Origin: Labilibaculum euxinicum
GTDB taxonomy: Bacteria > Bacteroidota > Bacteroidia > Bacteroidales > Marinifilaceae
Length of the DNA: 64,000 nt
Direction of reading: 5' to 3'
Assembly (NCBI RefSeq): GCF_009795715.1
Contig: NZ_WTCR01000002.1
Coordinates: forward strand, 186,001 to 250,000
Part shown: one piece after another, positions 1-64,000 of the stretch
Layout: every line of letters begins with the position of its first letter
Numbering within the stretch: the first letter of the stretch is position 1
Program-made: the position numbers and the translations under genes
Notes under the pieces: model-generated
Database searches by the model: none
Told to the model about the DNA's origin: nothing
Seen by the model: the letters and a program-made list of their open reading frames with translations, nothing else

Positions 1-994
1 GATATTCAGCTTTGTTCAGATCTTTAAGCATAGAATGTTCAGGTCCGACACCAGGATAATCCAATCCGCTGGCAACAGAATATACAGGATCAGGCTCGCC
101 ATTTTCATCCTGAAGAAGATAACATTTGAATCCGTGTATTACTCCTGGCTTGCCAAAAGTTAGAGTTGCTGCATGTTCTCCTTTATCAAAAGAACGTCCG
201 GCAGGCTCTACGCCATGCAATTTACACTCATCATCTTCTAAAAAGGCCGAGAAAATTCCCATTGCATTACTTCCTCCACCAACACAAGCAACAATATTAT
301 CCGGCAGTTCTCCGGTCATTTCTTGAAATTGATCTCTTGCTTCAATTCCAACTACGCGTTGAAATTCGCGAACCATCATAGGAAATGGATGCGGTCCTAC
401 GACAGATCCAATGCAATAAATTGTATTAACCGGATCTTTAAGGTAAGCCATAAAAGCAGAATCAACTGCTTCTTTTAATGTCTTTAGTCCATGAGTTACC
501 GGTACAACTGTTGCTCCAAGAATTTTCATTCTCACTACATTTGGATGTTCCTTGGCAATATCGACTTCCCCCATGTGAATTTCACATTCCAATCCAAAAT
601 AGGCGGCAGCAGTGGCTAATGCAACTCCATGTTGGCCGGCACCGGTTTCAGCAATCAGCTTTTTTTTGCCCATGTATTTGGCTAAAAGAGCTTCACCCAT
701 GCAATGGTTTAATTTATGCGCTCCTGTATGATTTAGATCTTCGCGTTTCAGATAAATTCGTCCACCATATTTATTGGATAGGCGGTTACAGAAATAAACA
801 GGAGTGGGACGACCCTGGAAGTGCTTACGTATGCTTCTTAGTTCTGAGATAAATTCGTGAGATTTACTAATTGAATAGTAAGCCTCGTTAATTTTCTTCA
901 TCTCTTCTTCTAAAACTTCAGGAATATAGCTTCCTCCGTATTGGCCGAAATTTCCTTTTTCGTCAGGATAGGCTTTGAAATAATTCGTTGACAT
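1..994 (-). CDS. trpB: Tryptophan synthase beta chain, C-terminus cut by window edge
   Basis: PLP enzyme that condenses indole with serine in the last step of tryptophan synthesis. About 331 residues are visible from ATG; the usual length is about 390-400, so the C-terminus lies beyond base 1. The PLP-lysine motif HTGAHK is at residues 89-94 (Lys94), and the phosphate-binding GGGSNAMG loop is present. The N-terminus ([15 protein letters not shown]) is that of the classical TrpB1 type and not the longer TrpB2. It is the first gene on this strand after a leader of over 200 bases with an attenuator-like hairpin. Whether further trp genes follow cannot be seen. Confidence 0.95.
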
Positions 995-1064
995 ATTGGT
1001 AAATATTTTGGTTAATGATAGTTCTATTTATTTTTAATTGCGTGTGGTTTTCAGTTTAAAATAA

Positions 1065-1107
1065 AATAACCGGATCCATAAAGATGTATCTCCAGAGTCC
1101 GGTTATT
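1065..1107 (-). terminator. Hairpin in trpB leader, possible attenuator
   Basis: Perfect 10-bp inverted repeat (AATAACCGGA / TCCGGTTATT) separated by 23 bases. Read on the minus strand the stem is followed by a T-rich run. It lies between a promoter-like element (near 1214) and the trpB start, so it would end the leader transcript unless antiterminated. A regulatory role is inference; no convincing Trp-rich leader peptide was found. Confidence 0.5.
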
Positions 1108-1213
1108 ATTTGTGTCGTTCAATTTCTTTTCATCTCCAGCCGGGAATACTATTGGAAAAGATTATAGATTACTCGCACCCCGATAAGAAATTGCCAAAAT
1201 TAAAAGACAAAAA

Positions 1214-1221
1214 CAAAGATA
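1214..1221 (-). promoter_or_regulatory. Candidate -7 element for trpB
   Basis: On the minus strand this reads TATCTTTG, matching the Bacteroidota -7 consensus TAnnTTTG. No good TTTG -33 element was seen about 20 bases upstream, so the call is tentative. It would give a leader of roughly 210 bases containing the hairpin at 1065-1107. Confidence 0.35.
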
Positions 1222-1380
1222 GAAAAATTAGTCCATTTGATTCGTACGGGATATGTTCAAAATGATCCTATTGTATCTAAATAGTGTTTGGATAGATAAT
1301 TTGCATTGCTATTGGGGTGGGATATTTGTAAATTGAGTAGAATCAATTCAAAATAAGTTAAATCAAAAATGGAGGTTGTG

Positions 1381-2145
1381 ATGAATGAAATCAAAGTGTC
1401 CCCTAAAGATAGGGTAGCTTTTGTAAGTGGAGCTAACAGAGGAATTGGGAGAGCAATAACCATTGAGCTACTCGAAAAGGGGGCAAAAAAAGTGTATGCG
1501 GGAGTACGGAATTTAAAATCTATGGATGATCTTAAACCAGAGTATGGGAATCGTTTGGTTCCGATACTTTTAGACTTAAGGGATGATCGATCAATTATTA
1601 GGGCTGCAAAATTAGCGAAGGATGTTGAAATCTTAATTAATAATGCTGGTGTTTATGAATCCGGAGGATTCTGTTCGGATGAAACATTAGACAGTATGGC
1701 TGTAAATTTTGAAGTAAATGTTTGGGGTTTGGTAAAGTTGACTGTTTCTTTAATAGACTATTTAAAACAGAGGGAAATAGCTGCCATTGTAAATACTTCT
1801 TCGCTGTTGGGCTTGGCTAGTATGCCAATTGCAGGAGTATATTCTGCCTCGAAGGCTGCCGTTCATAGTATTACACAAGGCTTGCGCGGAGAATTGTTTT
1901 TGACTAATATTCTTGTTATGGGAGTATATCCTGGACCTGTCAATACTGATATGACAAGAGATCTGGAAATGGAAAAAGATTCTCCTGTAAATGTTGCCAG
2001 AGAAATAGTAGAAGGATTAATTAAGGGTAAAGAATATGTATTTCCGGATGTCATGTCGAAACAGGTTGGAGAATTGTATTTGACTGAACCAATAACTGTT
2101 GAAAGACAATTTGCCCATTTTATTTCTCAGGAAGAAGAAGTATAA
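1381..2145 (+). CDS. Short-chain dehydrogenase/reductase (SDR)
   Basis: Classical SDR of 254 residues, a NAD(P)-dependent oxidoreductase of unknown substrate. The cofactor loop SGANRGIG is at residues 16-23, the structural NNAG at 87-90, catalytic Ser near 140-141 and YSASK (Tyr154, Lys158) follow in order. The ATG at 1381 is chosen over the in-frame ATG at 1369 because a GGAGG sequence sits between them at normal spacing from the later start. It stands alone and is closed by a terminator. Substrate class cannot be told from the sequence. Confidence 0.88.
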   Translation: MNEIKVSPKDRVAFVSGANRGIGRAITIELLEKGAKKVYAGVRNLKSMDDLKPEYGNRLVPILLDLRDDRSIIRAAKLAKDVEILINNAGVYESGGFCSDETLDSMAVNFEVNVWGLVKLTVSLIDYLKQREIAAIVNTSSLLGLASMPIAGVYSASKAAVHSITQGLRGELFLTNILVMGVYPGPVNTDMTRDLEMEKDSPVNVAREIVEGLIKGKEYVFPDVMSKQVGELYLTEPITVERQFAHFISQEEEV

Positions 2146-2170
2146 GGTTTGTAAGAGATAAAGATTTAAC

Positions 2171-2194
2171 AGAGGCTGCAGAGCCTCTTTTTTT
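2171..2194 (+). terminator. Rho-independent terminator after the SDR gene
   Basis: Stem AGAGGCT/AGCCTCT with a 4-base loop followed by a run of T. It is 25 bases downstream of the SDR stop codon. Confidence 0.85.
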
Positions 2195-2227
2195 GCTATA
2201 TAGCTTTGTTAGTAAAGGCCGGTAATA

Positions 2228-2259
2228 TTTGCGTAATGAGAATATTCTCATTATATTTG
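2228..2259 (+). promoter_or_regulatory. Bacteroidota-type promoter of the DUF134/NifX locus
   Basis: TTTG (2228-2231) and TATATTTG (2252-2259) are separated by 20 bases, matching the Bacteroidota -33/-7 consensus TTTG-N19..21-TAnnTTTG. Transcription would start near 2266, just upstream of the first ATG at 2276. The spacer is filled by a perfect palindrome. Confidence 0.7.
2234..2253 (+). promoter_or_regulatory. 20-bp palindromic operator inside the promoter spacer
   Basis: TAATGAGAATATTCTCATTA is a perfect 20-bp palindrome that overlaps the first two bases of the -7 element. Its half-site AATGAGAAT is identical to one half of the Fur/PerR-like box at 19412-19430. The geometry (between -33 and -7) fits a repressor that blocks sigma factor. 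The cognate regulator could be PerR, the DUF134 protein itself, or another factor; this is inference. Confidence 0.65.
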
Positions 2260-2275
2260 TTAAAAATAAATCCCT

Positions 2276-2680
2276 ATGCCAAGAAAAATCAGATTGCGAA
2301 AAGTTGTGGAACCACCAAGATTTAAGGGGTACAGACCCTTTGGTGTAAATTCTAAGAGTCGGAAATCAATTGATTTGCTTTATGAAGAATATGAAGCATT
2401 GAAGTTAGCAGATTACGATTTGTTAAAACATGATGAAGCTGCTGGTTTAATGGGCATATCGAGGCCGACTTTTGCGAGAATCTACGAAAGTGCCCGAAGA
2501 AAAATTGCTGCAGCATTGGTAGAAGCAAAGGAAATAAGAACTGTTTTTGGGAATGCAGTTATGGATAAGAATTGGTATTTGTGTTCAAAATGCAATGCAA
2601 GATTTAATATTCCGGAAACTATGGACAAAGAAACTTGTCCGGCTTGTAATTCCAAACACATCGAATTAATTAATAAATAA
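2276..2680 (+). CDS. DUF134 (UPF0251) DNA-binding protein with zinc ribbon
   Basis: Small putative transcription regulator of 134 residues. The N-terminus (MPRKIRLRKV...PPRFKGYRPFG) is diagnostic of the DUF134 family. A sigma70-region-4-like helix-turn-helix spans about residues 50-80 (AAGLMGISRPTFARIYESAR). A zinc ribbon follows: Cys103, Cys106, Cys121, Cys124. DUF134 proteins are commonly encoded next to NifX-family and MinD-type ATPase genes in anaerobes, as here. Being first in the operon, under a promoter carrying a palindrome, it may autoregulate. No enzymatic motif is present. Confidence 0.85.
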   Translation: MPRKIRLRKVVEPPRFKGYRPFGVNSKSRKSIDLLYEEYEALKLADYDLLKHDEAAGLMGISRPTFARIYESARRKIAAALVEAKEIRTVFGNAVMDKNWYLCSKCNARFNIPETMDKETCPACNSKHIELINK

Positions 2681-2684
2681 GAAT

Positions 2685-3002
2685 ATGAAGACAATTATTA
2701 CATCAACGGGAAATCAATTGAATTCAATTTTTGATTTGCGGTTTGGAAGAGCAGGCTGGTTTTGTTTGTATGATGATCAATCAGGAGAAATTAGTTTCAT
2801 TGAGAATGAAAATATCAACTCGCAAAGTGGAGCAGGAACCAAAACTGTTGAAAAGGTGGTCGAACTGGGTGCTCAAAAAGTAATTTCAGGTGATTTTGGG
2901 CCTAAAGCAAAAGAATTGCTTGAAAAGTTCAATATTCAAATGGTGTTGCTGCAAGATGATAATAGCACAGTGCAGCACATTATAGACAAATTGAAATCTT
3001 AA
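2685..3002 (+). CDS. NifX/NifB-like (ORP-type) cofactor-binding protein 1
   Basis: Protein of 105 residues in the dinitrogenase iron-molybdenum cofactor family (NifX/NifY/NifB C-terminal fold, PF02579). Family members bind metal-sulfur clusters; examples are NifX, the Desulfovibrio orange protein (Mo-Cu cluster) and IssA of Pyrococcus (thioferrate). Seen here: the strand-turn SGDFGPKAKELLEKFNI and the SIFDLRFGRAGWFCLYD segment typical of the fold. It starts 4 bases after the DUF134 stop and is followed 11 bases later by two cationic glycine-rich peptides. No nif genes are nearby, so a nitrogenase role is unlikely. Confidence 0.85.
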   Translation: MKTIITSTGNQLNSIFDLRFGRAGWFCLYDDQSGEISFIENENINSQSGAGTKTVEKVVELGAQKVISGDFGPKAKELLEKFNIQMVLLQDDNSTVQHIIDKLKS

Positions 3003-3013
3003 AATAAAATGTT

Positions 3014-3199
3014 ATGCCACATTTGGATGGAAAAGGACCCGAAGGAGAAGGTTCAAAATCGGGAAGGGGACTAGGACAATGTTCTGAATCTGACCAAAAC
3101 ATTCTATTGGAGAAGTTAGGGAAAGGTTTAGGTTTGAAACGAAAAAGTGGTTGCGGTAAAGGGCAGGGAAAAAGATTGAAAAGTAGTAAATCAATTTAA
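3014..3199 (+). CDS. DUF5320-like cationic Gly-rich small protein 1
   Basis: Sixty-one residues with the DUF5320-like N-terminus MP-x-LDGKGPEG-x-G...GRGLGQC and a C-terminal half rich in Gly and Lys (GKGLGLKRKSGCGKGQGKRLK). It contains two Cys. It lies between the first NifX-like gene and a paralogue (next gene) and shares the LD-x-x-GPEG-x-G-x-x-x-GRG pattern with it. Function is unknown. The composition recalls the cationic glycine-rich tail that the archaeal NifX-family protein IssA carries as a fused segment; here it is a separate peptide. Confidence 0.75.
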   Translation: MPHLDGKGPEGEGSKSGRGLGQCSESDQNILLEKLGKGLGLKRKSGCGKGQGKRLKSSKSI

Positions 3200-3213
3200 A
3201 AAAGGAGGTTGAA

Positions 3214-3417
3214 ATGCCAGGTTTAGATCGAAGTGGTCCGGAGGGAAAAGGTGCCCGAACCGGAAGAGGAATGGGGCGTTGTAACAGCAGCAAGAAAATG
3301 TACAGTGAGACAGAATTTAAGGATGAAACCATTGAAAGAGGCAAAGGACAAGGATTTGGTTTTGGACGAGGACGTGCCGGAAGACTAAGACTTCGCCGAA
3401 GGAAAATAAATGATTAG
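3214..3417 (+). CDS. DUF5320-like cationic Gly-rich small protein 2
   Basis: Sixty-seven residues, paralogous to the preceding gene: MPGLDRSGPEGKGARTGRGMGRC at the N-terminus, then a charged linker and a strongly basic Gly/Arg tail (GKGQGFGFGRGRAGRLRLRRRK). A strong ribosome-binding site (AAAGGAGGTTG) precedes the ATG, unusual for this genome and suggesting high expression. Probably co-transcribed with the DUF134 and NifX genes. Function is unknown; RNA, polyanion or mineral-cluster binding would all fit the tail, but nothing in the sequence decides. Confidence 0.75.
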   Translation: MPGLDRSGPEGKGARTGRGMGRCNSSKKMYSETEFKDETIERGKGQGFGFGRGRAGRLRLRRRKIND

Positions 3418-3647
3418 ATATTTATTCCTTGGTTTCATAAAAAATGCATCCTGATTAGTAAGAGGCATAAGGGTCTTGTTGATTTTATTCTTCTTGAATA
3501 ATATCAATAGCTCTTGTGCTGTATCTGATACAAAGAATAAAATAGTGTTCCCTCTTGTTTGGGATTGATTAATTGAAATATTATATGAAACATCCTAACT
3601 GGTTTATAAGATATTGATATTTAAAATGTTAAATTAAATAATTACGA

Positions 3648-3986
3648 ATGAAAAAGAAAATTGCAATTCCAGTTAAAGATGGAATTTTGGATGGACATTT
3701 TGGCCATTGTTCGCATTTTGCATTGCTTGATGTAATGGATAAAGCTATTGTTACAGAAGAATTAGTGGCTGCACCACCACACGAACCAGGTTTGTTGCCT
3801 CCATTCTTAGCTGACTTAGGGGTTACTGATGTAATTGCCGGAGGAATGGGAAGCAGAGCCATACAAATTTTTAATCAACACAATGTAAATGTATTTGTTG
3901 GAGCACCTCAATTAGATGCTAAAGAATTGGTAAAAGGATTTTTGGATGAAAGTTTAAGCTTTACAGCTAACTATTGCGACCACTAA
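3648..3986 (+). CDS. NifX/NifB-like (ORP-type) cofactor-binding protein 2
   Basis: Second PF02579-family protein, 112 residues: MKKKIAIPVKDGILDGHFGHCSHFALLDV is the typical beginning of this family, with the conserved DGHFGHC segment. The His and Cys residues in HFGHCSHF are possible metal ligands. The C-terminus carries another Cys-Asp-His. A 230-base gap separates it from the glycine-rich peptide genes, so it may have its own promoter. It is followed 2 bases later by the DUF89 gene and then the two ATPases, which suggests that it is their partner. Confidence 0.87.
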   Translation: MKKKIAIPVKDGILDGHFGHCSHFALLDVMDKAIVTEELVAAPPHEPGLLPPFLADLGVTDVIAGGMGSRAIQIFNQHNVNVFVGAPQLDAKELVKGFLDESLSFTANYCDH

Positions 3987-3988
3987 AT

Positions 3989-4855
3989 ATGGATAACAGG
4001 TGTTTGACTTGCCACTCCAAAACGGTGGATTTACTAATTGACAAATTTAATCTTCAGGGGGAAGTCGCAGGTGATTTTTCCTCTGAAGTAAATCATTTAC
4101 TAACAAATTGTAAGCACCTCTCAAATCCTTATCTGGCGTTGCTAATTCATCGTTTGGCGAAAAAGAAAATACAAAATGATGATTTGTACCGTGAGGAGAA
4201 GAAACATGCCAATTCAATTTTGTATTCGCAATATAAAAAATGGGTTGCATTTGTGAATGAAAATGATGAATCACTGCATATTGCCGCAAAATTAGCTGTT
4301 GTTGGCAATATTGTTGATTATGGAGCACATAGTGTACCAGCCGATATTCCAGCTAAAATAGAAGAATTACTGGCTCTTGATTTTGCTTTGGACGATAGAG
4401 ATGAGATGTTTGCTGAGGTAAAAAAAGCAGAATCGGTTTTGTATTTAGGCGATAATGCAGGCGAAATAGTTTTCGATAAGCTTTTTATTCAACATTTGAA
4501 TCATCCCAACTTAACTTATGTTGTTCGGGGAAATCCGATAATTAATGATGTGACTTTCGAGGATGCTGAGCAAGTAGGAATGCAGGATGTTTGCAGGGTG
4601 ATATCGAATGGTCATGATGCACCTTCAACCTTAGTGGATAATTGTTCAGAAGAATTTCAGGAACTGTATACAAAAGCAACTGTTGTAATTTCTAAAGGAC
4701 AGGGAAATTTTGAAGGTTTGCTAAATGAAAAAAGAAAATCACTTTATTTTATGCTGATGGCAAAATGTGATATAATGGCTGAGATGTTGGGTGTGAATAA
4801 GGGAGATTTGATCATTACAAAAAAGCAGGAGGGGAGTTTATGGCGTTTAAAATAG
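3989..4855 (+). CDS. DUF89 / ARMT1-like damage-control phosphatase family protein
   Basis: 288 residues from ATG; an in-frame TTG lies 15 bases upstream, inside the previous gene, and is not favoured. The N-terminal CLTC motif and the region VLYLGDNAGEIVFDKLF followed by YVVRGNPIINDVT and ISKGQGNFEG are hallmarks of DUF89 proteins. These are metal-dependent phosphatases proposed to remove damaged phosphorylated metabolites. The Asp in GDNAGE and the Lys/Gln in SKGQGN belong to the conserved active-site set. The stop overlaps the next gene by 16 bases, implying translational coupling to the ATPase. Substrate is unknown. Confidence 0.87.
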   Translation: MDNRCLTCHSKTVDLLIDKFNLQGEVAGDFSSEVNHLLTNCKHLSNPYLALLIHRLAKKKIQNDDLYREEKKHANSILYSQYKKWVAFVNENDESLHIAAKLAVVGNIVDYGAHSVPADIPAKIEELLALDFALDDRDEMFAEVKKAESVLYLGDNAGEIVFDKLFIQHLNHPNLTYVVRGNPIINDVTFEDAEQVGMQDVCRVISNGHDAPSTLVDNCSEEFQELYTKATVVISKGQGNFEGLLNEKRKSLYFMLMAKCDIMAEMLGVNKGDLIITKKQEGSLWRLK

Positions 4856-5706
4856 CCGTTGCAAGTGGCAAAGGAGGAACAGGCAAAACAACTTTTGCTG
4901 TTAATTTATTTTCTTCCATCAATGAGCATTGGACAAGAAGTGTACAGTTGGTTGACTGCGATGTGGAAGAGCCGAATGACCTTTTGTTTTTTCGGAATTT
5001 CTCGGTTAAGAGCGAGAAATTATCAGAGCAGGTGATTCCCAAAATAGACACTTCGAAATGTACATTTTGTAAAAAATGTGAGGAATATTGTGAATTCAAC
5101 GCAATTGTAATGATTCCCTCAATGCAGTATGCTGTTGTGAATAAGGATTTGTGTCATTCTTGTGGTGCTTGTTTTGTGGCCTGTCAGTTTGATGCTATTC
5201 ACGAAACCAAAAATGCCATTGGAACTGTGACCAATTACAATATTGGTAATGATTTGAGTCTGATGGAAGGCAATTTGCGGGTTGGTTCTCCATTGCAGAC
5301 TATGTTGATTAAGGATTTAAAGAAGAACTTAGTTGGTGAACATGATATTCTGATTTACGATGCACCACCTGGTACAAGTTGTCCGGTTGTTGAGACCATT
5401 TCGGATGCCGATTTTGTGATTTTAGTGACAGAGCCAACTCCATTCGGAGTATATGATTTAAAGCTTACTGTTGATTTATTGCGTGAGGTGAATAAACCTT
5501 TTGGTGTTTTTGTAAACAAAGCCGGATTAGGAGATTCTGAAGTGTATGAGTTTCTGAAGGCCGAAAATATTGACTTGTTGGGTGAAATTCCTTTTAGTAA
5601 AGAGTATGCAGGTTTGTATGCAAAAGGGAAAATTGTGAGCTGTGTTCCCCTTCAATTCGCGAAGGAGTATCGCAAGGTGGTTGAGTATTTGAAGAAATTG
5701 AATTAA
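4840..5706 (+). CDS. MinD/Mrp-family P-loop ATPase with inserted ferredoxin domain 1
   Basis: 288 residues. The deviant Walker A GKGGTGKT is at residues 10-17, and a two-[4Fe-4S] ferredoxin insert spans about residues 65-120 (CTFCKKCEEYC and CHSCGACFVAC, eight Cys). The switch/Walker B region YDAPPGTSCPVVE and the VTEPTPFGVYDL segment are as in Nbp35/MinD-type ATPases. The paired orange-protein-locus ATPases of Desulfovibrio have the same architecture. A Shine-Dalgarno AGGAGGGG lies inside the end of the DUF89 gene. Likely function: ATP- and redox-dependent cluster transfer or positioning with the NifX-like proteins. Confidence 0.92.
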   Translation: MAFKIAVASGKGGTGKTTFAVNLFSSINEHWTRSVQLVDCDVEEPNDLLFFRNFSVKSEKLSEQVIPKIDTSKCTFCKKCEEYCEFNAIVMIPSMQYAVVNKDLCHSCGACFVACQFDAIHETKNAIGTVTNYNIGNDLSLMEGNLRVGSPLQTMLIKDLKKNLVGEHDILIYDAPPGTSCPVVETISDADFVILVTEPTPFGVYDLKLTVDLLREVNKPFGVFVNKAGLGDSEVYEFLKAENIDLLGEIPFSKEYAGLYAKGKIVSCVPLQFAKEYRKVVEYLKKLN

Positions 5707-5707
5707 T

Positions 5708-6595
5708 ATGAAGGACATAACTATTCTTAGTGGTAAAGGAGGAACAGGAAAAACCAGTATTACAGCAGCTTTGGCTTCGGTGATTAAAAATACTGTTTTT
5801 GTAGATGCTGACGTTGACGCAGCTGATCTTCACATTATTTTTCAACCGGAAAATAAAGAGACACATGTGTTCGAGGGAGCTTGGGTTGCTTCTATTGATA
5901 CTAATTTATGCACCAATTGTGGTCTTTGCAGACAGCATTGCAAATTTGAAGCTATCCATTTTAAACCGGGTGGAGGCTTACGTATCGATGCTTTTGCATG
6001 TGAAGGTTGTCGTCTTTGTGAACGTATTTGTCCTGCAGGAGCAATCAGTTCAGAGCGAAGCCGCAACAATCATTGGTTTGTGTCCGATACGCGTTTTGGA
6101 TCATTGGTTCATGCTAAAATGGGACCGGGTGAGGAAAATTCCGGCAAATTGGTGACTCAAATCCGCAAAAGAGCTAAAGAAATTGCCATAGAAAAGAATG
6201 CTGACTTTATTTTAAACGATGGACCTCCTGGAATTGGCTGTGCGGCAATTGCGTCTATTACCGGAACCGATGCAGTAATTTTGGTTACAGAGCCCAGCAA
6301 ATCAGGATTTCATGATTTGGTGCGTTTGGTAGAGTTGGTGCAGTCGTTCCAAATACCGATGTATGCTCTAATCAATAAATATGATATCAATTTAGAAATT
6401 TCCATGCAAATGGAAAGCTTTTTTACCACACAGGGAATTACGCTGATGGGCAAACTGCCTTTTTCCGAAGAGGTAGTTTACTCGATGGTAGAGAAAAAAA
6501 CAATTTTGGAGTACAATAAAGATTCGGAAATTGGCAACGCACTATTAGAACTTTGGAAGAAAGTTGATGTTTCCGAACTAAAAATTGAACAATGA
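5708..6595 (+). CDS. MinD/Mrp-family P-loop ATPase with inserted ferredoxin domain 2
   Basis: 295 residues, paralogue of the preceding gene, which it follows by 1 base. Walker A GKGGTGKT is at residues 9-16. The ferredoxin insert is CTNCGLCRQHC plus CEGCRLCERIC (eight Cys). NDGPPGIGC and VTEPSKSGFHDL correspond to the same motifs as in the first ATPase. Adjacent pairs of such ATPases are characteristic of the orp-type loci and probably form heterodimers; this is inference. The stop overlaps the thioesterase start in an ATGA. Confidence 0.92.
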   Translation: MKDITILSGKGGTGKTSITAALASVIKNTVFVDADVDAADLHIIFQPENKETHVFEGAWVASIDTNLCTNCGLCRQHCKFEAIHFKPGGGLRIDAFACEGCRLCERICPAGAISSERSRNNHWFVSDTRFGSLVHAKMGPGEENSGKLVTQIRKRAKEIAIEKNADFILNDGPPGIGCAAIASITGTDAVILVTEPSKSGFHDLVRLVELVQSFQIPMYALINKYDINLEISMQMESFFTTQGITLMGKLPFSEEVVYSMVEKKTILEYNKDSEIGNALLELWKKVDVSELKIEQ

Positions 6596-7008
6596 TTATT
6601 GGTGAATATAAAATACGGCCAAGATACAACGAGGTGGATCAAATGGGTTACGTCTATCATGCCAACTACGTTAATTATTGTCATCAGGCCAGAACGGAAC
6701 TGTTGCGCCAATTCGGCATAAACGACAAGGTGTTAGAGGATAATAATGTCATGCTTCCTGTAATTGAAATGAATTTAAGATATTTAAAACCGACAGGCTA
6801 TGATGAAGAATTAACGGTTCGAACCAAAATAAAGGAATTGCCCAAGGTTCGTTTCAAATTTGAGTTCGAATTTGAAAACGGAAAAGGAGAAAAGACATGT
6901 ACTGCAACATCTACGGTGGTTTTTGTGGATAGTAAAACCCGAAAACCACATCAAGTTCCTGACATGATTGTGAGTGCCCTGCAAAACGAATTTCAATTAG
7001 TAGTTTAG
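6592..7008 (+). CDS. Hotdog-fold acyl-CoA thioesterase (YbgC/4HBT type)
   Basis: 138 residues with the 4HBT signature RYNEVDQMGYVYHANYVNYCHQARTELL, including the catalytic Asp in the EVDQMG-x-VYHANY segment. It hydrolyses short or aryl acyl-CoA esters; the natural substrate cannot be told. The start overlaps the ATPase stop by 4 bases (ATGA), so it belongs to the same transcript. Its relation to the cluster-binding genes may be only positional. A symmetrical terminator follows. Confidence 0.88.
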   Translation: MIIGEYKIRPRYNEVDQMGYVYHANYVNYCHQARTELLRQFGINDKVLEDNNVMLPVIEMNLRYLKPTGYDEELTVRTKIKELPKVRFKFEFEFENGKGEKTCTATSTVVFVDSKTRKPHQVPDMIVSALQNEFQLVV

Positions 7009-7041
7009 TTTTTATGTTTTTTTTAGGGGATTAAACATGAA

Positions 7042-7086
7042 AAAACCGGACTTTAGGAGGAATACCTATTGTCCGGTTTTATTTTT
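7042..7086. terminator. Bidirectional terminator
   Basis: Stem AAAACCGGAC/GTCCGGTTTT with A and T tracts on both sides. It serves the thioesterase operon on the plus strand and the convergent SulP gene on the minus strand. Confidence 0.85.
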
Positions 7087-7103
7087 AAACAGTTTCTTAC
7101 CAA

Positions 7104-8732
7104 CTATAGTAATTTTTTAGCAGCTTCAACAGCATCATCAAAATTGTTGAAGATATTTTCTTCGTTTATTAAGTGATGAATTTCGCTTTTTAGTAAATCG
7201 CCCATTACTTCCGAATTTACTCCGGATAAAATCACCTTTGTTTTTCTATTTTCCAAGTTTTTAATGATTTCGGTGAAGTTTCTTACTCCGGTGGTATCCA
7301 TAAAAGGAACATGTCGCATTCGAATGATAAGAACTGATGTAGAACTTTTCAGGTTGCGAAGGGTTTCCTGATATCTTTTGGCAGCGGCAAAAAAGAACGG
7401 TCCGCTAATTTCATATATCTCAATTTTCTTAGGGATTTGATTGTAATTCTGTATCTCATCCGAATCCGATTCATGTTGAATTACGCCATTGATTTTTGAC
7501 ATTCGATACATGAAGATTAAAGATGCCAGTACAATTCCCATTTCGATAGCGATGGTTAAATCAACCAATACGGTTAAGAAGAAGGTGGTGAGTAAAACGA
7601 TAATGTCAAATCTTGAACCCTTAAGAATAGATTTGAAAGATCTCCATTCACTCATATTGTAGGAAACCACAATCAAAATACCTGCCAGACACGACATTGG
7701 AATTAATTTTGCCCATCGTCCAAATACCAGCATGATTAACAATAGAGTAAGTGCATGAATCATTCCCGCAACAGGTGTGCGTCCACCGTTTTTAACATTA
7801 GTTGCAGTTCTCGCAATAGCTCCTGTTGCCGGAATTCCTCCAAAAATAGGAGAGAAGATGTTGGCAATTCCCTGTGCAATTAATTCTGTATTGGATCGAT
7901 GATTTCCACCGATCATACCGTCGGAAACTACTGCGGATAGTAAAGATTCGATCGCGCCCAAAATCGCAATAGTTATTGCCGGTTGAAAGTAATTCGGAAG
8001 ATTGGTCCAGTCAACAGTTGGAACCGAGAAACTAAATGAGTTGGGAATTTCTCCATATACCGATTCGATGGTGTTAACAGGCATGTCGAAAATCTGCACA
8101 AGCGCGGTCATTGTAATAATTGCGATAAAGGATCCTGGTATTTTAGGAATCAATTTACCGGCGAACAAGGTCAATAGGACTGTACCTCCGCTAATCGCGA
8201 TTGCATATATATTGAGACTGGAAATATTAGAGAAATAACAAGCCCATTTTCCAATAAATTCAGATGGAACTTCTGCTATCTGAAGACCAAAGGCTGCTTT
8301 AATTTGAGTAGAGAAAATAACCAGAGCAATACCCGAGGTAAATCCAACAATTAAAGGATGGGGAATGAATTTTAAAACCGCTCCCATGCGCAGTACCCCA
8401 AATAGAATTAGAATTATACCAGCCAAAAATGTTGAGATCATTAAACCATCAATTCCGTACTGGCTAACAATACCGTAAACAATTACGATAAATGCACCTG
8501 TAGGTCCTCCAATTTGAACCCGGCTGCCACCCAATAAAGAAATGATAAAACCAGCCACAATTGCTGTAATTAAACCTTTTTCGGGCGAAACACCTGATGC
8601 AACAGCAAATGCAATGGCCAAAGGAAGAGCAACAATACCTACAATAATTCCTGCAAATAAATCTTTTTGAAAAGCCTGGATATTGTAACCTTTTAGTACA
8701 GAGAATAATTTAGGTCTAAAAATAGAGTTCAT
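7104..8732 (-). CDS. SulP-family anion transporter with STAS domain
   Basis: 542 residues. About 10-12 hydrophobic segments form the transmembrane domain; the SulP signature GGSRVQIGGPTGAFIVIV lies near residue 70 and NIFSPIFGGIPATGAIARTATN near residue 290. A cytoplasmic STAS domain occupies about residues 440-540, with LIIRMRHVPFMDTTGVRNF around the usual phosphorylatable Ser/Thr. SulP proteins carry sulfate, bicarbonate or other anions; no neighbour (carbonic anhydrase, sulfate assimilation) narrows the substrate. Monocistronic, ending at the bidirectional terminator. Confidence 0.93.
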   Translation of the reverse strand: MNSIFRPKLFSVLKGYNIQAFQKDLFAGIIVGIVALPLAIAFAVASGVSPEKGLITAIVAGFIISLLGGSRVQIGGPTGAFIVIVYGIVSQYGIDGLMISTFLAGIILILFGVLRMGAVLKFIPHPLIVGFTSGIALVIFSTQIKAAFGLQIAEVPSEFIGKWACYFSNISSLNIYAIAISGGTVLLTLFAGKLIPKIPGSFIAIITMTALVQIFDMPVNTIESVYGEIPNSFSFSVPTVDWTNLPNYFQPAITIAILGAIESLLSAVVSDGMIGGNHRSNTELIAQGIANIFSPIFGGIPATGAIARTATNVKNGGRTPVAGMIHALTLLLIMLVFGRWAKLIPMSCLAGILIVVSYNMSEWRSFKSILKGSRFDIIVLLTTFFLTVLVDLTIAIEMGIVLASLIFMYRMSKINGVIQHESDSDEIQNYNQIPKKIEIYEISGPFFFAAAKRYQETLRNLKSSTSVLIIRMRHVPFMDTTGVRNFTEIIKNLENRKTKVILSGVNSEVMGDLLKSEIHHLINEENIFNNFDDAVEAAKKLL

Positions 8733-9156
8733 TTGTTAATAATTTAAATGATAATAGTTGTCCCGATCAAGTTCAGGAAGAAGCCGTCATGTTTAGGTTT
8801 ATCCGTAAAGGAAGCCCTAATATTTATGACAGATCTTTTTTTTTCGTTATTGATTGTTTTGAGTTGCAAAAGTAATGCATAAAGGTTCTCGTTATTCTCC
8901 CAAAAGAGAATATTTTAAGGAAAATGAAACAAAACAAGAAGTATTCTTTCTTTACCGAATATAAATGCAGGGAATAACAAGATTCCGGGACGTCTCGATG
9001 CATAAATAAATTGTATTTTTGTCCGGATTTTAAAATAGCAATCATCGGATAGCAGTGAATAGTGAATTGTGGTTGGTGAACAGAGAAAAATAAAACATTT
9101 GGACGAAGAGCACCGCCGCAAATTCAAATAATCATTTAGAACAGAAATAAAAGAAC
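8733..9156. other. Divergent intergenic region, SulP / ThrE
   Basis: No gene is seen. It holds the divergent promoters: TATTTTTG at 9014-9021 matches a -7 element for the ThrE-like gene, without a clear -33. An inverted repeat ATTCTCCCAAAAGAGAAT at 8894-8911 has the half-sites turned outward relative to the perR-type box, so it is more likely a hairpin than the same operator. Confidence 0.4.
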
Positions 9157-10392
9157 ATGCAGGTTCCCGGAAAATATAAATTCATAGTTCAGTTGGGTAA
9201 GGCCTTACATACTTATGGCGTACCCTCCTATAAATCGCAGATTTATCTGACAGAGATTTCGGAAAAGAAAGGGATTAAGGGAAGTTTTATGGATACACCA
9301 ACCTGGATCAACTATGTGTTTTACGAAGAGGAAGAGCAAACCTACAATTACGTAGAGTGCGTGCCGCCAGGGGAATTGAATTTGGGTGCTTTGTCGCGAA
9401 TTGTTGAAATCACTAACGATGTTCTTTCAAATAAAAGCAGTTTTGAAGAAGCCAAAATTGCCATGGAGCAATTAAAAACAGCACCTTTTGCTTATGGCAA
9501 ACTAACCGAATTGGCAGCCTTTATTCTTTCGGCTGGGGCATTTAGCATGATATTGGATACCAGCTGGGCTTCTGCAGTAACCGCATCTATTATTGGAGCA
9601 GTAATTTATGGTATTACTCTTTTGGCTCATAAATCGGGATACATTCGAAGTGCCTTGGAGTCACTAATAGCCTTTGTGGCCACTCTAATAACCGGTTTAT
9701 TGTCCATGAAATTTGAACAGATCAATATTTCCATGACCATTCTGGCATCTATTATTGTGTTTATTCCCGGATTATCGATTACTACTGCATTGGAAGAGAT
9801 CACTTCCCGAAGTTTGGTGTCGGGGACGGCCAAATTGTTCGATGCCTTGGTATCGCTTTTTAAGCAGTTTTTTGGTGTTGTTTTGGGTCTGGCAATTCTT
9901 CCTTTGTTTGTTGACCTGCAACCTAATAATGTAATAAATGATGTGCCCGAATGGCTCGACTACTTTGCCATCGTAATTTTGGCCTTGAGTCTTTCGGTGG
10001 TGTTTAAAGTGCGGACAAGAGATTTGCTGTATTGTGTAATTGCTGGATTTATTAGCTTTTATACCACTACACTTTTCGACTTCACAGGAATTTTAGTCAG
10101 TATTTTTATCGGAACTATTGTGGCCGTAAGCATCAGCAAACTGTTTAGTAAAATAACACGATCGCCTCAGTTGGTGTTTTTAGTGCCTGGAATTGTGATG
10201 CTTGTTCCGGGAAGTAAAGCATTTATTGGTTTAAGCAGTGTATTTCTAGATGCACCGGGAGCGCAAAACAACATGGGAGCGCAGGTACTTTATATTTTTA
10301 TGGGGATTATTGGTGGTTTAATTTTCTCTGGTAGTTTTATGGATCGAAACATCAAAAAAGCATCCTCGAAAAGCATGCTGACAGGCCAATAA
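9157..10392 (+). CDS. ThrE-type threonine/serine exporter family protein
   Basis: 411 residues. The N-terminal soluble part (about 1-120, GKALHTYGVPSYKSQIYL) and five-helix block belong to the ThrE domain (PF06738); the C-terminal block (about 275-400, VSKLF...PQLVFLVPGIVMLVPGSKAF) matches ThrE_2 (PF12821). Both domains fused in one chain is the Corynebacterium ThrE arrangement. About ten transmembrane segments. The conserved VFIPGLSITTALEEITSRSLVSG motif is present. Predicted role is export of threonine or serine, or related small hydroxy-amino acids. No operon partner. Confidence 0.88.
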   Translation: MQVPGKYKFIVQLGKALHTYGVPSYKSQIYLTEISEKKGIKGSFMDTPTWINYVFYEEEEQTYNYVECVPPGELNLGALSRIVEITNDVLSNKSSFEEAKIAMEQLKTAPFAYGKLTELAAFILSAGAFSMILDTSWASAVTASIIGAVIYGITLLAHKSGYIRSALESLIAFVATLITGLLSMKFEQINISMTILASIIVFIPGLSITTALEEITSRSLVSGTAKLFDALVSLFKQFFGVVLGLAILPLFVDLQPNNVINDVPEWLDYFAIVILALSLSVVFKVRTRDLLYCVIAGFISFYTTTLFDFTGILVSIFIGTIVAVSISKLFSKITRSPQLVFLVPGIVMLVPGSKAFIGLSSVFLDAPGAQNNMGAQVLYIFMGIIGGLIFSGSFMDRNIKKASSKSMLTGQ

Positions 10393-10537
10393 ATAATTCT
10401 ATTAATGATAGCAATCGGAGATATATCCTCAGGAAATTTTATATATCTGTGATTTTAAATAATGTTTTAACAATTTGGCAGCCGATTAATTATGGGGTTG
10501 TAATATAAGTGTAATATCAAAAATGAAGTAATTAATA

Positions 10538-11398
10538 ATGCAAACAACTATACTGAGTATTCAAAATATATTGCCTCTCACCTGTGCACGAATCGGAGCT
10601 TGCTGCCATGGTAATCAAGTGTTGCTTAATCCATGGGAGCTGGTGTGTTTGGCCAGGGAGAAAGAAATGACTACAAGGGAGTTTCGTGACCTTTACTGTG
10701 AGTTCGGCGGGATTCGTTTGCAATTTAATGGAAAGGTAGGTTGGGGAGGGAAACAAGCTTGCTCTCAATATATCGATAATTTTGGGTGCAGTGTCCACTT
10801 GGGGCGTCCATTGGCTTGTCGCTTATTTCCACTGGGTCGTCAAATGCAAAGTAACGAAGTTCGCTATATGTATCAGGGAGATAAACTTCCTTGTTTGGAA
10901 AAATGTCCCGAAGTTATAGATTTACCTCAAATGAGTGTTGGAGAATATCTTAATGGTCAGGAAACGGATCAATTCGAAAAGGCTCAGGATCAATATTTAG
11001 AAATGATGCAAAATATAGCTGATATTGCGTTTGAACTATTGCTTGATACTGGTTTGTCCGAATCCGGAGATAAGGAAACATTGCCATTGTGGAGAAAGAT
11101 GGGCAATGAGCCTCCGGAAGAATTAGCAGAAAGGATAGGGCAGGAGTGGATTGATTGTTTGATGATTCCTGAAATTTCTGATGACGATCCTATTGCATTT
11201 ACTCAAAAACACAATAATTTGCTTCAATTAAAAGCGCAGAAAGAATTTGGAGCCTTGCAAACAAATCAAGAATTACATGAAGCTTCTGTTTTAATTATGG
11301 GAGTAGCTTTGCATTTTGCTCGTGGTATAGGGGCTGATCCTAAAAGTTTGGTTGAACATTGGATCGGAATTGCAAAGAATCACGGCGCTCAGGAATAG
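10538..11398 (+). CDS. YkgJ-family Cys-cluster (Zn/Fe-chelating) protein
   Basis: 286 residues. The N-terminal 120 residues show the CxCluster pattern: Cys16, Cys22-Cys23, then ACSQY, GCSVHLGRPLACRLFPLGRQ and a further CLEKCPEV. This is the YkgJ/PF03692 fold, thought to bind zinc or an iron-sulfur cluster. The C-terminal half has no recognisable domain and is longer than in minimal YkgJ proteins. Function of the family is undetermined. It has a terminator of its own. Confidence 0.82.
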   Translation: MQTTILSIQNILPLTCARIGACCHGNQVLLNPWELVCLAREKEMTTREFRDLYCEFGGIRLQFNGKVGWGGKQACSQYIDNFGCSVHLGRPLACRLFPLGRQMQSNEVRYMYQGDKLPCLEKCPEVIDLPQMSVGEYLNGQETDQFEKAQDQYLEMMQNIADIAFELLLDTGLSESGDKETLPLWRKMGNEPPEELAERIGQEWIDCLMIPEISDDDPIAFTQKHNNLLQLKAQKEFGALQTNQELHEASVLIMGVALHFARGIGADPKSLVEHWIGIAKNHGAQE

Positions 11399-11444
11399 CG
11401 TTTGTGATAAAAGACTTCGTTCGAGCTTACCCTATTATAGTAAC

Positions 11445-11484
11445 AGACCTGACAGGATTTTTAAAACCCGGCAGGTCTTTTTTA
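11445..11484 (+). terminator. Terminator after the YkgJ-like gene
   Basis: Stem AGACCTG/CAGGTCT with a 20-base loop that itself contains pairing bases, followed by seven T. Confidence 0.8.
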
Positions 11485-12160
11485 TGAAATAGTTTCTGAT
11501 ATCATTGGTGATATTCCTTACGATTGCTATACTTTCATTGGTATTGGTTCCTGACAAGGAGGGATTGAACATTTAAATAATACCATGATTACAACAGGAA
11601 ATACTTAGATCTTGGTTATAGGAAACGAATTAAAATAGCTTTTATGGAAAAGAATTGTGGGCTGGAAAGGAGCAGGAGAAAGTAAAATTAAATTCCCCAT
11701 TTTTATTTATTGCAATAGTATTCCATAAGTCTGGAAATGTAAGAAAAAATTTGTACTGCACATAATGATTTGTGATTGATTATTGTGATGTAAGAGTAAT
11801 TGCCGTGGCATAGAATGTGTTACGACTTTTTTTCTATTTGTGTTTTGGTTGATAAAGGATCTTATTTAAAAAAAAATATACGGAGGAAATGAATCAGTTG
11901 GCTAAAAAATTTCTACTTTTGATTTTAGAAAATGGACCAAATGATTATTCTTCAAACGTTAACGCATTCATATCGTCGTCTATTCAATTGCCTGATGTAC
12001 TACAATCGGACAATTTAATCGATATTACCTGTTTCATACATTGACAGGTAAATTCCTCACACACTACATTCACACTTTTTATTTATTTACGGATTGGTCC
12101 GTAGATAAAGGTGTATTAGATACCCAACTTTAGTTTTTGAACCCAAAAATTAATAACAAA
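11485..12160. other. Long non-coding region upstream of the glycyl-radical gene
   Basis: No confident gene in 680 bases. An ATG-initiated ORF of 51 codons (11889-12044) follows a GGAGG that is too close (2 bases) for efficient initiation; no family was recognised and I do not call it a gene. The 3' part holds two inverted repeats, 12025-12051 and ACGGATTGGTCCGT at 12089-12102, so the region probably carries a long regulated leader for the dehydratase gene. Confidence 0.4.
12025..12051 (+). promoter_or_regulatory. Inverted repeat upstream of glycyl-radical enzyme
   Basis: TTACCTGT and ACAGGTAA are perfect 8-bp arms with 11 bases between, 110 bases before the gene start. The spacing suits a dimeric regulator or an RNA hairpin. 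No regulator is encoded beside it. Confidence 0.4.
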
Positions 12161-14614
12161 ATGAATTCAAATAATCTACATAAAACTCCTGAGCGTGCGC
12201 CTCGTTCAGAAAGCAATTTTAGTAATGTCCATTCTTCGGATTCCCATGAAAGAATGACCGAACGTATTCAGAATTTACGCAAAATTAGTGTCGGTACAGA
12301 GCCTTCGCTCGATATCGAAAGAGCTTTGATCGAAACCGCTTTTTACAAAGAAAACAATGGTAAGTATTCCATTCCAATGATGCGGGCATTAACCTTCATG
12401 GAAATTTGTAAAAAGAAAACAATTTATTTGGGTGAAGGTGAGTTGATCGTGGGAGAACGTGGCCCATCACCAAAATGTGTACCTACTTTTCCTGAGTTGA
12501 CCTGCCATAGTGTTGACGATTTAAATGTATTAAATACCCGCGATTTGCAACGCTATACCATATCGCAGGAAGATATTGATACTTATGCACGTGAGGTAAT
12601 TCCATATTGGGAAGGCCGTACCATGCGCGAACGCATTTTCAATTACGTTCCTCAAGAATGGAGTGCGGCTTACGAGGCTGGTTTGTTTACCGAATTTATG
12701 GAGCAACGGGCTCCCGGTCACACGACTTTAGATGGCAAGATCTACAAAAAAGGATTGCTTGATTTTAAAAAAGACATTCAGGCTCACATCGACCGTTTGG
12801 ATTTTATGAATGATGATGAGGCCACTGATAAGCTGGAAGAACTGAAAGCCATGGCAGTTTCCTGCGATGCTGCGATTGTATTTGCAGAACGTCATGCCGA
12901 TTTAGCCGAAGAACAGGCTAAAACAGAAAAAGATCCTCAAAGACTTACTGAACTGAAAAAGATTGCTGAAGTGTGTCGTTGGATACCGGCTCATGCTCCC
13001 CGGAATTTTCACGAAGCTATCCAAATGTATTGGTTCATGCATCTTGGAACCATTACCGAGTTGAATGGTTGGGATGCTATGAATCCAGGTCATTTTGATC
13101 AGCATTTGGAACCTTTCTACAATAAAGGAATAGAAAGCGGAGACTTATCCCGTGAGGAGGCAAAGGAATTATTGAGTTGTTTCTGGATTAAAGTAAATAA
13201 TCATCCTGCACCGCCCAAAGTGGGAATTACGGCACGCGAAAGCGGAACCTATAACGATTTTACGAACATCAATATTGGAGGAGTCCGCAGAGACGGTTCC
13301 GATGGTGTTAGTGAGGTTTCTTATTTGTTGCTGGAGATCATTGAAGATTTGCATATTCTGCAGCCGGGAAGTTCCATTCATGTTAGTACACGTACTCCCG
13401 ATCGTTTTTTAAAAGAGGGTTGTAAGGTGATTCGTCAGGGACACGGTTATCCTTCCGTTTTCAATCCCGATGTGTATGTCATGGAATTGCTTCGTCAAGG
13501 TAAGTCATTGGAAGATGCGCGCGAAGGTGGTTGCAGCGGTTGTATCGAAGTAGGAGCTTTTGGGAAAGAAGCCTATGTTTTAACTGGGTATCTGAATGTT
13601 CCGAAAGTTTTAGAGGTGACCTTAAACAACGGAATTAATCCCGTAACCGGTAAAATAGCAGGGATTCAAACCGGTGATCCGCGTAATTTTAAAAGCTTTG
13701 AAGAATTGTACGAAGCATTTTTGAAACAGCTGAATTTTGTGGTTGATCAGAAAGTCAGGGTAAGTAATTATATCGACCGTATGTTTGCTAAATATGCACC
13801 GGCACCACTTTTATCGGTATTAACAGACGATTGCATTGCCAGAGGCCGCGATTATTACAATGCCGGACCACGATACAACACAAACTATATTCAATGTACT
13901 GGTTTGGGAACTATTACCGATAGTTTGGCAACACTGAAAAAACATGTGTTTGAGTCGAAAGATTTTACTATGGATTCAATACTGGAGGCTGTTGGTAAAA
14001 ACTTCGAAGGGGAGGAGATTCTTCGTCAGACAATACTCAATAAAACACCTTTTTTTGGAAATGACGATGAATACGCCGATAGCATTGCAGTGCGTGTTTA
14101 CAACGATTTACTGGAAGCTATTGATGGTAAGCCAAATACTAAAGGAGAAACTTATCATCTGAATATGCTGTCGACTACCTGTCATGTATATTTTGGTAAA
14201 GTAATGGGAGCAACTCCTAACGGGCGGTTAGCCGGAAAGTCTATTTCGGATGGAACTTCACCTTCGCATGGCAGCGATATTAACGGTCCTTCAGCAGTGA
14301 TTCGTTCCCTGACAAAAATTGATCAGACCAAATCGGGTGGAACTTTATTGAATCAGCGTTTTCTTCCAAGTTTACTGAAAAGGGATGAAGACATTAATAA
14401 GCTGAGCAAGCTAATTCGAAGCTACTTTTCATTGGGTGGTCATCACATTCAATTTAATATTGTTGATTCAGCAACTTTGCTGGCCGCTCAGGCATGTCCG
14501 GAAGATTACAAAGACTTGTTGGTACGTATGGCCGGTTACAGCGATTACTTCAACGATATGAATGCCGATTTACAGCAGGAAGTGATCGATCGTACTGAAA
14601 ATGAATCGTTTTAA
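12161..14614 (+). CDS. hypD: Glycyl-radical dehydratase, probably trans-4-hydroxy-L-proline dehydratase
   Basis: Glycyl-radical enzyme of 817 residues from the ATG; a TTG 24 bases upstream is rejected. The thiyl-radical Cys is Cys461 in GCSGCIEVGAFGKEAY, with Glu463 two residues later as in the dehydratase branch, and the radical Gly is Gly792 in RMAGYSDYF, 25 residues from the end. The stretches GKEAYVLTGYLNVPKVLE and AGYSDYFNDMN are more like HypD (hydroxyproline to pyrroline-5-carboxylate) than choline lyase or glycerol dehydratase; this rests on motif memory, so glycerol or another diol substrate is not excluded. Followed 10 bases later by its activase. It would let the cell use collagen-derived hydroxyproline anaerobically. 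Confidence 0.75.
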   Translation: MNSNNLHKTPERAPRSESNFSNVHSSDSHERMTERIQNLRKISVGTEPSLDIERALIETAFYKENNGKYSIPMMRALTFMEICKKKTIYLGEGELIVGERGPSPKCVPTFPELTCHSVDDLNVLNTRDLQRYTISQEDIDTYAREVIPYWEGRTMRERIFNYVPQEWSAAYEAGLFTEFMEQRAPGHTTLDGKIYKKGLLDFKKDIQAHIDRLDFMNDDEATDKLEELKAMAVSCDAAIVFAERHADLAEEQAKTEKDPQRLTELKKIAEVCRWIPAHAPRNFHEAIQMYWFMHLGTITELNGWDAMNPGHFDQHLEPFYNKGIESGDLSREEAKELLSCFWIKVNNHPAPPKVGITARESGTYNDFTNINIGGVRRDGSDGVSEVSYLLLEIIEDLHILQPGSSIHVSTRTPDRFLKEGCKVIRQGHGYPSVFNPDVYVMELLRQGKSLEDAREGGCSGCIEVGAFGKEAYVLTGYLNVPKVLEVTLNNGINPVTGKIAGIQTGDPRNFKSFEELYEAFLKQLNFVVDQKVRVSNYIDRMFAKYAPAPLLSVLTDDCIARGRDYYNAGPRYNTNYIQCTGLGTITDSLATLKKHVFESKDFTMDSILEAVGKNFEGEEILRQTILNKTPFFGNDDEYADSIAVRVYNDLLEAIDGKPNTKGETYHLNMLSTTCHVYFGKVMGATPNGRLAGKSISDGTSPSHGSDINGPSAVIRSLTKIDQTKSGGTLLNQRFLPSLLKRDEDINKLSKLIRSYFSLGGHHIQFNIVDSATLLAAQACPEDYKDLLVRMAGYSDYFNDMNADLQQEVIDRTENESF

Positions 14615-14624
14615 ATCTTTTTAA

Positions 14625-15533
14625 ATGGGAAAAGGACTGATTTTCGATATTAAAAGATACGCTATTAACGATGGACCCGGCATTCGGGTAACTATTTTCT
14701 TTAAAGGCTGCCCTTTGTCCTGCGTTTGGTGTCATAATCCGGAAAGTATTTTGGATTACGCGCAGAAGATGTACACAGCTTCGAAATGTATCGGAGCTGT
14801 AAAATGTACAGAGGTTTGTCCGAATAATGCGCTGACTTTAACCAAAAATGGGATTGAAACAGATGTTGAATTGTGTAATCTTTGTGGGAAATGTGCTGAG
14901 GTTTGTCCAACAAAGGCCATCGAAATGTCGGGGCGTGAATACAGTACGGCTGATTTGATGAAAATTATTGAAAGGGAGACCGTTTTCTTTGATCATTCCC
15001 AAGGTGGAGTGACTTTTTCAGGAGGAGAACCTTTGATGCATTTTCAAAAACTGATTGAACTTCTCGATCAATGTGGTAAAAAGGACATTCATCGGGTAGT
15101 GGATACTACATTATTTGCGAATACGGATATTGTTCTTGATGTGGCCAAACGAACTGAATTATTTTTGGTTGATTTGAAAGCCTGGGATTCTGAAGTGCAC
15201 CAAAAATATACGGGAGTTCCCAATGAGCAAATTCTTAAAAATATAAAGCGGTTGGCAGAAATAGGTAAGGATTTTATCATTCGCATCCCCTTTATCGATG
15301 GGGTGAATGCTGACGAACAAACGCTAAGAAATGAAGCAACGTTTTTATCGTCTATCCCTTGGGAACGAAAAGAAGTGAACCTGTTGCTTTATCATGATAT
15401 AGCAAAGGGAAAACATCAAAAACTGGGTTCGGCTTACAAAGCAGAGGAACTGGCAACTCCCTCAGATGAAATGGTACAATTAGCTCAATCCATTTTCGCC
15501 GAAAAAGGCATAAGTGCCACTGTTGGTGGCTAA
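14625..15533 (+). CDS. Glycyl-radical enzyme activase (radical SAM, ferredoxin-containing)
   Basis: 302 residues. Radical-SAM cluster motif CPLSCVWCHNPE near residue 30; a two-cluster ferredoxin insert follows (CIGAVKCTEVCPNNA and CNLCGKCAEVCPTKA, about 48-105); GGVTFSGGEPLMH is the SAM-binding GGE motif. The insert distinguishes dehydratase-type activases (HypE, CutD, GldB) from the shorter PflA, which this window also encodes. It abstracts H from Gly792 of the neighbouring enzyme. The pair shares one transcript. Confidence 0.92.
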   Translation: MGKGLIFDIKRYAINDGPGIRVTIFFKGCPLSCVWCHNPESILDYAQKMYTASKCIGAVKCTEVCPNNALTLTKNGIETDVELCNLCGKCAEVCPTKAIEMSGREYSTADLMKIIERETVFFDHSQGGVTFSGGEPLMHFQKLIELLDQCGKKDIHRVVDTTLFANTDIVLDVAKRTELFLVDLKAWDSEVHQKYTGVPNEQILKNIKRLAEIGKDFIIRIPFIDGVNADEQTLRNEATFLSSIPWERKEVNLLLYHDIAKGKHQKLGSAYKAEELATPSDEMVQLAQSIFAEKGISATVGG

Positions 15534-15565
15534 TCGTAATTTACTAAAACATTCAATTAAACAGA

Positions 15566-15592
15566 AGATGCACATATGTGCATCTTTTTTTT
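15566..15592 (+). terminator. Terminator after the activase gene
   Basis: Perfect palindrome AGATGCACATATGTGCATCT followed by eight T. Confidence 0.9.
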
Positions 15593-15741
15593 ACATATGT
15601 ATTGGTGTTATTATGTGTTAAATATGCAACTTTGAGTATACTAATCCAAACAGATGAAACGACCCTATAAAAATTATTACACACAGGTGCATGAGTGTAA
15701 TTTGAGAGTTCCATCTGACAAAAACTTAAAATGATTAACAG

Positions 15742-17679
15742 ATGAAAAAACTAATTATTGTATTGTGTTTATTTCTTGGAAGCTACACCTTTCTTAGTGC
15801 ACAACACAAACTGAAGTCCCCCAATGCAAAAATAATTGTAAGTGTTGATGTTTCCAATGGCATTCATTATTCTGTTTCGTTGAACGATCAGATATTTGTT
15901 GAACGATCAGATATCGGTTTATCTTTTAATGATATAGATTTATGCAAAAATGCAAAACTGAAGAAAACATCATACACAAATCAGGATAAGCTGGAAACTC
16001 CTGTGGTTGCTTTAAAAGAAAGTAGTATCAGAAATAATTACAATCAATTAAGCCTGGATTTTAAAAACAATTTAACCCTTGAATTTCGTGCTTTTGATGA
16101 TGGAGTGGCTTACCGATTTGTTACAAACCGCAAAGGAAATGTTGAAGTAAATGAGACAGCAAAAATTGAATTTGCAGATAACTATAAAATGTGGGCTTCT
16201 CCATTGGATGGATATGCAGGCAGTTATGAACCGGATTATCAAAAAGTGAAAATAAATGATTTTTCGACTTCCAAAAATACTTTCTTACCGTTGCTGATTG
16301 AACATTCAAAAGGATATAAAATGTTGATGACTGAGGCGGATGTTTCAGATTATCCACACATGTTTCTAAAGAAAACAGGCGTAAATACGCTAAGCGCAAC
16401 TTTCCCTTCCTATCCGTTAGAAACGAAATTGATTGGCGATCGCGGAAGTGAGATTGTAAAGGGAGCCGATTACATTGCAAAAACAACAGGCAAGAGAAGC
16501 TTTCCCTGGCGTTTAATGGTCATCTCAGAAAAAGATGCACAGCTAATGGAATCAAATTTGGTCTATTTACTGGCTCCGGAGAATAAGCTTGAAAATACCG
16601 ATTGGATCAAACCGGGCAGAGTTGCCTGGGACTGGTGGAATGCTTCTAATTTGTACGGCATTGATTTTAAGGCTGGCTTAAACACAGATACTTACAAGTA
16701 TTTTATCGATTTTGCAGGTCGCAACGGTTTGGAATACGTTATTTTAGATGAAGGTTGGTCGGTGTCAACTACAGATATCACGAAACCAAATCCAAAATTG
16801 GATCTGTTTGAGTTAATTCGTTACGGGAAAGAAAAGAATGTAAAGTTGATATTGTGGGCTAGCTGGAGAGCCATTGAGGACCAATTTTTCGTACTCAGGA
16901 AATACAAAGAGTGGGGGATTGCAGGAATTAAGGTTGATTTCATGAACAGAGCCGATCAATGGATGGTGAATTACTATGAAAAAGTGGCCAAAGAAGCTGC
17001 GCAAAATGAGTTGTTGGTTGATTTTCACGGAGCCTTTAAACCCAATGGATTGCACCGGGCCTATCCAAATGTAGTTTCTTACGAAGGGGTTCAGGGAAAT
17101 GAACATTGTAAATGGTCAGCCAACGTAACTCCCGAACACATGCTAACACTTCCGTTTACCAGAATGGTATGCGGCCCGATGGACTTTACTCCGGGGGCGA
17201 TGCGTAATTTTAACTCCAAAGAATTTAAATTCAACTTTTACCGTCCGGGCAGTCAGGGTACACGTTGTCATCAACTGGCACTTTTTATTGCCTACGAAAG
17301 CGGAATTCAGATGCTTGCCGACAGTCCTTCCAATTACGAAAGAGAACAGGAATCAACAGATTTTTTAGCCAGTGTACCCAATACATGGGATGAACTAAAA
17401 GTTTTGGAAGCAAAAGTCGGAGAATATCTTATGATTGCCCGTCGAAAAGGAGATCAATGGTTTATTGGAGCAATGAATGATAATGAGACCGAAAGAGAAT
17501 TTACCATTGATTTATCATTTCTTTCTTCAGGATCAAAAAAAGCAATTATCATGCAGGATGGTCTGAATGCAAATCGATTTGCGGAAGATTATCAAAGAAT
17601 CGAAAAATCAGTAAGCAATCAGTCGAAACTGACTGTAAAAATGGTCAAGGGAGGCGGTTTTGTGGCTCGAATTAAGTAA
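15742..17679 (+). CDS. Glycoside hydrolase family 97 (alpha-galactosidase/glucosidase)
   Basis: 645 residues with a signal peptide (MKKLIIVLCLFLGSYTFLSAQ), so probably periplasmic. N-terminal beta-super-sandwich (about 25-280), a TIM barrel (about 290-560) and a C-terminal beta domain are in the GH97 order. The barrel strand carries IKVDFMNRADQ with Asp399. In GH97 the retaining alpha-galactosidase-like members use an Asp here as nucleophile whereas the inverting SusB type lacks it, so a retaining mechanism is inferred. It is followed by a secreted zincin-like lipoprotein gene, with no SusC/D at this site. Confidence 0.88.
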   Translation: MKKLIIVLCLFLGSYTFLSAQHKLKSPNAKIIVSVDVSNGIHYSVSLNDQIFVERSDIGLSFNDIDLCKNAKLKKTSYTNQDKLETPVVALKESSIRNNYNQLSLDFKNNLTLEFRAFDDGVAYRFVTNRKGNVEVNETAKIEFADNYKMWASPLDGYAGSYEPDYQKVKINDFSTSKNTFLPLLIEHSKGYKMLMTEADVSDYPHMFLKKTGVNTLSATFPSYPLETKLIGDRGSEIVKGADYIAKTTGKRSFPWRLMVISEKDAQLMESNLVYLLAPENKLENTDWIKPGRVAWDWWNASNLYGIDFKAGLNTDTYKYFIDFAGRNGLEYVILDEGWSVSTTDITKPNPKLDLFELIRYGKEKNVKLILWASWRAIEDQFFVLRKYKEWGIAGIKVDFMNRADQWMVNYYEKVAKEAAQNELLVDFHGAFKPNGLHRAYPNVVSYEGVQGNEHCKWSANVTPEHMLTLPFTRMVCGPMDFTPGAMRNFNSKEFKFNFYRPGSQGTRCHQLALFIAYESGIQMLADSPSNYEREQESTDFLASVPNTWDELKVLEAKVGEYLMIARRKGDQWFIGAMNDNETEREFTIDLSFLSSGSKKAIIMQDGLNANRFAEDYQRIEKSVSNQSKLTVKMVKGGGFVARIK

Positions 17680-17742
17680 TGTTTCGCTTGGATGCGTGGA
17701 ATTTTTTAAGTGAAAGTATTGATAACGATTTAATTGATAAGA

Positions 17743-19113
17743 ATGATACATCCAAATTTCGTAAAAATTTCAGGAATAGTTTTGTTGACTGTATTCGCAG
17801 CATCTTGTGCCAACAAGAGCAATATGGGATCGAAACAGACTGCTGCCGAAAAGGAATTATATCTGCCTGCAAAAATTTATTTTGTGCCCGATAGTAATGA
17901 CTACAACAGCGATACCAGTAAGTATTGTTACAAACGAATGATACAATCAGAGAATATAGCCCTTTTCTGGGATAAGGAATTTGGAGATGATCCGATGACC
18001 AATGCTGATGAAACAAAGCGTTTTGATGCGAATGAAGCTCTTAAGGAATGTGAACGGTTTTACAACTATTATGCAAATGATCTCAAGATCGTGCAGAAAG
18101 GCAAATCATTGTCAGATAAATACAAGTTACTCATGTTTGTATTCGGAGGCAAAGAGGGAACTGCATTTGGCGGTGGAGAAGAGGATAAAGTGGGTGTTTT
18201 ATGGACTCCTGCAACAAGAATTAACCGTGCACCGTATGGAGCATTAGCTCACGAAATGGGTCATAGTTTTCAATACATTTCCTGTGCCGACAGCGGAACG
18301 GGGCCTACAGGACCGATTATTGAGATGTCTGCGCAGTACATGTTATGTCAGGTGTATCCGGAATGGATGACTTTTGAGAATTATCATTTGGTAGATTTTA
18401 TGAAGGGAACACATTATGCATTTCTCCATCCGGCAAACATGTATCATTCACCATATGTGTTGGAATATTGGTCGGATAAGCATGGAAAAGAGTTTTTTGG
18501 AGATTTGTGCCGTGCAACCAAAAACGGTGAAGATCCTGTTGCAACCTATAAGAGGATGAATTCATTGACTCAGGATCAGTTTAATGATGAGATGTTTGAT
18601 GCTTCACGGAAATTCATCACTTGGGATATGAAGCGAATCGAGAAAGTGGCAAAACAATATGCCAATCAACATTATACCGTTTTGAATGATATAGGAAATG
18701 GATGGTATCAAATTGCAGCATCGAATTGTCCTCAGAATTACGGATACAATGGAATCAAGTTGAACGTTCCTAAAATGGGAACAAAAGTGGTTCTGAATTT
18801 CAAAGGAATTGCAGGTGCCAAAGGTTATAGTACAGTCAAAACTGATAAAGCCGGGTGGCGGTACGGATTTCTGGCTTCGCTGAAAGATGGCAGTCGTGTT
18901 TACGGAGATGTATTTAAATCTGCAGCTGATACAGTATCTTTTACAGTGCCCGAAAATACCGAATACTTGTGGTTGGTTGTAAGTGGTGCACCTACTGAAC
19001 ATTGGCCGGTTGTTTTTAAATGGGGAGCATCGGATGATGATAGTCAGGAGGAGCAATGGCCCTACCAGATTAAATTATCGGGAACCGAAATTGACAGTTC
19101 TCAGATAAAATAA
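17743..19113 (+). CDS. DUF6055-like secreted zinc-metallopeptidase lipoprotein
   Basis: 456 residues from ATG 17743 (an in-frame TTG lies 9 bases earlier). A lipobox (TVFAASC) marks it as a lipoprotein. The zincin motif is LAHEMGHSFQ (His170, Glu171, His174), with a conserved CADSGTGPTGPIIEMSAQYMLCQVYPEW segment downstream. The C-terminal third (about 320-450) is beta-rich and may be a carbohydrate-binding-like domain. It resembles DUF6055 proteins found beside glycan-degrading genes, and it starts 63 bases after GH97, probably in the same transcript. Substrate is unknown. Confidence 0.75.
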   Translation: MIHPNFVKISGIVLLTVFAASCANKSNMGSKQTAAEKELYLPAKIYFVPDSNDYNSDTSKYCYKRMIQSENIALFWDKEFGDDPMTNADETKRFDANEALKECERFYNYYANDLKIVQKGKSLSDKYKLLMFVFGGKEGTAFGGGEEDKVGVLWTPATRINRAPYGALAHEMGHSFQYISCADSGTGPTGPIIEMSAQYMLCQVYPEWMTFENYHLVDFMKGTHYAFLHPANMYHSPYVLEYWSDKHGKEFFGDLCRATKNGEDPVATYKRMNSLTQDQFNDEMFDASRKFITWDMKRIEKVAKQYANQHYTVLNDIGNGWYQIAASNCPQNYGYNGIKLNVPKMGTKVVLNFKGIAGAKGYSTVKTDKAGWRYGFLASLKDGSRVYGDVFKSAADTVSFTVPENTEYLWLVVSGAPTEHWPVVFKWGASDDDSQEEQWPYQIKLSGTEIDSSQIK

Positions 19114-19180
19114 ATGATACTGTTTGCATAAAGCGCAATTGACAATTAGCAGAAAAATATTTTTCATAAGTTTAGTAGTA

Positions 19181-19221
19181 GGGAGGAGAACATTATTATA
19201 TGTTTTGCCTCCCTTTTTTTT
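19181..19221 (+). terminator. Terminator after the metallopeptidase gene
   Basis: Stem GGGAGG/CCTCCC followed by eight T. The remaining 220 bases to perR show only the operator described separately. Confidence 0.75.
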
Positions 19222-19411
19222 GTTTAGATGACAGATGATCAGTCCTTAAATTAACTTTCAATAAATTCAACAAAGCCTATGCGAAACGTTTATTGATTAC
19301 TGCGTACCGGCCATTTCCTTCTTAGTGTTCATTCTGATGAGCAATCCATCGATTATTACCTGAAAATAAAATTCGTGAAAAGAAAAAAAAGTTGTAAGTT
19401 AGTAATTCCTA

Positions 19412-19430
19412 AAAGAGAATAATTCTCATT
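19412..19430 (+). promoter_or_regulatory. PerR/Fur-like box upstream of perR-katG
   Basis: AAAGAGAAT-A-ATTCTCATT, a 9-1-9 inverted repeat with one mismatch, which fits the Fur-family 7-1-7 pattern. It lies 20 bases before the perR start. Autoregulation by PerR with katG in the same transcript is the likely arrangement. One half-site is identical to that of the palindrome at 2234-2253. Confidence 0.7.
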
Positions 19431-19449
19431 TAGATATTAAAAATGTAAA

Positions 19450-19866
19450 ATGAGTTCAGAAGATATTAAAAATAAGTTGACAGAAAAAGGTTTAAAAGTA
19501 ACCCCACAAAGAATGGCAATTCTGGAAGCAATATATAATCTAAAAAATCATCCGACTGCGGAGAATATAATTGACTATATAAAAAAAATGCACCCCAACA
19601 TTGCCACAGGCACAGTATATAAAGTTTTAGGTGCTTTGGTTGACAATCGATTGGTGAAGAAAGTGAAAACAGAAAATGACATCATGCGTTACGATGGAGT
19701 CATGAAAAGCCATCATCATTTATATTGCATGGAATCGGATGTGATAAAAGACTATGTTGATGAAGAACTGGATGAGCTGCTTCAGAATTATTTTGAAAAA
19801 AAGAATCTTCCGGGTTTTAAAATAGAAGATATAGTCCTTCAGGTAAAAGGAACATTTAATAAGTAG
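19450..19866 (+). CDS. perR: Fur-family peroxide-responsive repressor
   Basis: 138 residues. Winged helix (about 1-80, with VTPQRMAILEAI and NIATGTVYKVLGALVDN), then the metal-binding dimer domain with MKSHHHLYCMESDVIKDYVDEEL. The Asp-rich DVIKDY segment and gene order with katG indicate PerR more than Fur. The usual two C-terminal CxxC structural-zinc motifs are absent: only one Cys is seen after HHHLY. Derepression by peroxide through metal-catalysed His oxidation is known for the family. A PerR-type box precedes it and katG follows 26 bases later. Confidence 0.85.
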   Translation: MSSEDIKNKLTEKGLKVTPQRMAILEAIYNLKNHPTAENIIDYIKKMHPNIATGTVYKVLGALVDNRLVKKVKTENDIMRYDGVMKSHHHLYCMESDVIKDYVDEELDELLQNYFEKKNLPGFKIEDIVLQVKGTFNK

Positions 19867-19886
19867 TAAAATTTCACTTAAAATAA

Positions 19887-22100
<2,214 letters not shown>

Positions 22101-22136
22101 TTTTTTTACCGTCTTATAAAATTTACTAATTCAACA

Positions 22137-22172
22137 AAAACCTTCGTCTGATTGGGCGAAGGTTTTATTTTT
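22137..22172 (+). terminator. Terminator after katG
   Basis: Stem AAAACCTTCG/CGAAGGTTTT followed by a T-rich run. Confidence 0.88.
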
Positions 22173-22287
22173 TTGCGGCAATCAGAAATACTTTTTACCG
22201 GGCAGTTATTTGTAAATAACTGTGTATATACCTTATAAAAGCTACTTTATTTATGGGACAAATGCGATATATTCCATAAATTTAAAT

Positions 22288-23271
22288 ATGCGCGAAAATG
22301 ATAAAAGAATAAAATTGGTTGTTCAACGGAGAATTGTACTTTTTTCTGTTCTGATTTTTGCTGCAAAAACGGGAGCCTACTTCTTAACCAATTCTGTTGG
22401 AATTTTAACGGATGCCCTGGAAAGTACCGTAAATGTAATGACTGGTTTTATCAGTCTTTACAGCATAAGTTTTGCCTTAAAACCACGTGATATTGATCAT
22501 CCTTTTGGACATGGTAAAATTGAATCAATATCGGCTTCAATTGAAGGAATATTGATTGTATTGGCAGGTCTGGTTATTATTTTTGAGGCAGTGAAACGTT
22601 TGTTCAATCCGCGTGAACTGGAGCAATTGGATGTTGGGATACTGATTGTTGCCCTGGCCGGATTACTAAATTACATATTGGGTTACTTCAGCATTAAAAC
22701 CGGAGAAAAACACAATTCAATTGCTTTGGTTGCCGGGGGAAAACATTTACAATCGGATACTTATTCTACCATAGGATTGGTTGTTGGTTTGGGTTTTTTA
22801 TGGCTGACAAAAGAAGCTTGGCTCGATAGTGTTATTGCCATGCTGTTTGGCTCGATCATTATCTATACCGGTTACAAAATTCTAAAAGAGACCACATCGA
22901 ATTTAATGGATGAAGCCGATTTTAATTTGTTGAAAGATATCAGTAAAATTCTGTGGGAAAACAGGAATGAAAATTGGATTGATGTAAGCAATCTGAAATT
23001 ACTGAAATACGGAGACAGATATCATATTGATTGTGATTTGACACTGCCTTGGTATATGAATATTGCTGATGCCCATAAGGAAGGGGATTCTGTAACACAA
23101 AAGATTTCAGAACATTATCCTTATCCAATTGATTTCACCATTCATACGGATGCCTGCAACAGCGAATTGTGCAGGAATTGTTCCATCTCTAATTGTGAAT
23201 TTCGCTCTCATTCTTTTGAAAATGAAACTGTTTGGACTATAGAAAACACAATAAAACAAGCAGTTTCTTAA
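22288..23271 (+). CDS. Cation diffusion facilitator (CDF) metal exporter
   Basis: 327 residues from the ATG at 22288; a GTG 66 bases upstream would add a segment with no family match. About six transmembrane segments; the CDF motifs are VGILTDALESTVNVMTG in helix 2 and KHLQSDTYSTIG in helix 5. DHPFGHGKIE lies in the helix 2-3 loop. The C-terminal cytoplasmic domain ends in a Cys-rich tail (CNSELCRNCSISNC) that may bind metal. Exports Zn, Fe, Mn or Co; substrate is not decidable, though the perR-katG neighbours make Fe or Mn plausible. Confidence 0.9.
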   Translation: MRENDKRIKLVVQRRIVLFSVLIFAAKTGAYFLTNSVGILTDALESTVNVMTGFISLYSISFALKPRDIDHPFGHGKIESISASIEGILIVLAGLVIIFEAVKRLFNPRELEQLDVGILIVALAGLLNYILGYFSIKTGEKHNSIALVAGGKHLQSDTYSTIGLVVGLGFLWLTKEAWLDSVIAMLFGSIIIYTGYKILKETTSNLMDEADFNLLKDISKILWENRNENWIDVSNLKLLKYGDRYHIDCDLTLPWYMNIADAHKEGDSVTQKISEHYPYPIDFTIHTDACNSELCRNCSISNCEFRSHSFENETVWTIENTIKQAVS

Positions 23272-23295
23272 TTACCAACAAATAACATCCCTATT

Positions 23296-23724
23296 ATGAG
23301 AATCTGGTCGGTACACCCTAAATATCTCGATACAAAAGGATTGCTTGCGCTCTGGAGAGAAACACTGCTGGCTAAAAATGTATTGGAAGGCAAAACGAAA
23401 GGCTATAAAAATCATCCGCAGTTACTGCGGTTTAAAAATTCCGGCAAGCCGCTTCATTGTATCAATCAATATCTGGAAGCTGTTTACGAAGAATCGTGCA
23501 GGCGTGGCTATCAGTTTAATAAAGACAAGTTCGATTTGTATAATGAACCTGCAGCTTTGCCTGTAACAAACGGACAAATAGAATTTGAAAGGAATCATCT
23601 GCTAAAGAAACTGGAACAGCGCGATGCCGAGAGATATTTAAAATTAGCAGAAGAAACCAGTATCGAGACACATCCGCTTTTCAGAGCAATTGAAGGCGGT
23701 GTTGAGGAATGGGAAATTGTATAA
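23296..23724 (+). CDS. Pyrimidine-dimer DNA glycosylase-like protein (Pyr_excise family)
   Basis: 142 residues. The sequence MRIWSVHPKYLDTKGLLALWRETLLAKNVL...GYKNHPQLLRFK...SINQYLEAVYEES is the pattern of bacterial PF03013 proteins related to T4 endonuclease V, which cleave at UV-induced cyclobutane dimers. It lies 24 bases after the CDF gene, probably co-transcribed. Many bacterial members are untested, so activity is inferred. Confidence 0.8.
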   Translation: MRIWSVHPKYLDTKGLLALWRETLLAKNVLEGKTKGYKNHPQLLRFKNSGKPLHCINQYLEAVYEESCRRGYQFNKDKFDLYNEPAALPVTNGQIEFERNHLLKKLEQRDAERYLKLAEETSIETHPLFRAIEGGVEEWEIV

Positions 23725-23770
23725 AATATTGGAAGAAAACAGCTTGGCATAGAGAAGTATTCGCCTCAAA

Positions 23771-23800
23771 AAAAAAGGCAGTTCCAAGCGGAACTGCCTT
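23771..23800. terminator. Convergent terminator
   Basis: Perfect 11-bp stem AAGGCAGTTCC/GGAACTGCCTT with a 4-base loop. The T run is on the minus strand, so it mainly serves the oligoendopeptidase gene. Confidence 0.85.
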
Positions 23801-23823
23801 TGTAAATTTATTTCGAAACAGAT

Positions 23824-25728
23824 TTAATTCTTAATCTTTTCAATTTCGATTGCCAATTGATCAACCAGTTTGTCCAATTGATTAATTACGGCCAGCATCG
23901 CTTCCGGTTTCGATAAATCAACACCGGCTTTTTTCAATTGTTCCATTGGAAAATCGTTACCACCCGATTGTAAAAGAGTGATGTATCTTTTCAAGGCTTC
24001 CTGTTTCTCAGTTTTGCTTCCCTCGGTTACATCTTTGTACAATTTAGCCGACGATGCAAAACAGGTTGCATACTGGTACACATAGTAAGGAGAGTTGTAA
24101 AAGTGAGGAATTCTTGTCCATGGATAGTTTGAATACTGTGTTTTCTCAGTAACATCGCCGTAATACTGATCAGCAATTTCGCCCCAGGTATTTGTTAGTA
24201 TTTCTGCGTTAACAGGCTGTCCCTGTTCTACCATAGTATGAACCTGATATTCGTAATCAGCAAACATGGTTTGTGCAAAAAAGGTACCTATAATTCCTTC
24301 AATAGACTGAGTCAGTAAAGCAATGCGTTCCTTAGGATCTTTTGTTGTTTCCATCATATGATCCAGTAACAGGCGTTCGTTAAAAGTAGAGGCAACCTCA
24401 GCCACAAATATTGTATAATTCGAAGTGGTGAACGGCTGTGTTTCGTTCGATAAAGTCGTGTGCATGGTATGTCCCAACTCATGAGCCAAGGTGAAAACAT
24501 ACTCAAGCGTTTCATCGTAATTTAACAGCATGTAAGGATGCACGCCGTAAACTCCGGCCGAAAATGCTCCGGAACGTTTGCCGGGATTCTCATAAACATC
24601 CAGCCAACCGCTGGCAGTTGCTGTTTTTAATTTTTTCTGATATTCTTTCCCCAAAGGCAAAACTGATTCAGTAACGATTTTAACAGCTTCATCGTATGGG
24701 TATTTCTTGTCGAAATCAACCAAACTGATTGAACCGTCGAAACCATAGTATTTTTCCAGACCCAATACTTTTTTACGAAGTTTGTAATATTTCTGAACAG
24801 GTGCCGTATTTTCTTTTACCGTTTTAATCAGGTTCAAATACACATCTTTCGGAATGTTGTTGCCTTCCAGTGAAGCATCCAGACACGATTCGTAATTTCT
24901 GGCCCGTGCATTTGCCCATTCCGATTGAATAATTCCGTTGTAAACAGCGGCGTAGGTGTTTTTATTCTTGTAGTATACATCGTAAATTGCTTCGTAAGCC
25001 TTTCTACGGTCAGCCTGATTTTTGTTGTTGGTAGTAATTTGAGAGTACATTCCCGGTGTTACAGTCACTTTCGAACCATCCGACAGTTCCACTTCCTGAA
25101 ATTCGATATCAGCGGTTGATAAAGCTTCAAATACCGATCCTGCAGTTTCTGATACCTGAGAGTAATAGGATACCAGTTTTCCCAATTCTTCACTCAAAAC
25201 ATGTTTTTGTAAACGATACATATCCATCAATTCGAATTTGTAAACGTCCAATTCTTTGTTTTCAGCAAGCCATTGTTTCATGGTAGCTTCCGGAATTGCA
25301 ATCATTTCAGGCGAAATCCAGGCTGTTACAGGTCCAAAACCGGCAAACAAAAGTCCAACTTTCTGCAGTTTTGCCTGTAAATCCATATTACGTGTATCAA
25401 CAGTGCTTTGGAACGAAACAAACTGATAAACTTTGTAAGCTTTTTTCATCAGGTTCTCTTGCGCAGTCATTAACTTTAGCAAGTTGTCAGAACTTTCGCC
25501 AAGCGTTCCTTTACAGGATAGAATTTCCTCCATGTCAACCGAAATTGCCTTAAAATCAGCTTCCCAGGCATCCCAGTTTTCATAAATATCAGAGAAATTC
25601 CATTTGTACTTTTCCGGAATTTCTTCTCTGCTTTTGTAATTCACCTGTGCCGTTGTCTGCAAACACATTGTAGTAGTAAAGGCTGCTACAAGCAATCCTT
25701 TTCCTACTTGTTTAAAATTCATTTTCAT
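23824..25728 (-). CDS. pepF: Exported oligoendopeptidase F (peptidase family M3)
   Basis: 634 residues, zinc metallopeptidase that cleaves oligopeptides. The M3 motif HELGHTMH has zinc ligands His416 and His420 and catalytic Glu417. An N-terminal signal-like segment (MKMNFKQVGKGLLVAAFTTT...) suggests export, unlike the cytoplasmic PepF of Firmicutes. The long helical N-terminal region and the GVHPYMLLNYDETLEYVFTLAHE core match PepF. Monocistronic with a terminator. Confidence 0.92.
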   Translation of the reverse strand: MKMNFKQVGKGLLVAAFTTTMCLQTTAQVNYKSREEIPEKYKWNFSDIYENWDAWEADFKAISVDMEEILSCKGTLGESSDNLLKLMTAQENLMKKAYKVYQFVSFQSTVDTRNMDLQAKLQKVGLLFAGFGPVTAWISPEMIAIPEATMKQWLAENKELDVYKFELMDMYRLQKHVLSEELGKLVSYYSQVSETAGSVFEALSTADIEFQEVELSDGSKVTVTPGMYSQITTNNKNQADRRKAYEAIYDVYYKNKNTYAAVYNGIIQSEWANARARNYESCLDASLEGNNIPKDVYLNLIKTVKENTAPVQKYYKLRKKVLGLEKYYGFDGSISLVDFDKKYPYDEAVKIVTESVLPLGKEYQKKLKTATASGWLDVYENPGKRSGAFSAGVYGVHPYMLLNYDETLEYVFTLAHELGHTMHTTLSNETQPFTTSNYTIFVAEVASTFNERLLLDHMMETTKDPKERIALLTQSIEGIIGTFFAQTMFADYEYQVHTMVEQGQPVNAEILTNTWGEIADQYYGDVTEKTQYSNYPWTRIPHFYNSPYYVYQYATCFASSAKLYKDVTEGSKTEKQEALKRYITLLQSGGNDFPMEQLKKAGVDLSKPEAMLAVINQLDKLVDQLAIEIEKIKN

Positions 25729-25956
25729 TGTCCTTTATTAATGTTAGTTGAATAGATATTTGATGTTAAAGCAATAAATATAAAATGATGGGCGCAGATA
25801 AGCATAATTTTTTCGATGTAAGACTGTAATATCGGGATGTAAGTGGAATATTGAAGAGCAAAACCTTATTGTTTGGAGGGAGGAATTTAATGTTGATTGC
25901 AACAGAGCTTGGATAGAGATATCATTGAGGCGGTGCAGTATGTCAGAGATAAAGCA

Positions 25957-26232
25957 AGGGCGCAGCCCTGATGTCTTCGCAGCAGATAGTTTCCGCATCA
26001 TTTTTTTTAGGAGCCTTAGCTCCAACATCTACGCAAGATTTTCATGCCAGAGATAACAACAGGGGCACAGCCCTGATGTCTTTGCAGCAGATAGTTTCCG
26101 CACCATTTTTTTTAGGAGCCTTAGCTCCAACATCTACGCAGGATTTTCATGCCAGAGATAAAAACAGGGGCACAGCCCTGATGTCTTCGTAGCGGGTAGT
26201 ATCCGCACCGATCCAATAGGGGCGTTAGCCCT
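25957..26232. repeat. REP-like palindrome array, left block
   Basis: Six short GC-rich palindromes: AGGGCGCAGCCCT (25957-25969), GGAGCCTTAGCTCC (26010-26023 and 26115-26128), AGGGGCACAGCCCT (26061-26074 and 26166-26179), AGGGGCGTTAGCCCT (26218-26232). They alternate between GGAGC and AGGGGC types in a unit of 105 bp with well-conserved linkers. This is the layout of bacterial interspersed mosaic elements. The block ends 10 bases from the stop codon of the Y1 transposase gene. Confidence 0.85.
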
Positions 26233-26242
26233 GTAATCTTCT

Positions 26243-26704
26243 CTAATTGTACCATTCAAATAAATATTTAGGCTTGTAATTCACGTCGAATTTTTCCAAC
26301 AACAATAAATATTCTTCTTTAAATGATTGTTTTTTATGGTGTTCCGGTTGGTTCAATACATATTTTACCACATTATCGATATGCGATTTAGAATAGGTAA
26401 AAGCCCCAAAACCATCTTGCCAGGAAAATTTTCCAGGGATGTATTTTTTTTCGTTCAACCATTTGGAAGAACCCGATTTTACCTGCTCCATTAATTTTGA
26501 TGGGGAAATAGTCGGATGCATTCCAATAAAAATGTGTGTATGATCGGGATTGCAATAGATGGCATAGGTTTTACATTTTTGGTTGGTAACAATGCCACAG
26601 ATTACTTTTTCTAATTCATCCCTGAACCGTTCTTTGATTAGGTTTTCACGCCCTTTAACCGAAAAAACGAATTGGGTATATAATTGGGTGTATGTATTTG
26701 CCAT
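26243..26704 (-). CDS. Y1 tyrosine (HUH) transposase, IS200/IS605 or RAYT type
   Basis: 153 residues. The start MANTYTQLYTQFVFSVKGRENLI and the HUH motif NPDHTHIFIGMHPT are characteristic of Y1_Tnp (PF01797). The catalytic Tyr is probably in HIDNVVKYVLNQPEHH. There is no TnpB. REP-like palindromes flank it on both sides, so it may be a REP-associated transposase (RAYT) acting on these palindromes rather than an ordinary IS200. It appears intact. Confidence 0.88.
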   Translation of the reverse strand: MANTYTQLYTQFVFSVKGRENLIKERFRDELEKVICGIVTNQKCKTYAIYCNPDHTHIFIGMHPTISPSKLMEQVKSGSSKWLNEKKYIPGKFSWQDGFGAFTYSKSHIDNVVKYVLNQPEHHKKQSFKEEYLLLLEKFDVNYKPKYLFEWYN

Positions 26705-26724
26705 ATTTGTTTTTTTAAGATGTC

Positions 26725-27119
26725 AGGGCTACGCCCTTTTTTTTCTTGTCATTATTCATTTTCTACGAAGATGCATGGGCTACGCCCCTGAAACTGTATT
26801 TTGCCATATTTGTTTTTTAAGATGTCAGGGCTACGCCCTTTTTTTCTTTTAATTTATTCTTTTTCTACGAAGATACATGGGCTACGCCCCTTTTTTTTAG
26901 GAGCCTTAGCTCCAACATCTACGTAAGATTTCTATGCCAGAGATAAAAACAGGGGCGCAGCCCTGATGTCTTTGCCGCAGATAGTTTCCGCATCATTTTT
27001 TTTAGGAGCGTTAGCTCCAACATCTACGTAAGATTTTTATGCCAGAGATAAAAACAGGGGCGCAGCCCTAATATCTTCGTAGCCGATAGTCGCACCAACC
27101 CAATAGGGGCGTTAGCCCT
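26725..27119. repeat. REP-like palindrome array, right block
   Basis: Nine further palindromes: AGGGCTACGCCCT (26725-26737, 26827-26839), GGGCTACGCCCC (26777-26788, 26879-26890), GGAGCCTTAGCTCC (26900-26913), AGGGGCGCAGCCCT (26951-26964, 27056-27069), GGAGCGTTAGCTCC (27005-27018), AGGGGCGTTAGCCCT (27105-27119). The part from 26890 on copies the left block, linkers included. The first four form a separate CTACG-loop group in about 102-bp periods just upstream of the transposase start. Confidence 0.85.
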
Positions 27120-27129
27120 GTAATCTTTT

Positions 27130-27183
27130 CTAATTGTACCATTCAAATAAATATTTAGGCTTGCAATTCACGTCAAATTTTTT
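27130..27183 (-). pseudogene. Remnant of a second Y1 transposase 3' end
   Basis: 54 bases reading KKFDVNCKPKYLFEWYN-stop, nearly identical to the last codons of the intact transposase and standing in the same position relative to an AGGGGCGTTAGCCCT palindrome. The rest of this copy is missing. It shows that block plus gene end were duplicated as one unit. Confidence 0.8.
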
Positions 27184-27232
27184 CTCCTGTATGTTTTCAA
27201 TTCTGGCCTGCATATGTTTATTATTTGTTTTT

Positions 27233-27370
27233 TTAGTAGGCAAAAGCTTTAATCTGTTTGTTGTATTTAGAAGTCTTTCTTATAATTAATATTCCTAGAA
27301 TAAATGAGGCGATAACAATTGCAGCAAAAATAAGGATGCATACAATTGCAAGAATTGTATCAAAAATCAC
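27233..27370 (-). CDS. Small single-span membrane protein downstream of hsdR
   Basis: 45 residues from GTG, preceded in frame by TAG. The sequence is a short N-terminus (MIFDT), an uninterrupted hydrophobic helix of about 28 residues (ILAIVCILIFAAIVIASF then ILGILII) and a basic tail (RKTSKYNKQIK) that predicts N-out/C-in topology. It begins 30 bases after the hsdR stop on the same strand, so may be read through from the restriction operon. No homologue recognised. The GTG start and small size keep confidence moderate. Confidence 0.45.
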   Translation of the reverse strand: MIFDTILAIVCILIFAAIVIASFILGILIIRKTSKYNKQIKAFAY

Positions 27371-27400
27371 GCACTAGCGGGGGCTTGCAAATAGAGATGG

Positions 27401-30400
27401 CTATATTTCAAACCCTCCACTAATAATAAATTCTTGTAGCAGATTATGCACCTTAATATTTACTTTGAATGGTGGTATTTTTGTTCCTTCTTGTGTTTCA
27501 AAATACACCTTTGCTTTACCTTTATCTACTGTACTTTTTAATTCATCAAAGCGACCATATTCGTTGATGTTTAACTCCGTTATAGAAGTGTTCATCATAT
27601 TTCTAAGTTTGTCTTCATCTAGCCCTAATACTTGAACAATATTGTAGATTTCGGCATTCTTAGCTTTGAATTGATACTCAGTTATATATTCCCTAAAGGT
27701 TTTCTTTAAATCAATGTTAATATTGCCACTTTGCACATCATGGAGAAAAATGTTGGCATACTTTTGTTCTTCCTGAGTTAGAGAAGCAAAAGATTTATGC
27801 AATTCATCTAAGGTTTTTTGAATTTGGTCGCTATCTGCATCTTCCTGTTTTAGGGTCTTTAGGAATTTCTCAAAACGAGAGTTCATATAATCTGCATCTA
27901 TCTTACCTGTATCAATTTCAGTAATATGACCATCAATTTCAAAAGGAATATCTGAGCCACCAACACCGCCACCGCCACTTGATAACTCTTTGTAACGAAG
28001 TGCTAAAATTAGATAGGTTTTCTCATCACATTTAAGTTCAATTTTACCAAACGAATATTCTGTTTTACCCCATATAAACCCCTGTATTTTTGCAGCTTCT
28101 AAATAGGCATTAAATTCTTTAAAGAGCTGTGCAAACCTACCACGTTCCGAAAGGTCAGCAGGTAGCTTTTCAAAATTTGCAACACCTGCATTATCAAATA
28201 GCTCAAATATTTCGTCATAAATGGAATTCATCCTCTTTAGGTTACTTTCGAGTTTTTCAGCGAATAAGCCCATAACCTTGTTGCCGGAATAAAGCTCAAT
28301 GGCTTTTTTAATATTCTGTTCCATAGTGTGTGGCAACCTGTAATACCGTATCGTTCCAAAAGGTTTGTCAGCACCAAATAAACGGTTGGTACGTGAAAAT
28401 GCCTGAATGATATTTTCGTAATGAAGTTCCTTATCTAGGTACAAGGTATTTATCCATTTAGAATCAAAACCGGTAAGCATTTGGTTTACTACAATTAATA
28501 AATCAATTTGCAGCTCTGGTGTTCTTTCAATTCTTATATATGGTGCTTTATGGGATAGTCTTGCTGAAATATCTTTCTTAAACTTTGCGTGGGTAGCCAA
28601 TGTAAAATCCTGACCGTAAGTTCTGTTGTAATCTTCTAAGATTTCAACCAATCCATCTTGTTTAAATGTTACACCGCCATCATTGTCGATATTAGGGTCG
28701 AATAGTGCTGTTATTTTTAATTCCGGATTTGTATGTTTTATCAATCGGTAATAAGAGATAGCTTCAGGAATGCTGTTTGTTGCAAAAATGGCATGAAATT
28801 TACTATCTTGACTGAGTGTAATCCAATTATCAATTATATCTTTTACAACTCCTAATGTATGTTCTTCACGTTCATATTGGCTTCTTGGTAAGTAATCTTC
28901 AATTCCTTTAACATATCTTCCAGCATTGTTTATAAGACCTGCCATCGTCACCTCTTTCATGAACCTATTAAAGATTACCTTTTTATCAGGGTTTGCCATT
29001 GCATCTTTTTCATCAATAGCTCTTGCTTTTTCTAGTGCAACCGCCCTACGTAAATCCTTATCCTTATAGGTCATTACCTTGTATGGATCGAAGCCAAGTA
29101 CATTTTTGTCTCGTATACCATCGGCAATACTGTACCTGTGTAATTCATTGCCAAACACGTCTGTTGTAGTATTCTTTTTCTTTTGGTTTTCGTCCTGAAT
29201 AGGTGTACCTGTAAAACCGAAAAATATAGCATCAGGAAATGTGTTTTTTATTGTTGGCAGCATGTTTTCGCCAAATGTTGACCGGTGGCATTCATCAACA
29301 ATAAAAACAATCCGCTTTGCATTTATTAATGCAATATCATGCGTTTTAAGCCCATCTTCTTCTTCATTAATGTTGCTCATTTTCTGAATAGAGGTAACAA
29401 TTAATGTGTTGGCAGGGTCTTCACTTTTAAGTTTTGTAACTAAAATACCTGTATTTTCGGTGGCTTGCACATCTTCACTTTCATCGGCAAAGCCTTTATA
29501 TTCTCTTAAAGACTGCGTGCCAAGCTCAATTCTATCCATTAGAAAAATTACTTTGTCGGCATCTTTCGAACTGGCAATTAATTGAGCGGATTTAAAACTG
29601 GTCATTGTTTTACCCGAACCTGTAGTATGCCAAATGTAGCCACCCAATATATTTTTACTTTTCCAATCTGTTTTTGAAACCTTGTCGGATATGGCATTGG
29701 CAGCAAAATACTGATAGCTCCGCATTACTTTTAATACGCCATCGGAATTATCGGCTACAGTATAGAAACCGATTAACTGATGAGCCATAGGAATAGACAA
29801 CAAAGTAGAAGCTACAGCCTTCCAATTATTAATAGGTTCGTTGTTGAAGTCAGCCCAATGAAAGTAAAAGTCTTTGTTAAACTTTCCATCGGGACCAGGA
29901 TTAGCAAAATATTTGGTTTCCTCTGGTTCCATAGCCACGAATACTTGAACCAATGAAAATATTCCGCTAAAAATACCTTCGTTGGAATATTTCTCAATTT
30001 GGTGGTATGCCTGACTTACAGCTACACCACTTTTCTTCAGTTCGATATGTATTACAGGCATTCCGTTAATTAAAAGCATAATGTCGCCACGGCGGTCGTT
30101 TAATATTTTAGATTTGCTTTTAAACTGAGGTTGCTGTACAATTTGATAACGACTTTGACCTGCTGCTATTTCGTGTCGGTCGTATATTTTTAAGCTAATT
30201 TCTTTGCCAAAATGTAAGGAGTCATTAGGATTATCTCGTGTAATAGAAACCGTTTTACCATTAATAAACCCATTTAATTTAAGGGGAGTGCGTAACTCTA
30301 TAATTTGCTCAAGTATCTGTTGCATTTCGCCATTGGTTAAAGGCGTGTCATTAAGGCGGTCGATGTCTCTGTTGTTTTCAAAGAGAATATTTGCCCAGTT

Positions 30401-30511
30401 CTTCAACAAATCTTCTTCGGTAGTGTATTTTAACACTTCTTTCTCCCATCCTTTTTTAGAAAGTTCGTGGATTAAGGCTTCTTCAAATTTGGCTTCTGCT
30501 GTATAGGTCAT
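27401..30511 (-). CDS. hsdR: Type I restriction enzyme R subunit
   Basis: 1036 residues. N-terminal nuclease domain with PD-(D/E)xK residues Asp143, Glu157 and Lys159 (GDIMLL...IELKK). Superfamily-2 translocase follows: Walker A TGSGKT 297-302 and DECH box 406-409, then the second RecA fold with QMLTGFDSKWINTLYLDKEL and AFSRTNR. The C-terminal helical region binds the HsdM/HsdS core. It cleaves unmodified DNA after ATP-driven translocation. Lies last among the hsd genes, 27 bases after hsdS. All key residues are intact. Confidence 0.96.
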   Translation of the reverse strand: MTYTAEAKFEEALIHELSKKGWEKEVLKYTTEEDLLKNWANILFENNRDIDRLNDTPLTNGEMQQILEQIIELRTPLKLNGFINGKTVSITRDNPNDSLHFGKEISLKIYDRHEIAAGQSRYQIVQQPQFKSKSKILNDRRGDIMLLINGMPVIHIELKKSGVAVSQAYHQIEKYSNEGIFSGIFSLVQVFVAMEPEETKYFANPGPDGKFNKDFYFHWADFNNEPINNWKAVASTLLSIPMAHQLIGFYTVADNSDGVLKVMRSYQYFAANAISDKVSKTDWKSKNILGGYIWHTTGSGKTMTSFKSAQLIASSKDADKVIFLMDRIELGTQSLREYKGFADESEDVQATENTGILVTKLKSEDPANTLIVTSIQKMSNINEEEDGLKTHDIALINAKRIVFIVDECHRSTFGENMLPTIKNTFPDAIFFGFTGTPIQDENQKKKNTTTDVFGNELHRYSIADGIRDKNVLGFDPYKVMTYKDKDLRRAVALEKARAIDEKDAMANPDKKVIFNRFMKEVTMAGLINNAGRYVKGIEDYLPRSQYEREEHTLGVVKDIIDNWITLSQDSKFHAIFATNSIPEAISYYRLIKHTNPELKITALFDPNIDNDGGVTFKQDGLVEILEDYNRTYGQDFTLATHAKFKKDISARLSHKAPYIRIERTPELQIDLLIVVNQMLTGFDSKWINTLYLDKELHYENIIQAFSRTNRLFGADKPFGTIRYYRLPHTMEQNIKKAIELYSGNKVMGLFAEKLESNLKRMNSIYDEIFELFDNAGVANFEKLPADLSERGRFAQLFKEFNAYLEAAKIQGFIWGKTEYSFGKIELKCDEKTYLILALRYKELSSGGGGVGGSDIPFEIDGHITEIDTGKIDADYMNSRFEKFLKTLKQEDADSDQIQKTLDELHKSFASLTQEEQKYANIFLHDVQSGNINIDLKKTFREYITEYQFKAKNAEIYNIVQVLGLDEDKLRNMMNTSITELNINEYGRFDELKSTVDKGKAKVYFETQEGTKIPPFKVNIKVHNLLQEFIISGGFEI

Positions 30512-30538
30512 TTTATTTTAAATGCTTTAAGTTCAATC

Positions 30539-31705
30539 TTACACAAACATTTTTTCAAGACACGCTTTCTTCATGAGTTTCAACTTATCTAACTCTTTTT
30601 GATGGAGGGATATAAGCTTATCTAGGTTGTTGAAATACTTTCCAATTTGTATTTGTTCTTCATTTGATTTAGGATATGGTATGCTCACTTTGGCTATTTC
30701 ATTTTTATTAATTTTCTTAGGAAAGGCAATATGTAAAGTCCTATGCCACAAGTCTTTTTTAACTGTCTCTGAAAAGATGCTTTCCTTAAGAAAATATGGG
30801 TCTAGGTCTTTTTGTTTCAACAATGCAAGACTTACATAGTATGCTTTTGGCTCATCTGATTCTACAACATTTGCTGTTCCAATATCTCCAATCCTTGTCA
30901 TTAAGACATCACCTTTTTTAGGGAAAATCTTAAATTCTTCTTCAAAAGCTTTTTTCGATATAAATTTTTTAGACTTTAATGTCTTAATGTTTTCCACAGA
31001 AAGAAACATTACACCACTATCTGTATAAACAGGTGTTTGATGTGTCCCGTCATAAACATCAGTTAGTTCTCCAAGCTCATCTTTTTCCCACTCCCCCTCA
31101 AACCCCTTAAAACGAATTTCAGGAACAGCCTCACCATTTTTAGGGAACATTTTTTCGAGCATGGCTTTTTTTAGGGTAACCACCTTGTTGTACTTATTTT
31201 GATGAAGGGTGATGAGCTTGTCGAGGTTATCCAAATAACAAGAAATCTTTTCCTGTTCTGTTAATATTGGATAATTTATCAACATATCTGCAATCATGTC
31301 CAATCGAACAGAATCCACAGATGTTTTTGCTGTCATTGACATGACACGTTTATAAAAGTTGTTTGAAAAATAATAATAAAAGTATTTCCCTGAAACACCA
31401 TTATTAAAATCAAACATTCTATAAACACGTTGATGTAAATCAAACTTTCCTTTTACATAGTGATAGACTTTTCCTGTGCCAACACCATCACCAACAGTCA
31501 AAACCGCTTCTTCATCATACAGATATCTATTACTCCGCTCTATAGTAGCTGAACGAACATAAAAAGGATATAATCCATTCTCAATTCGGTCTTGAGTATT
31601 ACTCTTTCCGGTAGATATCAAACAAATATCTTTTATCTTCCGTTCTTCCCAATCATCATCAAACCCCTTAAAACGAATCTCTGGTATGTTTTTTTTGTTA
31701 GCCAT
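30539..31705 (-). CDS. hsdS: Type I restriction-modification specificity subunit
   Basis: 388 residues from ATG; a GTG 9 bases earlier overlaps the hsdM stop. Two target-recognition domains are each introduced by the same repeat, PEIRFKGFDDDWEERK near residue 6 and PEIRFKGFEGEWEKDE near residue 192, and each ends in a helical spacer (YLDNLDKLITLHQNK, YFNNLDKLISLHQKEL). This is the standard circularly pseudo-symmetric HsdS. It defines a bipartite target site that cannot be read from sequence. One base separates it from hsdM. Confidence 0.95.
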   Translation of the reverse strand: MANKKNIPEIRFKGFDDDWEERKIKDICLISTGKSNTQDRIENGLYPFYVRSATIERSNRYLYDEEAVLTVGDGVGTGKVYHYVKGKFDLHQRVYRMFDFNNGVSGKYFYYYFSNNFYKRVMSMTAKTSVDSVRLDMIADMLINYPILTEQEKISCYLDNLDKLITLHQNKYNKVVTLKKAMLEKMFPKNGEAVPEIRFKGFEGEWEKDELGELTDVYDGTHQTPVYTDSGVMFLSVENIKTLKSKKFISKKAFEEEFKIFPKKGDVLMTRIGDIGTANVVESDEPKAYYVSLALLKQKDLDPYFLKESIFSETVKKDLWHRTLHIAFPKKINKNEIAKVSIPYPKSNEEQIQIGKYFNNLDKLISLHQKELDKLKLMKKACLEKMFV

Positions 31706-31706
31706 A

Positions 31707-34292
31707 TTATTCACTTTTTAAAAATGATTTAAACTCGCTGAGACCTTTCATGTCAAACTCATTGCCTGTAAGGTCATCAATAAGCAATGCTAAAGAGTTT
31801 TCGGTTTTTTGCATCTCTTGGGCTACATGGGCGTAGGTAATGGCATATTTGTCTGCCAATGCTTGTACTTTTGCTGTCAGTTCATTAATAAAGACTTGTG
31901 GCAGCTTATTTAATGATGAAACCAATGGGCTAATCCATTTAAGTTCTAGCAATTCAAGAACCTGCTCATCGCTTAGCTTTTCAATGCATTCTTTTGTAAG
32001 TAGATGTAATTTTTCAGCTTCAGCTTTTACTTGTTTTTTTAGCTCTTTCTCTTCGGCTATCAGCGATTCAACTTTAAGTATTTTAGCTTCGTAAGAATCT
32101 TCCGTAAATTTTCCGTTTTTCTTAGCTTCAGCTTTTAACTGTTTGGATTCTTTAATAACTACTGCATTTACAAAGCTGTCTTTAGCATCGTTTACCAAAT
32201 CTTCTTCCTTTTCTTCTTCACTAAACGACTCTAGTGTTTCTTCATATTCTGCTGTTATTTCCAAAAGGCGATTCTCCTTTTGTTTTAAGCTTTTTAACTC
32301 TTTTTTAAGGTAAGTTTCTTGTACCAAATCAAATGGCATAATGCGACCCATCCAACCCTCTTGTACTTCTTGTTCTTTCCCTTTTACCTTCTTCACTACC
32401 ATATTTGGGTCAACTTTTTTAGTTGCCTCTTTACCTTCGGTCTTGATAATTTCTAAATCTATAGCAACATTAACCCAATCGTCATCCAATAATTGATAAG
32501 CTTCATATTTATCTATCAGGGGGATAGTTTTTAAGCGTGTAAATATATCTTCACCAAGAACGGTTTCTTCTTTAGAGATATTCACCACTTCCATCTGGGT
32601 GAGTAGTTCTTTTTTAAGAAAACTATCGAAATTTGCAAAAGCGGTATTGAATTTATTTGTAAATGCTTTAACATCGCTATGCTCTGTAATAATGCTCTTT
32701 ACATCTTCCACTTTTAAAGCAGCATAATCGCTTTCAGTTTTTTCAGTGAATAAGGTGTTTTTCAAACCAGGGAATGCTTCCCAATAGTTATTTAATTCGT
32801 TCAATTCGTTTTCGGGAATTCCGCCAAACATAGATGAATAAATATCCCAACTTTCTGCATTTTCAGAAGAATCAACATAGCGCGGTATATTCAGGTTATA
32901 CTCGTTGGCACGAATATCGTCTCTGCTAACTACTTTGGAAAATTTAGGATTGTTTTCTCTATTAATAACCGTATCTGCTATTCGTTTAATATCAGAAGCT
33001 CTAAGTTTATTATTCTTACCAACCTTTATAAAGTTTTTAGATGCATCAACAATTAAAATATCGGTATTTGTTCTCTTCTGTTTAAGTACAAACACAATTG
33101 TAGGAATGCCTGTGCCAAAAAAGATATTTGGTGGTAAGCCAATAATAGCATCAATATGGTTGCCTTCAATTAGTTTGTTACGAATTTTACCTTCTTCACC
33201 ACCACGAAATAGAACCCCATGAGGTAAAACAATGGTCATAATACCATCTGGTTTAATATGATATAAATCGTGAAGCAAAAAGGCATAATCGGCTTTTGTT
33301 TTTGGCGCAAGACCAAAACGTGCATATCGTGGGTCAGTTTCTTTATTGTCAGAATCCCATTTTTGTGAGTAAGGCGGATTAGAAACTACCGCATCAACAT
33401 AAAGAGGGTTGTATGAATTTACAGGATCATTTTCATCAAAGTATGGCCAGTCATCCTCTAAGGTATCGCCATTACGGGTGACAATGTTGTTAGGTAGAAT
33501 GCCACGCATAACCAAATTCATTCGAGTAAGGTTATACGTGTTTTGTTTTAATTCTTGAGCGAAATATTTAATGTTATTTTCATCATCAATATGTTTAGCT
33601 ACACATTGACCTATATTAATCAACAAAGAACCGGAACCACTTGTTGGGTCATAAATTTGAATCTCTTTTTTGTCCTTTAAGTGGTCGGCAACAATTTCAG
33701 ACATTAGCAAGGAAACTTCGTGTGGCGTATAGAATTCACCTGCTTTTTTCCCGGCATTAGCAGCAAACATACTTATCAAATATTCATAAATGAAACCAAG
33801 CACATCATAGTCTTGCTTTCCATTCATGGGTATATCCTTTATTAAGTAAAGAAGCTGACTTATTGCTTTCGTTCGAGAGGCAGCAGTATCACCAAGTTTG
33901 CTTAATCCTGTCTCTAAGGTTTTAAAAATACCATCGAATAATTTCTTGTGTGCAGGACTAATTAATCGACTGAATGCAGACAAAGCATCGGTGACATTAG
34001 ACACATCAAAGTCTTTACCCATTTTAATCCATGTGGAGAACAAATCATTGTAACTAATAAAATAGCCAATGTTACTTTTGATATGCTCTACCGTTTCAGC
34101 ATCTTCTTCCGAAAGTGCTTTTATATCATCATCAGAAAAGTCTTCTTTTCTTGCAAATTGTAGTTGTTTATCTGAAAGGTATTTATAAAAAATGAATCCT
34201 AAGATATAATCCTTGTACTCATTTGCTTCAATTTTTGAACGCATTTGGTTAGCTGATTCCCAAATTTTCGCTGCTAATTGTTGTTTATTCAT
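31707..34292 (-). CDS. hsdM: Type I restriction-modification methyltransferase subunit, long form
   Basis: 861 residues, N6-adenine methyltransferase. N-terminal HsdM_N helices, SAM motif I DPTSGSGS (215-222), catalytic NPPY (305-308). After the usual core (to about residue 500) comes a C-terminal extension of some 350 residues, highly charged and predicted coiled coil (LKKELKSLKQKENRLLEI..., SLIAEEKELKKQVKAEAEKL). Typical HsdM proteins are about 500 residues; the extended type occurs in a subset of type I systems. It starts 3 bases after the small regulator gene. Confidence 0.95.
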   Translation of the reverse strand: MNKQQLAAKIWESANQMRSKIEANEYKDYILGFIFYKYLSDKQLQFARKEDFSDDDIKALSEEDAETVEHIKSNIGYFISYNDLFSTWIKMGKDFDVSNVTDALSAFSRLISPAHKKLFDGIFKTLETGLSKLGDTAASRTKAISQLLYLIKDIPMNGKQDYDVLGFIYEYLISMFAANAGKKAGEFYTPHEVSLLMSEIVADHLKDKKEIQIYDPTSGSGSLLINIGQCVAKHIDDENNIKYFAQELKQNTYNLTRMNLVMRGILPNNIVTRNGDTLEDDWPYFDENDPVNSYNPLYVDAVVSNPPYSQKWDSDNKETDPRYARFGLAPKTKADYAFLLHDLYHIKPDGIMTIVLPHGVLFRGGEEGKIRNKLIEGNHIDAIIGLPPNIFFGTGIPTIVFVLKQKRTNTDILIVDASKNFIKVGKNNKLRASDIKRIADTVINRENNPKFSKVVSRDDIRANEYNLNIPRYVDSSENAESWDIYSSMFGGIPENELNELNNYWEAFPGLKNTLFTEKTESDYAALKVEDVKSIITEHSDVKAFTNKFNTAFANFDSFLKKELLTQMEVVNISKEETVLGEDIFTRLKTIPLIDKYEAYQLLDDDWVNVAIDLEIIKTEGKEATKKVDPNMVVKKVKGKEQEVQEGWMGRIMPFDLVQETYLKKELKSLKQKENRLLEITAEYEETLESFSEEEKEEDLVNDAKDSFVNAVVIKESKQLKAEAKKNGKFTEDSYEAKILKVESLIAEEKELKKQVKAEAEKLHLLTKECIEKLSDEQVLELLELKWISPLVSSLNKLPQVFINELTAKVQALADKYAITYAHVAQEMQKTENSLALLIDDLTGNEFDMKGLSEFKSFLKSE

Positions 34293-34295
34293 AGT

Positions 34296-34493
34296 TTACT
34301 TCTTGTTTGAAACGATTAAGTCCTTAACATCCATATCAAGGATGTTGGCAATCTCATTTAACACTTCTAATCTTGGTTGTTGTCTGTTTTGAACATAGCC
34401 ATTTACCATGTTATAACTTTTTCCAAGCTTTTCAGCTAACCAAGTCTGCTTAATACCCTTTTCTTCTAATACTTCTTTTATTCTGTTCATCAT
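34296..34493 (-). CDS. XRE-family small HTH regulator of the hsd operon
   Basis: 65 residues, almost entirely one Cro/C1-type helix-turn-helix: MNRIKEVLEEKGIKQTWLAEKLGKSYNMVNGYVQNRQQPRLEVLNEIANIL. It precedes hsdM by 3 bases and leads the operon, as controller (C) proteins of restriction-modification systems do. It probably represses its own operon through the inverted repeat just upstream. Confidence 0.88.
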   Translation of the reverse strand: MMNRIKEVLEEKGIKQTWLAEKLGKSYNMVNGYVQNRQQPRLEVLNEIANILDMDVKDLIVSNKK

Positions 34494-34510
34494 ATTTCAG
34501 AATTGAAATC

Positions 34511-34534
34511 ACGAAATTAGAACTAATATCTCGT
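34511..34534 (-). promoter_or_regulatory. Promoter/operator of the hsd operon
   Basis: Imperfect palindrome ACGAAATTAG-AACTAATATCTCGT with core ATTAG-AA-CTAAT. On the minus strand it overlaps a promoter-like arrangement (TTG, 19 bases, TAATTTCG), a little more than 20 bases before the regulator start. Suits binding by the XRE protein. Confidence 0.5.
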
Positions 34535-35367
34535 TTTTCAATATAAAAAACGTACAATTATCTTACTAGTGGCGTTGGGTAAATTGTACTCTTTTGCAAA
34601 TGTGTACAATGTGGGTAGAGCATACTTTTGAAATACTTGCTGCCAATAGGGACTTTTAAGGGGGAGAAACCATCTTTTGCGTTTTAATCTGGCTCTCAGA
34701 AAACTTTCAAATGGCATTTTACAACTTTCAAAATGCATTTTGCGATTTGTCCTTGACAAAAATGGGCACAATTTAGCTCATTTGAAACACCAAAAATGCC
34801 AAAATTAGCCTCTAAAACGTCTCCTGCAAATTCAAACGGGTCTTTTGCAAATTGTAAAACGTCTTTTGCAATTTGCAAAATGGTACCATTTGTTCGAAAA
34901 AACACTTACAGGGTATATTTTTTTACAGAAACGAAATTTATTGTGAACAAGCAATAAATACAGGCATTACAGACCAAACAGCATACGTAAATTGATTAAC
35001 AAAACAAATTAAATATAACAAAACGTCATTTTTTGGACTTTTCACTTACAACTCAGATAAAAGTCTGTGTGTTAAACAGTAGTAGTGAATAGTAAAAGTG
35101 GCGATTTATTGCGCATCGCCCTGTTTAGGCATTTTCAAAACTTAACCATATATTATTTTACTTTTTGATTTATAAAAAAAGCACTAAAAATATGCCAATT
35201 GAGCCGTTTCTAAAACAATAAATTTTCAGCCTGAAAGCCCTGTGTTTTGCGATGTTAAGTAGTCTGAATAAAAATAATATCATAAAAATATATATATTTA
35301 TAAAAAATGTTTTCTAGCTTTAGTTCAGGATCCTTAAGAATATGTTTAATCAAAAAATATTAATAAG
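34535..35367. other. Non-coding region between hsd operon and orphan gene
   Basis: No gene. From about 34680 to 34890 the sequence is a degenerate low-complexity series built on CTTTTGCAAATT/GCAAAATG-type words, e.g. AAACG-x-TCTTTTGCAATTTGC near 34858 and its diverged copies around 34816 and 34838. The remainder is AT-rich with no further structure that I can see. Confidence 0.4.
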
Positions 35368-36000
35368 ATGGCACAGATAGTCATAAAAAAAGATTTTATA
35401 GAGCACAATGAGGCTGGTTTTGCCCGTAAGAGAGACAATTTTTTGGCCAAGGCGCCTCAATTGGTTACTGATGGACTTTTGCCCAAAGAATCAACTGATT
35501 CGATTATACAAGAGCTGCAGGTGGATAAAACCCGCTGCGACCAGAAAAATGCAGATCAGAAAATAGCCCGTGATTCCCGCACTATTTATGCTGCAGGTCA
35601 TAGTTCTGTTGAAAAATCATTGCGGGAGTACAAAAAAATTATTGATCTTACGCCGGGCATTACTCCTGAATTAAAACTGGAATTAGGTTTGGTGAATGAA
35701 AACAAAGTAGAGTCGACCACCAGCAAAAAACCAGATCTGAAAGGAAGAGAAGTGGGGGGTATTCCTCACCTCAGTTTTACTAAATTTCCCATGGATGGCA
35801 TTATGCTGTACGGCAAAATAAACGATGGAAATTACGATTTTCAGACCAGTGTAAAAGGATCGGATTTTGAAGATACCCGTCCGCGGGTGAATCCAAAACT
35901 TACCGAGGTTAGAGAATATTATGCCTATTACATGTATGCTGGTAAAAAGGTGGGCAAACAATCGGAGATCATTCGGGTGGTTCTTAATCCCATCGAATAA
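35368..36000 (+). CDS. Uncharacterised protein, 210 residues
   Basis: Not recognised. No signal peptide, membrane segment or Cys beyond one (KTRCDQ). Two parts can be seen: a charged helical N-terminal half (about 1-115, with a dense K/R/D/E stretch around residues 50-85) and a C-terminal half (about 125-205) with alternating hydrophobics and aromatic strands (GIPHLSFTKFPMDGIMLYG, REYYAYYMYAGKKVGKQSE, IIRVVLNPIE), reminiscent of a small beta-sandwich. It stands alone between the restriction locus and a mobile element. Codon use looks like its neighbours. Confidence 0.7.
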   Translation: MAQIVIKKDFIEHNEAGFARKRDNFLAKAPQLVTDGLLPKESTDSIIQELQVDKTRCDQKNADQKIARDSRTIYAAGHSSVEKSLREYKKIIDLTPGITPELKLELGLVNENKVESTTSKKPDLKGREVGGIPHLSFTKFPMDGIMLYGKINDGNYDFQTSVKGSDFEDTRPRVNPKLTEVREYYAYYMYAGKKVGKQSEIIRVVLNPIE

Positions 36001-36023
36001 TCAGGACAAATAGTTTCCGGAAC

Positions 36024-36456
36024 AATATTGTCCTAATTGATTTTAACAATTGGGCTTTCCGCCCAAACCCGACATCATTTATTCATTAAAGCCTATTTTT
36101 ATTTGTATTCATGATTTCCGCTTCGCTCCAATTCTTGTCTTGAAACAAGAAACGAAGCAAAGAAATTCAAGGCTGCTTTTTAAAAAACTTCCTTATTTAA
36201 TTCAAACCTAAGTGTGTACGGGCGATCTTCTCCCGATTATGAATTTTGTTGTATTTGTGAAACAAATACTTACAAATTCTATTTCGGGATCAGCTTCCCG
36301 GTCTTACTAAAGGTTTGAACTAAAACGAAAGCTCTTTAAAAAAGATGCCAATCAAATACCTAACTTAAATTGTACCCCTTAAGATTATCACGAGCTGTAA
36401 GTTTTTATAAAAGAAGTAATTAATACTTATTCTCAAAAAACATTTAGGACGCAATT
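36024..36456. mobile_element. MITE-like element copy 1, flanked by 11-bp target duplication
   Basis: 433-bp non-coding element, nearly identical to 43536-43919. It is bounded by a perfect direct repeat GTTTCCGGAAC at 36013-36023 and 36457-36467. The ends are imperfect inverted repeats: AATATTGTCCTAATTGATTT at the left and AATTGCGTCCTAAATGTTTT read inward from the right. Inside are hairpins: TTGGGC/GCCCAA, GCTTCG...TTCTTGT/AACAAGAA...CGAAGC, and, only in this copy, GTATTTGT/ACAAATAC in a segment of about 60 bases. No transposase is encoded. Confidence 0.85.
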
Positions 36457-36623
36457 GTTTCCGGAACTATTTTAAAAAGCCAAATTGATTCAGTATGCTT
36501 CCTCTTTTGTTTGCAGGCTGCAATTAGTGAGCGGATCTGGTATTATAAATAAGATTCTTGTATTGACTTTGGCAGGCGGAAAGCTTAACTTCTTGTTTAT
36601 TTACTATAAAAGGAGGAGAGAAG

Positions 36624-36989
36624 ATGAGCGGAACACTTTACGAACGATTGGGCGGAACAGAGGGAATTACCAAAATTGCCAATGATGTTGTTGATTTGCA
36701 TTTGCTTAATCCGGCAATTGCTGTCAGGTTTAAAAATGCGAAGGCAGATGAGAAAGCGATGAAAAACGGGGCTGCAACTTTTCTGATGGCAGGCACGGGT
36801 GGTTTGGATTTGTACAAAGGTGCCGATATGATGACTACACACAAGGGAATGAATATCAGCGAAAAGGAGTTTATTGAGGTTATGGCTGACGTGATGAAAG
36901 CTATGGATATGAGTAATGTTGGTCAGCGGGAAAAGGAAGAAGTACTTTTTGTTCTTTTTAGCATGAGAGAGGAAATTGTTGCGGTATAG
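36624..36989 (+). CDS. Group 1 truncated haemoglobin
   Basis: 121 residues. MSGTLYERLGGTEGITKIANDVVDLHLLNPAIAVRFKN is the typical start of TrHbN-type globins, with the Phe-Lys-Asn turn. The proximal His is the one in MMTTHKGMNISEKEFIEV. Family roles are NO detoxification and oxygen or redox sensing. AAGGAGGAGAGAAG before the ATG is a strong Shine-Dalgarno, unusual here. Monocistronic; the mobile element copy 1 ends about 155 bases upstream and could influence its expression. Confidence 0.88.
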   Translation: MSGTLYERLGGTEGITKIANDVVDLHLLNPAIAVRFKNAKADEKAMKNGAATFLMAGTGGLDLYKGADMMTTHKGMNISEKEFIEVMADVMKAMDMSNVGQREKEEVLFVLFSMREEIVAV

Positions 36990-37529
36990 ATTGTTTCGGA
37001 AGTAAAGAAAGAGGGGGATCAAGAAGGAATTGTTTTGTACTAAAATGAAATTCAGTTTTACCCTTGTATGTAAAGCAGCACTTTATACCAATTTAATTTC
37101 AAAACAGACTTTAATCCGTTTCACCGCGAAAGAGTTTGTTTGTAAATAGAAGCACCCCTCTGTTCTTCGAACATCTTCCCTTAAAAATGGAGAAACACCT
37201 TAAATAAATGAGTCCTTCCTTTTTAAGAGTACGGTAACGCAGTGAAGATTGTGAACGCAATCTGAAATAATATTGTGAACAAAGTGCCGGTCCCGACACG
37301 TTGGGAAAAGGGTGCGGATTCTTGAAATTCTTTTTTTATACATCTTGTTGCTCTTTATTTTTCAGACCAACAAGATGTGTATAAAGGGTAGTATCTAAAG
37401 GGAGGCTGAATTTCAACGGCTTCCCTTTGGAAATTTAAGGGTGAAAGTCGTTGAATAGCTTGCAATTATACTTTTTAAACGTCCTTTTTTTATGGAAAAA
37501 AACAAATACGAAAAGGACTTGTTGATGTC
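36990..37529. other. Intergenic region with a long hairpin at 37338-37382
   Basis: No gene. ATACATCTTGTTG and CAACAAGATGTGTAT form a stem of 13 or more pairs with a 17-base loop. On neither strand is the stem followed by a T run, so it is not an ordinary terminator. A second, weaker inverted pair (AGGGAGGC/GCTTCCCT) lies at about 37399-37427. Function not known. Confidence 0.45.
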
Positions 37530-37874
37530 TTAATCTCTAATGCGGTCAATCAATTTCCGTATATCGGCCATCGTTTTTGCAGTAGTCCCGTCATTTGTTA
37601 TTTTCTTCCCAATGGTATTTCCGGGCGATTTCATTCTTTGTGCCTTTACAGGCTTATATATGCGGGCACGTGCTTGTTGTTCCTCTCTTTTTTGGACAAT
37701 TAATTCCAATCTTTTCAATTGTTTGATTCTTTTTTCTTCTTTTTCCTTTGCAATCCGTTCGGCTCTAAAATTGTAATAGTCTTGTATAACTTCTTCGCTG
37801 TCTTGCTGCAGGTAATTTTCTTTAGTCTTAAGGAAGTTGAAAAACTCTGTAAGGGTATTGTGTTCTTTACTCAT
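37530..37874 (-). CDS. Uncharacterised basic coiled-coil protein, 114 residues
   Basis: Not recognised. It has an N-terminal helical part (EHNTLTEFFNFLKTKENYLQQDSEEVIQDYYNFR), then a highly charged helix (about 40-75, RIAKEKEEKRIKQLKRLELIVQKREEQQARAR) predicted coiled coil, and a basic flexible tail. No Cys, no membrane segment. Stands alone. Could bind nucleic acid by its basic character; nothing specific is visible. Confidence 0.65.
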   Translation of the reverse strand: MSKEHNTLTEFFNFLKTKENYLQQDSEEVIQDYYNFRAERIAKEKEEKRIKQLKRLELIVQKREEQQARARIYKPVKAQRMKSPGNTIGKKITNDGTTAKTMADIRKLIDRIRD

Positions 37875-38135
37875 AGTGCTTTATTTATATTGGGATGACT
37901 TAAGAAGATAAATTGTCACGCTAAATTTAAACATTAATTTGAGATACTGTTTCGTTTGATCAATCAAATTTCGTCATTTTTCTGCAATTTGAGTGATGTT
38001 GGTCTGCATTAAAATGCCTCTAAAGGTTGAAAAAGCGATTTGTTCTGCCTGGTTTTCGAAAAATAGAATGTAATTTTGCACTTCTTACTACATTAGTAAC
38101 CATTAAAAATCCATTTATAAACCGAAAGTAATTTT

Positions 38136-39305
38136 ATGGTAAAGAAGATTTTACTGTTGGGCTCAGGAGAGCTGGGAAAAGAATTTGTGATTGCGGCGCA
38201 GCGTTTGGGACAAAATACAGTGGCCGTTGATAGTTACGCGGGAGCTCCTGCCATGCAGGTTGCCGATGCTTTTGAAGTGATTAATATGCTCGATGGTGAT
38301 GCGCTCGATTCAGTTGTAGCCAGACATCAACCGGATTTAATTGTGCCGGAAATTGAAGCCATTCGTACCGAACGCTTTTATGAGTACGAGAAACAGGGTA
38401 TTCAGGTAGTTCCGAGTGCAAAAGCGGCCAATTTTACGATGGACAGAAGAGCAATCCGCGATTTGGCCGCAAAGGATCTGGGAATCAGAACTGCAAAATA
38501 TTTGTATGCCGGCTCGTTGGAAGAGATGTATGCTGTGGTGATAGAGGTTGGAATGCCTTGCGTGGTGAAACCCCTGATGTCATCATCAGGAAAGGGACAG
38601 TCGGTAATTAAATGCGAAGCTGATATTGAAAAGGCCTGGAACATTGCCGGCTCTAAAGGACGTGGCGATTCAGGAGATGTGATTGTAGAAGCATTTGTGA
38701 AATTTACTTCGGAGATTACTTTGCTTACGGTTACTCAGAAAAACGGTCCAACCTTATTTTGCCCGCCGATTGGTCATGTTCAGGAACGTGGCGATTATCA
38801 GCAAAGCTGGCAGCCGGCTGCAATTTCTGATGCAGATGTAAAAGCAGCACAGGAAATGGCTGAAATGGTTACCAACGAACTGGGAGGAGCTGGTCTTTGG
38901 GGAGTAGAATTCTTTATTTGCGAAGATGGAGTTGTATTTTCAGAATTATCGCCCCGTCCGCACGATACCGGCATGGTTACTCTTGCAGGTACTCAAAATT
39001 TTAGTGAATTCGAACTGCATTGCCGTGCTGTTTTAGGATTACCAATACCTGAAATTACATTGGAAAGAGTAGGAGCGAGTGCTGTTATTCTGGCACAGAG
39101 TGAGGGATCTCATCCATATTTCGAAGGATTGGAGCAAGTGGCAATTTATCCCAAATCTGATTTGCGTTTGTTTGGCAAGCCAACCAGCCGCGAATACCGC
39201 CGCATGGGGGTGACTTTAGCTTACAATTCTATCGGCACAGATGTTTTTACCTGCGTAGATCAGGCCAAAGAAATGGCGGCTTTAATTCGGGTGAAGAATA
39301 AGTAG
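38136..39305 (+). CDS. purT: Formate-dependent phosphoribosylglycinamide formyltransferase
   Basis: 389 residues, ATP-grasp enzyme that makes formyl-GAR from GAR, formate and ATP in purine synthesis. Start [23 protein letters not shown] is the PurT N-terminal fold; ATP-grasp features [13 protein letters not shown] and [31 protein letters not shown] (metal-binding Glu residues) follow. The gene ends in the first hairpin of a tandem repeat array. The pyruvate formate-lyase operon that produces formate is only 0.8 kb away, converging on it. Confidence 0.96.
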
Positions 39306-39309
39306 AGTA

Positions 39310-39900
39310 AGGGTCTTGAAGGGTCAAAAATCTTTAAAATAAAAAGGGATGTTCATTGGTTTGAACATTCTCTTTTTATCAATATGGTATTTAATTACTA
39401 ACCAGCTGTCATCCTGAACAAAGTGAAGGATCTTTTCAGTAAACAGATCCCTCGATTCCTCGGGATGACATAGCACTTGCAAATAAAGAGTCTTGAAGAG
39501 TCAAATGGTCGAAAGTCTAAAAGTCTTGAAAGGTCGAGAGTTAAAAAAAATAGAAGAGGATGTTCATTGATTTGAATATCCTCTTTTTATCAATATGGTA
39601 TTCGATTTCGAATCGTTTGTCATCCTGAACAAGGTAAAGGATCTTTTCAGTAATCAGATCCCTCGGTTCCTCGGGATGACATAGCACTTGCAAATAAAGA
39701 GTCTTGAAGAGTCAAATGGTCGAAAGTCCAAAAATCTTGAAAGGTCGAGAGTTAAAAAAAATAGAAGAGGATGTTCATTAATTTGAATATCCTCTTTTTA
39801 TCAATATGGTATTCGATTTCGAATCGTTTGTCATCCTGAACAAGGTGAAGGATCTTTTCAGTAATCAGATCCCTCGGTTCCTCGGGATGACATAAAACCT
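39310..39900. repeat. 211-bp tandem repeat, nearly three copies
   Basis: Units start at equivalent bases 39348, 39559 and 39770, an exact 211-bp period; the third is cut short near 39895. Each contains a terminator-type hairpin (GATGTTCA...TGAAcATcC, serving purT in unit 1) and a longer inverted repeat beginning TGTCATCC (first at 39407) and ending GGATGACA (39463-39470). Copies 2 and 3 differ by only a few bases; copy 1 is more diverged. The TGTCATCCTGA word is a common intergenic repeat in Bacteroidota. Confidence 0.88.
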
Positions 39901-40004
39901 GCAGCTTATTGATAAAGGCTGCGAAATTCTGTACTTACCAAGAAAAAATCCATTTAATTTTCTACAAATACTGCGGTGCTCTGCACCCAGCAATTTAATT
40001 TTGT

Positions 40005-40107
40005 GCTAACTGCTAACTGCTAACTGCTAACTGCTAACTGCTAACTGCTAACTGCTAACTGCTAACTGCTAACTGCTAACTGCTAACTGCTAACTGCTAA
40101 CTGCTAA
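40005..40107. repeat. Heptanucleotide array, GCTAACT x 14.7
   Basis: 103 bases of perfect GCTAACT repeats. The array runs exactly into the stop codon of pflA: the TAG stop (minus strand, 40104-40106) is made of repeat bases. Likely to vary in copy number by replication slippage. Confidence 0.95.
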
Positions 40108-40829
40108 TTAATAATTACTTCTTTAAAATACTGAAGAAAGATATCCTTTGCCACCTGCAGTTGTTCCAGGGTGTTTTCAGGTACATCGTTTAGTTTGTAT
40201 TCCATGTTTAAGTGTTCATATTTGTGAACTCCCAGTTTGTGATAGGGCTGAATCTCCAGCTTTTCAATGTTTTCGTATTTCTGAAAATATTTTCCCATTT
40301 CGTGCAGATATTCAGGCTGATCGGAGTATCCGGGAACCAGTACGTAGCGCATCCACACTTTCACTTCTTTTTCGCGGAGGTATGCTGCAAATTTAAGGGT
40401 GGTATCGTTGCGTTTACCAGTTATCTTTTGATGCCAGTCAGGGTTGATGTGTTTGATGTCGAGCAGAACCAAATCCGTATACTTCAGTAATTCCTTAACG
40501 TCATCGGTAAGAACATTTCCATTGCTGTCGATACAAGTGTTAAAACCTTCCTCTTTCAGCTGCCTGAAAAGTATTTTGAGTTTTTTTGCCTGCCAAAGCG
40601 GTTCTCCGCCCGAAATGGTTACTCCGCCAATTTTCCCAAAAAAAGGACGCTGGTTGCGTGCTTTTCTCATGATTTCTTCAAGTGGAGTTGGTGTTCCTCC
40701 TTCGAAAGTAATGGTATCGGGATTGGCACAATACAAACATTTAAAGGCGCATCCCTGCAGAAATACGACCAGTCGGATTCCCGGGCCATCATATGTACCT
40801 AATGATTCAAAAGAATGAACGTTTAACAT
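40104..40829 (-). CDS. pflA: Pyruvate formate-lyase activating enzyme
   Basis: 241 residues, radical-SAM enzyme that installs the glycyl radical on PflB. The cluster motif GCAFKCLYC is near residue 30, followed by GGVTISGGEPLWQ; no ferredoxin insert, as expected for the PflA type. DLVLLDIKHINPDWHQKITG and the VLVPGYSD segment match PflA. It lies 90 bases downstream of pflB with a hairpin between them. Its stop codon sits in a heptamer repeat array. Confidence 0.95.
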   Translation of the reverse strand: MLNVHSFESLGTYDGPGIRLVVFLQGCAFKCLYCANPDTITFEGGTPTPLEEIMRKARNQRPFFGKIGGVTISGGEPLWQAKKLKILFRQLKEEGFNTCIDSNGNVLTDDVKELLKYTDLVLLDIKHINPDWHQKITGKRNDTTLKFAAYLREKEVKVWMRYVLVPGYSDQPEYLHEMGKYFQKYENIEKLEIQPYHKLGVHKYEHLNMEYKLNDVPENTLEQLQVAKDIFLQYFKEVIIN

Positions 40830-40853
40830 GATTTGCTTGTTTCGTGAATGAGG

Positions 40854-40898
40854 ATCAAAAAAGAGGCCGGAAACTTTCAGTTGAAAGCTCCGGGGCTC
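40854..40898 (-). terminator. Hairpin between pflB and pflA
   Basis: On the minus strand GAG...CCGGAGCTTTCA/TGAAAGTTTCCGG...CTC followed by six T. It lies in the pflB-pflA gap and probably terminates part of the transcripts, keeping the activase below its substrate enzyme. Confidence 0.7.
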
Positions 40899-40918
40899 AT
40901 TATGTCATTATTAATATT

Positions 40919-43144
40919 TTACATTCTCTCGAAAAAGCTGCGGGAGATCACTTCCAATTGCTGCTCACGGGTTAAACGTACAAAGTTTACAGCATAACCC
41001 GAAACACGGATTGTCAGCTGAGGATATTCTTCAGGATGTTCCATTGCATCCTCCAGCATCGCGCGGTCCAACACATTTACGTTTAGGTGATGAGCACCTT
41101 TCATAAAGTAAGCATCCATCATGGTCACCAGATTATCCTGACGGGTTGCTGCTGTTGCTCCCAACGATTTAGGAACAATAGAGAAAGTATTCGAAATGCC
41201 GTCCAATGAATCTTCGTAGTTGATTTTAGCCACAGAGTTTAAAGAAGCAATTGCACCGTGAGAATCACGTCCGTGCATAGGATTTGCGCCCGGAGCAAAA
41301 GGAACACCAGCTGCTCTGCCATCAGGAGTAGCACCGGTTTTTAATCCATACACTACGTTCGAGGTAATGGTAAGAATCGACATGGTTGGTTCTGCATTCT
41401 TGTAGGTGTGCAGTTCTTTCAACAGGCTATTGAATAGATTTGGAATTTCAACAGCAAAACAATCTACTGCATCATCGTCATTTCCATAGTATGGAAAATC
41501 GCCTTCAATTTTGAAATCGCAGGTCAAACCTTCTTCGTTACGAACAGCAGTTACTTTTGCATTCTTAATTGCTGATAAGGAATCCGCAACAATCGAAAGA
41601 CCGGCAATCCCATAAGCAAGATTGATAGCCGGATTGGTATCAACCAAAGCCATCTGAGCTTTTTCGTAGTAATATTTATCGTGCATGTAATGAATGATGT
41701 TCATTGAATCGTTGTAAACACGAGCCATTTCCTTCATCGCAATCATATAGTTGCTCATTACTTCGTCGAAATTCAATTCATCACTGCTCATGGCAGGAAT
41801 GCCATTGATCAACTGAGTTCCTGTTTTTTCGCAGCGACCGCCGTTCAATGCCAAAAGAAGCGTTTTAGCCAGATTACAGCGTGCACCAAAAAACTGAATC
41901 TGTTTTCCGATTTCCTGATAGGAGACACAGCAGGCAATTCCGTAATCATCCGATTTACGGGTATCACACATCAACTGGTCATTCTCATACTGAATAGAAG
42001 AGGTATCGATAGAAACCTGAGCACAGAATTTCTTGAATCCTTCAGGTAATGTTTCAGACCAAAGAACCGTCATGTTTGGTTCCGGTGAAGCTCCAAGAGT
42101 ATATAGTGTATTTAAGAAACGGAAGGATGTCCTGGTTACTTTGGTTCTGCCGTCAATGGTGTTACCACCGATCGATTCAGTAACCCAGGTTGGATCACCT
42201 GCAAAAATCTCATCGTAAGCATTCATACGAAGGTGACGAACCATGCGCAGTTTCATTACGAATTGGTCAAGCATTTCCTGAGCAAATTCTTCGGTAATAA
42301 AACCTGCTTCCAAATCTCGGTTGATATAGGCATCCAGAAAAGTTGAAACATTACCCAACGACATTGCAGCACCATCCTGTTCTTTTACCGCAGCAAGATA
42401 GCCCATGTAAACCCACTGAATAGCCTCCTGAGCTGTCTCAGCCGGACGATTCAATTCCAAGCCGTATTTTTCACCCAGTTTTTTAATTTCGCCAAGAGCT
42501 TTTATTTGTTCGGCAACTTCTTCGCGAAGACGAATCAATTGATCTGTCATCGTTCCGGTTAAACCATTCAAATCTTCCTTTTTTGCTTCAATCAAACGAT
42601 CAATACCATATAAGGCTACACGACGGTAATCACCGATAATACGGCCACGGGCATAGTTGTCAGGCAATCCGGTAAGGAAACCTAAGGAACGAAATTTACG
42701 GATTTCGCTGGTATAAGCATCAAAAACTCCATCGTTGTGTGTTTTTGCATAATTGCGGAAGATGTCCTTTACACGATCTGATACTTCAAGACCTTGTTCC
42801 GAGCATGCTTTTTCAACAACAGCAATGCCGCCGTAAGGTTTCATGGCTCTGCGAAGCAATTCATCGGCCTGCAGGCCAACAATCAGCTCTAATGATTTAT
42901 CGATATATCCAGCTCTGTGAGAAGCAATAGCCGACACTGTTTCTGTATCAATTGAGCGAACTCCATTGTTGGCACGCTCTTCTTTAACAGCCTCTTTGCA
43001 GATATTCCAAAGTTTTTTTGTGCGTTCGGTTGCTCCTGTTAAAAAGGAAGCATCTCCTGTGTAAGAAGTTAAATTGTTACTAACGAAATCTCTAACGTTA
43101 ATCGTTTTTTGCCATTCACCGGCTTTAAATTGAATTCTTTTCAT
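40919..43144 (-). CDS. pflB: Pyruvate formate-lyase (formate C-acetyltransferase)
   Basis: 741 residues, glycyl-radical enzyme converting pyruvate and CoA to acetyl-CoA and formate. Adjacent catalytic cysteines are in GIACCVSYQ and the radical glycine is Gly716 in [13 protein letters not shown], 25 residues from the end. [14 protein letters not shown] and [19 protein letters not shown] are PFL-specific. Inactivated by oxygen, so the organism ferments anaerobically. No formate channel gene is adjacent. Confidence 0.97.
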
Positions 43145-43524
43145 TCGAATAATGATTTATTTCAATGGTTGAATGGAACAATCATCAGTCCTGTATTGAT
43201 TTTTAAAATCAGAATTAATGCAGGACTCCTGGTGTTTGTCCGCTTAAAATTTTGGTATTACGTTTTCTCTTACTTTGTTTTTTTTGATCAGCAAAAGAAG
43301 AAGAGTTAAAACTCTTTTTTGCTGTAAGGGTGCAAAGAAACTCTTTTCTGTTTTCTCACGCAATACCTGTTAATAGTGATTTTTTACCGCAAACGATATT
43401 GTAAAAACAAAAGTTCCGGTTATAGATGACTTAGCTGACGGATGAAAATATGTTGAGAAATATGTTATTTAGATGGATTATACAGAAAGAAATAAAATTT
43501 CATAGGAATTAAGATGGGTTTTAA
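43145..43524. other. Upstream region of pflB
   Basis: About 380 bases without a gene. AAGAGTTAAAACTCTTTTTT at 43301-43320 is a small palindrome with a T run on the plus strand; it may be a hairpin in the pflB leader. No regulator site with clear symmetry was found. Confidence 0.35.
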
Positions 43525-43535
43525 GATTTGTAATC

Positions 43536-43919
43536 AATATTGTCCTAATTGATTTTAACAATTGGGCTTTCCGCCCAAACCCGACATCATTTATTCATTA
43601 AAGCCTATTTTTATTTGTATTCATGATTTCCGCTTCGCTCCAATTCTTGTCTTGAAACAAGAAACGAAGCAAAGAAATTCAAGGCTGCTTTTTAAAAAAC
43701 TTCCTTATTTAATTCAAACCTAAGTGCGTACGGGCGATCTTCGAACAAGTTCTCAGCTTCCCGGTCTTACTAAAGGTTTGAACTAAAACGAAAGCTCTTT
43801 AAAAAAGATGCCAATCAAATACCTAACTTAAATTGTACCCCTTAAGATTATCACGAGCTGTAAGTTTTTATAAAAGAAGTAATTAATACTTATTCTCAAA
43901 AAACGTTTAGGACGCAATT
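43536..43919. mobile_element. MITE-like element copy 2, flanked by 11-bp target duplication
   Basis: 384-bp copy of the element at 36024-36456 in the same orientation, lacking about 49 bases of the internal hairpin segment. It is bounded by a perfect direct repeat GATTTGTAATC at 43525-43535 and 43920-43930, which differs from the duplication around copy 1. Outside the internal difference I saw only two substitutions between the copies, so both insertions are recent. It sits just upstream of the histidine-kinase promoter. Confidence 0.85.
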
Positions 43920-43945
43920 GATTTGTAATCTTTTTTTTGCTGTGA

Positions 43946-43978
43946 TTTGGATACTACTCTTTTGATCTGCTACATTTG
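43946..43978 (+). promoter_or_regulatory. Promoter of the LytS-type kinase gene
   Basis: TTTG (43946-43949) and TACATTTG (43971-43978), 21 bases apart, match the Bacteroidota consensus. The predicted start of transcription near 43985 supports the ATG at 43999 as start codon. Only 15 bases separate the MITE's target duplication from the -33 element. Confidence 0.65.
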
Positions 43979-43998
43979 TGCTTTACTTATACTGCAGA

Positions 43999-45945
43999 AT
44001 GAAGTTTCGTAACAAATCAATTATACTGGTCGGGATAATTATTATTCTGAGTTTTGGAGGTGTCGCTTATTTAATAGGCGAGAAGATGGCCGTTACTGCC
44101 GGGAAAATGAGTCTGGATCTGGCTGTCTCTAAAGCGCAAAATAGTTTTTTAATCGTTAAAAACGAGTTGGACGGCAGTGTTCTTCGCACTGGTTTAATGG
44201 CCAACGCATTGGTGGAGTCTATTGATTTTCCCGGACAGGACGAAAAGGTAATTGTAAAAACGCTGCAGTCTGAATTAAAAATCAGAAATGAATTAAATGC
44301 TTGCTGGTATTCATCAATTGATGAAAATGATGCTTCCGGTCCGGGAAAATTGAATGTGTATTTTAGGAAGAAGGGGAATGAAATTGTTAAGAGTCCACTT
44401 TTAGATAAGCAGCTGGATTTAATCGAAAAGCTGATGATTCAGGGAAGAGAGATGATTTCGGCACCTTATTGGAGTTCTGATAATCGTTTGCTTGCAACGG
44501 TGTTGGAGCCTGTGATTAAAAATGATAAGATTGTTGGGGTTTTAGGAACAGATTTGGATTTGTATCACTTTCAGCAGCATTTTTATGACAACGAATCATT
44601 GGGAAGAGCTTATGTAACTATTATTTCGGAACAAGGATTCTGTATTTCTCATCCTGATGAGAATTTGATTGGCAAGCGAATTGATACTTTGGCAGAGGGA
44701 GCCCGGATTCATGAAGTTCTGACTTCGGGGAAAAAATATCAGGAAGAAGTTCAGTCTGATTATTTACAAGTGCCTGTTATGAGAGTATATCAGCCCGTTA
44801 AAATTGGTAATTTGGATAAAAAATGGCTGGTAACTGTTAGTGTTCCTCTTTTTAATGTGAAAGAATCTGTTCAGGAAATCCGCAATTCAACCTTTCTGAT
44901 TGGTTTGGTTTTGGCTCTTTTACTAATGATATTTCTTTACTTTTCCCAGCGCAGATGGTTTCTTGAATTTAGCAAAAGACAAAGGGCCGAAAGGAAGCAT
45001 CGTAATGAGGTAAGCAAACTGTCTTCGATCATGGAGAGTACCGATCAGATCATGATTTTTTCGGTGGATAAAAATTACAGGTACACAAGTTTTAACAGTG
45101 TTCATAAATTGAATCTTGAGAAAAATGAGGGCGGTAACATTCGGCTGGGAAGTAATTCACTGGATACTTATTATGGTGATTTCCGCATTCAAATGAAAAA
45201 GCATTTGGACCGGGCATTGGCAGGAGATCATTTTTTAGTGGAATTTCAAAGGCACGGCATCGATTATCAGCAGATATTTAACGCCATATCCGACGCAGAA
45301 GGCAAAGTTGTTGGTGTTTCCAGTTTTTGCTTTGATATTAGTGAAACCCTTGAATTGCGGCGAAAGGCTCTCGAAGAGGAAGAAGAAAAAGTAAAAGCAC
45401 AGCTAAAGAATATTAAAAATCAGATCAATCCTCACTTCTTATTTAACTCTCTAAATTCTCTTTATGCCTTGGTAGAGGGAGAGCCGAAACTGGCCAGAAA
45501 GTTTATTCTGAGCTTATCGAAGGTTTACCGTTATTTGTTGGATAGCAACAACAGTAATCTGATCAGTTTAAAACAGGAACTCGATTTTATTAAGCAGTAT
45601 CTTTTCCTGCAGAAAATTCGTTTTGGCGACAATCTTCTTTTAGAATATGATATTAAAGATGAAGCATTAAACCGAAAGCTGCCGTCTGTCAGCATACAAT
45701 CATTGGTTGAAAATGCCATCAAACACAATATAATAACAAGCGAAAAACCACTCACTATTCGTATATCTGTTTCAGACGAATATTATTTAATTGTCGAAAA
45801 TCCGTACCAGCCCCGCACCGATATGAGTCACAGTCCGGGTACCGGATTAAAAACGCTCGAGGCTTTGTATGCTTTTTTGGGTGATAAACAACCTGTTTAT
45901 GGTATTGAAAATGGGTTTTTCAGGGTAAAACTGCCTTTGTTTTAA
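43999..45945 (+). CDS. LytS/YehU-type sensor histidine kinase with extracellular Cache domain
   Basis: 648 residues from ATG; the upstream in-frame GTG overlaps the promoter. Transmembrane helix near residues 8-28, an extracellular double-Cache-like sensor (about 30-295; PYWSSDNRLLATVLEPVI), second helix (about 300-322), a PAS domain (about 340-455), a short coiled linker, then the PF06580 His_kinase domain with LKNIKNQINPHFLFN (phospho-acceptor His479) and an HATPase (SLVENAIKHNI, GTGLKTL). Small-ligand sensor; the partner is probably the LytTR regulator at 53.8 kb. Confidence 0.9.
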   Translation: MKFRNKSIILVGIIIILSFGGVAYLIGEKMAVTAGKMSLDLAVSKAQNSFLIVKNELDGSVLRTGLMANALVESIDFPGQDEKVIVKTLQSELKIRNELNACWYSSIDENDASGPGKLNVYFRKKGNEIVKSPLLDKQLDLIEKLMIQGREMISAPYWSSDNRLLATVLEPVIKNDKIVGVLGTDLDLYHFQQHFYDNESLGRAYVTIISEQGFCISHPDENLIGKRIDTLAEGARIHEVLTSGKKYQEEVQSDYLQVPVMRVYQPVKIGNLDKKWLVTVSVPLFNVKESVQEIRNSTFLIGLVLALLLMIFLYFSQRRWFLEFSKRQRAERKHRNEVSKLSSIMESTDQIMIFSVDKNYRYTSFNSVHKLNLEKNEGGNIRLGSNSLDTYYGDFRIQMKKHLDRALAGDHFLVEFQRHGIDYQQIFNAISDAEGKVVGVSSFCFDISETLELRRKALEEEEEKVKAQLKNIKNQINPHFLFNSLNSLYALVEGEPKLARKFILSLSKVYRYLLDSNNSNLISLKQELDFIKQYLFLQKIRFGDNLLLEYDIKDEALNRKLPSVSIQSLVENAIKHNIITSEKPLTIRISVSDEYYLIVENPYQPRTDMSHSPGTGLKTLEALYAFLGDKQPVYGIENGFFRVKLPLF

Positions 45946-46188
45946 TCCCAAAAGATTTCTTTTCCATTCTGTGCGAAGGTTTCATACCGGTTTTTTTGTC
46001 ATTCACTCCTTAATCTTTCCGGTTCACTCCCTTCTTTTTTCTTGCAGATCAAAATTAATTCATTTTTGTTTCGAATTATTGCCCGATGAAATTCATTTGG
46101 CAGTATTGAAACGAACAAAACTGAATTTTGTAGTGACGTGAGTATCCGTGTAGGGGCGATGCTCACAACTACAAACAAAATATACTAA

Positions 46189-48882
46189 ATGAACTTAAGC
46201 ACAATCACACCAAATCACAAAATTACGCGACTGTTTTTGATGGCATGTATTCTGGGGGGAATGAGTTTGCCGTCACAAGCATCGGAACGAACTTCTGTTT
46301 CTGCAGAAGATGGAATTTTTACTTTCTGGAAAAAGAAAAAGACAGAAACCGAATCGGACACTACGAAAGGAAAAGATAAAGATTCAAAACTGAAAAAATA
46401 CGATGAAATAATTACTTCGGATGCGATTACGAAAAAAGGAGTAATTGATATTCACAGAGTAAAAAAGGATTACTATTTCGAAATTTCGGATTCGTTGCTG
46501 AACCGCGATTTTCTTTTGGTCAATAAAATCTCTAAAGTGCCTTCCGAGATTAATGAGTTGGGTTTTAACAAAGGAATCAATTATCAAAATTTATTGATTC
46601 GTTTTGAAGTGGATACTTTAACTGAAAAAATTTGGGTGAAAACTTATCATCCATATTACGAAGGGAAAGCAGGGGATGCGATTACTCAGTCGGTAGAGGA
46701 TAATTACATGCCTTCCATAAGAGAATGCTTCGATTTGGCTTGTTTTGGAAAAGACTCAACCACCTATGTATTTAAAGTAAATAAGGTATTCGACGGATCG
46801 GAAAAAAGTTTAAATGATTTGTTTGGAGTACTTGGAATGCCTGGATCTGCAGTAAAAGATCTGTCGAAAATAAGTGCAGCGAAAAGTTTCCCGGAAAATT
46901 TAGTAATGAAGTCGTTGCTGACCACCAAAGCAGAAGGGATTACCGTAACGGTTGAAGTTACATCGAATATGGTTTTGTTGGCTAAGAAAGCGATGAAACC
47001 AAGATTTGCAGACCGGAGAATCGGATACTTTACAACCAAACATTTTTATTATAGTGATGATCAGCAAGCTGTTGAAAACAGAGAGTTTGTGAATCGCTGG
47101 AGATTGGAGCCAAAATCAGAAGATGTAGAAAAATATTTAGCGGGAGAATTGGTGGAGCCGAAAAAGCCAATTGTTTACTATATCGATCCATCAACACCGC
47201 CACAGTGGCGGCAGGCTATAAAAGACGGAATTACCGATTGGCAGTCTGCTTTTGAAAAAGCTGGATTTAAAAATGCCATTATTGCAAAAGATGCACCAAC
47301 AGACGATCCTGATTTTGACGGTGATGATGTTCGTTACTCCATGATTACTTATGCGGCATCCAGTCAGGCAAATGCAATGGGACCTTCGGTTGTAGATCCC
47401 CGGTCGGGTGAAATTATTGAGGCTGATGTTATTTGGTGGCACAATGTAATGACTGCTCTGCATTCATGGATACGTATTCAGACCGGAGTTATTGATCCAA
47501 AAGCAAGAGACAATAAATTTAGCGATGAACACATGGCTCATGCCATCCGCTTTGTTTCATCCCACGAAATAGGACATACACTTGGTTTAATGCACAATAT
47601 GGGAGCTTCAGCGGCTTTCCCGGTAGATTCTTTGCGTTCCAGATCATTTACAAATAAAATGGGCGGAACGGCTCCATCCATTATGGATTACGCCCGTTTC
47701 AACTATGTAGCGCAGCCAAACGACGAAGTGGTAAACATTACCCCGCAAATTGGCGTGTACGATAAATATGCAATTGCCTGGGCTTATCGATGGATTCAGG
47801 AAGATACTCCTTGGGACGAAGTGAAGGTTTTGAGTCAAATGATAAGAAAGCATGAGAACGATCCATTGTATCATTACGGCCCTCAGCAAGACGGAAAGAA
47901 TACCATCGATCCATCAGCGCAAAGCGAAGATTTGGGTGACAATTCGATGAAAGCAAGTCGTTACGGACTGGCGAATTTGAAACGAATTGTTCCTGAAGTA
48001 GAAAAATGGACTTGTGAAGAAGGTGAAAGCTACGAGAAAGCAGGTAAAATGATGATGGGAGTAATCGGACAATGGTTTACTTATGCTAATCATGTTGTGG
48101 CAAATGTGGGGGGTATCTATTTAGATCAACCGGTATTTGGTGAAACGAAATCAGCCTACGTTCATGTTGAAAAAGCAAAACAGAAAGACGCGATTAAATA
48201 TTTGATTGAGGAAGTGATTAATATTCCTCAATGGATTGCCAATGCTGAGATTTATAAAAAATCATATCCGATTAGGGAATCAGTAGTTGGTGATATTGAA
48301 TACGCTCCAACAACCTTGTTTAGAGATTTGCATGCACGTATTTTTTACTCCTTGCTGGAAAAGGAACGACTGTTGCGCATGCAGCAAAACGAAGCTGAAA
48401 ATGGGGATAAAGCTTATACTTTAACAGAAATGATGAGCGATCTGCATCAAGGAATATTTAGCAAAACAATTAAAAATCAGAAGTTGGATGTTTTTACCCG
48501 TCAGTCACAAAAAAACTTTGTTGATGTTTTAATTATTTCTCAAAACAAGACTTTAGAGAAGACAAGTAAAAAGTCTCTCCAAAATCAGGATGCAGCATGT
48601 TGTCCGTTGCATCAGCACATGCCCTTGTTGTGTGAATATGGAGTAAAAAGCCGTGAGCTTTTTCATGATCATGAAAGCGATGATCGGTCGAGCCGATACG
48701 CCAACCGAAACTTATTTTACGCCACAATGAACCGGGTGTCGGATGATGTGTCGGTGAAACGCGGTGAGCTGCTGCGGATTAAAGAATTATTATTGAAGAA
48801 GGTGAAGATCGCCGATGAAGCAACACGCTTTCATTATCAGGATCTGATTCTTCGGATTGAAGAAGCATTACATACACATTAA
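46189..48882 (+). CDS. Exported zinc metalloprotease with DUF5117/DUF5118 domains
   Basis: 897 residues with a signal peptide (about 1-32, ending PSQAS). N-terminal DUF5118-like part (about 60-110), DUF5117-like part (about 120-320), and a metzincin-type catalytic core with SSHEIGHTLGLMHNM and a following GGTAPSIMDYARFNYVAQP Met-turn region (about 450-510). The C-terminal third is DUF4953-like and helical. Length and order are typical of these Bacteroidota zincins; substrate not known. It sits between a sensor kinase and the SusC/D pair, so probably acts on the same nutrient. Confidence 0.88.
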   Translation: MNLSTITPNHKITRLFLMACILGGMSLPSQASERTSVSAEDGIFTFWKKKKTETESDTTKGKDKDSKLKKYDEIITSDAITKKGVIDIHRVKKDYYFEISDSLLNRDFLLVNKISKVPSEINELGFNKGINYQNLLIRFEVDTLTEKIWVKTYHPYYEGKAGDAITQSVEDNYMPSIRECFDLACFGKDSTTYVFKVNKVFDGSEKSLNDLFGVLGMPGSAVKDLSKISAAKSFPENLVMKSLLTTKAEGITVTVEVTSNMVLLAKKAMKPRFADRRIGYFTTKHFYYSDDQQAVENREFVNRWRLEPKSEDVEKYLAGELVEPKKPIVYYIDPSTPPQWRQAIKDGITDWQSAFEKAGFKNAIIAKDAPTDDPDFDGDDVRYSMITYAASSQANAMGPSVVDPRSGEIIEADVIWWHNVMTALHSWIRIQTGVIDPKARDNKFSDEHMAHAIRFVSSHEIGHTLGLMHNMGASAAFPVDSLRSRSFTNKMGGTAPSIMDYARFNYVAQPNDEVVNITPQIGVYDKYAIAWAYRWIQEDTPWDEVKVLSQMIRKHENDPLYHYGPQQDGKNTIDPSAQSEDLGDNSMKASRYGLANLKRIVPEVEKWTCEEGESYEKAGKMMMGVIGQWFTYANHVVANVGGIYLDQPVFGETKSAYVHVEKAKQKDAIKYLIEEVINIPQWIANAEIYKKSYPIRESVVGDIEYAPTTLFRDLHARIFYSLLEKERLLRMQQNEAENGDKAYTLTEMMSDLHQGIFSKTIKNQKLDVFTRQSQKNFVDVLIISQNKTLEKTSKKSLQNQDAACCPLHQHMPLLCEYGVKSRELFHDHESDDRSSRYANRNLFYATMNRVSDDVSVKRGELLRIKELLLKKVKIADEATRFHYQDLILRIEEALHTH

Positions 48883-48894
48883 AAATAAACCCAG

Positions 48895-48935
48895 CAGATG
48901 GGGAGATTAAAAAAAATCTCTCTGTCTGTTTTTTT
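48895..48935 (+). terminator. Terminator between metalloprotease and susC-like gene
   Basis: 14-bp stem with G-U pairs, CAGATGGGGAGATT/AATCTCTCTGTCTG, followed by seven T. It separates the metalloprotease transcript from the SusC/D genes, at least partly. Confidence 0.75.
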
Positions 48936-48980
48936 GAATGAATTAACCACTATTTTAATAACCATTAAAAATACAAATTT

Positions 48981-51900
48981 ATGAAAAGACTGCTAAGCCT
49001 GCTTTTGATCTTGCTTCCCGCTTTTGGCTGGGCACAGGAAATGAAGCAGATTAAAGGAACGGTTCTCTCGGAAAGTGATGGAGATGTTCTAATTGGTGCT
49101 TCGGTTTACATTGATAAGTCAACCATTGGTGCCGAAACCAATATAAAAGGGATTATTGAGAACATTACATTGGGAACAATTACCGATTTTGATGGAAACT
49201 TCACATTGGAAGTTCCTAAAGAATTGAATACGATTGCCTGCAGCTTTTTGGGTTTCGAAACTCAAATGGTTGATATTACAGGAAAATCATTTATCACAAT
49301 TAAACTTAGCGATTCAACAAGTGAATTGGGTGAGGTTGTTGTTACCGGCTATCAGAAAATCGAAAAACGCAAGCTGACTTCGGCGGTTGTTAAAGTGAAT
49401 GCTGACAATATCAGACAAGCTGGTGTTCCAAACGTGGATCAGATGTTGAGTGGGCAAATCGCTGGTGTGACCAGTATTGTTCAAGGTGGGGCACCTGGGG
49501 CTCCGGCAAAAATCCGTATTCGTGGAACAGCGTCATTAAACGGAACACAAGATCCGTTGTGGGTTTTGGATGGAATTCCTTTGGAAGGGAACGAAGTTCC
49601 TGATTACAACGACAAAGACAATATCGATCAGTTGTACAATTCTTCTGTTGGTGGTTTAAATCCTCAGGATATTGCTGATATTACAATACTAAAAGATGCT
49701 GCGGCTACTGCAATTTATGGTGCCCGTGCGGCAAATGGGGTGATTGTGATTACAACTAAAAAGGGTAAAGCCGGACAAATGAAAGTGAATTTGACGAGTA
49801 ATACTTCTTTTATTTCACGACCTGATTTTAGCAAGTTGAATTTGATGAATTCGAATGAAAAGGTGGATCTGGAGATGGCTTTGGCCGGTCGTACCGATCT
49901 TACCTATAACAGTCAGTATGGCAGTATATCACAAATTTTGAATGCAAATAATGATTGGGACAATTACCAAACAGGTGGTGTTTCAGCAATTGCACCGGAA
50001 TCATTAGCGGCTATAAATGCATTAAGAAGTGTAGATGCTAATCTGGAAGATGAATTGTATCAGAATGCGGTGAATCAAGATCATAGTTTGAGTGTTTCCG
50101 GTGGAAGCGATTTGGCAACCTACTATTTTTCCTTAGGTGCTCATACCGAAAAAGGAACAACTATTGGTACATCGCTTAATCGTTACAATGTAACTTTAAA
50201 AACCGATTTTAACTTACGTGATAATTTAAGATTGGGAATTAGTTTATTTGCCAACGAACGCAAAAGTAAATCTTACCTTACCGGATCAAGTAAATTAACA
50301 AATCCTGCAAACTACGTACGTTTAGCGAATCCTTATTTAAAATTGCGCGATGAAGATAATAATTACGTGTATAATGTTGATGAGGATGGCTTGTATAACA
50401 TTGCCTACATTCCTTTCAATATTTTAGAGGAAAGAGCAGGAACACAGAATAAATTAAAAGGACAAAGTATTAACGCTATTTTAGATTTAGAATGGGATCT
50501 GAATTCTCATCTTAAATTTCGTACTCAATACGGCATTCAAATAGACAAAACAAATACTAAAAAGGAAGCGGAAGAGGAGACTTTCTTTGCTAGAAAAGAA
50601 CGTCACAAAAGCCGCTATTTTTCAGGAGGAAAACCATTCTATTTTATTCCAGAAGGAGGAGTTCTTCAAAATTGGGAAGCGGATAACAGTTCTTATAATT
50701 GGAAAAATATTATAGAGTACAATCAACTTTTTAATGAAAAACATGAAGTTGAATTGATGGTTGGTAATGAATTACGTCAAAATGAATTTACTCAGATTTA
50801 TTCTGCAGCTTACGGATGGAATGCCGAAAGAATGACTTCTAAACCAGTTATTTTTAGAGATGAAACTGATGCAAAATCATTTCCATTGTTCAGAAAAGTG
50901 TATAGAAAGAACCGCTATGCTTCCTTTTTTGCGACGGCTTCCTACACTTACGACAGGCGTTACACTTTTTTTGGGAGCATTCGTTTCGATGGTTCAGATT
51001 TGTTTGGTGTTGATCCGAAATACAGATATTTGCCTTTATACGCTTTAAGTGGAGCTTGGAATGCCAGCGAGGAGAGTTTTTTAAGTGATATTGATTGGTT
51101 GAGTCGTTTGAAGTTTCGTGCATCTTACGGATTGCAGGGAAATATTGATAAAGAAAGTTCCCCATACATTATTGGTACACCTACTACCGTTTCCAATCTT
51201 CCGGGAACCAGCGAAGATGGTATTGATGTAAGTGGTTTGCCAAACGATAAATTACGTTGGGAAAAAACATCTACCTACAATATTGGTACTGATCTCTCTT
51301 TATTTCATCATGCTATTCGTATGAGTTTTGACTATTACGAAAGAAAAGGAACAGATTTGATAGGAACTCAGAATCTTCCACATGAGACTGGTTTTAGTGC
51401 CATGTCTGTAAACTGGGCTGAAATGACAAATAAGGGTTGGGAATTGAGCATTGCCACCCGTAATGTTAAGACTGAAACTTTCGAATGGAATACCAGTTTT
51501 AATATTGCTCACAACGAGAACAAAGTACTAAAAGAAAAAATTCCGGCAAATCAGTTTTTACCATCCCGCGAAGGATATTCGGCTAATTCAGTTTGGGTAA
51601 TTAATACAAAGGGCTTTGATGAGAACGGATATCCTTTGTTCGATAAGAATGGAACGGCTGTAACAGGAAAAGAGTTTTTTGATCTATACGATCAATATGC
51701 TGATTTTTGGCCGGGCAATTATGCAGGTTCAAATTTAACAACTGAGCAAGTGCGTGGGCTTTTCACATATGCTGGTGATTCAGATCCTAAATATTCCGGT
51801 GGTATTATCAATACTTTTAAGTATAAAAATATTGATTTGGCTGTCTCAGCGAATTTTAACCTGGGGATGAATATTTTGGCTCAGCCGGATTACAGCATGA

Positions 51901-52307
51901 CCGAGTATGACCGAGGAAGAAACACATCACGTAAATTATTGGATGTAATTAATGGAACCAATAAAAACCTGCCAAATTTATTAGGCTCTACGTCGGCTGA
52001 CGGTGCCTATTGGATGGAAAAACAGTGGTACGATAACATTGATAATGCAGGAACATACCGTCATTTGGATACTTGGTTGAAAAAGGTAAATTACATGAGA
52101 ATCAGTAGTATTCGTTTGGGTTACACCTTGCCAAATGCAATGTTAAAGCGCATCAAATTATCAAACGTACGATTCAGTTTAGAAGCTCGAAATCCATTTG
52201 TTATTTCCAATGGATATGATGGCTATTTTGATCCGGAATCATATGGTAATATTTACGCTCAGCCACAGCAAAAATCATATACTTTAGGTGTTAATTTAAC
52301 TTTCTAA
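48981..52307 (+). CDS. SusC/RagA-family TonB-linked outer-membrane transporter
   Basis: 1108 residues. Signal peptide (MKRLLSLLLILLPAFGWAQ), a carboxypeptidase-like regulatory domain (about 22-110), a TonB box region (ELGEVVVTGYQKIEKRKL), the plug (about 130-260, with KIRIRGTASLNGTQDPLWVLDGIPL and TILKDAAATAIYGARAANGVIVITTKKG) and a 22-strand barrel ending in SYTLGVNLTF with terminal Phe. It takes up large oligomers (glycan or peptide) with its SusD partner. The stop overlaps TAATG with a possible susD start. The nearby metalloprotease makes peptides as likely as glycans. Confidence 0.95.
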   Translation: MKRLLSLLLILLPAFGWAQEMKQIKGTVLSESDGDVLIGASVYIDKSTIGAETNIKGIIENITLGTITDFDGNFTLEVPKELNTIACSFLGFETQMVDITGKSFITIKLSDSTSELGEVVVTGYQKIEKRKLTSAVVKVNADNIRQAGVPNVDQMLSGQIAGVTSIVQGGAPGAPAKIRIRGTASLNGTQDPLWVLDGIPLEGNEVPDYNDKDNIDQLYNSSVGGLNPQDIADITILKDAAATAIYGARAANGVIVITTKKGKAGQMKVNLTSNTSFISRPDFSKLNLMNSNEKVDLEMALAGRTDLTYNSQYGSISQILNANNDWDNYQTGGVSAIAPESLAAINALRSVDANLEDELYQNAVNQDHSLSVSGGSDLATYYFSLGAHTEKGTTIGTSLNRYNVTLKTDFNLRDNLRLGISLFANERKSKSYLTGSSKLTNPANYVRLANPYLKLRDEDNNYVYNVDEDGLYNIAYIPFNILEERAGTQNKLKGQSINAILDLEWDLNSHLKFRTQYGIQIDKTNTKKEAEEETFFARKERHKSRYFSGGKPFYFIPEGGVLQNWEADNSSYNWKNIIEYNQLFNEKHEVELMVGNELRQNEFTQIYSAAYGWNAERMTSKPVIFRDETDAKSFPLFRKVYRKNRYASFFATASYTYDRRYTFFGSIRFDGSDLFGVDPKYRYLPLYALSGAWNASEESFLSDIDWLSRLKFRASYGLQGNIDKESSPYIIGTPTTVSNLPGTSEDGIDVSGLPNDKLRWEKTSTYNIGTDLSLFHHAIRMSFDYYERKGTDLIGTQNLPHETGFSAMSVNWAEMTNKGWELSIATRNVKTETFEWNTSFNIAHNENKVLKEKIPANQFLPSREGYSANSVWVINTKGFDENGYPLFDKNGTAVTGKEFFDLYDQYADFWPGNYAGSNLTTEQVRGLFTYAGDSDPKYSGGIINTFKYKNIDLAVSANFNLGMNILAQPDYSMTEYDRGRNTSRKLLDVINGTNKNLPNLLGSTSADGAYWMEKQWYDNIDNAGTYRHLDTWLKKVNYMRISSIRLGYTLPNAMLKRIKLSNVRFSLEARNPFVISNGYDGYFDPESYGNIYAQPQQKSYTLGVNLTF

Positions 52308-52318
52308 TGACTTACACA

Positions 52319-53659
52319 ATGAAAAAATTAAATATATACATTGCCCTGTTGTTGGCGGTTGTGAGCTTTTCTGCCTGCGATAATTATTTGGATGTAAAGC
52401 CAAAAGACCGGTTGATTCCAACAACAACAGATGATTTTCGGGCTTTACTGACAAGTGCATACAATGGAATTCCTGCCGATAAAGGAAGAATTGCTTTTAG
52501 AACCGATGAAGTAAAGTTGAATGAAACAAAATATGATCTTACAGAAGTTCAGGATATCTATTTGTGGAATGATGTCAACCAATCATCAAACACATTGGGT
52601 TTTTCATGGCAGCAATATTACAAAATGATCATGTATGCCAATCACATTATAGATGCTGGTGCTGATGCAACAGAAGGAAGTTCTGAAGAAATTGATCAAA
52701 TTGTTGGAGAAGCTTACTTATTGAGAGCTTTAATGCATTTTAATCTGGTAAATCTTTATGGTTTGCCTTACAATTCAGCCACTGCTAATACCGATAAAGG
52801 CGTGCCTCTTTCATTAAAAATTGATACGGAAGCTGAATATTTTGCCAGTAGTGTGGGTGAGGTTTATACACAAATAGTATCAGATATTACAGATGGAATA
52901 GCGAAGTTGAACGTTGAAACTTACGAAACAGGATTGAATTATCGTTTCAGTAAGTTGGCCGCTTTGGCCTTTCAATCAAGAGTTTATTTGTATATGGGTG
53001 ATTTTGAAAATGCAAGAAAATTTGCTCTGGAAGTTCTAAAAGTGAAAGCCGATTTACAGGATATTAGTGTTGATACTTCGGTATTACCTTATGCGTATAC
53101 TTCTGTTGAAAGCATTTTGGCATTAGAAGATGTAATTTCATCAATGGTTGAAAATGCGTCGTTTATTTCTGACAATATGAAAGCAGCTTTCAATCACGAT
53201 AACGATAATCGTTTTGGAATGTATTTTAAAGATTCAGATGATGTAGCGGGCGAATTTATAATCACTAAAGAGCATCAAAGTACTACCAAATGTACATTCA
53301 GAACATCTGAAATGTATTTGACAATTGCTGAGTGTGCTGCAAAACTAGACGATTTGGATCAAGCTCGAAACTATTTAAATCAGTTGAAAGCAAAACGTTT
53401 ACTTACTGATTTTTACAATACAGAAGTAACTCGTATTGCTGGATTAAACAAAGCAGAATTAATTGCAGAAATTGCAAATGAGAGATATAGAGAGTTTGCT
53501 TTTGAAGGACATCGTTGGTTCGATTTACGAAGAACAACTCAAGAGCAAATTAATCATGCCTATAAAACAGAGTCAGCGACTCTAAATCAGGGCGATCCCC
53601 GTTATACGCTCCGTTATCCGGATGAAGCCATAAACAACAATCCAAATTTGAGTAATTAG
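52319..53659 (+). CDS. SusD/RagB-family nutrient-binding outer-membrane lipoprotein
   Basis: 446 residues from the MKKLN start; an ATG 12 bases earlier overlaps the susC stop but would put extra residues before the signal peptide. The lipobox is VVSFSACDN, followed by the YLDVKPKDRLIPTT sequence of SusD proteins. TPR-type helices and the C-terminal NERYREFAFEGHRWFDLRRT motif complete the family pattern. It forms the lid of the preceding SusC barrel. Shorter than average glycan SusD proteins, closer to RagB-like peptide-binding ones; this is only a hint. Confidence 0.94.
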   Translation: MKKLNIYIALLLAVVSFSACDNYLDVKPKDRLIPTTTDDFRALLTSAYNGIPADKGRIAFRTDEVKLNETKYDLTEVQDIYLWNDVNQSSNTLGFSWQQYYKMIMYANHIIDAGADATEGSSEEIDQIVGEAYLLRALMHFNLVNLYGLPYNSATANTDKGVPLSLKIDTEAEYFASSVGEVYTQIVSDITDGIAKLNVETYETGLNYRFSKLAALAFQSRVYLYMGDFENARKFALEVLKVKADLQDISVDTSVLPYAYTSVESILALEDVISSMVENASFISDNMKAAFNHDNDNRFGMYFKDSDDVAGEFIITKEHQSTTKCTFRTSEMYLTIAECAAKLDDLDQARNYLNQLKAKRLLTDFYNTEVTRIAGLNKAELIAEIANERYREFAFEGHRWFDLRRTTQEQINHAYKTESATLNQGDPRYTLRYPDEAINNNPNLSN

Positions 53660-53688
53660 GTTAATTAGCATATCAATAAAATGAAATT

Positions 53689-53725
53689 AGGGGTTTTCCA
53701 TTACGGATTGCCCCTTTTCTTTTGT
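53689..53725 (+). terminator. Probable terminator after susD
   Basis: AGGGG/CCCCT stem with partial inner pairing, followed by TTTTCTTTT. The response-regulator gene starts 40-odd bases later. Confidence 0.5.
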
Positions 53726-53753
53726 AATTTGGTCGGATAAAAATTAGATAAAA

Positions 53754-54524
53754 ATGATCAAAGTAGCTATTGTTGAAGATGAACGTTTGGCGGCGCGGGA
53801 ACTGGAAAAAATGCTGCTGGATATACGTCCTGATAAAGTTGAAATTAAAGCACATCTGGAAAATGTTGAGCAGGCCGTACAGTATCTGTCCGGGAATAAG
53901 CTTGATTTGATTTTTATGGACATACACCTTGGTGATGGCAACAGTTTTGAGATCTTCGATCGGTTGGAAATTACCACACCGGTTATTTTCACCACAGCCT
54001 ACGATCAATATGCAGTACAGGCCTTTAAACAATGCAGTGTTGATTATTTACTAAAGCCGATGGATTCTGAAGATGTGGAAGCAGCCATCACAAAGTTCGA
54101 GACAATGTTTCAGGAGAAAGAATCTCTTGATTTTAGTGCTCTTCAGAAATCTTTAAACAGCTTAATGACTGGTGATCAATACCAGGAACGATTCATGGTG
54201 AGTCGGGGCGACAGACTCAGTTCATTGGAAGTTGAAAAAGTGGCCTACTTTATGGCTGACGGTAAGGCGCTTTATCTATTTGGATTGGATGGGAACCGTT
54301 ATCTTTTTGATGGCACTCTGACATCTTTGGAAAGCAAATTGAATCCGAAGCGTTTTTTCCGGGTTAACCGCAAATTTATCGTTAGTTATCAGGCCATTGA
54401 AGATATGCACTATTATTCAAAAAACAGAATAAAATTAAATCTCAAACCCAATCACCCGGAATGTATTGATGCTATTGTTAGTCAGGACCGGTGTACTGAG
54501 TTCAAGAAATGGTTAAATCAGTAA
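53754..54524 (+). CDS. LytTR-family response regulator
   Basis: 256 residues. The receiver domain (about 1-120) has the acidic pair EDE at residues 8-10, phospho-acceptor Asp56 (LIFMDIHLG) and Lys in LLKPMDSED. The LytTR DNA-binding domain (about 155-255) shows RFMVSRGDRLSSLEVEKVAYFMADGKALYLF and the FFRVNRKFIVSYQAI motif. The LytS-type kinase 10 kb upstream lacks its own adjacent regulator, so these two probably form one system around the metalloprotease-SusCD genes. LytTR proteins bind paired direct repeats. Confidence 0.93.
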   Translation: MIKVAIVEDERLAARELEKMLLDIRPDKVEIKAHLENVEQAVQYLSGNKLDLIFMDIHLGDGNSFEIFDRLEITTPVIFTTAYDQYAVQAFKQCSVDYLLKPMDSEDVEAAITKFETMFQEKESLDFSALQKSLNSLMTGDQYQERFMVSRGDRLSSLEVEKVAYFMADGKALYLFGLDGNRYLFDGTLTSLESKLNPKRFFRVNRKFIVSYQAIEDMHYYSKNRIKLNLKPNHPECIDAIVSQDRCTEFKKWLNQ

Positions 54525-54666
54525 ACCTGAAATACAAGGTCTGCTAAAAAGTGTGAATTATTTAACACAGAGTCATTATTATAGTATTCTTTTCGTCTAA
54601 ATGTGATTTCATCTCGTATTATTGCATAATTAAAATTTATTGATAATTATAAAATAATTTCGTGTC

Positions 54667-55515
54667 ATGAAGAACTGTGTTCTTGTATCCTTTTGTATTC
54701 TTATTTCGTTTTGTTCTGCTTCTTGTTCCAGTGATGATAGTTTATCCAAGGCAGATTACTACAACCTTTCCAATTTGCCTTTAGATACCGGCGGAACTCA
54801 TTCCAGCCACATATTGGCAGAAGCTAATGCTCCCTATGGTTACTACGCTTATCAACCCGCAGGATACGATGATGATAAGGATTCGATGTATCCTTTACTG
54901 ATTTTCCTGCATGGATCCGGTGAAAAAGGCAACAGCGCCAAACATCCTGAATATTTAGATCGGATTTTGGTAAACGGGCCTCCTAAAATGATTGAAAACG
55001 GAAGTTGGTCACCAAAATATCCTATGTTGGTTATTTCTCCTCAATGTCATGACGATGGCTGGCAAGCCGACAAAATAAAGCGCTTTGTTGAATTCATTAT
55101 AGAGAAATACAAGGTGAATGAACGCAGAATATACATGACCGGAATAAGTATGGGCGGTTTTGGATGCTTTAGTTATGTGGGGACTTGTGGCGATGAATCT
55201 CATGTAACTGCTCTTGTGCCCATTTGTGGTGGTGGAAATACAGCACAGGCAGTAAAATTTAAAAACATTCCTGTTTGGGCATTTCACGGAGAGAGTGATG
55301 CAACGGTTGCACCTTCCAAATCAAAAAACATGATTGAGGCAATAAACAGCATCAATCCGACAGAAAAAGCTAAAATTACATTGTATCCTGATGTTGCACA
55401 TGACTCATGGACGTACACATATGAGGGAACCGGAATGGGGAAAGAAAATGCAGACTATGATACATTTAGCTCTGATATTTTTACATGGATGCTGGAGCAT
55501 GAGAAAAAAGAATAA
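54667..55515 (+). CDS. Secreted alpha/beta-hydrolase (esterase/peptidase-like) lipoprotein
   Basis: 282 residues. Lipoprotein signal with ISFCSASCSS. Alpha/beta-hydrolase elements: LLIFLHGSGEKGN oxyanion segment, nucleophile Ser161 in GISMGGFG, Asp in HGESDATV and His in VAHDSWT. It is closest in pattern to predicted-peptidase/PHB-depolymerase-like esterases, often carbohydrate or feruloyl esterases. Substrate undetermined. It lies downstream of the SusC/D-regulator locus and may belong to that system. Confidence 0.83.
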   Translation: MKNCVLVSFCILISFCSASCSSDDSLSKADYYNLSNLPLDTGGTHSSHILAEANAPYGYYAYQPAGYDDDKDSMYPLLIFLHGSGEKGNSAKHPEYLDRILVNGPPKMIENGSWSPKYPMLVISPQCHDDGWQADKIKRFVEFIIEKYKVNERRIYMTGISMGGFGCFSYVGTCGDESHVTALVPICGGGNTAQAVKFKNIPVWAFHGESDATVAPSKSKNMIEAINSINPTEKAKITLYPDVAHDSWTYTYEGTGMGKENADYDTFSSDIFTWMLEHEKKE

Positions 55516-55545
55516 GTGTTTGAAATATCGCTAAAAAAATAAAGC

Positions 55546-55579
55546 CATTACTCTTGTTCAGGAATAATGTTTTTTTTTT
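55546..55579 (+). terminator. Terminator after the esterase gene
   Basis: CATTA/TAATG outer stem with a partial inner stem, followed by nine T. Confidence 0.6.
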
Positions 55580-55595
55580 ATTGACAGTACTTATT

Positions 55596-56231
55596 CTATC
55601 GAATAAAACTGGTGTATATTTTCTTCTCCTGTACCGGAGCTTCTACCTTATTTTTTCCCTGATCAATTAATTGCAGCAGATAAGCCATGTTCCTACCCAA
55701 AACTCTCATAATCTGCATGCCTTCTTCATCCTGTAAAACTTCACCTGGAGTCGTTCCGTGAATTACATTCCAATAATTTGATGTCGGAACCATCATTTCT
55801 GAATAGTTGAGATAATTGTTCAGTTCGTTAAAGGTTGGCAATCCTCCCGAACGACGAACCGCAACAACAGAAGCACCAACTTTGTGGCGAAACAAGTTAC
55901 CGTTTGCACCACTCACATAGAATGCCCGGTCTAAAAACGATTTCATATTTGCTCCCAAAGAGGCATAATGAACTGGTGAGCCAAGCAGAATGCCATCGGC
56001 TTCATTCATTTTCTGAATCCAAATATTTACATCATCTCCTTTAATTATACACTTCTCATCTTTATTTTTAGCGCACAGACCGCAGGCAGTACAACCTTTT
56101 ACTCCTTTATTGCCAATGTGAACAATTTCAGTTTCAATACCTTGCATCTCCAACTGTTCTGTTACTAATTTAAGGGCATGGTAAGTGTTTCCTTCTTTTT
56201 TCGGACTTCCGTTAAATGCGACTACCTTCAT
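55596..56231 (-). CDS. Iron-sulfur flavoprotein / NADPH-dependent FMN reductase family
   Basis: 211 residues. Flavodoxin-like fold: FNGSPKKEGNTYHAL phosphate loop at the N-terminus, and GILLGSPVHYASLGANMKSFLDRA FMN-binding segment near residue 90. Between them is CTACGLCAKNKDEKC, a Cys pattern close to that of iron-sulfur flavoproteins. Redox partner unknown; it could work with the ferredoxin-nitroreductase encoded just upstream on the same strand. The gap to that gene is about 160 bases. Confidence 0.88.
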   Translation of the reverse strand: MKVVAFNGSPKKEGNTYHALKLVTEQLEMQGIETEIVHIGNKGVKGCTACGLCAKNKDEKCIIKGDDVNIWIQKMNEADGILLGSPVHYASLGANMKSFLDRAFYVSGANGNLFRHKVGASVVAVRRSGGLPTFNELNNYLNYSEMMVPTSNYWNVIHGTTPGEVLQDEEGMQIMRVLGRNMAYLLQLIDQGKNKVEAPVQEKKIYTSFIR

Positions 56232-56390
56232 TTTGCAAGTTTTATTGTTTTTGTGATTTCAGATTCGTGGAAAATTGATTGGTTTACACCAATTGAAAGT
56301 GTAAAATTAAGCAGGAACTGAATACAATTGTTTTAATGAAATGTTAATAGAATAAATCTATTGTAAGTATCTCTGAGGAATACAGGCTTC

Positions 56391-57221
56391 TTATTTTTCA
56401 AGCTTTATCCGGTTCACTTTTAAGCCTTCCGATTGAATTCCCCGGGCATATTTTACGGCAGATTTACCAAACAGCATTACATATCCAATCGTATGATCTT
56501 TTGGTATGCCAATCAGAGTGCGTAATTCAGGATCAATATCATCTATTGCCCATTTTATCATTCCGTTCCAAAGTGTTCCTATTCCGTGTGAGTTGGCTAT
56601 TAATTCAAAATAACTCAATGTAATTAAACAATCTGCCATTGGTGAAGCATCAGCAGATGGGGCAGAAGCAATAATTAGGTGTGGAGCATCTCTAAAAATA
56701 ACATCTATACCTTTGGTTTCCCATAATTTCTGATAGGACAGCAGGAATTGAAAGCGTTTCTCCAGTGTGCCTGATTCTCTGGCATTTTTCAGTGAATCGT
56801 ACACTTTTAACCGAAATAAGTCCAAATCCTCTTTGTTGTCAATTAACGACAGTAAAACAGCATTGTCGTTATGTCCTGTTGGTGCATGCGCAGCCGTTTC
56901 AATCAGTTCCTGAATTAATTCCTTATCAATGGTTTCCTTTTTGTATTTTCGGATCGAGCGTCTTGTTTTTATCAATCTGCTGATTGCTTCAGGCTTTGGC
57001 ATTTCATCTTTTGCCGAAACACTGTCTTCCGGATTTTTTCCTAATATCGAAAGTGCTGCCGTAGGACAAATGGCTAAACAATGTTGGCATTTTAAACAAT
57101 TCGTCTCCTTTTCTTTTCGGATGACAGGCTTTGGATTCAATTCTATAATACCAACCGGGCAATCCTGTGCACAAAGACCGCACTCAATACATTTATCTTC
57201 CTCTATCTTAAAATCTAACAT
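56391..57221 (-). CDS. Ferredoxin-nitroreductase fusion
   Basis: 276 residues from the ATG at 57221; an in-frame ATG 69 bases upstream would put a hydrophobic, unrelated stretch before the ferredoxin and is rejected. N-terminal 2[4Fe-4S] ferredoxin (CIECGLCAQDCPVG and CLKCQHCLAICPTA), then a nitroreductase-fold flavin domain (RLIKTRRSIRKYKKETI...ETAAHAPTGHNDN) from about residue 75. An FMN oxidoreductase taking electrons directly through the clusters. Substrate unknown; this fused type is common in anaerobes. Confidence 0.9.
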   Translation of the reverse strand: MLDFKIEEDKCIECGLCAQDCPVGIIELNPKPVIRKEKETNCLKCQHCLAICPTAALSILGKNPEDSVSAKDEMPKPEAISRLIKTRRSIRKYKKETIDKELIQELIETAAHAPTGHNDNAVLLSLIDNKEDLDLFRLKVYDSLKNARESGTLEKRFQFLLSYQKLWETKGIDVIFRDAPHLIIASAPSADASPMADCLITLSYFELIANSHGIGTLWNGMIKWAIDDIDPELRTLIGIPKDHTIGYVMLFGKSAVKYARGIQSEGLKVNRIKLEK

Positions 57222-57318
57222 TGTTTGCAAACTTATTATTGGCAGGCAAAGATAATTTATCCCGGGAATTAATCCATAAAATATTCCCATGCGAAGAGCC
57301 TGTTCCGGTTTTTTATTT

Positions 57319-57326
57319 TACATTTG
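57319..57326 (+). promoter_or_regulatory. -7 element of the thiamine operon
   Basis: TACATTTG matches TAnnTTTG and places the transcription start just before the riboswitch. No clear -33 TTTG. Confidence 0.5.
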
Positions 57327-57338
57327 TATTTATATAAA

Positions 57339-57412
57339 CTAGGGGTGCCTAACTTTAAGGCTGAGATCATACCCTTTACCTGATCAGGATAATGCCTGCG
57401 TAGGAAAGTAAA
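57339..57412 (+). ncRNA. TPP riboswitch (THI element)
   Basis: Carries the conserved TPP-aptamer strings in order: GGGGTGC, GGCTGAGAT, ACCC, ACCTGATCAGGATAATGCCTGCGTAGGAAAG. It precedes thi4-thiE-thiC, so thiamine pyrophosphate should shut the operon off. No terminator stem with T run follows directly; the expression platform is more likely the stem at 57446-57475. Confidence 0.96.
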
Positions 57413-57445
57413 GAAAAGTCTGCTTTTTTGGAGTAGGACTGCCCC

Positions 57446-57475
57446 TGTTTATTAATGTTATTCACTTAATAAACA
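57446..57475 (+). promoter_or_regulatory. Start-proximal hairpin, putative riboswitch expression platform
   Basis: Perfect 10-bp inverted repeat TGTTTATTAA/TTAATAAACA with a 10-base loop, ending 5 bases before the thi4 ATG. AT-only core, so not a terminator. In the mRNA it would lie within the ribosome footprint, which suggests translational control. Confidence 0.5.
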
Positions 57476-57480
57476 ATAAA

Positions 57481-58251
57481 ATGGAGCAAATTGTATCTGC
57501 AGGAATCGTCGATTCCTATTTTAAAAAACTCAAAGAAAATTTATCGGTTGATGTGGCAATTGTCGGAGGTGGACCTTCTGGACTAATCGCATCCTATTAT
57601 CTCGCAAAGAAAGGCTTTAAAGTTGCTTTGTATGAAAGTAAACTGGCTCCAGGCGGAGGCATGTGGGGCGGTGCCATGATGTTTAACGAGATAATAGTTC
57701 AGAAAGATGCACTGCACATTCTCGACGAATTAAATATTTCCTACACAAACTATCAGGGAGATTATTACACGCTTGATTCTGTGCATGCAACTTCCGCTTT
57801 AATTTACCATGCTACGCAGGCAGGAGTCAAAATCTTCAATTGTTCTTCTATTGAAGATGTTGTTTTTCAAAATGACAGGGTATGTGGTGTTGTTTTAAAT
57901 TGGTCACCTGTTCGCAGAGAAGGATTGCATGTTGATCCTTTGGTGATCATGGCAAAAGCAGTGGTTGATGGCACGGGGCACGATTGTGACATTGTCCGCA
58001 CCTTGGAACGTAAAAACGACGTGAAGCTAAACACAAAAACAGGTAAAGTGATGGGGGAATACTCTTTGTCGATAGATGAAGCTGAGCGAACTACTGTAGA
58101 AAACACCAAAGAAGTATACCCTGGATTGTATGTGTCGGGTATGGCATCGAATGGTGTTAGCGGTGGTTTTCGAATGGGACCTATCTTTGGAGGAATGCTT
58201 CTTTCCGGTGAAAAATTAGCTGGTTTAATTGCTGAAAATTTAAGTAAATAA
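57481..58251 (+). CDS. thi4: Thiazole synthase Thi4, sulfide-dependent type
   Basis: 256 residues. Makes the ADP-thiazole precursor of thiamine from NAD, glycine and a sulfur source. GGGPSGLIASYYLAKKG dinucleotide motif, APGGGMWGGAMMFN and VSGMASNGVSGGFRMGPIFGGML are Thi4 signatures. In eukaryotic suicide Thi4 a Cys donates the sulfur; here that position is His150 (GLHVDP), as in the archaeal enzyme that uses free sulfide catalytically. So it should need sulfide and low oxygen. First gene after the TPP riboswitch. Confidence 0.93.
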   Translation: MEQIVSAGIVDSYFKKLKENLSVDVAIVGGGPSGLIASYYLAKKGFKVALYESKLAPGGGMWGGAMMFNEIIVQKDALHILDELNISYTNYQGDYYTLDSVHATSALIYHATQAGVKIFNCSSIEDVVFQNDRVCGVVLNWSPVRREGLHVDPLVIMAKAVVDGTGHDCDIVRTLERKNDVKLNTKTGKVMGEYSLSIDEAERTTVENTKEVYPGLYVSGMASNGVSGGFRMGPIFGGMLLSGEKLAGLIAENLSK

Positions 58252-58252
58252 G

Positions 58253-58864
58253 ATGGACGACTTTGGTTTATACATTATCATCACAAACCCGCAGACCTCT
58301 TACCGTTCTATTGCCGAATCGTGTGTTGAGCGGGGTATTAAGATGCTGCAGCTGCGCGAAAAATTTTTATCCGATAAGGAATTAATACGAATAGGAAAAG
58401 AAATCAGAGCCATTACAAGAGGAAGTGAAACCAGTTTTGTGATGAATGACCGTGCGGATATTGCAGCAATTTGTGATGCTGATTTTCTGCACCTCGGACA
58501 AGATGATATGAGTATGGAAGAAGCCCGGAATATTGTTGGAGAAATGAAAATTGGTTTGTCAACGCATTCCATTTGGCAAGTGAAGGAAGCTTTGGCTAAG
58601 AAGCCTGATTACATAGGTTTTGGCCCGGTATATCCAACCAATGCAAAAGCCAGGCCTGATCAACCTGTAGGCATTGAACAACTAAAGCAAGTATTGAATA
58701 TGGCGACTATTCCTGTGGTGGCAATCGGAGGAATTTTTCCCGAAAACATACAGACCATTCTAAGTGCAGGAGCAAAAAATATTGCCATGGTGCGGCATTT
58801 TATGCAAACCGATCAGTTTGATGAAAGAGTTCTGGAGTTTACTAATTTAATAAACAAGAAATAA
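58253..58864 (+). CDS. thiE: Thiamine-phosphate synthase
   Basis: 203 residues, TIM-barrel enzyme joining thiazole phosphate and HMP-PP. MLQLREKFLSDKE, FVMNDRADIA, LHLGQDDMSMEEAR, IGLSTHS, DYIGFGPVYPTNAK and VVAIGGIFPENI are the family motifs in order. One base after thi4, and its stop overlaps the thiC start by one base. No thiD or thiM is present in this operon. Confidence 0.95.
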   Translation: MDDFGLYIIITNPQTSYRSIAESCVERGIKMLQLREKFLSDKELIRIGKEIRAITRGSETSFVMNDRADIAAICDADFLHLGQDDMSMEEARNIVGEMKIGLSTHSIWQVKEALAKKPDYIGFGPVYPTNAKARPDQPVGIEQLKQVLNMATIPVVAIGGIFPENIQTILSAGAKNIAMVRHFMQTDQFDERVLEFTNLINKK

Positions 58865-60138
58865 TGATTACACAAATAGAAAAAGCCAAAGAAGGCATTA
58901 TCACAGCAGAAATGAATATCGTTGCAAAAAACGAAAATGTTGATGTTGAATGGCTGCGAAATGAGATTGCATTGGGGCGGATTGTAATCCCCAAAAACAA
59001 AAATCATGACTTTCCGGCTGCAGCAATAGGGAATGGTTTGCGAACTAAGGTAAATGCCAACATGGGCACATCCGAAAAGCATTGCCATTTTCAAGAGGAA
59101 CTGGAAAAAATGAAAGTGGCTGTTCAATATGGTGCCGATGCAATCATGGATTTGTCAACGGGCGGCGATCTGCATATTATTCTTCAACGAATAATTAAGG
59201 AGTCTTCTGTAATGGTTGGTACTGTACCCATTTATGGTGTAGCTACACGTTTGCTGGCCGAAGGAAAAGCGATTAAAGAGCTCGATCCGGAAGATCTGTT
59301 TCGTGAAATTGAAATTCAGGCAAAAATGGGGGTTGATTTTATGACCTTACATTGTGGTATAACCAAGGTTTCTCTTTCCTTTCTTGAGAATGATAAACGA
59401 GTGTGTGGCATTGTAAGCCGGGGAGGAGCTTTGCTCAAGCGCTGGATGAAAGAAAACGGGAAGGAGAATCCATTGTATGAGCAATACGACCGGGTTTTGG
59501 ATATTTGCAAACAATACGATGTAACCATTAGTTTAGGAGATGGTTTGCGTCCGGGAGCCGGTGCTGATGCTACCGATCGGGCACAAGTTGCAGAATTGCT
59601 GGTTTTAGGGGAATTGGTGGATCGTGCCAGAGACAAAGGTGTGCAGGTAATGGTAGAAGGCCCCGGTCACATGCCTTTGGATCAGATTGAAGCCAATATG
59701 AAATTGATGAAAAGACTTTGCAGCGAAGCGCCGTTTTACGTGCTGGGGCCTTTGGTTACCGATTCGGCTCCCGGATACGATCACATTGTGGGAGCAATTG
59801 GGGGTACGATCGCAGCCATTCACGGTGCCGATTTTCTGTGTTACGTAACGCCTGCCGAACATTTGTGCTTGCCCGATGTTAAAGACGTAAAGGAGGGGGT
59901 AATTGCAAGCCGGATTGCTGCACATTCTGCTGATTTAGTGAATAATGTGGAAGGTGCCCGTCAGCGGGATGTAACGATTTCGAAAGCACGTTACGATCTG
60001 GATTGGGAGACAATGTTTACGAATAGTATCGATCCGGAATTAGCCAGAAAGAGGAAAATGGAGTCGGAAAGCAGTGAAGAGGATCATTGTACCATGTGCG
60101 GGAATCTGTGCGCAGTTAAAAATGATAAAAGCATGTAA
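58864..60138 (+). CDS. thiC: Phosphomethylpyrimidine synthase
   Basis: 424 residues, the short ThiC form (lacking the ~150-residue N-terminal extension of the E. coli type). Non-canonical radical-SAM enzyme that rearranges AIR to HMP-P. Motifs: GLRTKVNANMGTS, DLSTGGDLH, MVEGPGHMPLDQI, ATDRAQVAEL, and the C-terminal cluster motif CTMCGNLC (CX2CX4C type) near residue 412. Last large gene of the thiamine operon. Confidence 0.96.
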   Translation: MITQIEKAKEGIITAEMNIVAKNENVDVEWLRNEIALGRIVIPKNKNHDFPAAAIGNGLRTKVNANMGTSEKHCHFQEELEKMKVAVQYGADAIMDLSTGGDLHIILQRIIKESSVMVGTVPIYGVATRLLAEGKAIKELDPEDLFREIEIQAKMGVDFMTLHCGITKVSLSFLENDKRVCGIVSRGGALLKRWMKENGKENPLYEQYDRVLDICKQYDVTISLGDGLRPGAGADATDRAQVAELLVLGELVDRARDKGVQVMVEGPGHMPLDQIEANMKLMKRLCSEAPFYVLGPLVTDSAPGYDHIVGAIGGTIAAIHGADFLCYVTPAEHLCLPDVKDVKEGVIASRIAAHSADLVNNVEGARQRDVTISKARYDLDWETMFTNSIDPELARKRKMESESSEEDHCTMCGNLCAVKNDKSM

Positions 60139-60140
60139 GT

Positions 60141-60251
60141 ATGGATCTCAATTTTACTAAAGGAGGTCATTTTAAGGACGATAAAATCAGGGAAGCCTTA
60201 ATTGGTAAAAACGAAGTTTATCATTTTGAAAAAGAGGAGGAAGAATTTTGA
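60141..60251 (+). CDS. Small acidic ORF downstream of thiC, 36 residues
   Basis: ATG 2 bases after the thiC stop, ending before the operon terminator. MDLNFTKGGHFKDDKIREAL then a Lys/Glu-rich end (HFEKEEEEF). No family recognised. Position in the operon and the intact frame up to the terminator argue for a real gene; small size argues caution. Confidence 0.5.
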   Translation: MDLNFTKGGHFKDDKIREALIGKNEVYHFEKEEEEF

Positions 60252-60261
60252 ATATCAATAT

Positions 60262-60302
60262 GGAACCGGCTGTACTTTGTTTAAAGCCGGCTCCTGTTTT
60301 TT
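60262..60302 (+). terminator. Terminator of the thiamine operon
   Basis: GGAACCGGCT/AGCCGGCTCC stem with one mismatch, followed by TTTTTT. Confidence 0.8.
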
Positions 60303-60409
60303 GGAGAAAATGAATCAATTCTGAATTCGTATCGTCTGGCTTCTGATTATTTAGATGAGCATTATTCCCTTTGCAGGATCAGTTTTAAATATGGCCGTTT
60401 TATTTTATA

Positions 60410-60770
60410 AAAATGGGCATCTGCTTGCGTGGATGTCCATTTTAGCAAAATACAAAGCCCTCTCACTTTCGTGGATGTTCATTATTGCGATGCACAAGCC
60501 CTTCGGAGTTTTGAAAATGCGTGTTTTAGCTACACACAATGCCCATATTTTTTTGGGAATGCCCGTTATTGGGGAACACAAGCCTTTCGGAGTTTCAAAA
60601 ATGCCGATTTTAGTGACACACAATGCTCCTATTTTTTCGTAGATGCCCATTTTTGAGCCACACAAGCCCTTCGGAGTTTCAAAAATGCCGGTTTTAGTCA
60701 CACAAAAGACCTGTGTTTTTTTGTGGATGCCCATTTTAGTCACACACACATGCCTCGGAGTTTCGAAAAT
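60410..60770. repeat. 84-bp minisatellite built of 42-bp half units
   Basis: The word TTCGG (CTCGG in the last copy) followed by AGTTT recurs at 60502, 60586, 60670 and 60754, an exact 84-bp period. On the minus strand the array is open for 114 codons and reads as eight 14-residue units that alternate between CVTK-x-GIFETPKGL and a more variable C-x4-GI-x5-AL. Because 42 and 84 are multiples of 3 the frame is kept by default. No promoter or signal peptide, so I treat it as repeat DNA, not as a gene. Confidence 0.8.
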
Positions 60771-61270
60771 GCCACCCTCGTGTACTCTGTAAGTCCTGTA
60801 TCATATAAAAACTTTCAATAACGATCTGTTAAATAATGATTCGAATGCCGATATCAACAAGGAGAGATGGATATATTCATGGAACTGTGTTAAGCCTTAA
60901 TCAATAATTAAGTACGGTATCGTCTTTTTTGTTGTTTAATTCAGTTTCTCAGCCTTGCAATTTCCCTTCGATTTTGCAACAACAAGTGCTTCGAACACAC
61001 TTTAGACCTTTAATTTGGCATTAACAGCCTTGTCGAAGACCTTTTTCACTTATAAAATTGGCTTTGCAGTTGTGTTTGCCTAAAATTCACCCTTAGTTTT
61101 CTGATTACAGATGAGGAAGCCTAAATGTAAGATCTTAAATTAATGTTTTATTATGATTGGAATTGTTTATGATAATTATAAAGATTTGTTAGCTTTGGGA
61201 CTGTTAAATTAATGATCAGAAAAAACAACAATGCTCAGATTTAAAACAGCGAGGATATAATTTTCACAAT
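60771..61270. other. Intergenic region before the MutS-like gene
   Basis: About 500 AT-rich bases; no gene, terminator or repeat that I can support. Confidence 0.4.
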
Positions 61271-62866
61271 ATGATCTCTAACTTCAAGAAAAAACAAGCA
61301 GAACAATTAAAAGCCTCCTTTGGGAAGCTGAAAGATGAATCTTACAATTTTGAATTAATAGAGAGGTATTTTCGGAATAAAGACCATTCAACAACTCTTC
61401 AGGAACTTTCTGATAAAACTTGTAACGATCTTGATTTTGATGAGTTGTTTATGTTCCTGGATCGGACAAATTCAAAAGTTGGACAACAGTACCTGTACAA
61501 CAAATTGAGAGAGATTCCTTCTGATTCTAAAAATGTTGAATTGGACGAAGAGCTGATCAATCAATTTGCAACTGATTCTAATTTTCGACTTCAGATTCAA
61601 ACTGAACTAACGAAACTAAATCATCGGGAGGCTTATTACATTTCTACTTTGTTTCAGGAAGGGTATTTAGAGCCGCCAAGATGGTTTTTTGTGATTCAAT
61701 TGCTATCCTTTACCAGCATTTTATCTGTTCTTCTTTTGCCTTTTAATTTGAAAATGTTTTTTGTTTTAGGAGGTGTTTTTATTATTAACATCTGCTTTCA
61801 TTTATGGAACAAAAGAAACTTATCGAGCTATTCTGACTCCATTCCTCAGCTCCTGATCCTTAAGCGAGTTGCAAATAAACTGTTTCAAACTAAAAATTTA
61901 AAAAGGATTAATCCCCTTTTGAATGAATCGATTCAAGCAACCAATCAGATTAGAAACAGAATGCTCATCTTTAAATTGGAGTCGAAAATTGAAGGTGATT
62001 TTCAAGTAATCTTTTGGTCCATTTTAGAGTTGTTGAAAATTTTATTTCTATTAGAGCCATTACTTTTGTTTGGCGTATTGAAACGTTTGGATTCCAGAAG
62101 AAAGGAAATTGAGAAGGTTTTCTCATTTGTGGGACGAATCGATGCGCTATTGTCTATTGCTTCCTTGCGAAAAGGCGGCGACTGCTGTATTCCCAAAATT
62201 GATGAGGAGAACAGTCGGATGGAAGCTCGTGAGATTTATCATCCATTAATTGTGAATTGTGTTCGAAATGATATTGAGGTAAACGATAAATCCATATTGC
62301 TTACCGGATCGAATATGTCGGGTAAAACTTCTCTTATTCGAGCCATTGGCATCAATGTTCTTACTGGATTAACGATGAATACCTGCTTTGCTAAATCAAT
62401 GATGATTCCTCGAATTTGTATCTATTCTGCAATCCGTATTAGTGACGATTTAATGAATGACAAGAGCTACTATTTTGAAGAGGTTCTTACCATTAAAAAC
62501 ATGATTGACAAGTCGTGTAATGCAAAAGTCAGTTTGTTTTTGCTCGATGAGATTTTTAAAGGAACCAATACCGTCGAACGGATTTCTGCGGGGAAAGCAG
62601 TATTGTCTGCGCTTGCAAAAAATAACAATAGGGTATTCGTATCTACTCACGATATCGAATTAACCGATTTGTTGGAGAAGGAGTATGAATTGTATCACTT
62701 CAGTGAACTTGTGAGCGATAAATCGGTGGACTTTGACTACAAATTGAAGGAAGGAAAACTGAAAAACAGAAATGCAATCAGGATACTTGAAATAAATGAT
62801 TTTCCGGAGCTGGTAATTAAGGAGGCGATGGCATTAGCAGAAGAACTGGATCGAAATAGGCTTTGA
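61271..62866 (+). CDS. MutS-family ATPase with membrane segments
   Basis: 531 residues. Core/lever-like N-terminal region (about 1-130, LDFDELFMFLDRTNSKVGQQYLYNKLR), two hydrophobic helices (about 137-180, WFFVIQLLSFTSILSVLLLPF and MFFVLGGVFIINICFHL), a further hydrophobic stretch near 255, then the MutS domain V ATPase: Walker A GSNMSGKT (346-353) and Walker B LFLLDEIFKGTNTVER, STHD. It lacks the mismatch-binding domain I, so is not classical MutS. Such membrane-anchored MutS-like proteins are known in Bacteroidota; role unknown. Confidence 0.87.
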   Translation: MISNFKKKQAEQLKASFGKLKDESYNFELIERYFRNKDHSTTLQELSDKTCNDLDFDELFMFLDRTNSKVGQQYLYNKLREIPSDSKNVELDEELINQFATDSNFRLQIQTELTKLNHREAYYISTLFQEGYLEPPRWFFVIQLLSFTSILSVLLLPFNLKMFFVLGGVFIINICFHLWNKRNLSSYSDSIPQLLILKRVANKLFQTKNLKRINPLLNESIQATNQIRNRMLIFKLESKIEGDFQVIFWSILELLKILFLLEPLLLFGVLKRLDSRRKEIEKVFSFVGRIDALLSIASLRKGGDCCIPKIDEENSRMEAREIYHPLIVNCVRNDIEVNDKSILLTGSNMSGKTSLIRAIGINVLTGLTMNTCFAKSMMIPRICIYSAIRISDDLMNDKSYYFEEVLTIKNMIDKSCNAKVSLFLLDEIFKGTNTVERISAGKAVLSALAKNNNRVFVSTHDIELTDLLEKEYELYHFSELVSDKSVDFDYKLKEGKLKNRNAIRILEINDFPELVIKEAMALAEELDRNRL

Positions 62867-62987
62867 AGTTAAATAGTTTAGCTATTGTTTGAGCAATAAA
62901 GGGATAAAGTTTGGTATTATGATGATTCATAATTAAGTAAAATTACTATTTTTGTTCAATTTCTATAAAAATATAAATCTGAAAATT

Positions 62988-64000
62988 TTGAAAGTGAAAA
63001 CTCATTTGTTGTCAGGCATGTTATTGCTTCTTATAACAACCTCCTGTTCTCAAAAAGATACCGCAAAGAAGGAAATCTCTTTTTATCATTGGAAATCGAA
63101 AGCTGAATTTAATAGTCAATATCAGGAATCTTTAAAGAGTGCAAATGCTAATAAAATCTATCTGCATTATTTTGATATAATATCGGAGCACGAACCCAAT
63201 TGGTATGATGATGGTATTGTTCCAACTTATGTATTGAAAAGTGTTGCAAAGGAGTACAAGGAGTTTGAAATTGTTCCGGTTGTATACATTACCAATAGAG
63301 TTTTTCAGGTATCAGATCTGGAAATACAGAAATTATCCAATAGGATAAGAGATTTGGTGAATCAGATCAGTTTGAAACATTTTAACAAGCAAATTTCCCA
63401 AATTCAAATTGATTGTGATTGGACAGAAAGTACCAAATACGCTTATTTTGAATTGTTGGAAAACTTAGGTAAAGAATTTGATTTGGATGTGACCATTCGT
63501 TTGCATCAAATTAAATTTAAAGAAAGAACTGGAATTCCTCCCGTGAAGAAAGGTACATTGATGTTGTATAATGTTGGAGACTTAAAAAACATGAATCAGA
63601 ATTCCATTCTGCAAAACAGCATTGTGAAACAGTACATCGATTCTGAAACCAAATATCCTTTGCCTTTGAATATTGCTTTGCCTCTTTTCTCGCAAACAGT
63701 GGTTAAGAATAAGGATAATGAAATTAAAATTATTAAAAATGCCGAGAGAACAATATTTAAAAACGATCCGCATTTTAAACAAGTTGATGTGAAAAATTTC
63801 CAAGTGGTAAAGGATACGCTCTGCAAGGGGTTTTATTTGAGTGAAGGTTATGAAATCAAATTGGAAGAATTATCTGTTGCTGAAATTGTGAACTCGTACC
63901 AAACAATAAAAGAAAGCAAACTAATTACGAACGGGATTATATTTTATCATATGGATGAAAAATCTCTTTCGAATATCAATCTTAGCGAATTAGTCGGAAA
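62988..64000 (+). CDS. Uncharacterised lipoprotein, 3' end beyond window
   Basis: At least 337 codons, open to the window end. TTG start (LKVKTHLLSGMLLLLITTSC) gives a complete lipoprotein signal with lipobox ITTSC; an ATG 30 bases later would leave no basic n-region. The body shows IYLHYFDI, FEIVPVVYITNRVF, ISQIQIDCDWTESTKYAYFELLENLG and VTIRLHQIKF, an alternating strand-helix pattern like a TIM-barrel and reminiscent of DUF3142-type proteins; this is tentative. It follows the MutS-like gene by about 120 bases without a terminator. Confidence 0.7.
   Translation, partial: MKVKTHLLSGMLLLLITTSCSQKDTAKKEISFYHWKSKAEFNSQYQESLKSANANKIYLHYFDIISEHEPNWYDDGIVPTYVLKSVAKEYKEFEIVPVVYITNRVFQVSDLEIQKLSNRIRDLVNQISLKHFNKQISQIQIDCDWTESTKYAYFELLENLGKEFDLDVTIRLHQIKFKERTGIPPVKKGTLMLYNVGDLKNMNQNSILQNSIVKQYIDSETKYPLPLNIALPLFSQTVVKNKDNEIKIIKNAERTIFKNDPHFKQVDVKNFQVVKDTLCKGFYLSEGYEIKLEELSVAEIVNSYQTIKESKLITNGIIFYHMDEKSLSNINLSELVG

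Follow-up and report, generated by a model that had tools for sequence, protein, structure and literature searches.

A gene-less IS4-type element with two copies in a Labilibaculum euxinicum contig probably carries a structured-RNA domain

The window, by which we mean the whole stretch of 64,000 nucleotides analysed here from Labilibaculum euxinicum (contig NZ_WTCR01000002.1), holds two copies of a short element, both of which are bounded by inverted ends and flanked by short direct repeats:

36023..36457, plus strand: MITE copy 1, 435 bp, running from CAATATTG to GCAATTG
36014..36022, no strand: left 9-bp target-site duplication of copy 1, TTTCCGGAA
36458..36466, no strand: right 9-bp target-site duplication of copy 1, TTTCCGGAA
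36023..36039, plus strand: left terminal inverted repeat of copy 1, CAATATTGTCCTAATTG
36442..36457, minus strand: right terminal inverted repeat of copy 1, reading inward as CAATTGCGTCCTAAAT
43535..43920, plus strand: MITE copy 2, 386 bp
43526..43534, no strand: left 9-bp duplication of copy 2, ATTTGTAAT
43921..43929, no strand: right 9-bp duplication of copy 2, ATTTGTAAT

Both copies begin with CAATATTGTCCTAATTG and finish with GACGCAATTG, and the terminal inverted repeats CAATATTGTCCTAA / CAATTGCGTCCTAA are present at each, in agreement with the imperfect inverted ends that a sequence-only reading of the window had reported as common to the two. The same reading took the element to be non-coding, which holds good, the longest stop-free stretch in the window copies being 54 codons. 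Its length of 433 bp has to be corrected to 435 bp (36023-36457); the second copy does have the same ends and a different duplication, as described, though it starts at 43535 rather than at 43536.

The search for further copies that had been suggested yields nine in the whole genome: besides the two window copies there are seven, each 333 bp long, on contigs C22, C33, C36 (three), C37 and C38, and all nine are near identical except for two internal blocks. Degenerate copies are found in addition on C23, C32 and C22 (at 153099), and matches to the element occur in 14 of the 40 genomes searched, counting its own and including all 8 congeners. In each of the nine copies the first base is C and the last is G (CAATATTG...GCAATTG, with GTAATTG in one), while the base just outside the flanking 9-mer is G on the left in 5/9 and C on the right in 3/9. 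As these outer bases vary, and C and G are the element's own termini (CAAT...ATTG), the duplication is 9 bp and not the perfect 11 bp claimed earlier, a length that the own-genome and related copies contradict; the 11-mer at both window copies results from the 9-mer plus one chance match per side.

With the ends set at CAAT...ATTG, the flanking 9-mers are identical at five of the nine own-genome copies and agree at 8/9 bases in two and at 7/9 in two. We extended the comparison to 27 distinct bounded elements from the own and related genomes, a set that includes two full ISs and two orthologous-site pairs and in which each distinct element sequence is counted once (C36:5320, with flanks of 9/9, was left out as identical to C36:2783). 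Here the 9-mers agree at 9/9 positions in 16 elements, at 8/9 in 4, at 7/9 in 2, at 6/9 in 2 and at 4/9 or fewer in 3. Agreement of at least 8/9 is thus seen in 20 of the 27, whereas 6 pairs at the most did so when the right flanks were shuffled 10,000 times, and the target consensus over 20 sites is approximately ATTTNNAAT.

Related genomes provide sites at which the insertion can be followed directly. The two window flanks of copy 2, once joined, match congener G005 without interruption over 591 nt (98.6%), where ATTTGTGAT stands once, with one mismatch to ATTTGTAAT, and the site is also uninterrupted and without the element in G007 and G008 (84%). For copy 1, congener G007 has an orthologous element (L054) between the same 9-mers. 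The corresponding place in G005 is without the element, but the 9-mer and some 13 surrounding nucleotides are missing there too, so that a single 9-mer is neither shown nor excluded there. The empty-site check proposed by the earlier reading is therefore positive for copy 2, with a single 9-mer carrying one mismatch in place of the 11-mer expected, and unhelpful for copy 1 in G005. In G002 the copy-2 site (L163, about 1225-1440) contains a different stretch of some 160 nt beside an intact ATTTGTAAT.

Imperfect flanks can be followed in the same way. The C38 copy has flanks agreeing at 7/9 only, but the corresponding site in G005 (L062) has a 9/9 pair, so the mismatches are probably later mutations. 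An element in G007 with unmatched flanks (L055, 1526-1976) has the left flank of the C38-type site and another right flank, and is likely to be the product of recombination between two copies. The interior changes as well: at one and the same insertion site the element measures 435 bp in the window genome (copy 1) and 334 bp in G007 (L054), the two versions being distinguished by a block of roughly 53 bp and by a stem tip that has been swapped, which suggests that blocks are exchanged between copies or deleted in place.

When searching 56 genomes of the family with the end pattern, we found in G068, among other hits, two ends that face inward over a distance of 1333 bp (L068, 773-2105) and enclose a transposase gene, with GAAAATTTT on both sides (flanks 9/9). 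The transposase frame contains one in-frame TAG, and its open 283-aa part was used as the query for a scan of named genomes, in which two loci were confirmed. A Phocaeicola MAG has a 1336-bp IS with the same ends and one open 399-aa ORF (L118, 1677-3012), the flanks of which agree at 6/9 only, and Parabacteroides sp. An277 has an IS fragment with CAATATTGTCCTAA as its right end. The earlier suggestion to look for an IS with matching terminal repeats is thus answered in G068 and in the Phocaeicola MAG. The likeness of the ends extends past the tip and exceeds chance in the best pairings: aligned with the left end of the G068 IS, the right end of MITE copy 2 has a local score of 20, where the best of 2000 shuffles has 13. 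The left end of copy 2, identical to that of copy 1 over bases 36023-36039, scores 18 with the right end of the Phocaeicola IS, where the best of 2000 shuffles has 14. The weaker pairings score 16 (reached by 1/2000 shuffles) and 11 (36/2000). One further candidate, a 3-kb 'autonomous copy' in G002 (L048), was rejected as it really consists of two degenerate fragments flanking an unrelated ORF.

The protein of the Phocaeicola IS matches PF14294 and PF01609 as well as the NCBIfam model transpos_IS4_1 (NF033592; 254 bits, cut-off 115), and its translation carries Y-2-R-3-E-6-K (YKARWEIEIFFRNLK). A single-ORF DDE transposase with YREK (L118) and a target duplication near one helix turn in length (9 bp at L068, with flanks of 9/9, and at the MITEs) place the partner IS in the IS4 family. 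As to subgroups, passages of PMC2266710 give IS231 CAT ends and repeats of 10-12 bp, the IS4 subgroup -AATR ends and repeats of 10-13 bp, and IS4Sa (Table 1) CA ends, repeats of 8-10 bp and lengths of 1150-1750 bp. With its CA ends, 9-bp repeat and 1333-1336 bp the partner fits IS4Sa best, a provisional assignment by ends, repeat length and size. The IS4-family helper guessed at earlier is thereby supported in its family and corrected in its type, since the CAAT ends and 9-bp repeats do not agree with IS231, and no such helper was found in the element's own genome. The perfect 11-mers that flank both window copies would be expected if an IS231-type transposase had made 11-bp duplications; however, the inconstant outer bases of the other own-genome copies, the 9-bp repeats of related elements and of the G068 IS, and the CAT ends and 10-12 bp repeats given for IS231 in the same passages leave this explanation with almost no credence.

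The MITE architecture that had been proposed for the two copies is borne out by their ends, duplications, copy number and partner IS: the element has terminal inverted repeats and a duplication of constant length, is short, gene-less and multicopy (333-435 bp, 9 copies), and has an autonomous partner in other genomes. By analogy to the IS4 family, a transposase acting in trans would excise the element by its CAAT...ATTG ends and insert it into AT-rich sites roughly of the form ATTTNNAAT, where it would leave 9-bp repeats. Present mobility is not supported, owing to the fact that neither the L068 transposase (at E <= 0.001, where 16/56 genomes of the family do match) nor NF033592 finds a counterpart in the own genome, though the own assembly is in 39 contigs and a helper copy might lie in a gap. 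Among 30 loci from the matches listed for the L068 transposase, the ends stand on both sides of the gene only at that of G068.

The interior had been described earlier as having several hairpins. The hairpins are there, but the description understates them, since they belong to a structure that is conserved, covaries and probably includes a pseudoknot:

36126..36349, plus strand: structured RNA-like domain of copy 1 (long tip), model R2, 122.1 bits, E 2.1e-17 (copy 1 was not used in building R2)
43638..43812, plus strand: structured RNA-like domain of copy 2 (short tip), model R2, 145.1 bits, E 5.2e-21 (copy 2 was used in building R2)
36132..36151, plus strand: hairpin HP1, with loop CTTGAA at 36139-36144
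36139..36144 with 36166..36171, plus strand: predicted pseudoknot, in which TTCAAG is complementary to the HP1 loop CTTGAA
36206..36313, plus strand: long stem P2, pairing 36206-36228 with 36292-36313 around a tip that varies among copies

In alignments of the copies, conserved blocks alternate with exchangeable hairpins. Of 41 distinct hits to the core pattern, 11 that looked like chance were dropped by eye and 30 cores kept (25 of them in alignment A1 and 23 in A2). The tip of the long stem reads GAACAAGTTC or AAACAAGTTT in 15 of the 30 and CCCGATAGCTATCGGG in 4; another 8, including window copy 1, have a hairpin of about 58 nt there, and the remaining 3 have other tips. The tip is shorter in copy 2 than in copy 1. 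The palindrome CCCGATAGCTATCGGG is seen variously at the stem tip or after HP1 (L028, L053, L059, L060), as if it were perhaps itself a mobile hairpin. The interior of about 170 nt is predicted to fold on one strand into HP1, the pseudoknot, a closing helix and the long stem with its variable tip.

We assessed this fold by covariation. For a 20-pair stem in 23 sequences, 89.1% of cells are paired and the covariation score is 0.173 compared to 0.076 in shuffled alignments (reached by 0/500), while the count of double-change pairs is reached by 14/500 shuffles and that of further pair types by 170/500. A wider alignment, A3, takes in 25 of 36 units from distant families and the near group, and when the pseudoknot and stem are considered together in it the score is 0.340 compared to 0.146, double-change cells number 71 where the shuffles give 19.4, and double-change pairs number 14 where the shuffles give 8.1 (0/500 for each), though these values were obtained on the sequences from which the structure was drawn and relatedness can inflate the score. 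One of the five measures, further pair types, is not above the shuffles (30 compared to 29.5, reached by 249/500). Versions of the pairing slid along the alignment score lower, at 0.042 to 0.130.

The pseudoknot itself shows the kind of change expected of a pairing. Its last pair is UA in 13 sequences, AU in 5 and CG in 5, and in distant families the HP1 loop becomes CTTGAC, CTTGAT or CTCGCC with a matching GTCAAG, ATCAAG or GGCGAG downstream. Across the 36 units, pairing is complete at all six positions in 18 and reaches five positions in 6 and four in 3, which leaves 9 units with three or fewer; two of these nine are one base out of register and fully paired in A3. Single-sequence folds keep the closing helix paired between families while its sequence changes, and the nearly or fully invariant columns of the 25 sequences include the internal-loop motifs AA, GAT, CTT and CTA.

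MITE interiors are often inert, and the element could be a plain IS4-type MITE with a meaningless interior, in which the hairpins are relics or a protection against readthrough and the shared structure reflects ancestry only. A pattern scan finds no long-stem core in two related elements with good duplications, L071 (flanks 9/9) and L078 (8/9), the own-genome copies are near identical and hence uninformative on structure, and one covariation measure lies at the shuffled level, all of which would suit such an interior. However, the compensatory changes across families, the same fold in distant families and the internal-loop motifs conserved in 25 sequences speak against this, and we regard an inert interior as distinctly unlikely. 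Good duplications in elements without the core suggest that the core is seemingly not needed for transposition and is probably cargo.

The strand on which the structure works can be judged from its non-canonical pairs. Over 25 pairs there are 69 G-U cells compared to 13 A-C cells, of which 60/69 come from three consensus G-U positions (60/75 cells there), with 9 compared to 13 elsewhere; the excess is confined to these three positions and the strand argument rests on them. On this footing the domain is likely, rather than certain, to act as RNA and not as DNA. A scan of copy 1 for promoters and terminators gave nothing above chance, using sigma-70 patterns that may not suit this phylum. At the gathering threshold, Rfam 15 matches only a TPP riboswitch in the window, and for seven further loci (L010, L071, L059, L127, L129, L142, L131) it gives two weak hits at E <= 1, both outside the elements. 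No description of the element or domain was found in the open-licence papers searched, including by a search for sequence strings.

Other features of the window include this TPP riboswitch at 57331-57423 (Rfam RF00059, 69.3 bits), three tandem direct copies of 211 bp followed by a run of TGCTAAC heptamers at 39336-40129, and an 84-bp tandem repeat with overlapping copies at 84-bp steps at 60433-60768. A match to the Y1 transposase RAYT lies at about 26348-26692 amid the short palindromic repeats GGGCTACGCCC and GGAGCCTTAGCTCC (25896-27182), and the genome has five more such matches (one with stops), next to which there are other palindromes or, by eye, none.

To follow the domain beyond the genus we used two models. 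The first, R1, a stem model of 23 sequences, matched 9/247 genomes of the class, the own included and some in distant families, and was replaced by the wider R2, built from 25 sequences. At E <= 0.001 R2 matches 30/395 genomes of the class, again with the own included. Of these, 15 are strong, with a best E of 1e-9 or lower, and belong to families f1, f24, f26, f51 and f52, so that the domain recurs in four families of the class besides the window's; the other 15, at E 1e-5 to 1e-3, may be chance and were not used. Though 7/15 strong genomes (own included) contributed to R2, eight contributed no sequence (G077, G179, G298, G357, G411, G438, G450, G455), and G077 (f26) is the sole one from a family without any input. 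Copy numbers from R2 are lower bounds, as six candidates were scored per genome.

In these other families the domain mostly lacks the ends seen in the window: at 19 distant loci, no unit is bracketed by a pair of ends resembling CAATNNNGTCCTA. Within the window's own family, G012 and G016 have the core in other surroundings, and at L051 the core lies inside another MITE copy. The stretch shared between copies amounts to 171 bp in G159, 198-208 bp in G211 and 170 bp in one pair of G271, and is longer in G143 (232 bp), G102 (up to 275 bp) and another pair of G271 (280 bp). Stretches such as those in G159 and G211, which stop near the ends of the fold, together with the RNA-like character of the conserved part, could be taken to mean that the unit spread by an RNA route, that is by retrotransposition or reverse splicing of a structured RNA. 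The longer shared stretches in G102, G143 and one pair of G271 (up to 280 bp) are against it, as are the edges in the window's lineage, which are inverted DNA-transposon ends with 9-bp duplications and an IS4 match, and we consider this route very improbable.

In G102 an envelope some 310 bp long encloses three of the five copies (L137, L142, L146). Its own inverted ends (CATTGG...) read approximately CATTGGCGTCA, a sequence similar to CAATTGCGTCC. At L137 GAAGTATCG is found on both sides, on the right one base past the pattern, and is a possible 9-bp duplication, with none as clear at L142 and L146. The envelope would be a second transposon-like vehicle for the structured unit, and implies that the tie of the domain to transposon ends may predate the window's lineage. 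A different arrangement is found in G455 and G438, genomes of one distant genus, where units stand in inverted order at what seems to be the same place (L199, L202). G455 also has, in one case, an insert of about 507 bp made up of a unit and an inverted remnant (L198), absent at the same place in G438 and with AAGGTAC (7 bp) at both edges.

REP elements occur as inverted pairs, and these two genomes raise the question of whether the core works as DNA, in the form of a single-stranded or cruciform hairpin recognised by a REP/RAYT-like transposase or another recombinase of single-stranded DNA, with the IS4 ends acquired later. Besides the inverted pairs and the 507-bp insert with its 7-bp overlap, the six RAYT matches in the own genome (one with stops) and the absence of a G-U excess outside three positions would be consistent with this. 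Against it, G-U is retained in 60/75 cells at those three positions of the stem when read on the strand given here, a six-base pseudoknot is not a known feature of REPs, and the six own RAYT loci are flanked by other, shorter palindromes or by none recognisable by eye. The core pattern has no match at these six loci, and the HP1 pattern has one weak match, inside the L123 gene. A RAYT origin is consequently unsupported in this genome, the RAYT loci being without the core palindrome, and a DNA hairpin is on the whole unlikely, though it is the foremost of the alternatives.

We also looked at the genes around the unit. For 23 units in 20 stretches of families f24, f26 and f52, mostly intergenic, the right-hand gene is opposed in 18 and co-directional in 5, and one unit lies between a divergent gene pair, counts that come from simple ORF calls with 5/23 units overlapping an ORF of at least 100 codons and some loci orthologous. 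We rejected a role as a cis-regulatory leader, against which the co-directional right-hand gene in only 5/23 units argues. We would guess that the unit acts as a small RNA on its own or is selfish and RNA-like.

Taken together, we consider it probable that the feature is a MITE of the IS4 family with a structured-RNA domain of about 170 nt in its interior. The fold is kept by compensatory change and occurs elsewhere mostly without such ends, and so looks like structured-RNA cargo rather than transposition machinery. We would put forward more tentatively, as a possibility short of an even chance, that the core belongs to an undescribed family of mobile RNA-folding units, each some 170 nt long with an exchangeable tip and a pseudoknot between loop and strand, which has spread through this class of bacteria by riding any transposition system at hand, be it IS4-type ends, the G102 envelope or inverted pairs. 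If so, the RNA domain, whether selfish or functional, would persist beyond the vehicles that carry it.

As a MITE alone the element is ordinary, yet it makes a clean case: its ends are exact, its duplication is 9 bp, one of its sites is found empty and its helper is of a known kind. The domain matters more: with compensatory change, presence in distant families, no Rfam match and occurrence both inside and outside a transposon, it is a candidate for a new class of RNA, and the MITE copies amount to natural experiments in expression and insertion. It also cautions against reading MITE interiors as filler.

Several known systems share some of these properties. The palindromes of REP/RAYT systems are likewise dispersed hairpins and sometimes form inverted pairs, whereas the structured unit is about 170 nt long with a predicted pseudoknot and the own RAYT loci show different repeats. 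MIC231 and other IS231-derived cassettes are non-autonomous derivatives of the IS4 family able to carry cargo between IS ends. They differ in their CAT ends and 10-12 bp repeats from the window element, which has CAAT, 9 bp and no gene cargo. The CA-ended ISs of the IS4 family, such as IS4Sa, are closest to the partner, which has the single-ORF DDE transposase with YREK (L118), 5'-CA ends and a length of 1333-1336 bp; the 9-bp repeat here is within the 8-10 bp listed for IS4Sa in Table 1 of PMC2266710, though the CAATR tip also resembles the IS4 subgroup, for which the same paper, in its passages on the subgroups, gives 10-13 bp. Unlike these ISs, the window element has no gene. BrickBuilt of Porphyromonas gingivalis, as passages of PMC4596501 describe it, is likewise short, gene-less and multicopy with inverted ends like those of an IS family, but has an array of 23-nt direct repeats between IS5-like ends where the window element has a conserved structured domain between ends of IS4 type.
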